A stretch of DNA of 40,324 nucleotides from an uncultured Armatimonadota bacterium (GTDB lineage: Bacteria > Armatimonadota > Fimbriimonadia > Fimbriimonadales > Fimbriimonadaceae). Below, in pieces: positions 1-40,324 of the stretch. Under the pieces are notes generated by a model that was not told where the DNA came from, made no database searches, and saw nothing but the letters and a program-made list of their open reading frames with translations. Made by a program: the position numbers and the translations under genes. Location of the stretch: assembly GCA_903899015.1 (NCBI GenBank), contig CAIUHP010000066.1, forward strand, positions 1 to 40,324, written 5' to 3'. The stretch's first letter is position 1, and the number at the start of each line of letters is the position of its first letter.

Positions 1-110
1 TCGTCCAAACTCGGAGGAAGAAGGCTCGGTTGAGACTGAGTGTAGGGCTTGAAAGTTGCCCGACGATTAACCGATGCCATAGACTAAAGACGAAACAAGA
101 AGACAAAAAG
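1..110 (+). other. Left edge, possible 3' end of an upstream plus-strand gene
   Basis: Reading frame 2 is open from the edge to a TGA at 50-52 and would give a short acidic tail; frame 1 stops at 31-33. A strong hairpin terminator follows at 113-141 and its T-rich side also works for the plus strand, so a gene ending here is plausible. Too little is present to name it or even to be sure of the frame. Confidence 0.25.
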
Positions 111-112
111 AA

Positions 113-141
113 GGGGCTGCCTCAACTTGTGAGACAGCCCC
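113..141. terminator. Bidirectional intrinsic terminator
   Basis: Bases 113-124 pair with 130-141 (GGGGCTG arm with CAGCCCC), a 12-bp stem with one mismatch and a five-base loop. On the plus strand it is followed by TTGTTTTGTTTG, and on the minus strand by a run read as TTCTTTTT. It can end the small minus-strand gene at 168-389 and any plus-strand gene coming in from the left edge. Confidence 0.85.
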
Positions 142-167
142 TTGTTTTGTTTGTGTTGGGGGTCCGC

Positions 168-389
168 CTAGATGACGGCTCCGTCGACGAGCATTTCCTC
201 GTTCAACTGCCATTTTTGCCGGAGAGCTTGCACCCTTGTGAGCTTGCCTGGCTTGTGTTGCTTCAAAGCGGCGATCGGTTTCGCTTTGGGGTCCTGGAAC
301 TGGATAACCAACCAGTTTTTCGTTGTTTCAATCTTTCCGAGAATCAATCTTGCCTTTCGGCGTCTCCAAGCTCGGTTTCGATTCGTCAT
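168..389 (-). CDS. Small basic protein of unknown function
   Basis: A 73-residue protein with a very basic N terminus (RNRAWRRRKAR) and many further Lys and Arg residues; it has no signal peptide or membrane segment and I do not recognise the family. The gene looks real because GGAGG lies nine bases before the ATG at 389 and a strong terminator (113-141) lies just after its stop. A TTG directly before the ATG, at 392, is an alternative start six bases from the same GGAGG. The composition would suit nucleic-acid binding, but that is only inference. It is transcribed alone, with 211 bp separating it from the next minus-strand gene. Confidence 0.55.
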   Translation of the reverse strand: MTNRNRAWRRRKARLILGKIETTKNWLVIQFQDPKAKPIAALKQHKPGKLTRVQALRQKWQLNEEMLVDGAVI

Positions 390-558
390 CAACGCTAACC
401 TCCGAGGGCCTATAGCCCGATTGACCGATGTGGTCTATCTAGATTGTCCATCACATTTCTTCATTTTTGGAGAAGAATGTTTTGAGCTCTCTACACTTTC
501 TATGACGTTCATCGGTTGAATACGTTCGACGTTTCATCCGAAAGTCTGGAAAATTTGA

Positions 559-583
559 AGCCCGCCAAAAATAAGTCGGGCGG
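559..583 (-). terminator. Weak hairpin after the helicase gene
   Basis: On the minus strand, downstream of the stop at 604, a GCCCG/CGGGC or CCGCC/GGCGG pairing (only five base pairs either way) encloses a T-rich loop, and CAAATTTT follows. It is a possible weak terminator for the 604-5248 operon. Nothing else is apparent in 393-603 except the promoter region that must serve the small gene at 168-389. Confidence 0.3.
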
Positions 584-603
584 TAATCCCACCGAAAACT
601 AGA

Positions 604-2856
604 TCAACGGGGAGTTACATTAATCATGCCTTGCATAAGCAGAATGGCTGATTTCTTGTCGAGCATTTCGTTATAAGCTTCGCATCTGGCGCTCATCAGG
701 CATGCTGGGCAGCCCGTCTCGCATGGGCAGCTTTTGAGGATTTGTAAGGCGGCATGTATCCAGCCCGTCAGAGAATCAAATAGTTTCTCGCAGAGCCCCA
801 CTCCTCCTGGCGTACGATCGAAGATGAAGACCGCAGGACGCATCGTGTCGTGAAACACGGTATACCAGGCACTTCCAAGATCCCCTCGGTCACAACCGGC
901 AATGATGGGAGCGACCGCGAGAAGAGCATGTTCAATCGCGTGTACTCCTCCGATCTGTTCCTCCATACTGCCTTCCTCGTCGAGCATAGGCAAGTCGAAA
1001 CGAATACACACAGTGTTGTACGAGATGGGGGGCAACTCCAAGGTGTCGATACCCAGGATCGTGTCGCCATCGAGCGATTTCGTGCGATAGCCGATAACGC
1101 TATCGGTGACGTTCACGCCGGCGATGCCGACTTGGGCATTTGGGAGCTTGGCGTCTCTAAACGACGCTTTCGGATCGAGCACTGATTGAGTGATGCTCTG
1201 CGTGTAGAAGTCGACCTGGCAAGGTTCCAGCTCTGCCCGAGCTTGGTCGAGAAACAAAGCCGTGACGAAGAAAGTGGTTCCGCGATGGAGGTAAACCGCA
1301 CCCGCATGAGCCGAGTTCATCGCCCGCCATCTTTCCATCGTTCCAATTTCGACGTCTCCCGCGAGCAATCGAATTTGATCACCTCCCGATCCCCGGATAC
1401 TGACGTTTGGAGCAGGCGGCTCCATGGACGGATAGAAGAAGAGACCCGCTCGAAACTCCAGTTCGCCACTTCGATCCATATTTTCCGCGACTTCTAAGGC
1501 GTTTTCTCCAAACTTCGGAAGTTCGGTTGGTGAAATCGGGCGCTCATGAGCAGCACAAAGCAGGTGTTGGCTTAGGATCTGGGTGTTCTGTGGATTGACC
1601 GCTACGTTCTCAATACGCGTTTCAAGCAGCATCGAAGGTTCGCGAACTAAGAACTGCTCAAGGGGATCGTCATGGGCCACAAACACCGCCAGTCCATCTC
1701 GAATTCCTCGGCCGGCACGACCGGCCTGTTGCCAAAAACTCGATGCCGTGCCGGGATAGCCGTTCAGAATGACGGCATCGAGGGCACCGACATCCACTCC
1801 AAGCTCCATCGCATTGGTTGCGGATAATCCGAGTAACTCGCCCTTAAAGAGAGAGCGTTCGATCTCGCGTCGCTCTTTGGGGGTGTATCCGGCTCGGTAG
1901 CTCTCGATCCGGTTTGGTTGAACCAACCCGCCTTCCTCGACGCGCTTACGCGTATAGCGGAGCACAAGTTCGGCAGAAACCCGCGCACGGCTAAATGCCA
2001 GGGTGCGAAACCCGGTTTCGGCAAGTGAGGAGAGAATTTCCGACGTGGCGACGTTGGCGCTCAACCGTTGCCCGTTGCCGAGCTCAGGGGGATTCCAGAA
2101 AACGAAGGTGCGCTTTCCACTCGGCGATCCATCGTCATCAATCAGCGTAGCCTTTCGTCCTGTCAGTTTCTTAAACAGCTCTTCAGGATTTCCGATGGTC
2201 GCACTGCATCCGATGATTTGGGGGCGGTTCTTATGCCACTCACAGAGCCTGAGGAGCCTTCTGATCACGTTGCCTACGTTGGAGCCAAAGACTCCTCGGT
2301 AGACGTGCATTTCGTCAATGACGATGAGGCGTAACGACTTTAGAAACTTAGTCCAGTTCTCATGCCCGGGCAGCATGCCTACATGAAGCATGTCCGGATT
2401 CGTCAGGATAATGTGTCCGAGCTTTCTGAGGGCGGCTCGCTGATTCTTGGGGGTATCGCCATCGTAAGTACCGACGCGGATTTCAGGACCAGGGACGAGT
2501 GCTTCTAGGCGGCTGAGTTGATCCTGAGCGAGGGCTTTTGTAGGGAAGAGATACAGGCATCGGGCGGCCGGCTCCGACATACAAATTTGTACCGCAGGCA
2601 AGTTATAGCAAAATGTCTTACCGGAGTTTGTGGCTGTAACAACCATGAGGTCCTTTCCGGCCATGGCGTTATCGTAGGCTGATGCCTGATGCGTAAAGAG
2701 CTGTTTAATTTCAAGCTTGTCGAGACTGCCCTGAATACTGTGATGGAACTTGGTTCTTGGAATCGCGTATCGCGCATTTCTGGGGGGAATCTCCTTTAAG
2801 TAGGCGATTTGATCAGAAATGCGCGGGTCGCTAAAGATCGGCTGTTCGCTATTCAA
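604..2856 (-). CDS. mrfA: MrfA/YprA-type DEAD/DEAH-box DNA helicase with C-terminal DUF1998 zinc-binding domain
   Basis: Superfamily 2 helicase of the YprA/MrfA family, which in Bacillus subtilis acts in nucleotide-excision-independent repair of mitomycin-type DNA damage. Counting from the chosen start, Walker A is TNSGKT (76-81), the Walker B box is DEMH (181-184), motif III is SAT (218-220) and motif VI is QQAGRAGR (about 376-383). The C-terminal DUF1998 region ends with a cysteine cluster C710-x-C712-x3-C716-x2-C719-x5-C725, the four-cysteine zinc site of the family plus one extra. I chose the TTG at 2856, which overlaps the tatC stop and gives 750 residues, close to the roughly 750 of B. 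subtilis MrfA; the longest frame begins at 2937, inside tatC. Last gene of a secreted protein-tatC-helicase operon. The usual exonuclease partner MrfB is not adjacent. Confidence 0.85.
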   Translation of the reverse strand: MNSEQPIFSDPRISDQIAYLKEIPPRNARYAIPRTKFHHSIQGSLDKLEIKQLFTHQASAYDNAMAGKDLMVVTATNSGKTFCYNLPAVQICMSEPAARCLYLFPTKALAQDQLSRLEALVPGPEIRVGTYDGDTPKNQRAALRKLGHIILTNPDMLHVGMLPGHENWTKFLKSLRLIVIDEMHVYRGVFGSNVGNVIRRLLRLCEWHKNRPQIIGCSATIGNPEELFKKLTGRKATLIDDDGSPSGKRTFVFWNPPELGNGQRLSANVATSEILSSLAETGFRTLAFSRARVSAELVLRYTRKRVEEGGLVQPNRIESYRAGYTPKERREIERSLFKGELLGLSATNAMELGVDVGALDAVILNGYPGTASSFWQQAGRAGRGIRDGLAVFVAHDDPLEQFLVREPSMLLETRIENVAVNPQNTQILSQHLLCAAHERPISPTELPKFGENALEVAENMDRSGELEFRAGLFFYPSMEPPAPNVSIRGSGGDQIRLLAGDVEIGTMERWRAMNSAHAGAVYLHRGTTFFVTALFLDQARAELEPCQVDFYTQSITQSVLDPKASFRDAKLPNAQVGIAGVNVTDSVIGYRTKSLDGDTILGIDTLELPPISYNTVCIRFDLPMLDEEGSMEEQIGGVHAIEHALLAVAPIIAGCDRGDLGSAWYTVFHDTMRPAVFIFDRTPGGVGLCEKLFDSLTGWIHAALQILKSCPCETGCPACLMSARCEAYNEMLDKKSAILLMQGMINVTPR

Positions 2857-3718
2857 GCGGATAAGTGTCCGTTTCAGCCTCGTCCGGTTCGAGCATCTTT
2901 GCCTTCTTCTTCCTTCGATTTTGGCTGAGTCTAACAATGTAGACGCTTCCCATGAAGAGGATGACGAGCGGAATGGCCATCATCAGCATGGTCATCGGGT
3001 CTTGGCTGGGTGTAACGATCATTGCGACAACAAAGATCGCGGTCGCAGACTGTCGCCAGTGTTTGATAAGCGTCTCAGCTGAAAGAAGGTCGAGTTCTCC
3101 CAGGATGTACACGATCAAAGGAAGCTGGAAAGCTACACCGAAGGCAGCGAGTAGCTTCAAGACCAAGAAGACCATCGAGCCAGCATCTTGATAAAGACTG
3201 GTGCCTGGGAATTCTTCAAGATATGTCGCGAACCAGTGAATGCAGCTAGGAAGGATCAACCAAGCGAACACAACACCGATCAGGAACAAAATGACGCTTA
3301 CAGGAGCGAGCCTTTTGAGGGGTGCCTGTTCCTTCTGCTTGAGAGCGGGCATGATGAAGCCCCAGAGCTGAAGAACAAGAAACGGAAAGGCGAGGATCAC
3401 GCCGATCATGAAGGAGAGCTTTAGCTTCAACATGAACATCTCAGGGATGTTATGGAAGACCTCCTTAAAGTCGGAGTTTTTGGGAATCGTAGCCTTGACC
3501 GCTTGAACCGTGAGTTTGTCGAGATACCCGTATAGCTTGGGCTCGGCAAACCAACCAATGGTCCAGCCAATACAAATGATGAACATCGACCGAATGATGC
3601 GGTCGCGAAGTTCTTCTAGGTGCTCAATAAGGCTAAGGCGGTAATCCTCCGGATCTCCGGTGAATTTCCGCCTTTCCTCGTCGTCTGGTTTCTTGGGTCC
3701 CTTAAATAGGGATGACAT
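2849..3718 (-). CDS. tatC: Sec-independent protein translocase TatC
   Basis: Multi-spanning inner-membrane receptor of the twin-arginine pathway, which recognises RR signal peptides and exports folded, often cofactor-bearing proteins. The family signature HLEELRDR is at residues 33-40, followed by about six hydrophobic segments; at 289 residues it is slightly longer than typical because of a charged N-terminal tail of about 25 residues. It starts 18 bp after the secreted-protein gene and overlaps the helicase gene by a few bases, so it lies mid-operon. No TatA or TatB gene is in the window. A likely client is ActB (16442-19636), whose RRDLLKF motif is visible. No strong Shine-Dalgarno is seen, which suggests translational coupling. 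Confidence 0.95.
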   Translation of the reverse strand: MSSLFKGPKKPDDEERRKFTGDPEDYRLSLIEHLEELRDRIIRSMFIICIGWTIGWFAEPKLYGYLDKLTVQAVKATIPKNSDFKEVFHNIPEMFMLKLKLSFMIGVILAFPFLVLQLWGFIMPALKQKEQAPLKRLAPVSVILFLIGVVFAWLILPSCIHWFATYLEEFPGTSLYQDAGSMVFLVLKLLAAFGVAFQLPLIVYILGELDLLSAETLIKHWRQSATAIFVVAMIVTPSQDPMTMLMMAIPLVILFMGSVYIVRLSQNRRKKKAKMLEPDEAETDTYPLE

Positions 3719-3736
3719 GCTTACGGTATACGCTAA

Positions 3737-5248
3737 TTACTGCTCAAGAGTAAACGTTCTGAGTGATCGAATTCGAACAAACGTTGACGTTGAGGCTGCT
3801 GGAGCGCCTTGTCGACCAAAATTGCCCGGTCCGCCAGGTCCCATACCGCCAGGCATGCCACCAGGTCCTCCCGGACCACCGATGCCGCCCATGAAGCCGG
3901 ACTTGCCCCCGCCCTGTCTTGCACCGCGTTGCATCTTGCCGAGTGGTGAGAACATTTGCTCTTCACCGCGACTCGCTTTGCCGCCGCCGCCTGCACCGGA
4001 TGTACCACCCATTCGGGGGCCTCCGCCAGGTACTCCTGGCATTCCACCAGGCCCTCCAGGTCCAAATCCGCCGGGTGCGCCGGACGTTTGAGTCTGGATC
4101 TTGCGTTCGATCGTTTCGTCTCGAACGATCTTGAGAACCTTGTGGCTATCGAGAGCGAACCAAATAGTCTCTTCCAAGGAGATCTTGTCGTCAGCAAAAT
4201 CAGCGCCTTGACCCTTCAGTTTCTTACCATCGGAAGTTTTCGTGCCTGCTTCAATGACGTGTCGAATCTTTGCACATGGGTGACCGCCTTCCCATTCGGT
4301 GTCCACAAACTCGCCGCGTGCAGGGAATTGCTCGACAAGTGTGCTGACTTCGAACGGATTGTTCATGTCCACCGCACCTTCTTGAAATTGCGATGCCCAT
4401 GAATCGCCAACTCGAACGGCCTTGGCCGGTAGGGTTGGAAGTGGGAATGTCGCAAACAGATTTTCTGTGATGCTCTGCCCACTCGTTGCACCGTCCATCG
4501 GTGTGTAGAGAGGGAGAGAGCCAAAGACTTCCTGACCGGTGCTCTTGATTCTCATGTAGATCGGAGCCATGTCGTAGTCCATGTACTTCCTCTGCGTAGT
4601 GTCAGCACCCGCAGTGAGCAGCGCATAGTCCTTGCCTTTTTCAGGAAGGGGCTGAATTCTGAGGAGGCCATCACCGTCGCCATAGGAGTTCATGACTTCG
4701 TAAGCCAATCGGATCGACTCGCCATCTTGGGTGAATTCGGCAGCTTTACCACCCAGACTGTTTTGTGTATCCGAGATCTCTGATACGGAAACCTGCTGGT
4801 CAAGACGGTAGATCATCTTTGAACCTGGAACGAATGTATATCTCAGCTTAATGCCGTTATTGCCAACCGGAATGTTTGCTTGGTTGCCAATGTTGATATC
4901 GACCGAAGTACGCTCGACGATGCGTGAAGTCTTTTCGTAGTCTACGTACAATACGAGTTCAAGCTTAAGAGGCTTGCCTGGCTCGGTATCAGCAAGGGCT
5001 AGCTTCTTGGTGTTCAACGCGTAATCGTAAAACTTGCCGTTGAGAGGTGGAACGGTTGCCTCAAGGAACTTGCCGCCAAGGAAGACGCCAATGTATCCAC
5101 CCTCGGGAATGCTTCCCTTTGGAATAAGGACGTGAACCGTTTCACGGACCTTCGCGCCATCAGCTGGGCGAACGATCGTAAAAGGTGCTTGGGCTAAGAC
5201 TACGCTTGTCAACCCCGCTAGTATCAAACTGCCGATCCATTTCTTCAT
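3737..5248 (-). CDS. Secreted protein of unknown function with collagen-like Gly/Pro/Met-rich tail
   Basis: A 503-residue exported protein. I chose the ATG at 5248 because GGGAG lies nine bases upstream and it opens with a clean Sec signal peptide (MKKW, hydrophobic core, cleavage near VLA|Q at 19/20); the longer frame from 5284 adds 12 residues. Residues 20-140 resemble a beta-sandwich of the Ig-like type, and the middle has repeated beta-strand patterns with no catalytic motif I recognise. From about 390 to 485 the chain is a low-complexity run of GGPGG and GGMP units, ending in a more ordinary tail (STSTFVRIRS...). First gene of the operon with tatC and the helicase, but its own signal is Sec-type with no twin arginine. 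Function unknown. Confidence 0.8.
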   Translation of the reverse strand: MKKWIGSLILAGLTSVVLAQAPFTIVRPADGAKVRETVHVLIPKGSIPEGGYIGVFLGGKFLEATVPPLNGKFYDYALNTKKLALADTEPGKPLKLELVLYVDYEKTSRIVERTSVDINIGNQANIPVGNNGIKLRYTFVPGSKMIYRLDQQVSVSEISDTQNSLGGKAAEFTQDGESIRLAYEVMNSYGDGDGLLRIQPLPEKGKDYALLTAGADTTQRKYMDYDMAPIYMRIKSTGQEVFGSLPLYTPMDGATSGQSITENLFATFPLPTLPAKAVRVGDSWASQFQEGAVDMNNPFEVSTLVEQFPARGEFVDTEWEGGHPCAKIRHVIEAGTKTSDGKKLKGQGADFADDKISLEETIWFALDSHKVLKIVRDETIERKIQTQTSGAPGGFGPGGPGGMPGVPGGGPRMGGTSGAGGGGKASRGEEQMFSPLGKMQRGARQGGGKSGFMGGIGGPGGPGGMPGGMGPGGPGNFGRQGAPAASTSTFVRIRSLRTFTLEQ

Positions 5249-5426
5249 TCGGATGTGCTCCCGACCGCCTCGCGAGACGTTCACCGCCTGCGAAAAGCTT
5301 CATGAGTATTCTAGTGATTATGACGTTCAATTGATAGGGCGAAGTCACACTATCGAACACATGGTTTTCATTTTGGGTTCAAGAATTGTTTTTATCCGTT
5401 AAAAACCACTTGGAAATCAAAATCGA

Positions 5427-5444
5427 CGTCTCGATTGCGAGACG
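5427..5444. repeat. Perfect inverted repeat CGTCTCG-ATTG-CGAGACG
   Basis: A 7-bp perfect inverted repeat with a four-base loop in the 287-bp gap between the divergent secreted-protein and pcrA genes. No T-tract follows on either strand, so it is not an intrinsic terminator. It could be an operator for either gene; its function is unknown. Confidence 0.5.
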
Positions 5445-5502
5445 AGAAAGCGGCGCAAGGGCATGGTGGATTTGCCTGAAATTCCGCTTGCTCAGACCCC
5501 GC

Positions 5503-5516
5503 CGAACCCTTGTTCC
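5503..5516. promoter_or_regulatory. LexA (SOS) box candidate upstream of pcrA
   Basis: CGAAC-CCTT-GTTCC matches the Gram-positive type LexA consensus CGAAC-N4-GTTCG at nine of ten fixed positions. It covers the -35 position relative to the proposed -10 hexamer TACTAT at 5524-5529, where a bound repressor would block RNA polymerase. UvrD/PcrA helicases are classic SOS genes, which adds to the case. Confidence 0.5.
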
Positions 5517-5523
5517 TCATTCA

Positions 5524-5529
5524 TACTAT
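5524..5529 (+). promoter_or_regulatory. Putative -10 element of pcrA (leaderless arrangement)
   Basis: TACTAT ends exactly six bases before the ATG at 5536, so transcription would begin at or next to the A of the start codon. There is no good -35 hexamer. AAGGA lies between this hexamer and the ATG but only one base from the start, too close for a normal ribosome-binding site. Confidence 0.45.
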
Positions 5530-5535
5530 AAGGAT

Positions 5536-7737
5536 ATGCCCGTGCTCGATGTAGAAAGTTTGAATCCCGAGCAACGGGAAGCCGTGGAATACTCAGGCGG
5601 CCCCTTACTGATCTTTGCGGGCGCCGGATCGGGCAAGACAAGAGTTATTACGTATCGTATTGCGCGCCTACTTGGCGAAGGCGTGCCGTCCGCTAGGATT
5701 CTTGCAGTCACCTTTACTAATAAAGCAGCCCGTGAAATGCGGGAGCGAGTTCAAGAATTGGTGGGTCCGGGCGCCAACGCGATGTGGATCGGTACATTCC
5801 ACTCCCTGTGCGCTCGGATGTTGAGAATCGATGGCAAAGCGATTGGCCTTGACCCGAATTTCGTGATTTACGATGACACCGATCAGTTGTCACTTATTCG
5901 CGAGGTTTTCAAGGCGAAGAACATTGACGACAAGTCCATCCAGCCACGAGGCGTACTCAATGAGATCTCAAGCGCAAAAGAAAAACTCCTGACTCCCGAA
6001 AAATACGCCGATAAGGCGACGGGCTTCTTTGAGCGGATCTGTGCGGATGTGTATAAGTCTTACAACGCTTTGCTGCATAAAGCAAACGCTCTCGACTTTG
6101 ACGATATCCTCTTTTACAGCAATCGACTTCTTGAGCAACGAAAGGATGTCCTTGAGAAATATCAAGAGCGCTTCATGCACGTTTTGGTCGACGAGTATCA
6201 GGACGTTAATTTCGCGCAATACAATATCGTTCACCTTCTCGCTGGAAAACATCGAAATATCGTGGTTGTCGGCGACGATGATCAGTCGATTTATGCCTGG
6301 CGTGGAGCCGATGTATCGCTGATCCTCAAGTTTGGAAGTGACTATCCTGACGCGAAGATTGTTAAGCTTGAACGGAATTACCGCAGCACCAAGACGATTC
6401 TCGCCGCGGCCAACGAGGTGATTCGTCACAACCGGTCTCGGGCAAGCAAACAGCTTTGGACCGACAACGACGATGGCGTCCCTATCACGCTGACTCAAAC
6501 GGGCACCGAGCAGGATGAAGGCATGCTGGTCGCCGAGCGGATTCTGCAAGACACCCGAACAGGGCGGCGGCGATACAGTGATTTTGCCGTTCTCTACCGA
6601 ACCAACGCCCAGTCCCGTGTCATGGAAGAAGCCTTCTTGACGATGCGAATTCCGCACATTCTGGTGGGTGGTCAAAGGTTCTATGAGCGCAAGGAAATCA
6701 AGGACATGATTGCCTATCTCCGTCTCACGTGGAATCCGAGAGATGATGTCTCGCTGAGGAGGTCCATCACGGTTCCGGTCCGTGGAATCGGGGCTACGAG
6801 CATGGGCTGGGTAAACAAATGGGCCGACGATCACAGTACGACCCTATGGGCAGCCTTGCAAGACCAAGAAGTGCAGCATGAACTTCCTAAGAAGGCCGCT
6901 TCTGGCGTGCGAGCCTTTTTGAGCGCCATTACAGACGCTCAAGAATTGAGTGAAGCGGGTCCGGTGACACCCGTTTTGAGGTCTTTGCTCTCCTCCTCGG
7001 GCTATGTCGACATGTTGAAAGCTGAACATTCTCAGGAGGCTTTAGGACGGCTTGAGAACCTACAAGAACTTCTCAATGTGACTGCGGAATACGATGCCAC
7101 GACCGACGAGCCTTCTCTGGGCGGTTTCTTGGAGAGTGTTTCGCTTGTAGCAGATGTGGATAGCTTGAGTGGAGACGGAGACGCTGTCACGCTCATGACT
7201 CTTCATTCAGCAAAAGGGCTTGAGTTTCCAGCGGTATTTATGACGGGCCTGGAGGAAGGCGTTTTCCCCCATTCCAGGTCTCTGGGTTCAGATAGTGAAA
7301 TTGAAGAGGAGCGCCGGCTTTGCTATGTCGGCATGACACGAGCTCGACAAGAGCTGCACCTCGTCCATGCCCACCGACGATCCGTTTACGGAACCCCAAA
7401 CTTTAACCGACGCTCTCGCTTCCTGGACGATATCCCAAGTCAACTTCTGGATTCGCTCACGGTTGGTGGTTATCAAGCCCCTGCTCAACGTTCGGTTTTC
7501 CAAGAGCGTTCGGGTACCTACACTGTGACTGAGCCGAAGAAGGTGGATGCACCAAAGGCGCCCAGTTGGCGACCACCCTTTGAAATTGGTCAGCGAGTCA
7601 GACACGTAAAGTTTGGATTGGGCGTTGTTGTTTCCTGTAACCCAATTAAAGACGATGTTGAAGTGACCGTCGCGTTCCCAGGTGTTATCGGCGTTAAGAA
7701 GCTTGTTCAGAAGCTAGCCAAACTTGAAGCGGTGTAA
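5536..7737 (+). CDS. pcrA: ATP-dependent DNA helicase PcrA/UvrD
   Basis: Superfamily 1A 3'-5' helicase for repair, removal of protein roadblocks and restraint of recombination. Walker A is AGAGSGKT (28-35), GTFHS (86-90) is motif Ia/Ic-like, the Walker B box is DEYQD (219-223), and further on come DDDQSIYAWRGA, LERNYRST, TLHSAKGLEF and VGMTRAR in the expected order. The last 55 residues form the Tudor-like domain (GQRVRHVKFGLGVV) by which PcrA binds RNA polymerase. I chose the ATG at 5536 (733 residues, normal for PcrA, and the motif-bearing N terminus starts here) over the longest frame from 5386, which adds 50 unrelated residues. A LexA-like box precedes it. The lipoprotein gene starts eight bases after the stop. 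Confidence 0.96.
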   Translation: MPVLDVESLNPEQREAVEYSGGPLLIFAGAGSGKTRVITYRIARLLGEGVPSARILAVTFTNKAAREMRERVQELVGPGANAMWIGTFHSLCARMLRIDGKAIGLDPNFVIYDDTDQLSLIREVFKAKNIDDKSIQPRGVLNEISSAKEKLLTPEKYADKATGFFERICADVYKSYNALLHKANALDFDDILFYSNRLLEQRKDVLEKYQERFMHVLVDEYQDVNFAQYNIVHLLAGKHRNIVVVGDDDQSIYAWRGADVSLILKFGSDYPDAKIVKLERNYRSTKTILAAANEVIRHNRSRASKQLWTDNDDGVPITLTQTGTEQDEGMLVAERILQDTRTGRRRYSDFAVLYRTNAQSRVMEEAFLTMRIPHILVGGQRFYERKEIKDMIAYLRLTWNPRDDVSLRRSITVPVRGIGATSMGWVNKWADDHSTTLWAALQDQEVQHELPKKAASGVRAFLSAITDAQELSEAGPVTPVLRSLLSSSGYVDMLKAEHSQEALGRLENLQELLNVTAEYDATTDEPSLGGFLESVSLVADVDSLSGDGDAVTLMTLHSAKGLEFPAVFMTGLEEGVFPHSRSLGSDSEIEEERRLCYVGMTRARQELHLVHAHRRSVYGTPNFNRRSRFLDDIPSQLLDSLTVGGYQAPAQRSVFQERSGTYTVTEPKKVDAPKAPSWRPPFEIGQRVRHVKFGLGVVVSCNPIKDDVEVTVAFPGVIGVKKLVQKLAKLEAV

Positions 7738-7744
7738 GCAAAAA

Positions 7745-8350
7745 ATGAAGTTACGAATTCAATCAGGTCTCATTCGGCTAGCTTGGATTTGTGGCGCGAG
7801 TTTGGCGGTTGTTGGCTGCGGAGCCAACGACAACTACATGCCGATGCAGGTCAATAAAAAGTGGACCTATCGAGTCCGAGCTGGGTTTGAGAGGCACACG
7901 GTACCCATCCGGGTCGTTCGCGAACTGACGGTTGCATCGACAACGGGCTACGAACTGGCAAGCCCACTCGGAGTTTCTCGAATCGCTTGGAAGTCAGGAA
8001 AGCTTGTAGCGGACAGCACCGTTAATGCCCAATTCATTCCTCCAATACCCCTACTCGTTCCAGGCGCCAAGCTCGATTCGAAGAAAGTGAAGCAGGTTGA
8101 AACGTGGCACGGAAGGATCATTGCTCTCGGACAAGAAAAGCCCGCAAGTGCAGTTCTGACTGAGCAACTTGATACCGTTGACTTTGGAACTCGTAAAGTC
8201 AATGCCATTTTGGCGACTCTGACAATCCGCATCCCGAATGGTGTACTTGAACTCCAATCTTGGTATCAGTCGGGTGTGGGGCTTATTCAACAGGAGCAAC
8301 GAACAAACGGGACAAGAATCGTCCAATTATCACTAGTGAGTCACTCCTAA
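7745..8350 (+). CDS. Predicted lipoprotein of unknown function
   Basis: A 201-residue protein with a type II signal peptide: a basic start, a hydrophobic core and a lipobox VVGC with the lipidated cysteine at 25. The mature part begins GANDNYMPM and continues with a region (KKWTYRV..., VRELTVAS...) that looks like short beta strands; I recognise no enzyme motif. The chosen ATG is eight bases after the pcrA stop; a TTG at 7724, within pcrA, would add seven residues. It is probably co-transcribed with pcrA, though the link may only be positional. I infer an envelope location. Confidence 0.75.
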   Translation: MKLRIQSGLIRLAWICGASLAVVGCGANDNYMPMQVNKKWTYRVRAGFERHTVPIRVVRELTVASTTGYELASPLGVSRIAWKSGKLVADSTVNAQFIPPIPLLVPGAKLDSKKVKQVETWHGRIIALGQEKPASAVLTEQLDTVDFGTRKVNAILATLTIRIPNGVLELQSWYQSGVGLIQQEQRTNGTRIVQLSLVSHS

Positions 8351-8411
8351 GTCTATGCATCTTGTCTGCATTTCGGAGCGTAGAAGTACGATACGGCGAA
8401 CCTGGATCGCC

Positions 8412-8417
8412 TAAGAT
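8412..8417 (+). promoter_or_regulatory. Putative -10 element of the HD-domain gene (leaderless)
   Basis: TAAGAT lies exactly six bases before the ATG at 8424, and no Shine-Dalgarno sequence is present between them. The same hexamer at the same distance precedes ssb. No convincing -35 is visible. Confidence 0.4.
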
Positions 8418-8423
8418 AGCAAT

Positions 8424-9113
8424 ATGGAACCCGTCACAGTCGTCGGCCCCAAAATCATCACTCTGAAAGATGTCCGCTCGAACCCAAAGATTCGTAAGCT
8501 CATCGACGGCGCGAATGAAGTGATGAAGGCCATGGGTTATACCGAACATGGTTTGCGCCATGTCACGGTGGTCTCTTCAATCACCCGATACATTCTTGAC
8601 CATCAAGCACTCCCACCCCGTGAAGTTGAGTTGGCCCAGATCGCGGCCCACATGCACGATATTGGAAACGTTATTAGTCGGCTCAACCACCCCATGCATG
8701 GGGCGGCAATTGCGTTCACGATCTTGAATGAAATGGGAATGGATGCCTCCGAAATCGCACCCATACTTGGCGCAATTGGCAACCACGAAGAATTGACCGG
8801 TGGTCCGGTTTCGCTGATGTCCGCTGCGCTCATCATTGCGGACAAGAGCGATGTCCACCGAAGTCGAGTTCAAAACCCGATTATTGAGAGCTTCGACATT
8901 CATGACCGTGTGAACTACGCGGTTCAGAAGAGCCGGGTGGAGATTAAGCCAGATGCGCAGACCATTGAGCTGATTTTGGAAATCGATACGACTCAAGCTA
9001 CAGTTATGGAGTACTTCGAAATCTTCCTAAGCCGCATGGTTATGTGTAGGAAATCGGCCGAAATGTTAGGATATCGATTCACTTTGAACGTGAACGGCAC
9101 CTATCTCGAGTAG
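8424..9113 (+). CDS. HD-domain phosphohydrolase
   Basis: A 229-residue soluble protein of the HD superfamily, which hydrolyses phosphate esters with a metal bound by His and Asp. Visible ligands are H46 (in EHGLRH), the HD pair H78-D79 (in AHMHDIGN), H89 and H92 (NHPMHG), H114 of the GNHE segment region, and an Asp in IIADKSD. The spacing resembles YqeK/RelA-like and HDIG relatives, but there is no attached sensor, GGDEF or nucleotidyltransferase domain, so the substrate cannot be named. The C-terminal 60 residues are a small alpha/beta extension. It is transcribed on its own from a possible leaderless promoter. Confidence 0.8.
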   Translation: MEPVTVVGPKIITLKDVRSNPKIRKLIDGANEVMKAMGYTEHGLRHVTVVSSITRYILDHQALPPREVELAQIAAHMHDIGNVISRLNHPMHGAAIAFTILNEMGMDASEIAPILGAIGNHEELTGGPVSLMSAALIIADKSDVHRSRVQNPIIESFDIHDRVNYAVQKSRVEIKPDAQTIELILEIDTTQATVMEYFEIFLSRMVMCRKSAEMLGYRFTLNVNGTYLE

Positions 9114-9140
9114 GCGGCAGGACAACCTCTCGAGAATTTG

Positions 9141-9163
9141 CTCCTTCGCCATAAGTGAAGGAG
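9141..9163. repeat. Hairpin after the HD gene
   Basis: CTCCTTC and GAAGGAG pair over a nine-base loop in the 163-bp gap 9114-9276. There is no T-tract, so I do not call it a terminator. It could be a transcript-end stabiliser or a factor-dependent stop. Confidence 0.35.
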
Positions 9164-9264
9164 ACGCAGCGGAAACCATTAAGTTGGTGTTCCCTAGAGA
9201 GCCTTAGATGCGCGTTGGCAAGCAATTCCCGAAGAGTCTCATCGCCGGATCGTAAAAAGAGCCT

Positions 9265-9270
9265 TACAAT
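9265..9270 (+). promoter_or_regulatory. Putative -10 element of the first pilin-like gene (leaderless)
   Basis: TACAAT lies exactly six bases before the ATG at 9277 and no Shine-Dalgarno is present. This is the third case in the window of TAnnnT-N6-start. Confidence 0.45.
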
Positions 9271-9276
9271 AGAAAT

Positions 9277-9861
9277 ATGGTTCGGGTCCGCGCGATTGCG
9301 ATAGTGGAGTTGATTTGTGTTGTCGTAACCCTTGTCGCGCTTGCCTTCATCGCGGTCACTTGGTTTACAAGGCCCACATTGTCCCACCCGCACTACTGCC
9401 TGTCCAATATCAAGCAGATTTGTTTGGCCGAATTGATCTACTCCGGCGACTATGACGATCGGTTTTCTCAAGCAGAAGGCTGGGGAGATCGAATAAAGGA
9501 ATACGCGAGAACCGACTCAATCATGCATGACACTGAGGGCGTCGAAGCAAACCAATATGGCTATGCTTTTCGGGAGCGAGCAGGCAGCGCTAAACAATCC
9601 GGCTTTCAGCACCCTGAGTCAACAGTTCTCATTTTTGATAGCACCCTTCTTTACAAAAACGCCCACAGTGAACTCTGGTCGGTCCCTCAGCCGGGCCGAC
9701 ACCGGTCCGCAGATGGCTCGGTCGCCGTCGATAATTTAGCTTTTGCCGATGGACATGCTAGAGGATTTAGCACGATTACCCCGTCAGGGCCAAACCAGGT
9801 GGGTGGTTTAGCACAAGCACTTGCAGCCGATGATATGGCTATTCGAGACTACAAAAAATAA
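9277..9861 (+). CDS. Divergent pseudopilin-like protein (paralog 1 of 3)
   Basis: A 194-residue protein with one N-terminal membrane helix and a periplasmic domain like the DUF1559-type pseudopilins of Planctomycetes and Armatimonadota. The start VRVRAIAIVELI aligns with a prepilin signal: A6 at the cleavage position (the canonical pilin at 39519 also has Ala), and E11 at mature position +5, which in type IV pilins neutralises the next N terminus. FTLIE is reduced to IAIVE. Shared features of the trio follow: LSNIKQ, a YSGDYDDRF segment, YGYAFRER, IFDSTL, HSELWS and a final ADGHA. It heads a three-gene run (9277-11111). A filament, adhesin or secretion role is inference. Confidence 0.8.
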   Translation: MVRVRAIAIVELICVVVTLVALAFIAVTWFTRPTLSHPHYCLSNIKQICLAELIYSGDYDDRFSQAEGWGDRIKEYARTDSIMHDTEGVEANQYGYAFRERAGSAKQSGFQHPESTVLIFDSTLLYKNAHSELWSVPQPGRHRSADGSVAVDNLAFADGHARGFSTITPSGPNQVGGLAQALAADDMAIRDYKK

Positions 9862-9914
9862 GACCGGACTCCTAACATGATCATTCTGAACATAGGTTTC
9901 CACACAGAGGTGTT

Positions 9915-10478
9915 ATGAAAAGGCAGAGAGCACTAACGGTTTGGGGGGCCCTTGTGATCGTCCTCGTCGTGCTGGTTTTGGCAGCCATCTTCATGCCCGT
10001 CAGCACAGGTGAACGAGGAGCTGCGCCACGCGCCCGTTGCCTCTCCAATGTGAAGCAGCTAGTCCTATCGGAAATCATGTACTCAAGTGATTTTGATGAT
10101 CGGTTTACAAGGGCGACGGCCTGGATGGATGCGGTCACCCCCTATGAAAAGACCGAGGAAATTAAGCGAGACCCGGAGGGGACGAAGCCAGGGCAGTTTG
10201 GTTATGCTTTTCGAGAGCGAGCTGACGGAGAGAAGTTGACTTCGTTCCTTTCTCCCGCCCAAACGATTCTCATATTTGATAGCAACCTCTTCCAGCGGAG
10301 TGCGCACAGCGAACTTTGGTCGATTCCTCGACCTGGAAGACACAAAGGTGGCAATGTCTGTGGGTTTGTCGACGGCCATGCCAAGGTGCTTGTTTCTCCG
10401 ACCCCAGATCATCCTGAGCTCAATGACACCCTGCAAGAAGCGCTCAAAGCTGACGACAAAGCCACGACGAAACCTTGA
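9915..10478 (+). CDS. Divergent pseudopilin-like protein (paralog 2 of 3)
   Basis: A 187-residue paralog of the gene 53 bp upstream, with the same body motifs: LSNVKQ, YSSDFDDRFT, YGYAFRERA, IFDSNLF, HSELWS and VDGHAK. The N-terminal helix starts KRQRALTVWGAL, so Ala is still at the cleavage position (A6), but the +5 glutamate is replaced by Gly (G11). That change weakens assembly in classical type IV pilins. A ribosome-binding site AGAGG lies close before the ATG. It is likely an operon partner of the flanking paralogs, and probably a membrane-anchored protein even if it is never processed. Confidence 0.8.
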   Translation: MKRQRALTVWGALVIVLVVLVLAAIFMPVSTGERGAAPRARCLSNVKQLVLSEIMYSSDFDDRFTRATAWMDAVTPYEKTEEIKRDPEGTKPGQFGYAFRERADGEKLTSFLSPAQTILIFDSNLFQRSAHSELWSIPRPGRHKGGNVCGFVDGHAKVLVSPTPDHPELNDTLQEALKADDKATTKP

Positions 10479-10484
10479 GCTGTC

Positions 10485-11111
10485 ATGAGCGAATTGTTGA
10501 AGAAGCCATTTACCTTGGGCGCGAGGATCCTCCTTGGCTTAGGCTTGGTGGTCCTCGTCGTCATCATCATTTTTCCTGTGTTTGCGCAGGCTCGCATGGG
10601 AGGTAAACAGCCGTGTTTATCCAATTTGAAGCAGATGTTCGTCGGAACGATGCTCTATGCAGAGGACAACAATGATTGCATGCCCTTAGCCAATTGGATG
10701 GATGGTCTAAGACCGACAGTCAACGAGCAACAGTTTCACGATCGAACGGCATTTAAAAAGCCTGATTATGGTTACGCTTTTCGCGATCGGGTGCTTGGCG
10801 AGCCGTTTAGTTCGGTCGCGACTCCTTCAAAATTCATCCTGATTTTTGACAGTAGCCTTCAGGGGCGAAACCAGCATAGCGAGCTCTGGTCTTTGGCACA
10901 TGGCGGGACCCATGGTCGTTTCCAAGGAGACCCGTCATCCCGTGATTTCGTCGTCAACGCCGATGGACATACCAAAACGCTTTCCATCATTCGGCCAGGG
11001 GCATTAGCTGGTGAGTTGTCGACGTTCCAAAGGACCCTGTTTGAAGACGATGACTCTCAAGAAATACATGGACTTGGTGACAAGTCACTAAAGAGCGCTG
11101 GAGCCAATTGA
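10485..11111 (+). CDS. Divergent pseudopilin-like protein (paralog 3 of 3)
   Basis: A 208-residue third paralog, starting six bases after the previous stop. The start reads LLKKPFTLGARIL: FTL and the downstream FPVFAQAR of the canonical pseudopilin remain, but Pro replaces the cleavage-site residue and the +4/+5 Ile-Glu is Gly-Ala. Processing by a prepilin peptidase therefore looks unlikely, leaving a plain signal anchor. Body motifs are kept: LSNLKQ, YAEDNND, YGYAFRDR, IFDSSL, HSELWS and ADGHTK. The C-terminal tail is longer and acidic (FEDDDSQE). Last gene of the trio. Confidence 0.8.
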   Translation: MSELLKKPFTLGARILLGLGLVVLVVIIIFPVFAQARMGGKQPCLSNLKQMFVGTMLYAEDNNDCMPLANWMDGLRPTVNEQQFHDRTAFKKPDYGYAFRDRVLGEPFSSVATPSKFILIFDSSLQGRNQHSELWSLAHGGTHGRFQGDPSSRDFVVNADGHTKTLSIIRPGALAGELSTFQRTLFEDDDSQEIHGLGDKSLKSAGAN

Positions 11112-11279
11112 AACTCTTTATTTAGGTGGTGAGCCGATCTGTCGGCAAACCAGCGATCACAAAAGTAGCACGGTGAACCTAATAAGAAATATTCCAGGCT
11201 TTAATTGAGATAGTCTGAATATGAGGCCGAGTGAGACGTTCCCGGGGGCCTACTAGATTCATAAAAAACTAGAAATCGG

Positions 11280-11313
11280 GCAGATCGGGTACCATCTGCT
11301 CTTGCCGAAAGGC
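11280..11313 (+). promoter_or_regulatory. Structured leader candidate upstream of rpsF
   Basis: Within the 266-bp gap 11112-11377 two hairpins sit side by side about 65-98 bases before the rpsF start: GCAGAT/ATCTGC (11280-11299, eight-base loop) and GCC-GAAA-GGC (11304-11313, a GNRA-type loop). Many bacteria place an S6:S18-binding RNA in the rpsF leader for autoregulation; I cannot confirm that consensus here by eye. A further hairpin, GCCGA-TCTG-TCGGC, lies at 11133-11146 with no T-tract. Confidence 0.3.
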
Positions 11314-11377
11314 TCTCTGCATTCTCGTGCGTCCGTATGGGCCCGCAAGTATGCCTATTGCCCACAGGGAGCAAACC

Positions 11378-11671
11378 ATGTCAAACAGAAAATACGAAGC
11401 ATTTTATATTGTTAAAGCGGACCTCACCGATGCTGACGTCCAGAAGATTGCCGACAAGTTCAAGGAAGTCGTCGAGAACCAGGGCGGTACCGTTGAGAAG
11501 GCCGGAAAGTGGGACAAGCGAAAGCTTGCTTATGAGATCAACGGTCATAAAGAAGGCATCTACATCCTCATGAACTTTGAGGCCGATCCTAAGGTTCCAC
11601 TTGAGCTTAATCGTCTCATGCGCATTAGCGATGACATTATTCGACATCGCGTTTTCAAGCTTGAGGACTGA
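11378..11671 (+). CDS. rpsF: 30S ribosomal protein bS6
   Basis: A 97-residue small-subunit protein that pairs with bS18 on the platform of the 30S subunit. It shows the typical order: a first strand RKYEAFYIVKADL, a GGTVEKAGKWDKRKLAYEI region, GIYILMNFEA, and the RISDDIIRHRVFK C terminus. The start at 11378 has GGGAG a few bases upstream and gives the normal length; the longer frame from 11327 adds 17 unrelated residues. It is followed 24 bases later by ssb, a common pairing, but neither rpsR nor rplI follows. Confidence 0.96.
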   Translation: MSNRKYEAFYIVKADLTDADVQKIADKFKEVVENQGGTVEKAGKWDKRKLAYEINGHKEGIYILMNFEADPKVPLELNRLMRISDDIIRHRVFKLED

Positions 11672-11689
11672 GCTAAAAGGGAGTAAGAT
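11661..11689 (+). promoter_or_regulatory. Internal promoter for ssb (leaderless)
   Basis: TTGAGG at 11661-11666 and TAAGAT at 11684-11689 are separated by 17 bases, the ideal sigma-70 spacing, with the -35 inside the last codons of rpsF. The -10 ends six bases before the GTG at 11696, so a transcript would start at the start codon. This would let ssb be expressed apart from rpsF. A GGGAG 13 bases before the GTG could serve translation of the longer rpsF-ssb message. Confidence 0.55.
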
Positions 11690-11695
11690 AGGCCA

Positions 11696-12124
11696 GTGCT
11701 GAACCGCGTAATACTCATCGGTCGATTGACTCGTGACCCCGAATTAAGGACCACGAACACCGGAAAGAGCGTTGTCTCGTTTTCGATTGCCGTTAATAAG
11801 CTGCGTAAGCCTCAGGATCCCAGTCAGCCAGATGCCGATTTCTTCCGCATTACGGCTTGGGAGCGAACTGCTGAATACGTTTCGAACTATTTGACGAAGG
11901 GCAGATTGGTCGCTGTTGAAGGTCGACTCGAAGTCCGCAAGTTCGTTGACAATTCAGGTGCCAATCGTGAAGTCACCGAAGTGGTTGCCGATAACGTTCA
12001 GGGTCTCGATCGACCACGTGACGATTCGAGTGCGGGCGATTCTCATGCTCCTGCCGCTGGCGGAAGAGCTTCCGCATCGGTTGCTCCTAGTGCAGACGAA
12101 TACGATCCGTTTGCTGACGAATAA
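11696..12124 (+). CDS. ssb: Single-stranded DNA-binding protein
   Basis: A 142-residue OB-fold protein that coats single-stranded DNA in replication and repair. The OB fold spans about 1-105 (LNRVILIGRLTRDPELR, GKSVVSFSIAVN, DFFRITAWERTAEYV, GRLVAVEGRLEVR). It is followed by an Ala/Ser-rich linker and an acidic tip. The tip reads DEYDPFADE: the Pro-Phe pair that normally ends the protein is followed by three more residues. The start is a GTG at 11696, supported by family length. A strong terminator follows at 12152. Confidence 0.95.
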   Translation: MLNRVILIGRLTRDPELRTTNTGKSVVSFSIAVNKLRKPQDPSQPDADFFRITAWERTAEYVSNYLTKGRLVAVEGRLEVRKFVDNSGANREVTEVVADNVQGLDRPRDDSSAGDSHAPAAGGRASASVAPSADEYDPFADE

Positions 12125-12151
12125 ATTGAATGCCGCCCAAACTTAGGGTGA

Positions 12152-12198
12152 GTGAGGCGAGAGAGTCCATACCTTTCTCGTCTCACTTTTTTATTTTG
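12152..12198 (+). terminator. Intrinsic terminator after ssb
   Basis: Bases 12152-12165 pair with 12173-12186 (14 base pairs including two G-T wobbles, with a seven-base loop), immediately followed by TTTTTTATTTTG. This is a textbook terminator that closes the rpsF-ssb unit. Confidence 0.92.
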
Positions 12199-12243
12199 CT
12201 TTGAAGTGATTTCGCATTGTGCGACCATTAGCCAAGAGGACTT

Positions 12244-13302
12244 ATGCAGGTCAATTTAGACACCCGTTCTGTCGTAACCGAGCTTGATCCCGATGGAATG
12301 CTCAATCTTGTGGAAGACTTTCCCCAGCAATGCCTCAAAGCACTCGAGATTGCTGAACGAGTGACGTTCAAATCACTCGATCGAGCTCCGAGTTTGGTCG
12401 TAGTTGCTGGAATGGGTGGCTCAGCGGCGGGCGGTGACTTCATGAGGGCTCTATTTGACGAGCATGCCGCTATTCCATTGATTGTCAATCGAGATTACGA
12501 TCTGCCCTCATTTGTGGGGGTTGGCGACATGGTTTTTTGTTCGAGCTACAGCGGCAATACTGAAGAGACGCTCTCTGCCTACATGGCAGCTAAAAAGAAA
12601 GGAGCGAAAGTTATTGCCGTTACCAGCGGAGGCAAGCTGAAAGAGTTAGCGGAAGCGGACGGTTTTCCAGTCGTCATCGTCCCTAGTGGACAGCCGCCCA
12701 GAACGGCGCTTGGTTACATGCTTATTCCATTGATCGTCGCGTGTCAAAAGCTCAGGCTGATTCACGATCAGGATATTCGAGGCGTTGTTGAGCTTCTTGA
12801 AGTAGCAAAGAAAGATTGGACGGTGGAAGCCAAAGGCAATGAGGCCAAGAAGCTAGCGATTCGTCTCAAAGGAACAGTCCCGATTCTTTACGGGCTCGGA
12901 AGTTGGCAGGGTTCGATCGCCAATCGCTGGAGATGTCAATTCAACGAGAACGCGAAGATGATGGCGTTTGTGAACGTTTATCCCGAATTGAACCATAACG
13001 AAATCTTGGGATGGAACGATGTTGCTAACCAGGGCGTGGCGAAGTTCTCTGGAATTGTCTTAGAGGGTGGTTCCGAGTCCGAAAAAATGAAAGATCGCGC
13101 CGCGGTAACCGAGAGATTGGTCGGCCGACAATGCGAATTCGAACACGTTCAAGCTCGCGGGGATACCCTTCTGGGAAAAATGCTTTCACTTGCTTACTTA
13201 GGAGACTTCGTCTCGATCTATCTCGCTCGTTTGAACGGAGTTGATCCCGAAACCATTGAGTCGATCAACAAACTCAAAGAAGCGCTCGAACAGATCTCTT
13301 AG
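12244..13302 (+). CDS. Bifunctional phosphoglucose/phosphomannose isomerase (SIS domain)
   Basis: A 352-residue enzyme of the PGI/PMI family that interconverts fructose 6-phosphate with glucose 6-phosphate or mannose 6-phosphate. SIS-fold phosphosugar motifs are GMGGSAAGGD (56-65) and SSYSGNTEET (100-109). The family-specific QPPRTALGYM segment follows, as does NHNEILGW near residue 250, which holds the presumed catalytic glutamate and histidine. Length fits the archaeal-type bifunctional enzymes and is much shorter than classical PGI. AGAGGA precedes the ATG. It lies between a terminator and a 358-bp gap, so it is probably monocistronic. Confidence 0.9.
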   Translation: MQVNLDTRSVVTELDPDGMLNLVEDFPQQCLKALEIAERVTFKSLDRAPSLVVVAGMGGSAAGGDFMRALFDEHAAIPLIVNRDYDLPSFVGVGDMVFCSSYSGNTEETLSAYMAAKKKGAKVIAVTSGGKLKELAEADGFPVVIVPSGQPPRTALGYMLIPLIVACQKLRLIHDQDIRGVVELLEVAKKDWTVEAKGNEAKKLAIRLKGTVPILYGLGSWQGSIANRWRCQFNENAKMMAFVNVYPELNHNEILGWNDVANQGVAKFSGIVLEGGSESEKMKDRAAVTERLVGRQCEFEHVQARGDTLLGKMLSLAYLGDFVSIYLARLNGVDPETIESINKLKEALEQIS

Positions 13303-13660
13303 TCAAGTGCAGGCGTTAGTTGAGGCTCTCGCTTACTTCAAATCGATAGATTGTGCATGGTTTATCTCATTTAAGGAGACATCCTCCGAGCGTTAGTGAC
13401 AAATCTGCGTAACGACTGTCGTTTTTTCTGAAACAATGAATTTCTCACTCCGTCTAAGCGATTCAGCGTATTTTTAAGGTTGTTTTTAGGAACCTGCCCC
13501 CCAGAATGGGGTTAAATTGGAACGGATCGATGAAGGGTGACAGACGAACTTTCAATAATTTCAGAAACCTCAGTGCGCAACCATATGCGCACGGTTCTCT
13601 GTTGAAAGCCAACTCCCCTGTCCGCAGTTTTATTCCGGATGCGATTCCAGAGGGGCTCGG
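13303..13660 (+). promoter_or_regulatory. Intergenic region upstream of the respiratory operon
   Basis: A 358-bp gap with no convincing ORF or RNA gene. It must carry the promoter of the 15-kb operon that starts at 13661, but I cannot choose a -35/-10 pair with confidence. It holds the perfect inverted repeat at 13573-13592, and just before the ATG a GAGGGG ribosome-binding site. Confidence 0.5.
13573..13592. promoter_or_regulatory. Inverted repeat GTGCGCA-ACCATA-TGCGCAC, operator candidate
   Basis: A perfect 7-bp inverted repeat with a six-base centre, 69 bp before the ctaA-ctaB start codon. No T-tract follows, so it is not a terminator. Its position suits binding of a dimeric regulator that controls the ACIII-caa3 operon, or an RNA hairpin in the leader. 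Confidence 0.45.
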
Positions 13661-15661
13661 ATGAAGTCCCAGAAGCTCTCTACATTCGCTTGGATCGTGT
13701 TGGTCTATAACTTGGCCGCCGTTGCTTGGGGCGTTTATGTTCGAGCGTCAAAGTCTGGAGACGGCTGTGGAAGCCATTGGCCACTTTGTGATGGTGCTTC
13801 GGTACCACTTCACGGCTACGCCGCCAAGATAGTCGAATCCTCGCACCGAATCTCCACCACATTAGTGGGCGTCCTTGCGATTGCGATGCTCGTATGGGCG
13901 TTTCGAGCCTTCCCAAAAAAGCACCTTGTTCGAACGGCCGCCTCGGGTGTGATGGCGCTTACGCTGGTTGAGGGTTTGGTTGGAGCCGCGCTGGTCAAGT
14001 TCCAGTTGGTCGTTAATAACAGCAGCGGGCTAAGGCTCGCGGTCATGGGCATCCACGTAACAAGCACCTTTATGTTGCTCGGTTGTATCGCGACAGTCGC
14101 GATGGCCGCGTCAGGGTTGCGACCGCTCAGATTCAAAGGTCAAAGTGGAATTGGCTGGATTCTTGGCATGGCTGCATTCGGGATGCTTCTCCTTGGAATA
14201 AGCGGAGCTGTTTCCGCACTTGGCCACACGCTTAATCCGGTTGACAACGTTCTCAGCGCGGCCATGGACCCTAAGACCTTTTGGATGGTCCGCCTTCAGC
14301 CGTTGCATCCCTTGATCGCCGTCAGTGTGGGTCTCTATCTCGCATTAGCGGGCGGTCTCATTCAGCATTTGCGTCCAGATCCCAACGTCAAAAAAGCGCT
14401 CCGATGGATGGTCGGCATCTACGGCGGACAAATCCTGGTTGGGATTGTGAACATTTGGCTGAAAGCGCCTATCCCGATGCAGATGATGCATCTGGCCTTA
14501 GCGGATGCGAATTGGGTGAGCCTGGTCGCCGTTACGGTTTATGCTTTAGGCGAAGGGATCGAGCGAGTTGAGGCTCGACCTGCTCCGCAAGAAGCTCCAG
14601 CATCTGTTCCACTGGTTGGAATGGCGCTTGTAAAGGCCTATATTGCCCTCACGAAGCCTCGCGTCATTAGTTTGCTTCTCTTTACGACCTTGACCTCAAT
14701 GGTCGCTGCAAAGGGAAATTGGCCCGGTACGTTCCTGTTCTTTGCAGTCGGGATTGCGGGATATATGTCGGCGGGGGCCGCTAACGCGATCAATATGGTC
14801 ATCGACCGAGATATCGATCTCACGATGAAGCGAACGGCAACCCGTCCAACGGTTACGCAATCCATCCCATCGAAGAACGCGCTTTTCTTTGCGTTCAGCA
14901 TGGCTCTCGTTGCCTTCGCGATCCTCTGGTTTGCTGCCAACCTGCTTTCTGCGGTCATGGCGTTTAGTGGTCTCGTTTTCTACGTCGTGGTGTACACCAT
15001 GATGTTGAAGCGTCGAACATGGCACAACATCGTGATCGGAGGAGCCGCCGGTGCTTTCCCTCCCCTCGTGGGATGGGCCGCAGTAACAAACGATCTGCCG
15101 CCACTGGCCCTGTATCTCTTCGCAATTATTTTTGTGTGGACCCCGGTACATTTCTGGGCTTTGGCGCTGCTGCTTAAAGATGAATATGAAGCGGCGGGCG
15201 TTCCGATGTTGCCAGTCGTCAAAGGCGAGCGCAATACGGTCACACAAATCGCGATTTATTCGGTAATCACGTTCATCGTCACGCTGATTCCGTTCTTACT
15301 GCCTCAGGTGGGTTGGATATATGCAGGAACAGCGGTTGTTCTTAATCTGATTCTTCTTTATCACTGCGCGCAGTTGTATCGACATACCAATCGACCGACG
15401 GCGAGTCGACTGTTTCACTACTCGATGATTTACCTAGCAATTCTCTTTTTAATGCTTGCGGTTGATCGCACGATCGTCATTCGAAGCGCGATTACCCCAG
15501 CAAATCGAGCCGATATATCGGTAAGATTAAGCTCATTCCCAGATTCGGTTCGTCAATTACGACAAGTAACCGTCAAAGTTGCGCAATGCAACATCAATCT
15601 AGCGCTGCAGGGACGCGTGATTGAAGGGACGAACCTCCTTGCTGTTTCGGAGCACTGTTAA
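13661..15661 (+). CDS. ctaA-ctaB: Fused heme A synthase (CtaA/COX15) and heme O synthase (CtaB)
   Basis: A 666-residue polytopic membrane protein carrying both steps from heme B to heme A. Residues 1 to about 300 are CtaA: the GCGSHWPLCDG motif near 40, SSHR with a heme-ligand His, and later paired His-containing helices. After a Pro/Ala linker, residues of about 320-604 are CtaB, a UbiA-type prenyltransferase with LTKPRVISL and the NMVIDRDIDLTMKRT motif near 376-390 whose aspartates bind the Mg-farnesyl diphosphate. A tail of about 60 residues beyond the last helix (605-666) is not part of either family core. GAGGGG precedes the ATG. The stop overlaps the actA start (TAATG). This arrangement of ctaA joined to ctaB is known in some other lineages. 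Confidence 0.94.
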   Translation: MKSQKLSTFAWIVLVYNLAAVAWGVYVRASKSGDGCGSHWPLCDGASVPLHGYAAKIVESSHRISTTLVGVLAIAMLVWAFRAFPKKHLVRTAASGVMALTLVEGLVGAALVKFQLVVNNSSGLRLAVMGIHVTSTFMLLGCIATVAMAASGLRPLRFKGQSGIGWILGMAAFGMLLLGISGAVSALGHTLNPVDNVLSAAMDPKTFWMVRLQPLHPLIAVSVGLYLALAGGLIQHLRPDPNVKKALRWMVGIYGGQILVGIVNIWLKAPIPMQMMHLALADANWVSLVAVTVYALGEGIERVEARPAPQEAPASVPLVGMALVKAYIALTKPRVISLLLFTTLTSMVAAKGNWPGTFLFFAVGIAGYMSAGAANAINMVIDRDIDLTMKRTATRPTVTQSIPSKNALFFAFSMALVAFAILWFAANLLSAVMAFSGLVFYVVVYTMMLKRRTWHNIVIGGAAGAFPPLVGWAAVTNDLPPLALYLFAIIFVWTPVHFWALALLLKDEYEAAGVPMLPVVKGERNTVTQIAIYSVITFIVTLIPFLLPQVGWIYAGTAVVLNLILLYHCAQLYRHTNRPTASRLFHYSMIYLAILFLMLAVDRTIVIRSAITPANRADISVRLSSFPDSVRQLRQVTVKVAQCNINLALQGRVIEGTNLLAVSEHC

Positions 15662-16416
15662 TGGCCCAGATCTTTAGACCGAGCGCCAACTCTGTGGCAA
15701 AGCTAAGCCTTATTTGCTTTGCAATTGGAGTCCCCACAGTCTGGCTTGCGATTGCCGGACTGTCACGTTCGCCTGCTAACACTAAGCAAGACGTACCACT
15801 GAACCAACCGGTTCCATTTAGCCACCAACACCACACGTGGGAACTGGGCATTGATTGCCGGTACTGCCATACGTCGGTTGAGAAGTCCAGCTACGCAGGT
15901 CTTCCTTCAACCGAGACTTGTATGTCGTGTCACTCGCAAATCTGGACGAACAGCCCCATGCTGGAGCCCGTTCGCCAGAGCTACGAAACGAACACTCCGA
16001 TTCAGTGGAACTTGGTGAATAAAGTTCCTCAGTTCGTTTACTTTAACCACAGCATCCACATTGCTCGCGGACTGAATTGCAATATTTGTCACGGACCTGT
16101 TAACGAAATGCAGATCACCTGGAAAGGGAATTCATTCCAGATGGCATGGTGTCTTCAGTGTCACCGCGCTCCTGAGCGCTACCTGACCGAGAATATCACT
16201 CGACCAGGGCAATCACCGCGTGAGCAAGTTTTCAACCTGTATTGGGAGCTTCAGAAGAAAGGCGTCAAAGGCCTAACCATCAAGCAGCGAGACGAAGCGC
16301 GCGGTGAGTTCACCGGTTCCGACGATGCAGAAGATCTCGCCAAGGGCCGAGAACTTGTAAAGAAGTACGGCATCAAAGTTCAGCAGCTTGCAGACTGCGG
16401 AGTTTGTCACCACTAA
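15661..16416 (+). CDS. actA: Alternative complex III pentaheme cytochrome c subunit ActA
   Basis: A 251-residue membrane-anchored cytochrome with one N-terminal helix (about 12-34) and five CxxCH heme sites: 66-70, 87-91, 140-144, 164-168 and 246-250. It forms the electron wire of ACIII on the periplasmic side, passing electrons from the ActB iron-sulfur centres toward cytochrome c. Start codon overlaps the upstream stop by one base, so translation is coupled. It is the first of six act genes in canonical order. Confidence 0.95.
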   Translation: MAQIFRPSANSVAKLSLICFAIGVPTVWLAIAGLSRSPANTKQDVPLNQPVPFSHQHHTWELGIDCRYCHTSVEKSSYAGLPSTETCMSCHSQIWTNSPMLEPVRQSYETNTPIQWNLVNKVPQFVYFNHSIHIARGLNCNICHGPVNEMQITWKGNSFQMAWCLQCHRAPERYLTENITRPGQSPREQVFNLYWELQKKGVKGLTIKQRDEARGEFTGSDDAEDLAKGRELVKKYGIKVQQLADCGVCHH

Positions 16417-16441
16417 GTTTTCTTAATAACCAGACCAAAGC

Positions 16442-19400
16442 ATGGAATTAAACGACAAGAATCAGGGGCCGATCGAAGAGGGTCTAGACACTGTTCGCGG
16501 CAAGCTTGCCGGTAAGAACGGGAAGAGCTATTGGCGAAGTCTCGACGAATTGGCAGACACGCCTCAGTTTAACGAGTGGATGGAGGATGAATTCCCCAAC
16601 CGCTCTACGCTGATGCAGATCAATCGTAGAGACCTCTTGAAATTCATGGGTGCCTCGATGGCGCTTGCGGGTCTTACTGGATGCCGCGGCGTTTTCTTGC
16701 CTCAAGACAAGGTTGTGCCTTACGTTAAGGCGCCCGAAGAGTTGGTACCAGGCAAGCCCTTGTACTATGCATCTGCGGTATCCCTTGGCGGCTATGCGAC
16801 GGGAATTCTCGTTGAGCAACGTGAGGGTCGCCCGATCTTCATTCAAGGAAATCCAGATCACCCTGCTTCCTTGGGCGCTCTCGACTCGATCTCGCAAGCT
16901 GAGCTTCTTAACTTCTACGATCCTGATCGAACGGCAAATGTACTTCAGCAGGCTAACCCGGGAACGTACGGCTTAGGAGACGTCAGCACATGGGAGCTCT
17001 TCCTTCAAGCGATTGAGAAAGCGATTGCTGAGGATGCTGCTACCGGCGGCGCCGGTGTCAGGCTCCTAACTGGAGCGATCACTTCTCCAACGCTGACCCA
17101 CACGATTCAGACCTTCCTCAAGAAGTATCCGAACGCAAAGTGGCACGTTTACGAGCCAGCCGGTCGAGCAAACGTATATGCCGGCGCAAAGCTGGCATTT
17201 GGCAAGCCAGTCGAACCGATTTACGACTTCACCAAGGCGAAGGTTGTCGTTTCCCTCGACGGAGATTTCCTCAGCGCATCTGCAAATCCAGGAAGCGTTC
17301 GATACTCCCGCGATTTTGCCAACGGGCGACGTGTCTCCGGCATGAGCGGAACGATGAATCGCCTCTACTCATTCGAGAGCACTCCTGGACTTGTGGGAGC
17401 GATGGCGGACCATCGATGGGCCGTTAAGCCTTCTGATATCTTGGGGTTGGCAATGGCGCTTGCGGCAGCACTTGGAGTTCCTGGCGCAACCCCTACCGGG
17501 AAGGTTGACCAGAAGGCGATCGAAGCGATTGCGAAGGATCTTCAATCGGCACCGGGCGGAGCGCTCGTACTTGCAGGAGATCAATACTCACCTGAGGTTC
17601 ACGCGATTGTTCATGCGATCAACGAAAAGCTTGGAGCTTTCGGGCAGACGGTCAACCATATTGAACCGGTCGTCAGCGTCGTTCAAGATGCGACGAATGA
17701 TCTAAAAGCGCTTGTAGATGATCTCAACGGTGGCAAGGTTAGCACGATGTTGATCGTCGGTTGCAACCCAGTCTACGATGCTCCATCTGACTATAAATTT
17801 GCATCAGCTCTAGCGAAGGCTAAGTTCAAGGCGACGATCGGTCTTTACGACAACGAAACTGCTCAGGCTTGCGACTGGACCGTTCCGACCACTCACACGC
17901 TTGAGGAGTGGGGTGATGCAAAGTCATTCGACGGAACCCTTTCAATTGTCCAACCTCTTATCGCTCCGCTGTTCCAAGGCAAGTCTCTGATCGAGATTTT
18001 CGGCATCCTCGCCGGGAAGCCTGCTGCTGGCTATGACGCAGTCAAGGGATATTGGATGAGCGCAGGCTTAATCAAGGGAGAGTTTGAGAAGGAGTGGAGA
18101 AACGTCGTTCACGACGGACTGCTCAAAGGTTCTGCATCTCCTACACTTAAGCTGGCAACGAACGTTCAGCTTGGCTCACTCTCTGCGCCCAAGGCTCCAA
18201 CCGGACTCGAAATTATTTTCGCGGTTGATCCTGGCATCTACGATGGTCGTTACGCGAACAATGGCTGGCTGCAAGAACTTCCTAAGCCGCTATCCAAGCT
18301 CACTTGGGATAACGTCGCCATGATGAGTCCCAAGACCGCCGCGAAGCTCGGTCTTGAAGACAATAGCATTGTTGATCTGACCTGTAATGGCGAGACGGTT
18401 CGAACCGCAACCTTCATTCAGCCCGGACATCCGGCTGATGCGGTTACGGTTTATTTGGGCTACGGACGAATCCGAGGTGGACTCGTTTGCACCATTCCAA
18501 ATGGAGAAGGCAAACCAGGAGATCACGATGGACGTTCGCCAGGCGGCTTCTTTAACCCGACTTCAAACTTTGATGGTGGCGGATTCAATGCGTATCTGCT
18601 GAGAACCTCCGCAAATACTCACTTCGCAAGTGGAGAGCTCAAAGCAGTTGGCGGGCTAACAACACTCGCATCGACTCAGGGCCACAGCCCAATTGATGGC
18701 GATCACGTTAAGCAATTTGCTACTGACGACCGTGAAGTTATCGTTGAATACGATCTGGACGATTTCAATAAGAATGCGGCCAAATATGTTGAAGAGCGGA
18801 AAGCGAAATCGAAAGAGATCCGCGACAACAACATGTATCCCGACGAAATCTATGTTTACAAGGGTGAACAGTGGGCGATGACGATCGACTTGAATACGTG
18901 CACCGGCTGTAATGCCTGTGTCACGGCATGTCAAGCCGAGAACAACATCCCCGTCGTCGGTAAAGTTCAAGTTGCTCGACACCGCGAAATGCATTGGCTC
19001 CGAATTGACCGCTACTACAAGGGTGATTCAGAGAATCCGCAGGTTGCCTGGCAGCCAGTTGGGTGCGTGCATTGCGAAAAGGCTCCTTGCGAGCCAGTTT
19101 GCCCAGTAGCTGCGACGGTTCACAGTCACGAAGGACTCAACCAGATGGTTTACAACCGCTGCGTAGGTACTCGCTACTGCTCGAACAACTGCCCCTACAA
19201 GGTGCGACGCTTCAACTACCTCAACTACACGGATAACCAAAGACAGTTTGACGTTCGCGTAGATGACAAACCAAGAATTCCTCTTCTCCGAATGCTCAAC
19301 AATCCCGATGTCACGGTCCGAGGCCGTGGAATTATGGAGAAGTGCACGTACTGCATTCAACGCATTAACGAGGCACGCATTGAGTCGAAGAAGGCGGCAC

Positions 19401-19636
19401 GAGAACTTCGAGACGGTGACGTCGTGACGGCTTGCCAGCAGGCCTGTCCGACTCAAACCATCGTCTTCGGAAACAAAGAAGACAAGGATAGCCAAGTCTC
19501 CAAGTGGAGAGAGGATCCTCGAGCCTACCTACTGATGGAAGTTCTACAGACTCGACCCCGCACTTCGCACCTCGCGAAGTTGCGCAACCCTAATACGGAG
19601 ATCACGCCCGTAACTGCAACGGAGACCAATAGCTAG
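16442..19636 (+). CDS. actB: Alternative complex III iron-sulfur subunit ActB
   Basis: A 1064-residue periplasmic subunit: a molybdopterin-oxidoreductase-like domain (about 85-740) fused to a ferredoxin-like domain. The twin-arginine motif NRRDLLKFMG (61-70) lies unusually deep, after 60 hydrophilic residues as in other ActB proteins, and leads to LTGC (C81), a lipobox-like site. C-terminal cluster ligands are CTGCNACVTAC (from 820), CVHCEKAPCEPVC, CVGTRYCSNNC, CTYC and CQQAC, enough for three 4Fe-4S and one 3Fe-4S centre as known for the family. ActB is known to have lost the molybdenum cofactor. It needs TatC (2849-3718). ActC starts two bases after its stop. Confidence 0.95.
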   Translation: MELNDKNQGPIEEGLDTVRGKLAGKNGKSYWRSLDELADTPQFNEWMEDEFPNRSTLMQINRRDLLKFMGASMALAGLTGCRGVFLPQDKVVPYVKAPEELVPGKPLYYASAVSLGGYATGILVEQREGRPIFIQGNPDHPASLGALDSISQAELLNFYDPDRTANVLQQANPGTYGLGDVSTWELFLQAIEKAIAEDAATGGAGVRLLTGAITSPTLTHTIQTFLKKYPNAKWHVYEPAGRANVYAGAKLAFGKPVEPIYDFTKAKVVVSLDGDFLSASANPGSVRYSRDFANGRRVSGMSGTMNRLYSFESTPGLVGAMADHRWAVKPSDILGLAMALAAALGVPGATPTGKVDQKAIEAIAKDLQSAPGGALVLAGDQYSPEVHAIVHAINEKLGAFGQTVNHIEPVVSVVQDATNDLKALVDDLNGGKVSTMLIVGCNPVYDAPSDYKFASALAKAKFKATIGLYDNETAQACDWTVPTTHTLEEWGDAKSFDGTLSIVQPLIAPLFQGKSLIEIFGILAGKPAAGYDAVKGYWMSAGLIKGEFEKEWRNVVHDGLLKGSASPTLKLATNVQLGSLSAPKAPTGLEIIFAVDPGIYDGRYANNGWLQELPKPLSKLTWDNVAMMSPKTAAKLGLEDNSIVDLTCNGETVRTATFIQPGHPADAVTVYLGYGRIRGGLVCTIPNGEGKPGDHDGRSPGGFFNPTSNFDGGGFNAYLLRTSANTHFASGELKAVGGLTTLASTQGHSPIDGDHVKQFATDDREVIVEYDLDDFNKNAAKYVEERKAKSKEIRDNNMYPDEIYVYKGEQWAMTIDLNTCTGCNACVTACQAENNIPVVGKVQVARHREMHWLRIDRYYKGDSENPQVAWQPVGCVHCEKAPCEPVCPVAATVHSHEGLNQMVYNRCVGTRYCSNNCPYKVRRFNYLNYTDNQRQFDVRVDDKPRIPLLRMLNNPDVTVRGRGIMEKCTYCIQRINEARIESKKAARELRDGDVVTACQQACPTQTIVFGNKEDKDSQVSKWREDPRAYLLMEVLQTRPRTSHLAKLRNPNTEITPVTATETNS

Positions 19637-19638
19637 AT

Positions 19639-21063
19639 ATGCCGTTACCTCCTCTCAACGATAGGATGATCACTGGCGAGCAGAGCTACGCCACGATTGA
19701 TCAAAGCATAAGTTCAATGATCATTGACCAGAAGCGGCACACCCGCCCCTGGTGGATCATGTTCTGTTTCGGCATTATGGGCACTGGCCTTCTGGGTGTA
19801 GCCATTACTTGGCTTGTCTACCAGGGTGTTGGTATCTGGGGGAACAACGTTCCTACCGCGTGGGCCTTCGATATCGTCAACTTTGTTTGGTGGATCGGTA
19901 TTGGACACGCTGGAACGCTGATTTCTGCGGTCCTCTTGCTCCTAAGGCAGCCCTGGCGTAACTCTATCAACCGCTTCTCGGAAGCGATGACCATCTTCGC
20001 CGTTATGTGCGCCGGTATGTTCCCGCTTCTCCATACTGGCCGACCATGGGTTGCGATCTATTGGCTGTTCCCGTATCCAAACATCATGGGCCTATGGCCG
20101 CAGTTCCGTTCACCACTTATGTGGGACGTTTTTGCGGTTTCGACTTACTTTACGGTCTCACTGTTGTTCTGGTACATGGGATTGGTCCCCGACTTCGCCA
20201 CATTGCGCGATCAGTCGAAGAACCGATACACCCGAGTCCTACTTGCAGTCGCTTGTTTGGGCTGGCGCGGAAGTAATCAGCACTGGCATCGATACGAACA
20301 GGCCTATCTCATTCTTGCCGGACTTTCAACTCCGCTCGTTCTTTCGGTTCACTCAATCGTTAGCTTCGACTTTGCGAGTTCTATTGTCCCTGGCTGGAAC
20401 GTAACCGTCTTCCCACCTTACTTCGTTGCGGGTGCGGTCTTCGCCGGATTTGCGATGGTTCTTACCTTTGCTATTCCAATCCGAAAGCTTTATAAGCTAG
20501 AAGATTTGATTACGGATCGACACATTGACTGGATGGCCAAAATTACTCTGGCAACTGGTCTGATCGTTTCTTACGGTTACACGCTAGAAATGTTCTACGC
20601 GTGGTACTCCGGAAACCCACACGAGTGGGACATGACCTATTTGCGACGCTTGACGGGCCCCTACTCTTGGGCTTACTGGTCACTCATCATCTGCAACGTG
20701 GTCGCGCCGCAGGCATTCTGGATTCCTTGGTGCCGACGAAATCTCGTCGTCGTCATGATTGTCTGCCAGTTCGTCAGCATGGGTATGTGGCTAGAGCGCT
20801 TCGTCATCATCCCGATGTCGTTGACCGCCAACTACCTACCGAGTGCGAACCGCATGTACTACCCGACAGTTTGGGACTTTGCGATGTTCGCCGGAACGAT
20901 CGGCTTCTTCATCACCCTGATGTTCCTCTTTATTCGGTTCATGCCAGTCATCAATATCTTCGAAGTTAAGGACTTGCTCTACAAGATGTTAGGGCATCAC
21001 GACACTCAGGTTAGTGAGGCACCAGTTGAGATGCCCGAGCCTGCAGTAGGGAGGAGCTTCTAG
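19639..21063 (+). CDS. actC: Alternative complex III membrane subunit ActC (NrfD/PsrC family)
   Basis: A 474-residue integral membrane protein with about ten hydrophobic segments, of the NrfD/PsrC family. In ACIII this subunit holds the menaquinol oxidation site next to ActB. Residues such as GHAGTLISAVLLL and HTGRPWVAIYW match the family's quinone-site helices. The stop overlaps the GTG start of actD by one base. Confidence 0.94.
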   Translation: MPLPPLNDRMITGEQSYATIDQSISSMIIDQKRHTRPWWIMFCFGIMGTGLLGVAITWLVYQGVGIWGNNVPTAWAFDIVNFVWWIGIGHAGTLISAVLLLLRQPWRNSINRFSEAMTIFAVMCAGMFPLLHTGRPWVAIYWLFPYPNIMGLWPQFRSPLMWDVFAVSTYFTVSLLFWYMGLVPDFATLRDQSKNRYTRVLLAVACLGWRGSNQHWHRYEQAYLILAGLSTPLVLSVHSIVSFDFASSIVPGWNVTVFPPYFVAGAVFAGFAMVLTFAIPIRKLYKLEDLITDRHIDWMAKITLATGLIVSYGYTLEMFYAWYSGNPHEWDMTYLRRLTGPYSWAYWSLIICNVVAPQAFWIPWCRRNLVVVMIVCQFVSMGMWLERFVIIPMSLTANYLPSANRMYYPTVWDFAMFAGTIGFFITLMFLFIRFMPVINIFEVKDLLYKMLGHHDTQVSEAPVEMPEPAVGRSF

Positions 21064-21614
21064 TGAGTTACGGAGGATCAACATCCGCAGGCACTTACGC
21101 GCTCGTAGCGGAATTCGTGAGTGCGGAACAGCTTTTGGCAGCCGCTGAAAAGACGAGCGAAGAGGGATACAGCGTCGTCGACGCTTACTCGCCGTTCCCT
21201 GTTCATGGCCTTTCGGACGCGCTCAGGTTCCACGATGTAAAGGTGCCCTGGTGCATCATTTGCGCCGGACTTTGCGGATCATTTTTCGGCTTCACGTTGC
21301 AGTGGTACACGGCGACGATTGATTACCCGCTAAACGTTGGTGGCAAGCCTTTCAACTCGCTCCCTTCCTTCTTCCCGGTTACATTCGAAAGCACGATCTT
21401 GTTCTCAGCAATCACCGCGCTGGTAAGTATGTTCGCATTGAACGGTCTTCCAAAGCCTTACCACTCGATCTTCAATACTCCTGGCTTCCAGCGAGCATCC
21501 AAGGATCGATTCTTCTTGGCGATTGAAAAGAAAGATCCGAAGTACGACACCGAACAAACCAAGGCCTTTTTGGAAAGCCTCGGACCGGTCGCGGTTTCTG
21601 AGGTGGAAGCGTAA
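21063..21614 (+). CDS. actD: Alternative complex III subunit ActD (DUF3341)
   Basis: A 183-residue protein with a soluble N-terminal alpha/beta part (about 1-60, including EEGYSVVDAYSPFPVHGL) and two membrane helices (about 64-80 and 110-130 around a conserved loop with GGKPFNSLPSFFPVTFE). This is the normal ActD architecture; it packs on ActC/ActF at the cytoplasmic face. It starts with GTG inside the actC stop and ends in a TAATG overlap with actE. Confidence 0.92.
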   Translation: MSYGGSTSAGTYALVAEFVSAEQLLAAAEKTSEEGYSVVDAYSPFPVHGLSDALRFHDVKVPWCIICAGLCGSFFGFTLQWYTATIDYPLNVGGKPFNSLPSFFPVTFESTILFSAITALVSMFALNGLPKPYHSIFNTPGFQRASKDRFFLAIEKKDPKYDTEQTKAFLESLGPVAVSEVEA

Positions 21615-22231
21615 TGAATCTGAAAACAAAATCAGCGATCCTTGGATTTGGAGTCTTAGCTCTCGCCGGATGCAACACCGATATGTGGCGGCAGCCCAAG
21701 CAAGAGCCGCTTGACGCAAGCGAGTTCTATGCTGATGGTGCCGCTAATCGACCGCTTGTTCCCAACACGATTCCTCGTGGTTATGCCCGACAAGACGACG
21801 CATATTATGTAGGTGCCGAAAATGGGAAGTGGCTCGACGGATTACCCGCCGGTATCAAAGTCAACCTGGCTTTGCTTCAAAGAGGCCGAGAGCGATACAA
21901 CATCTACTGCACGCCATGCCACGGTCAACTTGGTGACGGTCAGGGAATGATTGCTCACCGGGGTTTCACACTAAAACGTCCAGTCGGTAACTACCATACG
22001 GATCGGCTTATGAAGATGCCGGCAGGTCACTTCTACGAGGTGATCACAAACGGCTACGGGGCAATGTTCTCGTATGCGTCAAGAATTGAACCACAAGATC
22101 GATGGGCAATCGTTGCCTACATTCGCGCGCTTCAGCTCAGCCAGAGTGCGAGCCCAAGCGATCTTAAGCCGGAAGAGCTCCAATCGCTATCGGCTAAAAA
22201 TGAAACACACGACAGGCTAGCTCAGAAATGA
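21614..22231 (+). CDS. actE: Alternative complex III monoheme cytochrome c lipoprotein ActE
   Basis: A 205-residue periplasmic cytochrome. It has a lipoprotein signal with LAGC (lipidated C20) and a single heme site CTPCHG (C99, C102, H103); a GAMFSYA segment further on supplies the likely Met ligand. In known ACIII structures ActE is the exit point to the oxidase. The last codons overlap actF as ATGA. Confidence 0.93.
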   Translation: MNLKTKSAILGFGVLALAGCNTDMWRQPKQEPLDASEFYADGAANRPLVPNTIPRGYARQDDAYYVGAENGKWLDGLPAGIKVNLALLQRGRERYNIYCTPCHGQLGDGQGMIAHRGFTLKRPVGNYHTDRLMKMPAGHFYEVITNGYGAMFSYASRIEPQDRWAIVAYIRALQLSQSASPSDLKPEELQSLSAKNETHDRLAQK

Positions 22232-23481
22232 CAACCACGACTCACGAAACCACAGAACAGGGATCGAAGAGCCCGAACCTAGGCAGGCTTGCCCCAGCCT
22301 CATCGGTCATTGGCATCATCCTGCTCGTCGTCCTATTGGTGATGATGTTCACCGGCGACGAAGCTTCTAAGAAGCAAGTGCTCGGCTCCTACATGTTCGG
22401 ATTCATCTTCTGGATCGGAATCACCCTGGGAATGTTCGGCCTTTCTCTCCTCCACTACACCGTGCGAGGAAACTGGTCCGTATCGATCATCCGGCTTCTT
22501 GAGGCAGGCGGCGGTTGGCTCTCCTTTGTTATCATGGGAGCTCTCTTCATTCCGATTGCGGCGAATCTGAAAACGCTTTATCAATGGGCAGACCCAGTTA
22601 AGGTAGCGGCGTCCGAAGTACTCCAGCACAAAGCCCCGTATCTCAACACCGGTTTCTTCTTCGTAAGACTTGCGGTCTACTTTATCTGCTGGGCCGGTCT
22701 TGCGTGGTTCATGAGACGGTCCACGCTCAAGCAAGACGAAACGAAAGATTTCAAACTCGAATCGGGCAGAAGCAGCTGGGGCGCACCGGGACTAGTGATG
22801 TTCTTCATTACGTGTACGTTTGCATTCACCGACTGGGTGATGTCGTTGTCGCCATCGTGGTATTCCACGATGTACGGAACTTGGACCATCATCGCTTCGG
22901 TACTCGGCGCACTTGCACTCGCTACGCTCATTTTCTGCGTCAATGCAGACAAGGCGCCTTTCAACACAATTTGGAGACCGGACCTCACGAAGGACTTGGG
23001 CAACATGCTCTTTACCTTCACGATGCTTTGGGGCTACACATCACTCTCTCAGTTCCTCATCATCTGGAACGGAAACTTGCCAGAAACGACCTCGTACTAC
23101 ATTGCTCGAAGTAGCAACGTCGAGCCGATGACGAGCAACCTCACTTGGGGTGCGGTGGGCCTGATCGGAATCATCGGGCAATTCTTCATTCCGTTCTTCG
23201 TGTTGATTACGCCGAGAACAAAGAAGACTCCGATGAATCTCGCGAAGATTTGCGGTTGGATTTTTGTGGTGCACATCACCGACGTCTACATCTACGTTAT
23301 TCCTGCACTTCCAGGACGAGGTGGCCCCGGACCTCTTTCACCGGCAATGTTTACGGATGCGCTAGCTTGGGTTGGCATTGGTGCCCTCTGGCTATTCGCC
23401 TTCGGCTCACAAATTCGAAAGGCTCCACTGTTGCCAACCTACGATACGCGACTTCAGGAGGCACGCCAGAATGCACACTGA
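22228..23481 (+). CDS. actF: Alternative complex III membrane subunit ActF
   Basis: A 417-residue integral membrane protein with about ten hydrophobic segments, a distant NrfD/PsrC-like relative of ActC. Landmarks include TFAFTDWVMSLSPSWYSTMYG and the SSNVEPMTSNLTW loop, both familiar in ActF. It may form the second half of the proton-conducting membrane core. It overlaps the actE stop (ATGA) and the next gene by 11 bases. Confidence 0.93.
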   Translation: MTTTTHETTEQGSKSPNLGRLAPASSVIGIILLVVLLVMMFTGDEASKKQVLGSYMFGFIFWIGITLGMFGLSLLHYTVRGNWSVSIIRLLEAGGGWLSFVIMGALFIPIAANLKTLYQWADPVKVAASEVLQHKAPYLNTGFFFVRLAVYFICWAGLAWFMRRSTLKQDETKDFKLESGRSSWGAPGLVMFFITCTFAFTDWVMSLSPSWYSTMYGTWTIIASVLGALALATLIFCVNADKAPFNTIWRPDLTKDLGNMLFTFTMLWGYTSLSQFLIIWNGNLPETTSYYIARSSNVEPMTSNLTWGAVGLIGIIGQFFIPFFVLITPRTKKTPMNLAKICGWIFVVHITDVYIYVIPALPGRGGPGPLSPAMFTDALAWVGIGALWLFAFGSQIRKAPLLPTYDTRLQEARQNAH

Positions 23482-24022
23482 GAAAAGAGAAGATCCGCTA
23501 GTTGAACTAGGCTACGAAATTCGAGACATAAACAAGGGCGCGATTATGAAGGGAACCATTGGTTTCTTCATCTTCGCAATTGGATCAGCAATCATAGGAT
23601 TCATCATGTTTCGCTTGATGTACCCGACTGGATTTGAAGCTCAGACAGAGGTTAAGCGACTGATTCCTCAAGCGCCAAATCCTCTCGTTCAGAGCAACAT
23701 TACTGCTAAAACTGACATCATGGACCTTCGTCAGCAAGAAGAAGCAACCTTGTCGGCCAAAGCCGGATGGGTTGACGCTTCGAAGACGAGACTTCACATT
23801 CCCATCGAGCGAGCAATGGAAATCATTGCCGAAAAGGGCATGCCAACGACTAATCCGTCGATTGCAGCGGTGACCAAGGGCCACACGCCTGATCCAGCGA
23901 TCGGTGAAAAGGCTGTACCAGCGGCGGGTGTGATGCTCTCGAAGACTCCTGCACCCGCTACATCTGTAGTGACCAGTTCCAATCAGAAGGCCGCCGCGGC
24001 GCCAGCTAAAAAGAAGAACTAG
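23471..24022 (+). CDS. Single-helix membrane protein of the ACIII-oxidase operon
   Basis: A 183-residue protein with one membrane helix (about 32-54, IGFFIFAIGSAIIGFIMFRL) and a periplasmic part with the motif LHIPIERAMEIIAEKGMP. An Ala/Lys-rich C terminus follows. I chose the ATG at 23471 because AGGAGG lies about ten bases upstream; the longest frame from 23372 lies mostly inside actF. Proteins with a similar IPIERAM motif occur in other ACIII or Sco/cox operons, so it may be an ActG-like accessory or assembly factor, but ActG proteins are poorly conserved and I do not assign the symbol. Confidence 0.8.
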   Translation: MHTEKREDPLVELGYEIRDINKGAIMKGTIGFFIFAIGSAIIGFIMFRLMYPTGFEAQTEVKRLIPQAPNPLVQSNITAKTDIMDLRQQEEATLSAKAGWVDASKTRLHIPIERAMEIIAEKGMPTTNPSIAAVTKGHTPDPAIGEKAVPAAGVMLSKTPAPATSVVTSSNQKAAAAPAKKKN

Positions 24023-24040
24023 ATTTCCAAACGAGACGAA

Positions 24041-24967
24041 ATGTCGATGAACTATTTGACCGTGAACAAGAAGAACAACATGTGGGTGGCCTTATGGCCA
24101 TGCCTTTTCTTGTTGCTCATGTTTGCGTTCCGAACGGGTCAATCTGACATTACGAAGTCGATGGGAATCACGCAGAACGTGGGCGCCTCTATTCCGGCCA
24201 ATATTCCTTTCACTAATGAGCAAGGAAAGGCGGTCAAGTTTGGAGACATGCTTCATGGCAAGCCGGTCATTATTCTTCCGGTTTTCTACAGTTGCAAAAC
24301 GGGTTGCGCTCTGTTAATCGACAATGTCATCAAAACGCTCGCCAAGGCGACACGTGGAGATATCCTTCGACCCGGAAGGGACATGGACATCGTCATGTAT
24401 AGCATCGATCCCAAAGAGGATGCTGACCTAGCTCATGCAAAGAAAGCTCTCATCTTCAATTCGCTGACTCCACATCTTTCGAATCCAGCCGCAACCGCGG
24501 AATGGCGTAAAGAAGCGGAAGGCGGATGGCATCTCCTTACGGGCAATCTTGATTCTATTCGTGCACTTTCAAGTTCAATAGGTTTTTCCTATAACTATCG
24601 AGCGGTTCCTGATCTTGACCATAAGAAGACGGTCTGGCTCATCAATCATCCGACTTGCACGGTGGTTCTTACTCCGGAAGGAAAGATTTCAAGCTACACG
24701 ATTGGTACGGACTTCCAAACAAGGGAAGTTGAAGCTGATCTAGCGGTAGCAAAGCAAGGACAGATCGGAAGGAAAACTGATCAAAGTTCAATGTTCGGTT
24801 GTATCATGCTCGACCCTGCGACAGGGAAGAATCGAGTCGTGATCGAAAATGTGTGGCGTCTGGCCGGTATCTTGACCGTGCTTGGAGTCGCAGTATTTAT
24901 TGCTATCTTGAGTCGACAGACGAAGAAAGCGAATTCTCTCAGCGGAGGTGGCTTGAGCCTCCACTAG
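24041..24967 (+). CDS. SCO1/SenC-family copper chaperone for cytochrome oxidase
   Basis: A 308-residue thioredoxin-fold protein that delivers copper to the CuA site of oxidase subunit II. The copper-binding pair is C85-x3-C89 (YSCKTGC) and the third ligand is most likely H194 in the DLDHKKTVWLI segment, which aligns with the usual DHS motif. Membrane helices lie at both ends (about 14-30 and 273-293), whereas classical Sco has only the N-terminal one. It sits directly before the subunit II gene it would serve. Confidence 0.9.
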   Translation: MSMNYLTVNKKNNMWVALWPCLFLLLMFAFRTGQSDITKSMGITQNVGASIPANIPFTNEQGKAVKFGDMLHGKPVIILPVFYSCKTGCALLIDNVIKTLAKATRGDILRPGRDMDIVMYSIDPKEDADLAHAKKALIFNSLTPHLSNPAATAEWRKEAEGGWHLLTGNLDSIRALSSSIGFSYNYRAVPDLDHKKTVWLINHPTCTVVLTPEGKISSYTIGTDFQTREVEADLAVAKQGQIGRKTDQSSMFGCIMLDPATGKNRVVIENVWRLAGILTVLGVAVFIAILSRQTKKANSLSGGGLSLH

Positions 24968-24982
24968 CTCGGCAAACGATCC

Positions 24983-26113
24983 ATGTCATTCTTTAACTTT
25001 CCACTGGCACCGCCCAATGCGTCAAACATAGCCCAGGCTTACGATCCAGTCTTTTATGCACTGGTTGGCCTGTCGGTGTTTTTCACCTTTGTCGTCTGTA
25101 TTGGGGCGATTTTCTTTGCGATCCGATATCGTGCAGGCAGTACTGCGGACCGATCTCGCCCAATCTACGAGAACCTTCCAATCGAGTTGACATGGACGAT
25201 TATTCCGTTGATTCTGGGCCTCATCATGTTCTACTTTGGAGCCGCTCTCTTCGTGAAAATGAAGACGCCGCCCAAAGAGTCTGAAGAGATGTTCGTGATT
25301 GGAAAGCAATGGATGTGGCACATTCAGCACGCAAATGGTGTGCGAGAGAACAACACGCTTCACGTTCCCGTAGGTCGTCCAGTCAAGCTGACGATGATCT
25401 CACAAGACGTCTTGCACGCCTTCTACATCCCAGCATTCCGTGTTCAGATGGGCGTTGTTCCTGGACGCTATACGCAGCTTTGGTTCACGGCAACCCAGCC
25501 AGGCGAGTACCACATCTTCTGCAATATGTATTGCGGCACTCAACACTCTGAAATGGGTGGAAAGGTCGTCGCTATGAACCCAACAGAGTATGCAGAGTGG
25601 CTTTCAAACGGTGGCCAGTCGGTTGCTCCAATGTCAATGGAGCAAGCAGGAGCCAAGGTTTATGCGAAGGTCCACTGCGACAACTGTCATGGAAGTCAGG
25701 ATACGTTGCACGCTCCCTCGCTCTACGGAATTTATGGTAAGCGACGAGTGTTTGCCGATGGAACTTCACTCATCGCAGATGAAGCCTACCTTCGAGACTC
25801 GATCGTGCAGCCGTATAACCACCTGACTGCAGGATATGGACAAACCATGCCAGTTTATCAAGGTCAGCTGACCGAAGAAGATCTGCTGAACTTGGTTGCC
25901 TACATCAAGGTTCTTGGAACACCGCTTGCCAACGTTCCAACTAGTATAGTCAACCGTCATTCGGCACCTACATCGGTGTCCAAAACAAATAGTGCAACTG
26001 TGATGTCCGCAAATGCCATTCAGGCTGGTGTGGAAGATCCCGACGCAACGCCAACCCGACGTATTGGCGCCCCCGCGGTTGGGGCAGTAGCCGCAGAAGG
26101 AAGAAACAGATGA
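24983..26113 (+). CDS. coxB: Cytochrome caa3 oxidase subunit II with fused cytochrome c domain
   Basis: A 376-residue protein with two N-terminal membrane helices (about 20-45 and 68-90) and a cupredoxin domain holding the CuA ligands: H145 ([10 protein letters not shown]), C180, C184, H188 and M191 ([14 protein letters not shown]). A cytochrome c domain follows with the heme site CDNCH (C232, C235, H236) and a TMPVY Met ligand near 290. This marks the caa3 type, which accepts electrons directly. A Thr/Ser/Ala-rich tail of about 60 residues ends the protein. The stop overlaps the coxA start (ATGA). Confidence 0.96.
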
Positions 26114-27834
26114 GCTCTACCGTAATCGCGACAGACGAGCTGAAACCCAAGGCCAAAGCGGAAGAGGTGAATTACCTCAACGTGGAGCACACGATTTCGT
26201 CGTGGCTTCTCACTGGGGATCACAAACGAATCGCGCTTCTATATCTTGTATCCACAACATTCTTCTTCCTGTTAGGAGGAATGGCAGCGGGCATGATCCG
26301 CTACGAATTGACAAGCCCCGCTGGCGTTGTCCTTGAGTCCGATACCTATAACAAGGTGTTCACCTCTCACGGCATCATCATGGTCTTCACGTTCCTTGTC
26401 GTGGCGATACCTGCCGTCTTCGGGAACTTCTTGCTTCCACTTATGATTGGAGCGCGTGACCTTGCGTTCCCTCGCCTTAACTTAGGCAGCTGGTACATGT
26501 ACATGACCGGCGGCACGTTGATCTTGGCGGGCATGCTGTTCGGTGGAGTCGATACCGGCTGGACCTTCTACACTCCGTATTCGAGCATGTACTCGAACAC
26601 TCAGGTGTCGCTTGTCATTGTTGGAATCTTTATTGCAGGGTTCAGTACCATCACCACGGGTATCAACTTCGTGGTCACCATCCACAAGATGCGTGCTCCG
26701 GGAATGACTTGGTTCCGGCTGCCCCTGTTCGTTTGGGCAATGTATGCAACGAGCCTAATGATGATCCTGGCAACTCCGGTTGTTGCGATCACGCTCCTGC
26801 TCGTTGTATTCGAAAGAACGTTCAAGCTACCGATCTTTAGCCCAGAACTTGGTGGCGACCCCGTTCTCTTCCAGCACCTCTTCTGGTTCTACAGCCACCC
26901 AGCTGTTTACATCATGATTTTGCCAGCGTTTGCGGTTATCTCCGAACTCGTTGCCAACTTCTCCAGAAAGCGCATTTTTGGCTACCACTTTGTAGCGTTC
27001 TCCTCTCTGGCAATTGCAGGCCTCGGGTTCCTCGTCTGGGGACACCACATGTTTGTGTCCAGCCAGTCGATGTACGAAAGCATCGTCTTCTCACTGATCA
27101 GCTACCTTGTTGCGGTTCCATCTGCGGTTAAGATCTTTAACTGGATGGCGACAATGTACAAAGGCAACGTCGTCATGGCGTCTCCGATGATCTATGCGAT
27201 CGCGTTCTTGATGATCTTTACTGTAGGAGGTCTCACCGGACTCGTCCTTGGTGGCGCAGGCACGGACATCCACCTAACGGCAACGTACTTCGTTGTTGCG
27301 CACTTCCACTACGTCATGGTCGGTGGTACGATGCTTGCCTTCCTGGGTGGACTTCACTACTGGTGGCCCAAGATGACTGGTCGACTCTTTAACGATCGAC
27401 TAGCCCAAATCAATGCAGTCATCGTCTTCATCGGATTCAACCTAACCTTCTTCCCACAATTCATCGTGGGTTGGATGGGAATGCCAAGGCGATATCACTA
27501 TTACTACTTCGCACCTGAATTCCAGGCCTATCACATCATGTCGACCCTCGGTTCGACGGTGTTGGCACTCGGGTTTATTTGGCCAGCGTTCTATCTGACG
27601 ATGTCGTTGTTCAACGGCAAGAAGGCAGGACCTAATCCTTGGGGTGCCCACGGACTGGAGTGGGAGACAAGTTCGCCTCCTCCTGTTACAAACTTCCTCG
27701 AAACTCCAATCGTTATGGATGAAGTTTATGACTTCGACCCCGAAGCTGAGCATGCTGAAAATCGACGCAGAATCGAAGCAGCAGAAGCTGCGAAGTCTGA
27801 CGAGCGCAAGGGTTCCATGGAGGATCATCAGTAA
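26110..27834 (+). CDS. coxA: Cytochrome caa3 oxidase subunit I, A2 type
   Basis: A 574-residue heme-copper oxidase catalytic subunit with 12 helices. Heme a ligands are H87 and H400; CuB ligands are H263, H312 and H313; the heme a3 ligand is H398; Y267 is the CuB-linked tyrosine. The D-channel entry D117 ([11 protein letters not shown]) and the K-channel lysine K341 ([10 protein letters not shown]) are present. The D-channel glutamate of A1 oxidases is absent and the segment reads YSHPAVY, the hallmark of A2 enzymes such as those of Thermus and Rhodothermus. The C terminus is a charged, Glu-rich tail. Confidence 0.97.
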
Positions 27835-27836
27835 GC

Positions 27837-28568
27837 ATGTCGGCAATTACAGATTCAATGGATCACGGGCATGGCCACGGGCACGAACCTGGCCTGCACC
27901 ACCAGTATGAGGACATGGTCCAACAGACCGAGTCCTACATCGTCGGTATGTGGGTCTTCCTCACGACTGAGGTGATGTTCTTCGGAGCGCTGTTCTTTAT
28001 CTACACGCTCTACCGATGGAATTACCAGAGGGACTTCTATATCGCTCACGAGCACTTGAACGTGCTCATGGGTGCTGGAAACACCACGGTTCTTCTATTT
28101 AGTTCCTTCACAATGGTAATGGCCGTCCAGTCGGCTCAGTTAAAGAAGCGAATGCATGTTATGGGTTACCTCGTTGTAACTCTGATGTGCGCGTTCACGT
28201 TCTTGATAGTCAAGTACTTCGAGTACGCCTCAAAGATCGCGGATCATCTGTACCCAGGCGCAGGGTTTGCAACGGATGCCAAATTGGCATTCGGAGAGCA
28301 TGCAATGGAAGGCGGCAAGCTGGTTGCCAACATGAACCATGTACAGCTGTTCTACGGCCTGTACTTTGGAATGACTGGCCTGCACGCCGTTCACATTATC
28401 GCAGGAATTCTCGTCATCATCGCCCTTATCCGGCTTTGGTACAACAAGGCGAATTCGGTAATTCACGACTATGTACCGACTGAAATGGTCGGTCTATATT
28501 GGCACTTCGTCGACCTTGTGTGGATCTTCTTGTTCCCACTGTTCTATCTGATGCCGAAACCCCACTAA
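27837..28568 (+). CDS. coxC: Cytochrome c oxidase subunit III
   Basis: A 243-residue membrane protein of the short form with about five helices, starting at the equivalent of helix III (YIVGMWVFLTTEVMFFG). The final YWHFVDLVWIFLFPLFYL segment is the standard family ending. A His-rich N-terminal stretch (DHGHGHGHEPGLHH, residues 9-22) could bind metal. It starts two bases after coxA ends. Confidence 0.95.
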   Translation: MSAITDSMDHGHGHGHEPGLHHQYEDMVQQTESYIVGMWVFLTTEVMFFGALFFIYTLYRWNYQRDFYIAHEHLNVLMGAGNTTVLLFSSFTMVMAVQSAQLKKRMHVMGYLVVTLMCAFTFLIVKYFEYASKIADHLYPGAGFATDAKLAFGEHAMEGGKLVANMNHVQLFYGLYFGMTGLHAVHIIAGILVIIALIRLWYNKANSVIHDYVPTEMVGLYWHFVDLVWIFLFPLFYLMPKPH

Positions 28569-28571
28569 GTC

Positions 28572-29009
28572 ATGGCAAGCTCTACACACACACACGAACA
28601 TCATATCGTTCCAACAAGAACATACGTCGCGACCTTTTTGGGACTAGTTGTGCTCATGGTCATGACGGTAGCAATTGCGGGCGTGAATTTGCCGGCCATC
28701 GGCCCATTATCTGGAACTGTTGTCAACCAACTCGTTGCTCTCCTCATTGCGGTGGTTAAAGCGATGCTTGTCATTTCCATCTTCATGGGAGTCAAGTGGG
28801 GCTCGACTCTTACCAAGCTTTGGGTTGCATCAGGTTTCGTCACCTTGATCGTCCTGTTTGGAATTCTTGGCGACTACACCACGCGACAGTTTGAGCACCA
28901 GCCTGGCTGGGAGAAGCAAGCGGATGGGGCTTTGCCTCGAGTAACGCCTAACGAGCCAGAGGTTCCCGCTGCGGATTCAAACACGCTCAACGTAAAGATC
29001 AGACAGTAG
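28572..29009 (+). CDS. coxD: Cytochrome c oxidase subunit IV (prokaryotic COX4 type)
   Basis: A 145-residue protein with three membrane helices (about 20-38, 53-75 with the family motif VVKAMLVISIFMGVKW, and 82-100) and a Pro-rich C-terminal tail. The N terminus is His-rich (THTHEHHIV). It is a small stabilising subunit and the last gene of the respiratory operon, ended by the terminator at 29031. Confidence 0.9.
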   Translation: MASSTHTHEHHIVPTRTYVATFLGLVVLMVMTVAIAGVNLPAIGPLSGTVVNQLVALLIAVVKAMLVISIFMGVKWGSTLTKLWVASGFVTLIVLFGILGDYTTRQFEHQPGWEKQADGALPRVTPNEPEVPAADSNTLNVKIRQ

Positions 29010-29030
29010 GCGCATCGTTCGATGCAACAA

Positions 29031-29064
29031 AATAGGGGCAAGACCAAACGGTCTTGCCCCTATT
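29031..29064. terminator. Bidirectional terminator between convergent operons
   Basis: Bases 29031-29045 pair perfectly with 29050-29064 (15 base pairs, loop AAAC). CCTTTT follows on the plus strand. It lies 22 bases after coxD and overlaps the stop codon (29060-29062) of the convergent acyltransferase gene, so one hairpin probably serves both units. Confidence 0.92.
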
Positions 29065-29713
29065 CCTTTTCATCGGCGGTCAAGGACTTCAACTCGGCGG
29101 TCACCCAAGCGAGAATGTCCGCGTTTGAATCTTCCTTGGAAAAGAGCTTAACTTCGCCCCAATGAGCTTCAATGCGTTTAAATGCGGGTCGAGGAATGAC
29201 CTGGCCATAGGGAAGGGCATATTGAGGATTCTTAATGCCACAACAAATAACCGGGTAGCCGGATGTTAACCGAGCGATTAGGGCCACCCCTGCTTTAAGT
29301 TCAAGGAGTTCTCCCGATTCGCTCAGTTCTCCTTCGGGAAAAACTGCGACGACCTCGCCTTCTTTGATCAGTTGGGTGGCAAGCTTGAGAGGAGCACGAT
29401 CTGGCTCACCTCGCCGTACCGGGAACCCGCCAAACCCTTGGATGATTTTTCCGATAATAGGCATCTCAAAGAGCTCGATCTTTCCCATAAAATGAATGGG
29501 ACGAGGGCATGCGAGTTGTACGATCATCGGATCCATGTCGGAAAGGTGATTGGCAAGCACTAGGACTCCGCCCGTTCGGGGAATTCGGTATCGGCCCGTG
29601 ACTTTGAAGGTGCCAATAACGAACATAAACGCAGTTGCAATCACCCGCATAATGGGCAGGCGAACGTATTTATGAAAAGGCGTAATGCGAGCGCTTTCAG
29701 TGAGATCGATCAC
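29060..29713 (-). CDS. 1-acyl-glycerol-3-phosphate acyltransferase (PlsC family)
   Basis: A 217-residue membrane-associated acyltransferase that would form phosphatidic acid from lysophosphatidate. The catalytic H-x4-D box is NHLSDMD (H56, D61); FPVRRG near 97-102 and FPEGELS (125-131) match the phosphate-binding blocks, with EL replacing the common TR. One hydrophobic segment lies near 20-38. The start overlaps the end of purN by 17 bases, so the two are co-transcribed. The family includes other lysophospholipid substrates. Confidence 0.88.
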   Translation of the reverse strand: MIDLTESARITPFHKYVRLPIMRVIATAFMFVIGTFKVTGRYRIPRTGGVLVLANHLSDMDPMIVQLACPRPIHFMGKIELFEMPIIGKIIQGFGGFPVRRGEPDRAPLKLATQLIKEGEVVAVFPEGELSESGELLELKAGVALIARLTSGYPVICCGIKNPQYALPYGQVIPRPAFKRIEAHWGEVKLFSKEDSNADILAWVTAELKSLTADEKE

Positions 29714-30281
29714 GAATAAGCCTCGCTAAAGCCTCCGAAAAGGCTTGGTGTTCAAGTTTCAAGACTCGTGCGGCCAGGGTTTCGGGAGTGTCGTCCGGTT
29801 GTACCGGGCACTTGAGCTGCAATACCGCCGGACCCTCGTCGTATTTTTCCGATACGATGTGTACCGTACAACCAGACTCTGTTTCGCCGGCCGCGATAAC
29901 GGCTTCATGAACATGGCGACCATACATTCCCTTGCCACCAAACTTGGGCAGAAGGCTCGGGTGAATGTTAAGTACGCGATTGGGGAAGTGATGCAGAACT
30001 TCAACAGGAAGGATTCGCAGATAGCCCGCCAAACAGAGCCAGTCGCAACCTTCGAGAGCTTCCAGAAGCCGAGGTCCATATTCCTCGCCTGGGAGGACGA
30101 CCTTAGTAGAGATTCCAAGTTCCTGCGCAACGCCTAAGGCATCACTCTGCGGGCCAGATGCAATGACAACCTGAACGTTTCCGGGGACAGTCCCATCCTT
30201 GCATGATCGAATAATCGCGGCCATATTGCTTCCGCGGCCGTGCGGTCCAACCATAATGCCGATTGTTGCGTTTGCTTCCAT
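29697..30281 (-). CDS. purN: Phosphoribosylglycinamide formyltransferase
   Basis: A 194-residue enzyme of purine synthesis that moves a formyl group from 10-formyltetrahydrofolate to GAR. Catalytic residues are N105, H107 (NIHPSLLPKFGGKGMYG) and D148 (KYDEGP); the N terminus GPHGRGSNM (12-20) matches the phosphate loop G-x-GSN. SGCTVHIV is also typical. The first glycine-rich turn is shifted to GPHGRGSN, a mild variation. It is upstream of the acyltransferase in the same unit. Confidence 0.95.
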   Translation of the reverse strand: MEANATIGIMVGPHGRGSNMAAIIRSCKDGTVPGNVQVVIASGPQSDALGVAQELGISTKVVLPGEEYGPRLLEALEGCDWLCLAGYLRILPVEVLHHFPNRVLNIHPSLLPKFGGKGMYGRHVHEAVIAAGETESGCTVHIVSEKYDEGPAVLQLKCPVQPDDTPETLAARVLKLEHQAFSEALARLIRDRSH

Positions 30282-30380
30282 GCGATGACATAGTTATAGC
30301 CCTTTCAACCGCGATGGAGAGTCCTAAAATGATCAGACCTATCCCAAGTCACGTTACGTGGACCAAGGATAGGTCTAAAT

Positions 30381-30932
30381 CTAGGCTGTGAAACCGTCTG
30401 TCCAGCCCTGAAGTGCGAAGCCTTCAAAGGATGCTCGGACAAGACTAAGGCCATAGCGATACGTTTCAAAATCGTCGCTGAGCTTCTTGAAGATCGGCGC
30501 TTCGTGAGCGTATGATCCATGCTCGAAGGTACTTACCACGTAGTAGCTGAATCGTCCTTGCTTGATCGGATCGAGCAAAACGTCTCGGCTGCCGGGGGCC
30601 TTCATCTGCTTCAAAAACTCTGGGAATAAGCCGGACCAGAATAGAAGGAAATCTCCAATATGGCGATGAACTTCACGCTCCCGATCGAACGAATCGGCAT
30701 ATTGACGTACATCGGCTTCAAGGAGCATGTCCGCAACGGAATTTACAGGTCTTCCAAAGGCATCGTGAACGCCATATACATTGTCGATGTCCATGAAACT
30801 AACCATCAAGTCACCAATGTAGCTTTCGACGTCCTCTGCATGAGTTAGCCCAAGTTCCTGACTCAAAGAGTCGTGTAGCGCCTCGACGAAATAATGCCGA
30901 AGCGGATGGTTATTGCTAATGTCGCGTTTCAT
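30381..30932 (-). CDS. Conserved-looking protein of unknown function
   Basis: A 183-residue soluble, probably all-helical protein without signal peptide, membrane segment or a catalytic motif I recognise. It contains HYFVEALHDSLSQELGL, a pattern REVHRHIGDFLLFWSGLFPEF and a tail DFETYRYGLSLVRASFEGF. GGAGGTG lies nine bases before the ATG, a strong ribosome-binding site, so the gene is real. It is separated by 99 bp from purN and divergent from the zinc-ribbon gene. Confidence 0.75.
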   Translation of the reverse strand: MKRDISNNHPLRHYFVEALHDSLSQELGLTHAEDVESYIGDLMVSFMDIDNVYGVHDAFGRPVNSVADMLLEADVRQYADSFDREREVHRHIGDFLLFWSGLFPEFLKQMKAPGSRDVLLDPIKQGRFSYYVVSTFEHGSYAHEAPIFKKLSDDFETYRYGLSLVRASFEGFALQGWTDGFTA

Positions 30933-31151
30933 GTCATCCCACCTCCGTTCGGGGACCCCTTTTATTAAGTTCAGCGCCTAAGCATTTCTCGCCATAGCGG
31001 TTACCTAACTAAAGCATCGGAGCAATGTCCGCAATCCTTAAGCATTCCTGACGCAATCCTCGAATAGAATGTTCTTGGGTTCTAGAGATATTCTTAAAAA
31101 TATCGCAACAGACCAGTGATGACTGGGCAACTTGAACGCGTCAATAACTAT
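30933..31151. promoter_or_regulatory. Divergent promoter region with inverted repeat GATATT-N6-AATATC
   Basis: The gap between divergent genes contains a perfect 6-bp inverted repeat at 31087-31092 and 31099-31104, 47 bases before the chosen start at 31152. It could bind a regulator of the zinc-ribbon/FHA cluster. No -35/-10 pair is clear. Confidence 0.35.
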
Positions 31152-32144
31152 ATGAATTGTCCGAGGTGTGGAAAACAGGTTCCGGCGGGTGCTGCATTTT
31201 GCATGCACTGTGGGGCGCCTATTGCTCCCAGGCCCACGCCCTCGAATAAGACAACAAATATTCCTCGACCGACGCCGAACCCTATGCCGACGGGACCTGT
31301 TGCCACGGCAATGCCAGCCGGGCCTTCCTTAGCCGGCGACTTCCAGCAACAAAAGCGACGAACGACGATGATCGCAATCGTCATCGGTTGTATCGCAGCG
31401 CTTTTTGCGGGCGGGCTTGCTCTCCGATCAATGGGAATTCTCGGTCAAAACGGTAACAGACCCGGCGATTCAAGTCTCACCGCTCAAGGGAAGTTACCGG
31501 ATGACGGCTCGCTCTTAGCTACCGGTAAGCGACCAGATGGGGTGCTGATGGCGCCCGGAAATCGGCAAGGCGCTCAACTTGGCGCCAATGCGGTTGCACC
31601 TATCGACATGCCTGACGATATATACAAGTGGCTGGAACATCTGCGCAAAACGGAAGAAAAGCGACTCGATATCACGATGGGGCAGCTCACTACCGCCTAT
31701 ACCGAAAAAGAAAAATCTCAACTTGCAGGCGGTGTTGACGCCCTAAAAGATTTGCTGAACGGCATCGATGATCCGAATTCAGAGCTTCATTCGCCAACCG
31801 AAAAATTAGCAGGAGTCTTGAAGAAGATGCACGACGACACGATGGATCTTCTCGCATTCTTCAACTCGTATCCCCCGCCACCCGAGTGCGTTCCCATTCG
31901 CGATGCGTATGCTCAATCGCTCAATGAAACCGCAGCTCAAATGGGTGATATCGCTGACCATTTGGCCACCGGCGATGTTGAGAAGTTGATGAAGATGGAA
32001 GGGAAGAGTGCTCAAGGTATCGACTCAGCGGGCGCAAAGACTGACCGATTAGTCGGAGAGATCTGCGACAAGTATAACAAGCGACGTTGGTTTACGATCG
32101 CATCTGACATCAAATCGAGTCCAATATTCGGCTCTGGGTTCTAA
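31152..32144 (+). CDS. Zinc-ribbon single-helix membrane protein
   Basis: A 330-residue protein. It begins with a zinc ribbon, C3-x2-C6 and C17-x2-C20 (MNCPRCG, CMHCG), then a Pro/Thr-rich linker, one membrane helix (about 70-92), and a helical domain with many charged residues thought to lie outside. I chose the ATG at 31152 because the ribbon starts there, as usual in this architecture; GTG or ATG at 31116/31119 would add about a dozen residues. No clear Shine-Dalgarno precedes either. It is the first gene of a close run up to 38372. Function unknown. Confidence 0.75.
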   Translation: MNCPRCGKQVPAGAAFCMHCGAPIAPRPTPSNKTTNIPRPTPNPMPTGPVATAMPAGPSLAGDFQQQKRRTTMIAIVIGCIAALFAGGLALRSMGILGQNGNRPGDSSLTAQGKLPDDGSLLATGKRPDGVLMAPGNRQGAQLGANAVAPIDMPDDIYKWLEHLRKTEEKRLDITMGQLTTAYTEKEKSQLAGGVDALKDLLNGIDDPNSELHSPTEKLAGVLKKMHDDTMDLLAFFNSYPPPPECVPIRDAYAQSLNETAAQMGDIADHLATGDVEKLMKMEGKSAQGIDSAGAKTDRLVGEICDKYNKRRWFTIASDIKSSPIFGSGF

Positions 32145-32148
32145 GATC

Positions 32149-32655
32149 TTGGCTGTAGATCCAACTTTTCAGGCCCTGCGTGAAGTTGCCGACCGGCGCT
32201 TGAACGAACTGACAATCCAGTTTCCTCTCGGTTACCAGCCCCAACTGGTTTGGAAGGGATACCGCGTCACTGCCGGCATGGCTTACTTCCGAAAGGGTGT
32301 CATTGGGTTGTCCTTTAATGTCCTCAAAGATGAGACTCACGTGCTAGATACCCTTGTGCATGAGTACGCTCACCTTCTAGCGGTTGCTCGATACGGCGTC
32401 AAAGCCGCTGGGCACGGAGAGCCGTGGCGCCAGGCAATGCGAGACCTTGGGCAAGAACCTAAGGTGCGACACAACTATCCTGTTGAACGGAACATTCCCC
32501 GACAACGGGTGACTTACCTGTGCGTAAAGTGCGGCCGATCGATCTTTCGGGCTCGTCGGCTTCCTCGTCGTAAACGTTATATTCACGTAAATTGCGGCGG
32601 TGACCTAAAGCTAGCAAAAGTCGAAAGGGTAACTCCAGACCTTGCCGACGCGTAG
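32149..32655 (+). CDS. SprT-like zinc metalloprotease
   Basis: A 168-residue protein of the SprT/Spartan-like group. The metal site is HEYAH (71-75) with a third ligand H89 in the following GHGEPW segment. A C-terminal zinc ribbon has C125-x2-C128 and H146-x2-C149, with His in place of one of the usual cysteines. Spartan relatives in eukaryotes cleave DNA-protein crosslinks; the bacterial SprT role is not settled. The start is a TTG at 32149, four bases after the previous stop, as no ATG lies near the family's expected N terminus. Confidence 0.85.
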   Translation: MAVDPTFQALREVADRRLNELTIQFPLGYQPQLVWKGYRVTAGMAYFRKGVIGLSFNVLKDETHVLDTLVHEYAHLLAVARYGVKAAGHGEPWRQAMRDLGQEPKVRHNYPVERNIPRQRVTYLCVKCGRSIFRARRLPRRKRYIHVNCGGDLKLAKVERVTPDLADA

Positions 32656-32703
32656 ACTAGACATCGCCCCGAAAGCACGAGATTTCGGATGAAATAAGAA
32701 CCC

Positions 32704-34245
32704 ATGTGGATCTCAACCGCCGAACACAGCAAACAGATTGATAAGCGCGCAAGCGAGGAATTTGGCGTCCCAGCAAAAGTTCTGATGGAACGAGCTGGTT
32801 TGGCAGTCTTCGATGCGGTTAAAGACTTACTGCCCCAAGGCGGGAGGATTACTGTCTTCTGCGGGAAGGGCAACAATGGTGGTGATGGTTTTGTCGTTGC
32901 CCGCTTGGCAGTAGATCATCAATTTAAAGTGGATTGTTTGGTCGCGGCGGAGGAGGATGCCTTGACCCCTGAAGCCCACGAGCAAATGCGAATTGCGCGT
33001 GCTCAGGGTGTTCAGCCAATCTTCTACTCGGACGCGCGATGGATGAGGAAAGCCGAAGGACTGGGTTGTCGCGACCTCATCGTGGACGCTTTGCTCGGAA
33101 CAGGGGCAAGATGCGAGGTTAAGGGGCCGATCCTGGAATCGATCCGACTCATCAATCGAAGTGGTGTGCCGGTAGTTGCCGTCGATGTCCCGAGTGGAAT
33201 TTGCTGCAACACGGGTGAAGAACTCGGAGAGAGCGTATGGGCGCTTCGCACAGTGACTTTCGGGTTACCTAAGCGATTTCTTTTTGAAGGTCTCGGACTA
33301 GAACATGCCGGCTACTGGACCGTTTCTGAGATTGGAATTCCCAACTCTCTCCTTAATGAGCCTACCGAAGCTCGTTTGGTGGACTGCGAATGGGTTTCGA
33401 ATCTCCTGCCGGAGCGCTTACGAGATTGCCACAAGGGTGATAACGGTAGCGTACTGATTGTCGCAGGAAGCCGTAGCATGCGCGGGGCCGCCGCACTTGC
33501 AGCCAAAGCGGCAGTCAGAAGTGGCGCGGGTCTCGTTACCGTCGCTGGCATCCCAGATGTGATGGACAGCGTCTCTGCGATCGTGCCCGAAGTTGTTTTA
33601 CTGCCGCTGCCAGAAATTGATGGCGTGATTGCTCCTGAAGCGGCTGAGATTATCCTGAGTCAACAAAATAAGTATCACAGCGCCCTTTTTGGCCCAGGCA
33701 TGACTCATGAACTTCCGGTGCTTGACTTCTTATCAGCAGTTTGGAAAGGTTGGACCCGTCCGTGCCTGATAGATGCAGACGCCCTGAATGCGGTGAGCAA
33801 AGGAATCAAACTTCCCGAAGCAGAATGTGTTTTGACCCCTCATCCGGGCGAAATGAGCCGACTGCTCCATTGCTCGATCGCTGAAATTCAGGCTGATCGG
33901 TTCCGAACAGTGACCCAAGCGGTTGAAGAGCTCCGTTGCTGTGTCTTATTGAAGGGGCCTTATACGATAGTAGGCGAACCAGGCCAGCCCATGATCGTGA
34001 ATTGCACCGGAAATCCTGGCCTTGCCTCGGCGGGAATGGGTGACGTTTTGGGCGGAGTGATCGCAACCTTGCTCGCTCAAGATTTGCCGACTTATTTTGC
34101 TGCTAGTTGCGGAATGTATTGGCACGGCATGTCGGGAGACCTTTGTGCCGACGAAATTGGACCAATTGGCTACAGTGCGAGCGATGTTGCAGACAAGCTT
34201 GCCAAAGCTCGTTGTAGAATTGTTTCAACGTGTCACCGAAAATAG
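32704..34245 (+). CDS. nnr: Bifunctional NAD(P)HX epimerase/dehydratase (metabolite repair)
   Basis: A 513-residue fusion that repairs hydrated NAD(P)H. The N-terminal YjeF-like epimerase (1 to about 215) has CGKGNNGGDG (53-62) and VDALLGTG. The C-terminal ribokinase-like ADP/ATP-dependent dehydratase (about 235-510) has KGDNGSVLIVAGS, DADALN, LTPHPGEM and GNPGLASAGMGDVLGG (about 435-450) with its catalytic Asp. This is the usual single-chain form. The stop overlaps the start of the next gene by 16 bases. Confidence 0.94.
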   Translation: MWISTAEHSKQIDKRASEEFGVPAKVLMERAGLAVFDAVKDLLPQGGRITVFCGKGNNGGDGFVVARLAVDHQFKVDCLVAAEEDALTPEAHEQMRIARAQGVQPIFYSDARWMRKAEGLGCRDLIVDALLGTGARCEVKGPILESIRLINRSGVPVVAVDVPSGICCNTGEELGESVWALRTVTFGLPKRFLFEGLGLEHAGYWTVSEIGIPNSLLNEPTEARLVDCEWVSNLLPERLRDCHKGDNGSVLIVAGSRSMRGAAALAAKAAVRSGAGLVTVAGIPDVMDSVSAIVPEVVLLPLPEIDGVIAPEAAEIILSQQNKYHSALFGPGMTHELPVLDFLSAVWKGWTRPCLIDADALNAVSKGIKLPEAECVLTPHPGEMSRLLHCSIAEIQADRFRTVTQAVEELRCCVLLKGPYTIVGEPGQPMIVNCTGNPGLASAGMGDVLGGVIATLLAQDLPTYFAASCGMYWHGMSGDLCADEIGPIGYSASDVADKLAKARCRIVSTCHRK

Positions 34246-35498
34246 TTTTATGCACTCTATTTTGTGCCGCTGCCTCTTGGGCTAGCGCGCAAAGTGTCAA
34301 CCTAGGCTTCGCAGACGACGGCGATCGACAAATCTGGATTGCGTCGGCACTACCCAGTCATGCCCCTGGTGATACGGAAGGGGTTCGGACCCTTAAGTCG
34401 GATGCAACCATTCAGACCAAGGATGCCAAGTCGACGGACATGGTTTTCGTGTGGGACCGTAAGTCGGGAAACATCGCAGCCAAATCGGTCAAGGATGCTT
34501 CCACCGGAATATGGGAAGTCAAGCCAACCGATTATCAGTTAGTAGCTCAAGTATCGGTAAACGTTTTGCACAACGGCAAGCCCGTGGCGGCCGCTACCGT
34601 CGACCTCGACGATAGCAAGCACAAAGCTACCGAGCTTTTGGACCCATCTTCTAAAGGAACCGTATCGTTCTTTGGCATCAAATCTGGTTCTGTGAAAGTT
34701 TCGGTTCATTACAAGGTGGCTGGAAAGGAAGCTCCTGCAATTACTCAGCTCATCGAAGTGGCGCTAACCCGGACGGATCCGATTCCAGTCGCAAAGATTG
34801 CCATCGCCGAGGCAGTCGATACCGTTGACGGTACCGCCCCCGCCGCGCCTCAAGGTACGGAATCAAATGCGGCTCCGGCAACCGGAAGTAAACCTGCCGC
34901 AGAAAAACCAGCTGCCAGTGAAGGGATTGGAAGCTTCTTCGCGAAGATCATCATCTACCTATTGGTGCTGGGTGGAATGGGATTTGCCCTGTATTACGCG
35001 ATGATATTTGTCAAGAAGAACCCAGACTCGGTCGGTTCGAAATTGGAACAACTTGGAGTCCAAATTCCAAAACCGGGAGACGATCCGCTCGCCGATCCGA
35101 GTCAGATGCCAGCACCTGCTAGGCCGACTCCGATGCCCGTTCAGAAAATCATCTTGGACGATGCTGCTCCGGATCCAATCCAACCCATCGCGAGTAGTCC
35201 TGTTTATTCGGCCATTGTCGACCCGCGTTTGGTTTCGGAAACCGGAGACGTAATGCCAGTGCCGGAAGGTGAACTCATCGTTGGTCGAGAGATTGGCCTT
35301 GGCTTGAGCCTAGTTGGAGAGAGCACTGTTTCACGAAAACATGCTCAACTATTGCGAAATGGCAACCAAGTTATCGTAAAGGACTTCGGAAGCACGAACG
35401 GTACGTTCGTAAATGGAGTCCAACTACAAGGCGAAAAGCAGTTGCAGAGTGGGGACACTGTCCAATTTGGCTCCGTACGTTTCCGCTTTGAAGGTTAA
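34230..35498 (+). CDS. Exported membrane-anchored protein with C-terminal FHA domain
   Basis: A 422-residue protein. An N-terminal signal peptide (cleavage near ASA|Q, 20/21) is followed by an extracytoplasmic region of about 210 residues, one membrane helix (about 236-258), and a Pro-rich linker. The C-terminal FHA domain (about 349-422) would then be cytoplasmic. The phosphothreonine pocket is canonical: GRE, SRKHAQL and STNGTFVNG. FHA domains bind phosphothreonine peptides, so the protein could carry signals across the membrane. It starts with GTG inside the nnr end; a TAGAAT hexamer lies nine bases before the start. Confidence 0.85.
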   Translation: MSPKIVLCTLFCAAASWASAQSVNLGFADDGDRQIWIASALPSHAPGDTEGVRTLKSDATIQTKDAKSTDMVFVWDRKSGNIAAKSVKDASTGIWEVKPTDYQLVAQVSVNVLHNGKPVAAATVDLDDSKHKATELLDPSSKGTVSFFGIKSGSVKVSVHYKVAGKEAPAITQLIEVALTRTDPIPVAKIAIAEAVDTVDGTAPAAPQGTESNAAPATGSKPAAEKPAASEGIGSFFAKIIIYLLVLGGMGFALYYAMIFVKKNPDSVGSKLEQLGVQIPKPGDDPLADPSQMPAPARPTPMPVQKIILDDAAPDPIQPIASSPVYSAIVDPRLVSETGDVMPVPEGELIVGREIGLGLSLVGESTVSRKHAQLLRNGNQVIVKDFGSTNGTFVNGVQLQGEKQLQSGDTVQFGSVRFRFEG

Positions 35499-35503
35499 TT
35501 ACG

Positions 35504-36952
35504 ATGGGTACCGTCATGCTGAAGTTCCTGGCCGGTGGAGTCGCCGGCCTCTTGGCCTGGATGCTTATGGAGCCATCCGCGCCTAAGGTCCTGGCTACTC
35601 ACGAGTGGCAGACATGGGAAGGAGTCTTCATTCTCGTTTTGGGCTCTTTGATTGGGCTCGCAGTTGGAGGACTTGAGGGCTACACCCGAGGCGGCAAGAT
35701 TCATACATTGCGGGGACTGGGTCTCGGCCTCATCCTCGGAGCCGTTGGTGCAACTCTAGGATCATCGATTGGTTCTTCAGTGGTTGCTTCCACGTTCGGA
35801 TCGGACGTGTTCTTTAACGGCAATGTGGCAGCGAGAATCCCCGCACGAATTGTCGCGATCGTCCCGATTGGAATGTTCCTAGGAGCCGCCATCGGTGGTA
35901 GCTCTCTGACGTTCAAGCGAGCGCTCCAAGGGTTTATCGGAGGAGGACTGGGCGGCGCGATCGCAGGTGCCTCGTTCGATGTGATTAGCACCGTTCTCGG
36001 TCAAGCCATTTTGAGTGCCCGAGGCGAACACTCGGGAGAAGTCGGAACTCCGGCAAGAGCGTTGACCGCCGTCTTGTTAGGTTCGATGATAGGGTTGTTC
36101 ATCGGACTGGTTGAACGATTTGCCCGAAGTGCCTGGCTCCGACTCAATCTTGGTCGGAACGAAGGGAAAGAGTGGTCGATTGATGGAGCTCGTACCTTCA
36201 TCGGTCGAAGTGAGTCGGCAAATGTGCCTCTTTTCGGAGATCCAAATATCGCGCCCATTCACGCTTCCATCGATCGTCATGGAAATCAGTACGTCCTAAA
36301 CGATGGTGGATCCCCTCTTGGCACCTACGTCAACGGTCAGCGAGTCGCCCAAGTTGTTTTGCAAAGCGGTTCCCAAATTCAAATCGGGGGATTTGTGCTG
36401 CAGTTCCTCCTGAAAGGTTCTGCGGCTCCCCAACGGGCACCTGAAGCTTATGTCGGACAGTCTTACCCGCTCGGAGGTGGGCATCCAGGCGCGATGCCAG
36501 CTCATCCTCAGCCGATGCATCAGCCCCAAACGGTTCCGTTCGCTCAACCAACGGCAGCTCAGCCGGTACCTTTTGCGCAACCAACCAGTCAACCAACTCA
36601 AGTGATTTCGCCCGCGGCTTCAATGCCTACGATGGCCTACGGCGCACCCGCTCAGCCAATGCCGACCGGCTTCACTTTGGTGGCCCTGGATGGTCCGCTC
36701 CTCGGACAACGATTTTCAGTTGCAGGCCAAATGGACGTGGGACGAGAATGTCCCGCCATTCCAATGTCATTTGATACCGCCGCCTCACGAAGGCACGCCG
36801 TGTTAGCTCCCGCGTTTAATGGTGTCAACGTTATGGACCCAGGTAGCACGAACGGAACTTTTTTGAATGGTCAGCGCGTCTCCCAAGCGGTGGCTTCACC
36901 AGGTGATATGCTTAAGATCGGCTCAACAACGTTTCGTGTTGAGGCTGCTTAA
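35504..36952 (+). CDS. Glycine-rich polytopic membrane protein with two FHA domains
   Basis: A 482-residue protein with about six glycine-rich membrane segments (residues 5 to about 207, such as LGSLIGLAVGGLEG and GGLGGAIAGASFD), then FHA-A (about 230-310), a Pro/Gln-rich linker (about 315-385) and FHA-B (about 395-482). FHA-B is canonical with GRE, SRRHAVL and STNGTFLNG. FHA-A keeps GRS and GTYVNG but the SRxH block reads APIHASI, so its phosphothreonine-binding serine and arginine are lost. Six bases after the previous FHA gene. I infer a membrane scaffold. Confidence 0.85.
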   Translation: MGTVMLKFLAGGVAGLLAWMLMEPSAPKVLATHEWQTWEGVFILVLGSLIGLAVGGLEGYTRGGKIHTLRGLGLGLILGAVGATLGSSIGSSVVASTFGSDVFFNGNVAARIPARIVAIVPIGMFLGAAIGGSSLTFKRALQGFIGGGLGGAIAGASFDVISTVLGQAILSARGEHSGEVGTPARALTAVLLGSMIGLFIGLVERFARSAWLRLNLGRNEGKEWSIDGARTFIGRSESANVPLFGDPNIAPIHASIDRHGNQYVLNDGGSPLGTYVNGQRVAQVVLQSGSQIQIGGFVLQFLLKGSAAPQRAPEAYVGQSYPLGGGHPGAMPAHPQPMHQPQTVPFAQPTAAQPVPFAQPTSQPTQVISPAASMPTMAYGAPAQPMPTGFTLVALDGPLLGQRFSVAGQMDVGRECPAIPMSFDTAASRRHAVLAPAFNGVNVMDPGSTNGTFLNGQRVSQAVASPGDMLKIGSTTFRVEAA

Positions 36953-36980
36953 ATTAGTTTTTTAAAACGAACAGGCAAAG

Positions 36981-38372
36981 ATGGATCAAACCCAAAGAAT
37001 CGACCCTAACCGAACAATGCTGACGGGAGCACCCGGTCTGCATGACCCTTTGAAGACTCAGGCCATGGGAGCCTTTGATCCATTGAAGACCACTGCGATG
37101 GCACCCATGCTTGATAACGGCAAGGGGCTTTCTGCCGAAGTCATTCCGGGCCGCGAAGCAACCATGGCAAACGGACCTGCTCGCGAGCAATTCCTCGTCG
37201 AGTTTACGGGAGCGGGAATGCCCTTGATGGGTGGAGTAGGCGGAGGAATGGGGGGAAGTACCCGGACACCTCTTAACCTATGCTTGGTAATTGACCGTTC
37301 GGGTTCGATGGAAGGACCACCACTCGATTACGTCAAGCAGGCGTGCGGCTTTGTTGTAGACATGCTGGGGCCTAACGATGTACTGAGTATTGTCACCTTT
37401 GAGGAGACGGTTGATGTCCTCATGCCTCCTCAGCGGGTGACTAATAAACAACCCATCAAAGACGGTATTCAGCGTCTGATGCCGGGCAATACGACCAACC
37501 TATATGACGGCTTAGCCCTTGCTGCTCAACAAGTTGGGGGAATCACCGATCCGGGCCGCGCAACTCGTCTCGTTGTTTTGACGGACGGAGATCCTACCGC
37601 TGGAATCAAGGATTTTTCGGCTCTCGTTGCGCACGCTGGCGAGATCAAGCAGCGGGGAATCACCTGTACCTTCTTAGGATTTGGACCCGACTACAACGAA
37701 GAGCTTCTCGCGTCGATGGCCAAGCGGGCCGGTGGTAACTACTACTACATTCCTCGCCCCGAACTCATTCCAGAGGTCTTCCGCCTTGAGCTTGATAAGT
37801 TGATGACGAGCGTCGCCCGCAACCTCAAGTTAGAAATGAAGATTGCCCGGTGGGTCACGCTACGCTCTCCTCAGGCGTCACCCAATGGAGAAGTGAGCCT
37901 TCCGCTCGCCGATCTTGAACGCGGAGCGAGCATCCAGCAGGTCTTTGATTTTGAATTTACGAACCATCCCTTGGGGCACTACCGAGTTGCTCACGGCAAG
38001 CTGACCTACGATGATCTGGTCAGCGGTAAGAACGAGATCATTGACATCGATTTTGTCATTGAGTTCACGGCAGACTCGGCACGCTATTCGGTCGCTCAGA
38101 GCCCAAGAGTTCAAGGTGCTGCTCAGGTGGCGCTGGCATCGAAGGCAGTGGAGAAAACCATTTTGGGTATGAAGACCGGAATGCTGACCCAGATGGGGGC
38201 CATCCAAGAGCTGCAAAAGACCCAAATGCTCCTTGTACAAGAGGGAAGAACCATGGAAGCTCAAGAAGTAACCATGGCCCTGAGAGCCATCCAAAGTGGA
38301 GACAAGGGCCAAGCCGAAAAGACGCTTATGGGCACAATGGTCCATCTGGATCAAGGCAAAAAGCAGCAGTAA
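36981..38372 (+). CDS. Von Willebrand factor A domain protein with N-terminal threonine repeats
   Basis: A 463-residue soluble protein with no signal peptide. The vWA domain (about 97-275) has a complete MIDAS: DRSGSM (D105, S107, S109), the threonine of NTTNLYDG, and LTDGD. A C-terminal beta and helical region follows. The first 44 residues hold three DP-x-(K/R)-T repeats: DPNRT (8-12), DPLKT (22-26) and DPLKT (33-37), each with Met, Leu or Thr at the +3 position after the threonine. Such basic-residue-then-Thr sites suit a Ser/Thr kinase and the neighbouring FHA domains. It ends the cluster and starts 28 bp after the double-FHA gene. Confidence 0.85.
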   Translation: MDQTQRIDPNRTMLTGAPGLHDPLKTQAMGAFDPLKTTAMAPMLDNGKGLSAEVIPGREATMANGPAREQFLVEFTGAGMPLMGGVGGGMGGSTRTPLNLCLVIDRSGSMEGPPLDYVKQACGFVVDMLGPNDVLSIVTFEETVDVLMPPQRVTNKQPIKDGIQRLMPGNTTNLYDGLALAAQQVGGITDPGRATRLVVLTDGDPTAGIKDFSALVAHAGEIKQRGITCTFLGFGPDYNEELLASMAKRAGGNYYYIPRPELIPEVFRLELDKLMTSVARNLKLEMKIARWVTLRSPQASPNGEVSLPLADLERGASIQQVFDFEFTNHPLGHYRVAHGKLTYDDLVSGKNEIIDIDFVIEFTADSARYSVAQSPRVQGAAQVALASKAVEKTILGMKTGMLTQMGAIQELQKTQMLLVQEGRTMEAQEVTMALRAIQSGDKGQAEKTLMGTMVHLDQGKKQQ

Positions 38373-38416
38373 CGCACGCAAAATTGCGAGTTCCCTAACA
38401 ACCTCTTAAAAAGGGC

Positions 38417-38446
38417 TTGGCGATTTTCGCAATCTCAAGATATGAT
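38417..38446 (+). promoter_or_regulatory. Promoter of the LacI-type gene
   Basis: TTGGCG (38417-38422) and TATGAT (38441-38446) are 18 bases apart, a good sigma-70 fit. The predicted start of transcription is near 38453, inside the direct-repeat region, giving a leader of about 30 bases. Confidence 0.6.
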
Positions 38447-38478
38447 ATACGGATATATCGATGAACTGATATACGGAT
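38443..38478 (+). promoter_or_regulatory. Direct repeat TGATATACGGAT twice, operator candidate
   Basis: The 12-base sequence TGATATACGGAT is repeated exactly at 38443-38454 and 38467-38478, 24 bases apart. The first copy overlaps the -10 hexamer and also forms an inverted repeat GATATA-N4-TATATC (38444-38459). The arrangement fits autorepression by the LacI-type protein encoded just downstream. Confidence 0.55.
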
Positions 38479-38482
38479 TCTC

Positions 38483-39511
38483 ATGGCAACCACCATTCGC
38501 GACGTAGCGGAAGCAGCCGGTGTTTCGGCAATGGCAGTATCTAAGGTCTTACACGGTAAGGGCGCGAATGTTCGCGTCGGAGCCGAGACGGCAGAGACGA
38601 TACGTCGGGTGGCAAATGAGCTCCATTATCAGCCAAATCGATTGGCACGCAGTTTTCGACAGCAGAAAACTCACACGATTGGCCTAGTGTTCTCGCACTT
38701 TGGTCGAATTGGTGAGTTGGATGGCTACTTTGCGGCCTTTCTTAACGGCGTCATGAGCGCCACATTCCAATCCGAATATGGATTGACGATTTGCCCGAAA
38801 TTGGTCAAGTTGTCCGCGAATGGGGTTATCAACGACGGCCGGTTCGACGGGTTGCTTTGGTGTAAGCCAGATTATTCTGTTCAGAGCGCTGAATCGATTG
38901 AGCGGTCTGAAATTCCTATTGTCATGATGCACGCCCCTGCAAATCAGGGTCCAAATGTTCCGCGGTTCTGCTGCGATAACGACTTGGGTCTGAAATTAGC
39001 AGTCGAGCATTTGGTCGAACTTGGGCATAAGCGGATTGGATTTGTCATGGACGAATTCAATCGGTCAACTGCTGAAGGTCGAGCTCGTATTGCTGGTTAT
39101 CGAACAGCAGTAGCAGAAAGCCACCTAGAATCCTTTGACGGCGATGTTCTGTTTTGGGACATCGATCGATCGAAATTGGATCAGATGATGACGAAGGAAC
39201 AGCGACCTACCGCCCTGATCGTATTTAGCGAAAGGCAAGCGGTTTCTATCTTAAGAGAGGCGGAAGCGTTGGGGATTTCGGTTCCCGAAGACCTTTCAGT
39301 CGTTGGGTTTGACTCAACTGCTTTCTGTGATACGACTCGACCTCGCTTAACGGCTATAAGTCAGCCGATCGAACAGATGGCGTATGACGCCACAAACGTG
39401 TTGATTTCCAACATAGAGGGGAATCCATCCCCATCACGTTCATTCATATATCCGTGTGGTCTCGACATTCGAGAGTCTACGGCCCGTCCCCGCATCTCGG
39501 TGTTGAGGTGA
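38483..39511 (+). CDS. LacI-family transcriptional regulator
   Basis: A 342-residue regulator. The N-terminal helix-turn-helix is typical ([22 protein letters not shown], about 3-24, plus a hinge ending near LARSFRQQ), followed by a periplasmic-binding-like sensor domain of about 280 residues ([39 protein letters not shown]). The ligand is probably a sugar or related metabolite, not identifiable by eye. A promoter and two identical 12-base sites lie just upstream. The pseudopilin gene begins seven bases after its stop, so regulator and target are likely linked; such pairings are common in Planctomycetes and Armatimonadota. Confidence 0.93.
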
Positions 39512-39518
39512 ATTCATT

Positions 39519-40324
39519 ATGCAACGAAAAGCATTTACATTAATTGAGTTATTGGTAGTTATCGCCATCATCGCGATTTTGGCCGCGATCCTATTCCCTG
39601 TCTTTGCGCAAGCAAAGCTTGCTGCAAAGAAGACTTCTGCGTTGAGTAACGTCAAGCAGGTCGGTCTTGGCATCATGATGTACAACAATGACAACGATGG
39701 CGAATACGACATCGGATGCCCTAACCAGTGGTGGTACCCAGGTAGCGCAACTCAGCCTGGCGGCGCTTGGTCTTGGGACATTGCTCCTTACCTAAAGAAC
39801 GCTGGCATTTTGACGGAGTCTACTGATACTCCTGGCAAGCAGTCTTGGCAGACTTGGTTTGGTAGCAATACGGTTGAAGTGAGCTTTGCTTCCAATGGTT
39901 ATATGGCTTGGAACAACGCCGACTCTCATTGGGACGTCTTCGGCTTGATGGGTATGAACCAGGGTGCGACAGCATCGGGTGGCCCAGGTTGGATGGGTGT
40001 TGACCGCCGCAACGAGAGCGACTGCACTCAGCCAGCTGCGACCGTTCTCCTTGCCAACCGCAAGGGTGGCGATGATATCTTCGGCCAAGGCGACATGGTC
40101 TCGGGTGTTTCTTGGTGGGATTACAGCGGCGCTGGTTTGATTCCCAACGGTAAGGCAGCAAATAACAGCACAACTGCTTATAATGCTCCTCATGGCAACT
40201 TCGGTGGCTCATGGTTGGTTAACGCAGACGTCCGCAATGGTGCCATCAGCACGAACTTTGCTGGTCAAGCTCCAATCGTGTTTGCCGACGGCCATGCCAA
40301 GTCGATGAATCCGATTCAAACGAA
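39519..40324 (+). CDS. Prepilin-type pseudopilin with DUF1559-like domain (partial, runs off the edge)
   Basis: At least 268 residues, open at the right edge of the window. A canonical prepilin signal starts at once: MQRK then [16 protein letters not shown], with cleavage after A5 and Glu at +5, then [18 protein letters not shown] and, later, a sugar- or cell-surface-type beta domain rich in Trp, Gly and Asn, ending in [14 protein letters not shown] lies eight bases before the ATG. It is the reference for judging the degenerate paralogs at 9277-11111. Its function (filament, secretion or surface protein) cannot be settled from the sequence. Confidence 0.9.

Follow-up and report, generated by a model that had tools for sequence, protein, structure and literature searches.

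A predicted vWA/FHA phosphothreonine switch in Armatimonadota that resembles the archaeal ArnA-ArnB pair

In actinobacterial GarA and OdhI, and in FhaA/FhaB together with PknA/B and PstP, an FHA protein bears a phosphorylated N-terminal tail under the control of a kinase and a PP2C phosphatase. GarA, which has one FHA domain and no vWA partner, controls metabolic enzymes. In the type VI secretion threonine phosphorylation pathway, PpkA-Fha-PppA, the Fha protein binds pThr14 of TssL (PMC3953482). The ArnA-ArnB pair is a regulatory module of the archaellum in Sulfolobus acidocaldarius (PMC6509490, PMC12852372; PDB 8S05, 5A8I, 5A8J), and experiments have shown that this pair works by an FHA domain reading a vWA protein once it is phosphorylated (PMC6509490, PMC12852372). 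Sulfolobus kinases phosphorylate threonines in the C-terminal helix bundle of ArnB, after which the FHA domain of ArnA binds tightly (PMC6509490, PMC12852372). The mapped ArnB phosphosites lie in this helix bundle and not in an N-terminal tail (PMC12852372). A search of the open-access literature returned nothing on FHA proteins in Fimbriimonas or Armatimonadetes (subscription papers were outside its scope), and a literature search on vWA, FHA and PP2C in combination and on TerY found nothing. The module discussed here seems to be undescribed in bacteria and resembles the archaeal switch; among bacterial phyla, the complete module was looked for in Armatimonadota only.

The window is the whole analysed stretch of 40,324 nucleotides, a contig (C66) of an uncultured bacterium of the Fimbriimonadaceae (GCA_903899015.1, CAIUHP010000066.1). 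Behind sprT and nnrD/E it holds a tightly spaced head-to-tail run of genes for two FHA proteins and a vWA protein, in which Pfam finds one FHA domain, two FHA domains and a VWA domain, respectively.

32704..34245, + strand: nnrD/E, bifunctional NAD(P)HX repair enzyme, the immediately upstream and conserved neighbour.
34230..35498, + strand: FHA1, with a signal peptide, an extracytoplasmic beta domain, one transmembrane segment, a disordered linker and a C-terminal cytosolic FHA domain (AlphaFold, Pfam).
35504..36952, + strand: FHA2, with a glycine-rich polytopic membrane region followed by two FHA domains.
36981..38372, + strand: vWA protein of ArnB architecture, with a disordered N-terminal tail, a vWA domain with MIDAS, a beta-sandwich and a C-terminal four-helix bundle.

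The start of FHA1 overlaps the stop of nnrD/E by 16 bp, FHA1 and FHA2 are separated by 5 bp, and the vWA gene follows FHA2 after 28 bp. Gene-order comparison places nnrD/E upstream of FHA1 in most relatives too. The repair enzyme is probably co-transcribed with the FHA1-FHA2-vWA genes and outside the signalling itself. A promoter and terminator scan gave signals at chance level only.

The AlphaFold model of FHA1 places a beta-rich extracytoplasmic domain at approximately residues 22-191 and the transmembrane segment at residues 236-263, and a signal peptide is found in FHA1 orthologues as well. The N-terminal region of FHA2 consists of several hydrophobic, glycine-rich segments. The original prediction read canonical FHA pockets in these two adjacent genes (SRKHAQL/STNGTF in FHA1, SRRHAVL/STNGTF in FHA2); both motifs are present as stated, and Pfam agrees. 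The first FHA domain of FHA2 (FHA2a, residues 232-295) had been overlooked.

35280..35471, + strand: FHA domain of FHA1, with an intact pThr pocket (R353, S368, H371, N390).
36197..36388, + strand: FHA2a, a degenerate FHA domain (pocket Ser replaced by Ala, Asn by Leu).
36740..36922, + strand: FHA2b, an FHA domain with an intact pThr pocket.

The pocket residues R, S, H and N are invariant in FHA1 (69/69 sequences) and in FHA2b (73/73 sequences). FHA2a orthologues retain the pocket Ser in only 4 of 73 cases, and the Asn position is hydrophobic or absent; because Ser and Asn are gone in nearly all orthologues, FHA2a is probably structural. A fold search with the FHA1 model covered its FHA domain only, and the structural neighbours of that domain include GarA and the FHA domain of Bdellovibrio DgcB with a phosphorylated N-terminal peptide.

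The third protein of the run, 463 amino acids long, has no signal peptide or membrane segment and is therefore taken to be cytosolic rather than part of the envelope. The "envelope" module first proposed for this locus thus holds for FHA1, FHA2 and the kinase discussed below, and fails for the vWA protein. AlphaFold predicts the tail as disordered and the remainder well, except for one loop. The top structural match of the model is 8s05_A, which is ArnB in the ArnA-ArnB complex (Z 33.0, rmsd 3.9, 370 aligned), tied with the Catenulispora vWA protein 4FX5 (Z 32.4) and followed by the ArnB paralogue vWA2 (Z 29.4). A profile search also links the protein to ArnB (E 1e-18 over residues 93-437). 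Conserved threonines are found at both ends of the chain, beginning with the helix bundle.

38103..38354, + strand: four-helix bundle at the C-terminus, in which two [RK]T[ILV][MLI]G motifs are conserved.

In these motifs Thr393 is invariant and Thr448 nearly invariant; they are candidates on conservation only. The N-terminal tail carries an array of threonines in a repeated context.

36981..37112, + strand: disordered N-terminal tail of the vWA protein, residues 1-44, with the threonine array (pLDDT below 50 for nearly all of residues 1-44).
37002..37016, + strand: repeat 1, DPNRT (residues 8-12; Thr12, with Thr15 at +3).
37044..37058, + strand: repeat 2, DPLKT (residues 22-26; Thr26, with Met29 at +3).
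37077..37091, + strand: repeat 3, DPLKT (residues 33-37; Thr37, with Met40 at +3).

The three repeats lie exactly where they had been reported and are beyond chance, three DPx[RK]T motifs being reached in 0 of 100,000 shuffled tail sequences. The +3 residues had been given as Met, Leu or Thr, of which Thr and Met are correct; the Leu stands two residues after Thr12, at +2. The sole other DPx[RK]T in the open frames of the window, at position 16919, belongs to an unrelated gene. Repeats 2 and 3 differ in three of their five codons and every change is silent, and it is therefore the peptide that is kept. Among non-redundant vWA tails of the named-genome set (n=64) there are 199 [RK]T sites, at 2-4 per tail, compared with a mean of 29.8 and a maximum of 45 in shuffles of the same tails. 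Neither the tail shuffles nor the site counts are corrected for shared ancestry. The tail consensus is D-P-N-R-T-Q-A-M; in an alignment of 37 vWA homologues Thr26 never varies and Thr37 almost never, while the spacing is variable. In three distant vWA proteins (L215, L240, L248) the repeats are weak or missing.

A tail search of this genome returned two proteins only, the vWA protein and FHA3, which the original prediction had also overlooked. FHA3 is encoded on another contig (C99) and combines the repeat tail with a CxxC...CxxC ribbon and two FHA domains. The ribbon is a sequence pattern; the Pfam zinc-ribbon match of one FHA3 copy (L082) is below cut-off. Searching this genome at the DNA level for DPN[RK]T gives 12 matches, against 4 for the reversed control, and is uninformative beyond the vWA and FHA3 tails. 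Both FHA domains of FHA3 have invariant pocket residues R, S, H and N (59 sequences each); of the five FHA domains, FHA2a alone fails, and the other four (FHA1, FHA2b, FHA3a and FHA3b) have an invariant pocket. The residue at +3 is not constant: it is Met at about half of the vWA sites, whereas at FHA3 sites it is Gly and the Met stands at +2. The residue that follows DPx[RK] is Thr in 183 instances in vWA tails and in 63 instances in FHA3 tails, and Ser in none of either. FHA domains prefer pThr over pSer (PMC3953482, PMC6509490), so a repeat position occupied by threonine alone is as expected under FHA reading.

The window itself holds no kinase or phosphatase gene, as had been noted, and both belong to the module elsewhere. 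A PP2C phosphatase gene lies directly after FHA3 on the same strand of contig C99. The kinases encoded in the operons described below have a clear best match in this genome, kinase P0008 on contig C71 (327 and 299 bits; the next kinase of the genome scores 81 bits), which has an N-terminal kinase domain and then a transmembrane segment. Neither the kinase (C71) nor the FHA3-PP2C pair (C99) is linked to the window genes (C66). Two TerY-like loci (C51 and C103) were candidates for the missing kinase and phosphatase; they were rejected because the C71 kinase is a far better match to the operon kinases, and because the PP2C beside FHA3 is of the operon type. A padloc scan returned nothing beyond generic kinase and phosphatase hits, and a defence system is therefore not supported.

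The preferred reading, with a probability of roughly 0.75, is a pThr switch controlled by a kinase and a PP2C phosphatase, in which the vWA and FHA3 tails are marked and then read by FHA1, FHA2b and FHA3. Its observed footing is the gene content and linkage, the conservation of the tails, the threonine-only sites, the intact pockets, the ArnB fold and the co-loss in one genus. The membrane Hanks kinase (the C71 orthologue) would phosphorylate threonines of the DPNRTQAM-type repeats in both tails, and the resulting pThr sites would be bound by the FHA domains with intact pockets in the membrane proteins FHA1 and FHA2 and in FHA3. Recruitment of the vWA/FHA3 pair to the membrane may thereby scale with how many marks are present, and the PP2C encoded beside FHA3 would erase these marks. 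The extracytoplasmic domain of FHA1 could couple assembly to an outside signal. Phosphorylation, the pairing of readers with tails, membrane recruitment and the signal are all inferred, in the absence of phosphoproteomic or binding data. Further points that count against this reading are the scattering of the kinase and the FHA3-PP2C pair in this genome, the separation of FHA1-FHA2 from the vWA gene and a repeat-less FHA3 in one family (f2), the weak or missing repeats of the three distant vWA proteins, the inconstant +3 residue, and the different position of the mapped ArnB phosphosites. The docking model of the original prediction is supported, with the kinase and the PP2C now found, and its phosphorylation and docking steps are still inferences.

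The distribution of these genes extends well beyond the window. vWA homologues are present in 60 of 61 relatives and, at E 1e-30, in 171 of 251 Armatimonadota genomes. FHA3 orthologues, tail included, occur in all 61 relatives, mostly with an adjoining PP2C gene where the locus is long enough, and 59 of the 61 have an orthologue of the C71 kinase. Within the order, FHA1-FHA2-vWA-FHA3-PP2C stay together in two further families. At 19 Armatimonadota loci outside the order, some of them cut by contig ends, a PP2C gene is present in 16 and a kinase gene in 13, and the full run nnrD-FHA1-FHA2-vWA-FHA3-PP2C-kinase is found in 7. The Fimbriimonadaceae thus hold the operon in three pieces, of which one is the window's, since the FHA3-PP2C and kinase orthologues sit elsewhere. 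At the loci examined, the threonine sites are kept wherever FHA1-FHA2 adjoin the vWA gene, and no FHA-adjacent vWA homologue without the repeats, the case that would refute the docking model, was found among them.

The rival explanations partly overlap with the favoured pThr switch, and the order of partners is left undecided. A credible alternative, held at somewhat below even odds, is an ArnA-ArnB-like pair in which soluble FHA3 reads the vWA tail, FHA1 and FHA2 read other proteins or the FHA3 tail, and docking of the vWA protein is indirect. The vWA and FHA3 genes form the tightest pair outside the order, adjacent or nearly so at 19 of 19 loci, an adjacency absent in this genome, where they lie on C66 and C99. 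Like ArnA, FHA3 combines a zinc ribbon with FHA, and ArnA binds ArnB (PMC12852372). In family f2 the vWA gene persists without adjacent FHA1-FHA2, which are found as a pair elsewhere in the 4 genomes checked; one FHA3 examined in this family has lost its DPxRT repeats. Families f1 and f5 of the Fimbriimonadales, however, retain FHA1-FHA2-vWA as the surviving adjacency, not vWA-FHA3.

It is doubtful that the module works by self-binding after the manner of GarA or DgcB, with the phosphorylated FHA3 tail folding back to close its own FHA domains and the vWA tail competing for them. Phosphorylation would then open or close a complex instead of recruiting one to the membrane. FHA3 does unite a tail with FHA domains in a single polypeptide, and solved precedents exist in GarA and in the Bdellovibrio DgcB FHA domain with its phosphorylated N-terminal peptide, but self-binding leaves the intact FHA1 and FHA2b pockets of the same operon unexplained.

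There is little to recommend the idea that the repeats are linear motifs that act without phosphorylation (for kinase docking, membrane docking or spacing) and that FHA genes adjoin them for another reason. Phosphorylation data are lacking and D, P, R and Q of the consensus are conserved along with T, both of which this idea accommodates; a site that is always Thr and never Ser speaks against it, as does the restriction of the tail to exactly two proteins, each of which is encoded alongside FHA, PP2C and kinase genes. So does the loss of the whole module in one reduced genus, whose two genomes (1.5 Mb, 97% complete) have no vWA homologue, no FHA domain and no kinase orthologue; these absences are a co-loss of the module. 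A chance low-complexity N-terminal extension, for which the disorder of the tail is the one argument, is refuted by conservation across the order and at most of the phylum loci examined, in addition to the 0 of 100,000 shuffles.

The favoured pThr switch amounts to a six-gene system, conserved in most of a poorly studied phylum of soil and water bacteria, for which writer, eraser, readers and sites are predicted down to the residue, and with its repeated tails it is an obvious candidate for multivalent pThr reading. Several known systems share parts of it. Structures of GarA and OdhI are among the structure-database matches for the FHA domains, and identity with GarA/OdhI/FhaB was rejected: the NCBIfam models NF041660 (39 and 73 bits, cut-off 200) and NF049868 (47 and 82 bits, cut-off 125) match the FHA domain only. 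Like the type VI secretion pathway, the module would have a kinase whose target threonine is close to the N-terminus of another protein, and an FHA protein that binds the marked site. It departs from that pathway in having a soluble target, two readers that are membrane proteins, and repeated rather than single sites. No type VI secretion component genes, nor genes for PpkA, PppA or TagF, were noticed at the loci examined (the loci only, not the whole genome), and NCBIfam TagH matches the FHA part alone, far below cut-off.

TerY-P triads likewise bring a vWA, a PP2C and a kinase gene into one locus, and two such loci occur in this genome (C51 and C103). Their TerY-like vWA proteins are short and single-domain, have no tail, and are accompanied by other kinases, and the loci are separate from the module. 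The module does not belong to this group, given a 463-residue vWA protein of ArnB architecture and an operon kinase orthologous to the C71 kinase and not to those of C51 or C103. The Catenulispora acidiphila vWA protein (PDB 4FX5) shares the vWA/beta-sandwich/helical fold (Z 32.4), and plasmid-borne YfbK-like vWA proteins of cyanobacteria and Deinococcus are sequence relatives across the folded part. The plasmid proteins examined have no tail, a MerR-family neighbour and no annotated FHA gene nearby, so the vWA fold alone does not imply the function of the module.

The archaeal pair comes closest in architecture. The vWA protein shares with ArnB the succession of vWA domain, beta-sandwich and four-helix bundle (structural Z 33), FHA3 shares with ArnA a zinc ribbon plus FHA, and in ArnA-ArnB, too, Hanks kinases and a phosphatase act on the vWA protein and an FHA domain reads pThr there. 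The sequence match of FHA3 to ArnA is weak (E 5e-6) and limited to the FHA part. The two systems differ in where the threonines lie: the Armatimonadota vWA protein has a repeated-threonine N-terminal tail, whereas ArnB has its sites within the C-terminal helix bundle. FHA3 differs from ArnA in having two FHA domains and the same repeat tail as the vWA protein. The Armatimonadota module adds two membrane FHA proteins, has a PP2C phosphatase where ArnA-ArnB has a PP2A, and has a kinase with a transmembrane segment after its N-terminal kinase domain, unlike the archaeal pair. It is bacterial and is not tied to archaella. Because the phosphatase type differs and there are no binding data, the module is best described as resembling ArnA-ArnB and not as a member of it. 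It remains speculative that the vWA/FHA phospho-switch of the ArnA-ArnB type is an ancient device common to bacteria and archaea, with a multivalent form in Armatimonadota in which the count of phosphorylated DPNRTQAM repeats on two proteins sets how far a Sec23/24-like vWA scaffold gathers under membrane FHA receptors, so that an outside signal sensed by FHA1 is passed to the cell interior. Since the module offers a bacterial counterpart to ArnA-ArnB, the sharing of vWA/FHA phospho-switches across domains becomes testable.

The second part of the putative phosphothreonine module is unlinked to the window genes and resides at another locus of the same genome:

L099:4328-6141, own genome: FHA3, a zinc-ribbon/double-FHA protein with tail repeats as in the vWA protein, and PP2C

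Two more own-genome loci, L098 (contig C51) and L228 (contig C103), combine a short vWA gene with genes for a kinase and for FHA/helicase or PP2C proteins; they are of TerY-P type and distinct from the FHA/vWA module. In some distant relatives (L214, L215, L239, L248), FHA3 bears a DnaJ-like N-terminal domain ahead of the zinc ribbon. The operon of some relatives has additional inserted genes (L208:10437-11201, L215:4486-5217), coding for an exported protein whose kind is unknown and for a membrane protein of RDD-like type.

The phosphothreonine pocket of the first FHA domain in FHA2 (window 36197-36388) is gone in nearly all orthologues. Judged from sequence, this conserved domain is a putative pseudo-reader.

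Upstream of sprT, a gene at window 31116-32144, whose position is kept in close relatives, encodes a zinc-ribbon membrane protein with a Thr/Pro-rich linker (KTTNI, VATAMP) that weakly resembles the tail motif. Several mutually similar prepilin-like genes (window 9277-11111 and 39519-40322) encode short periplasmic-domain ends of the FADGHAK type.

Two threonines of the vWA helix bundle lie in conserved [RK]T[ILV][MLI]G motifs:

Window 38157-38159: Thr393, conserved
Window 38322-38324: Thr448, conserved

ArnB, the vWA protein of the archaeal ArnA-ArnB pair, is phosphorylated in its helix-bundle region, the same region in which the window's vWA protein carries these two motifs.
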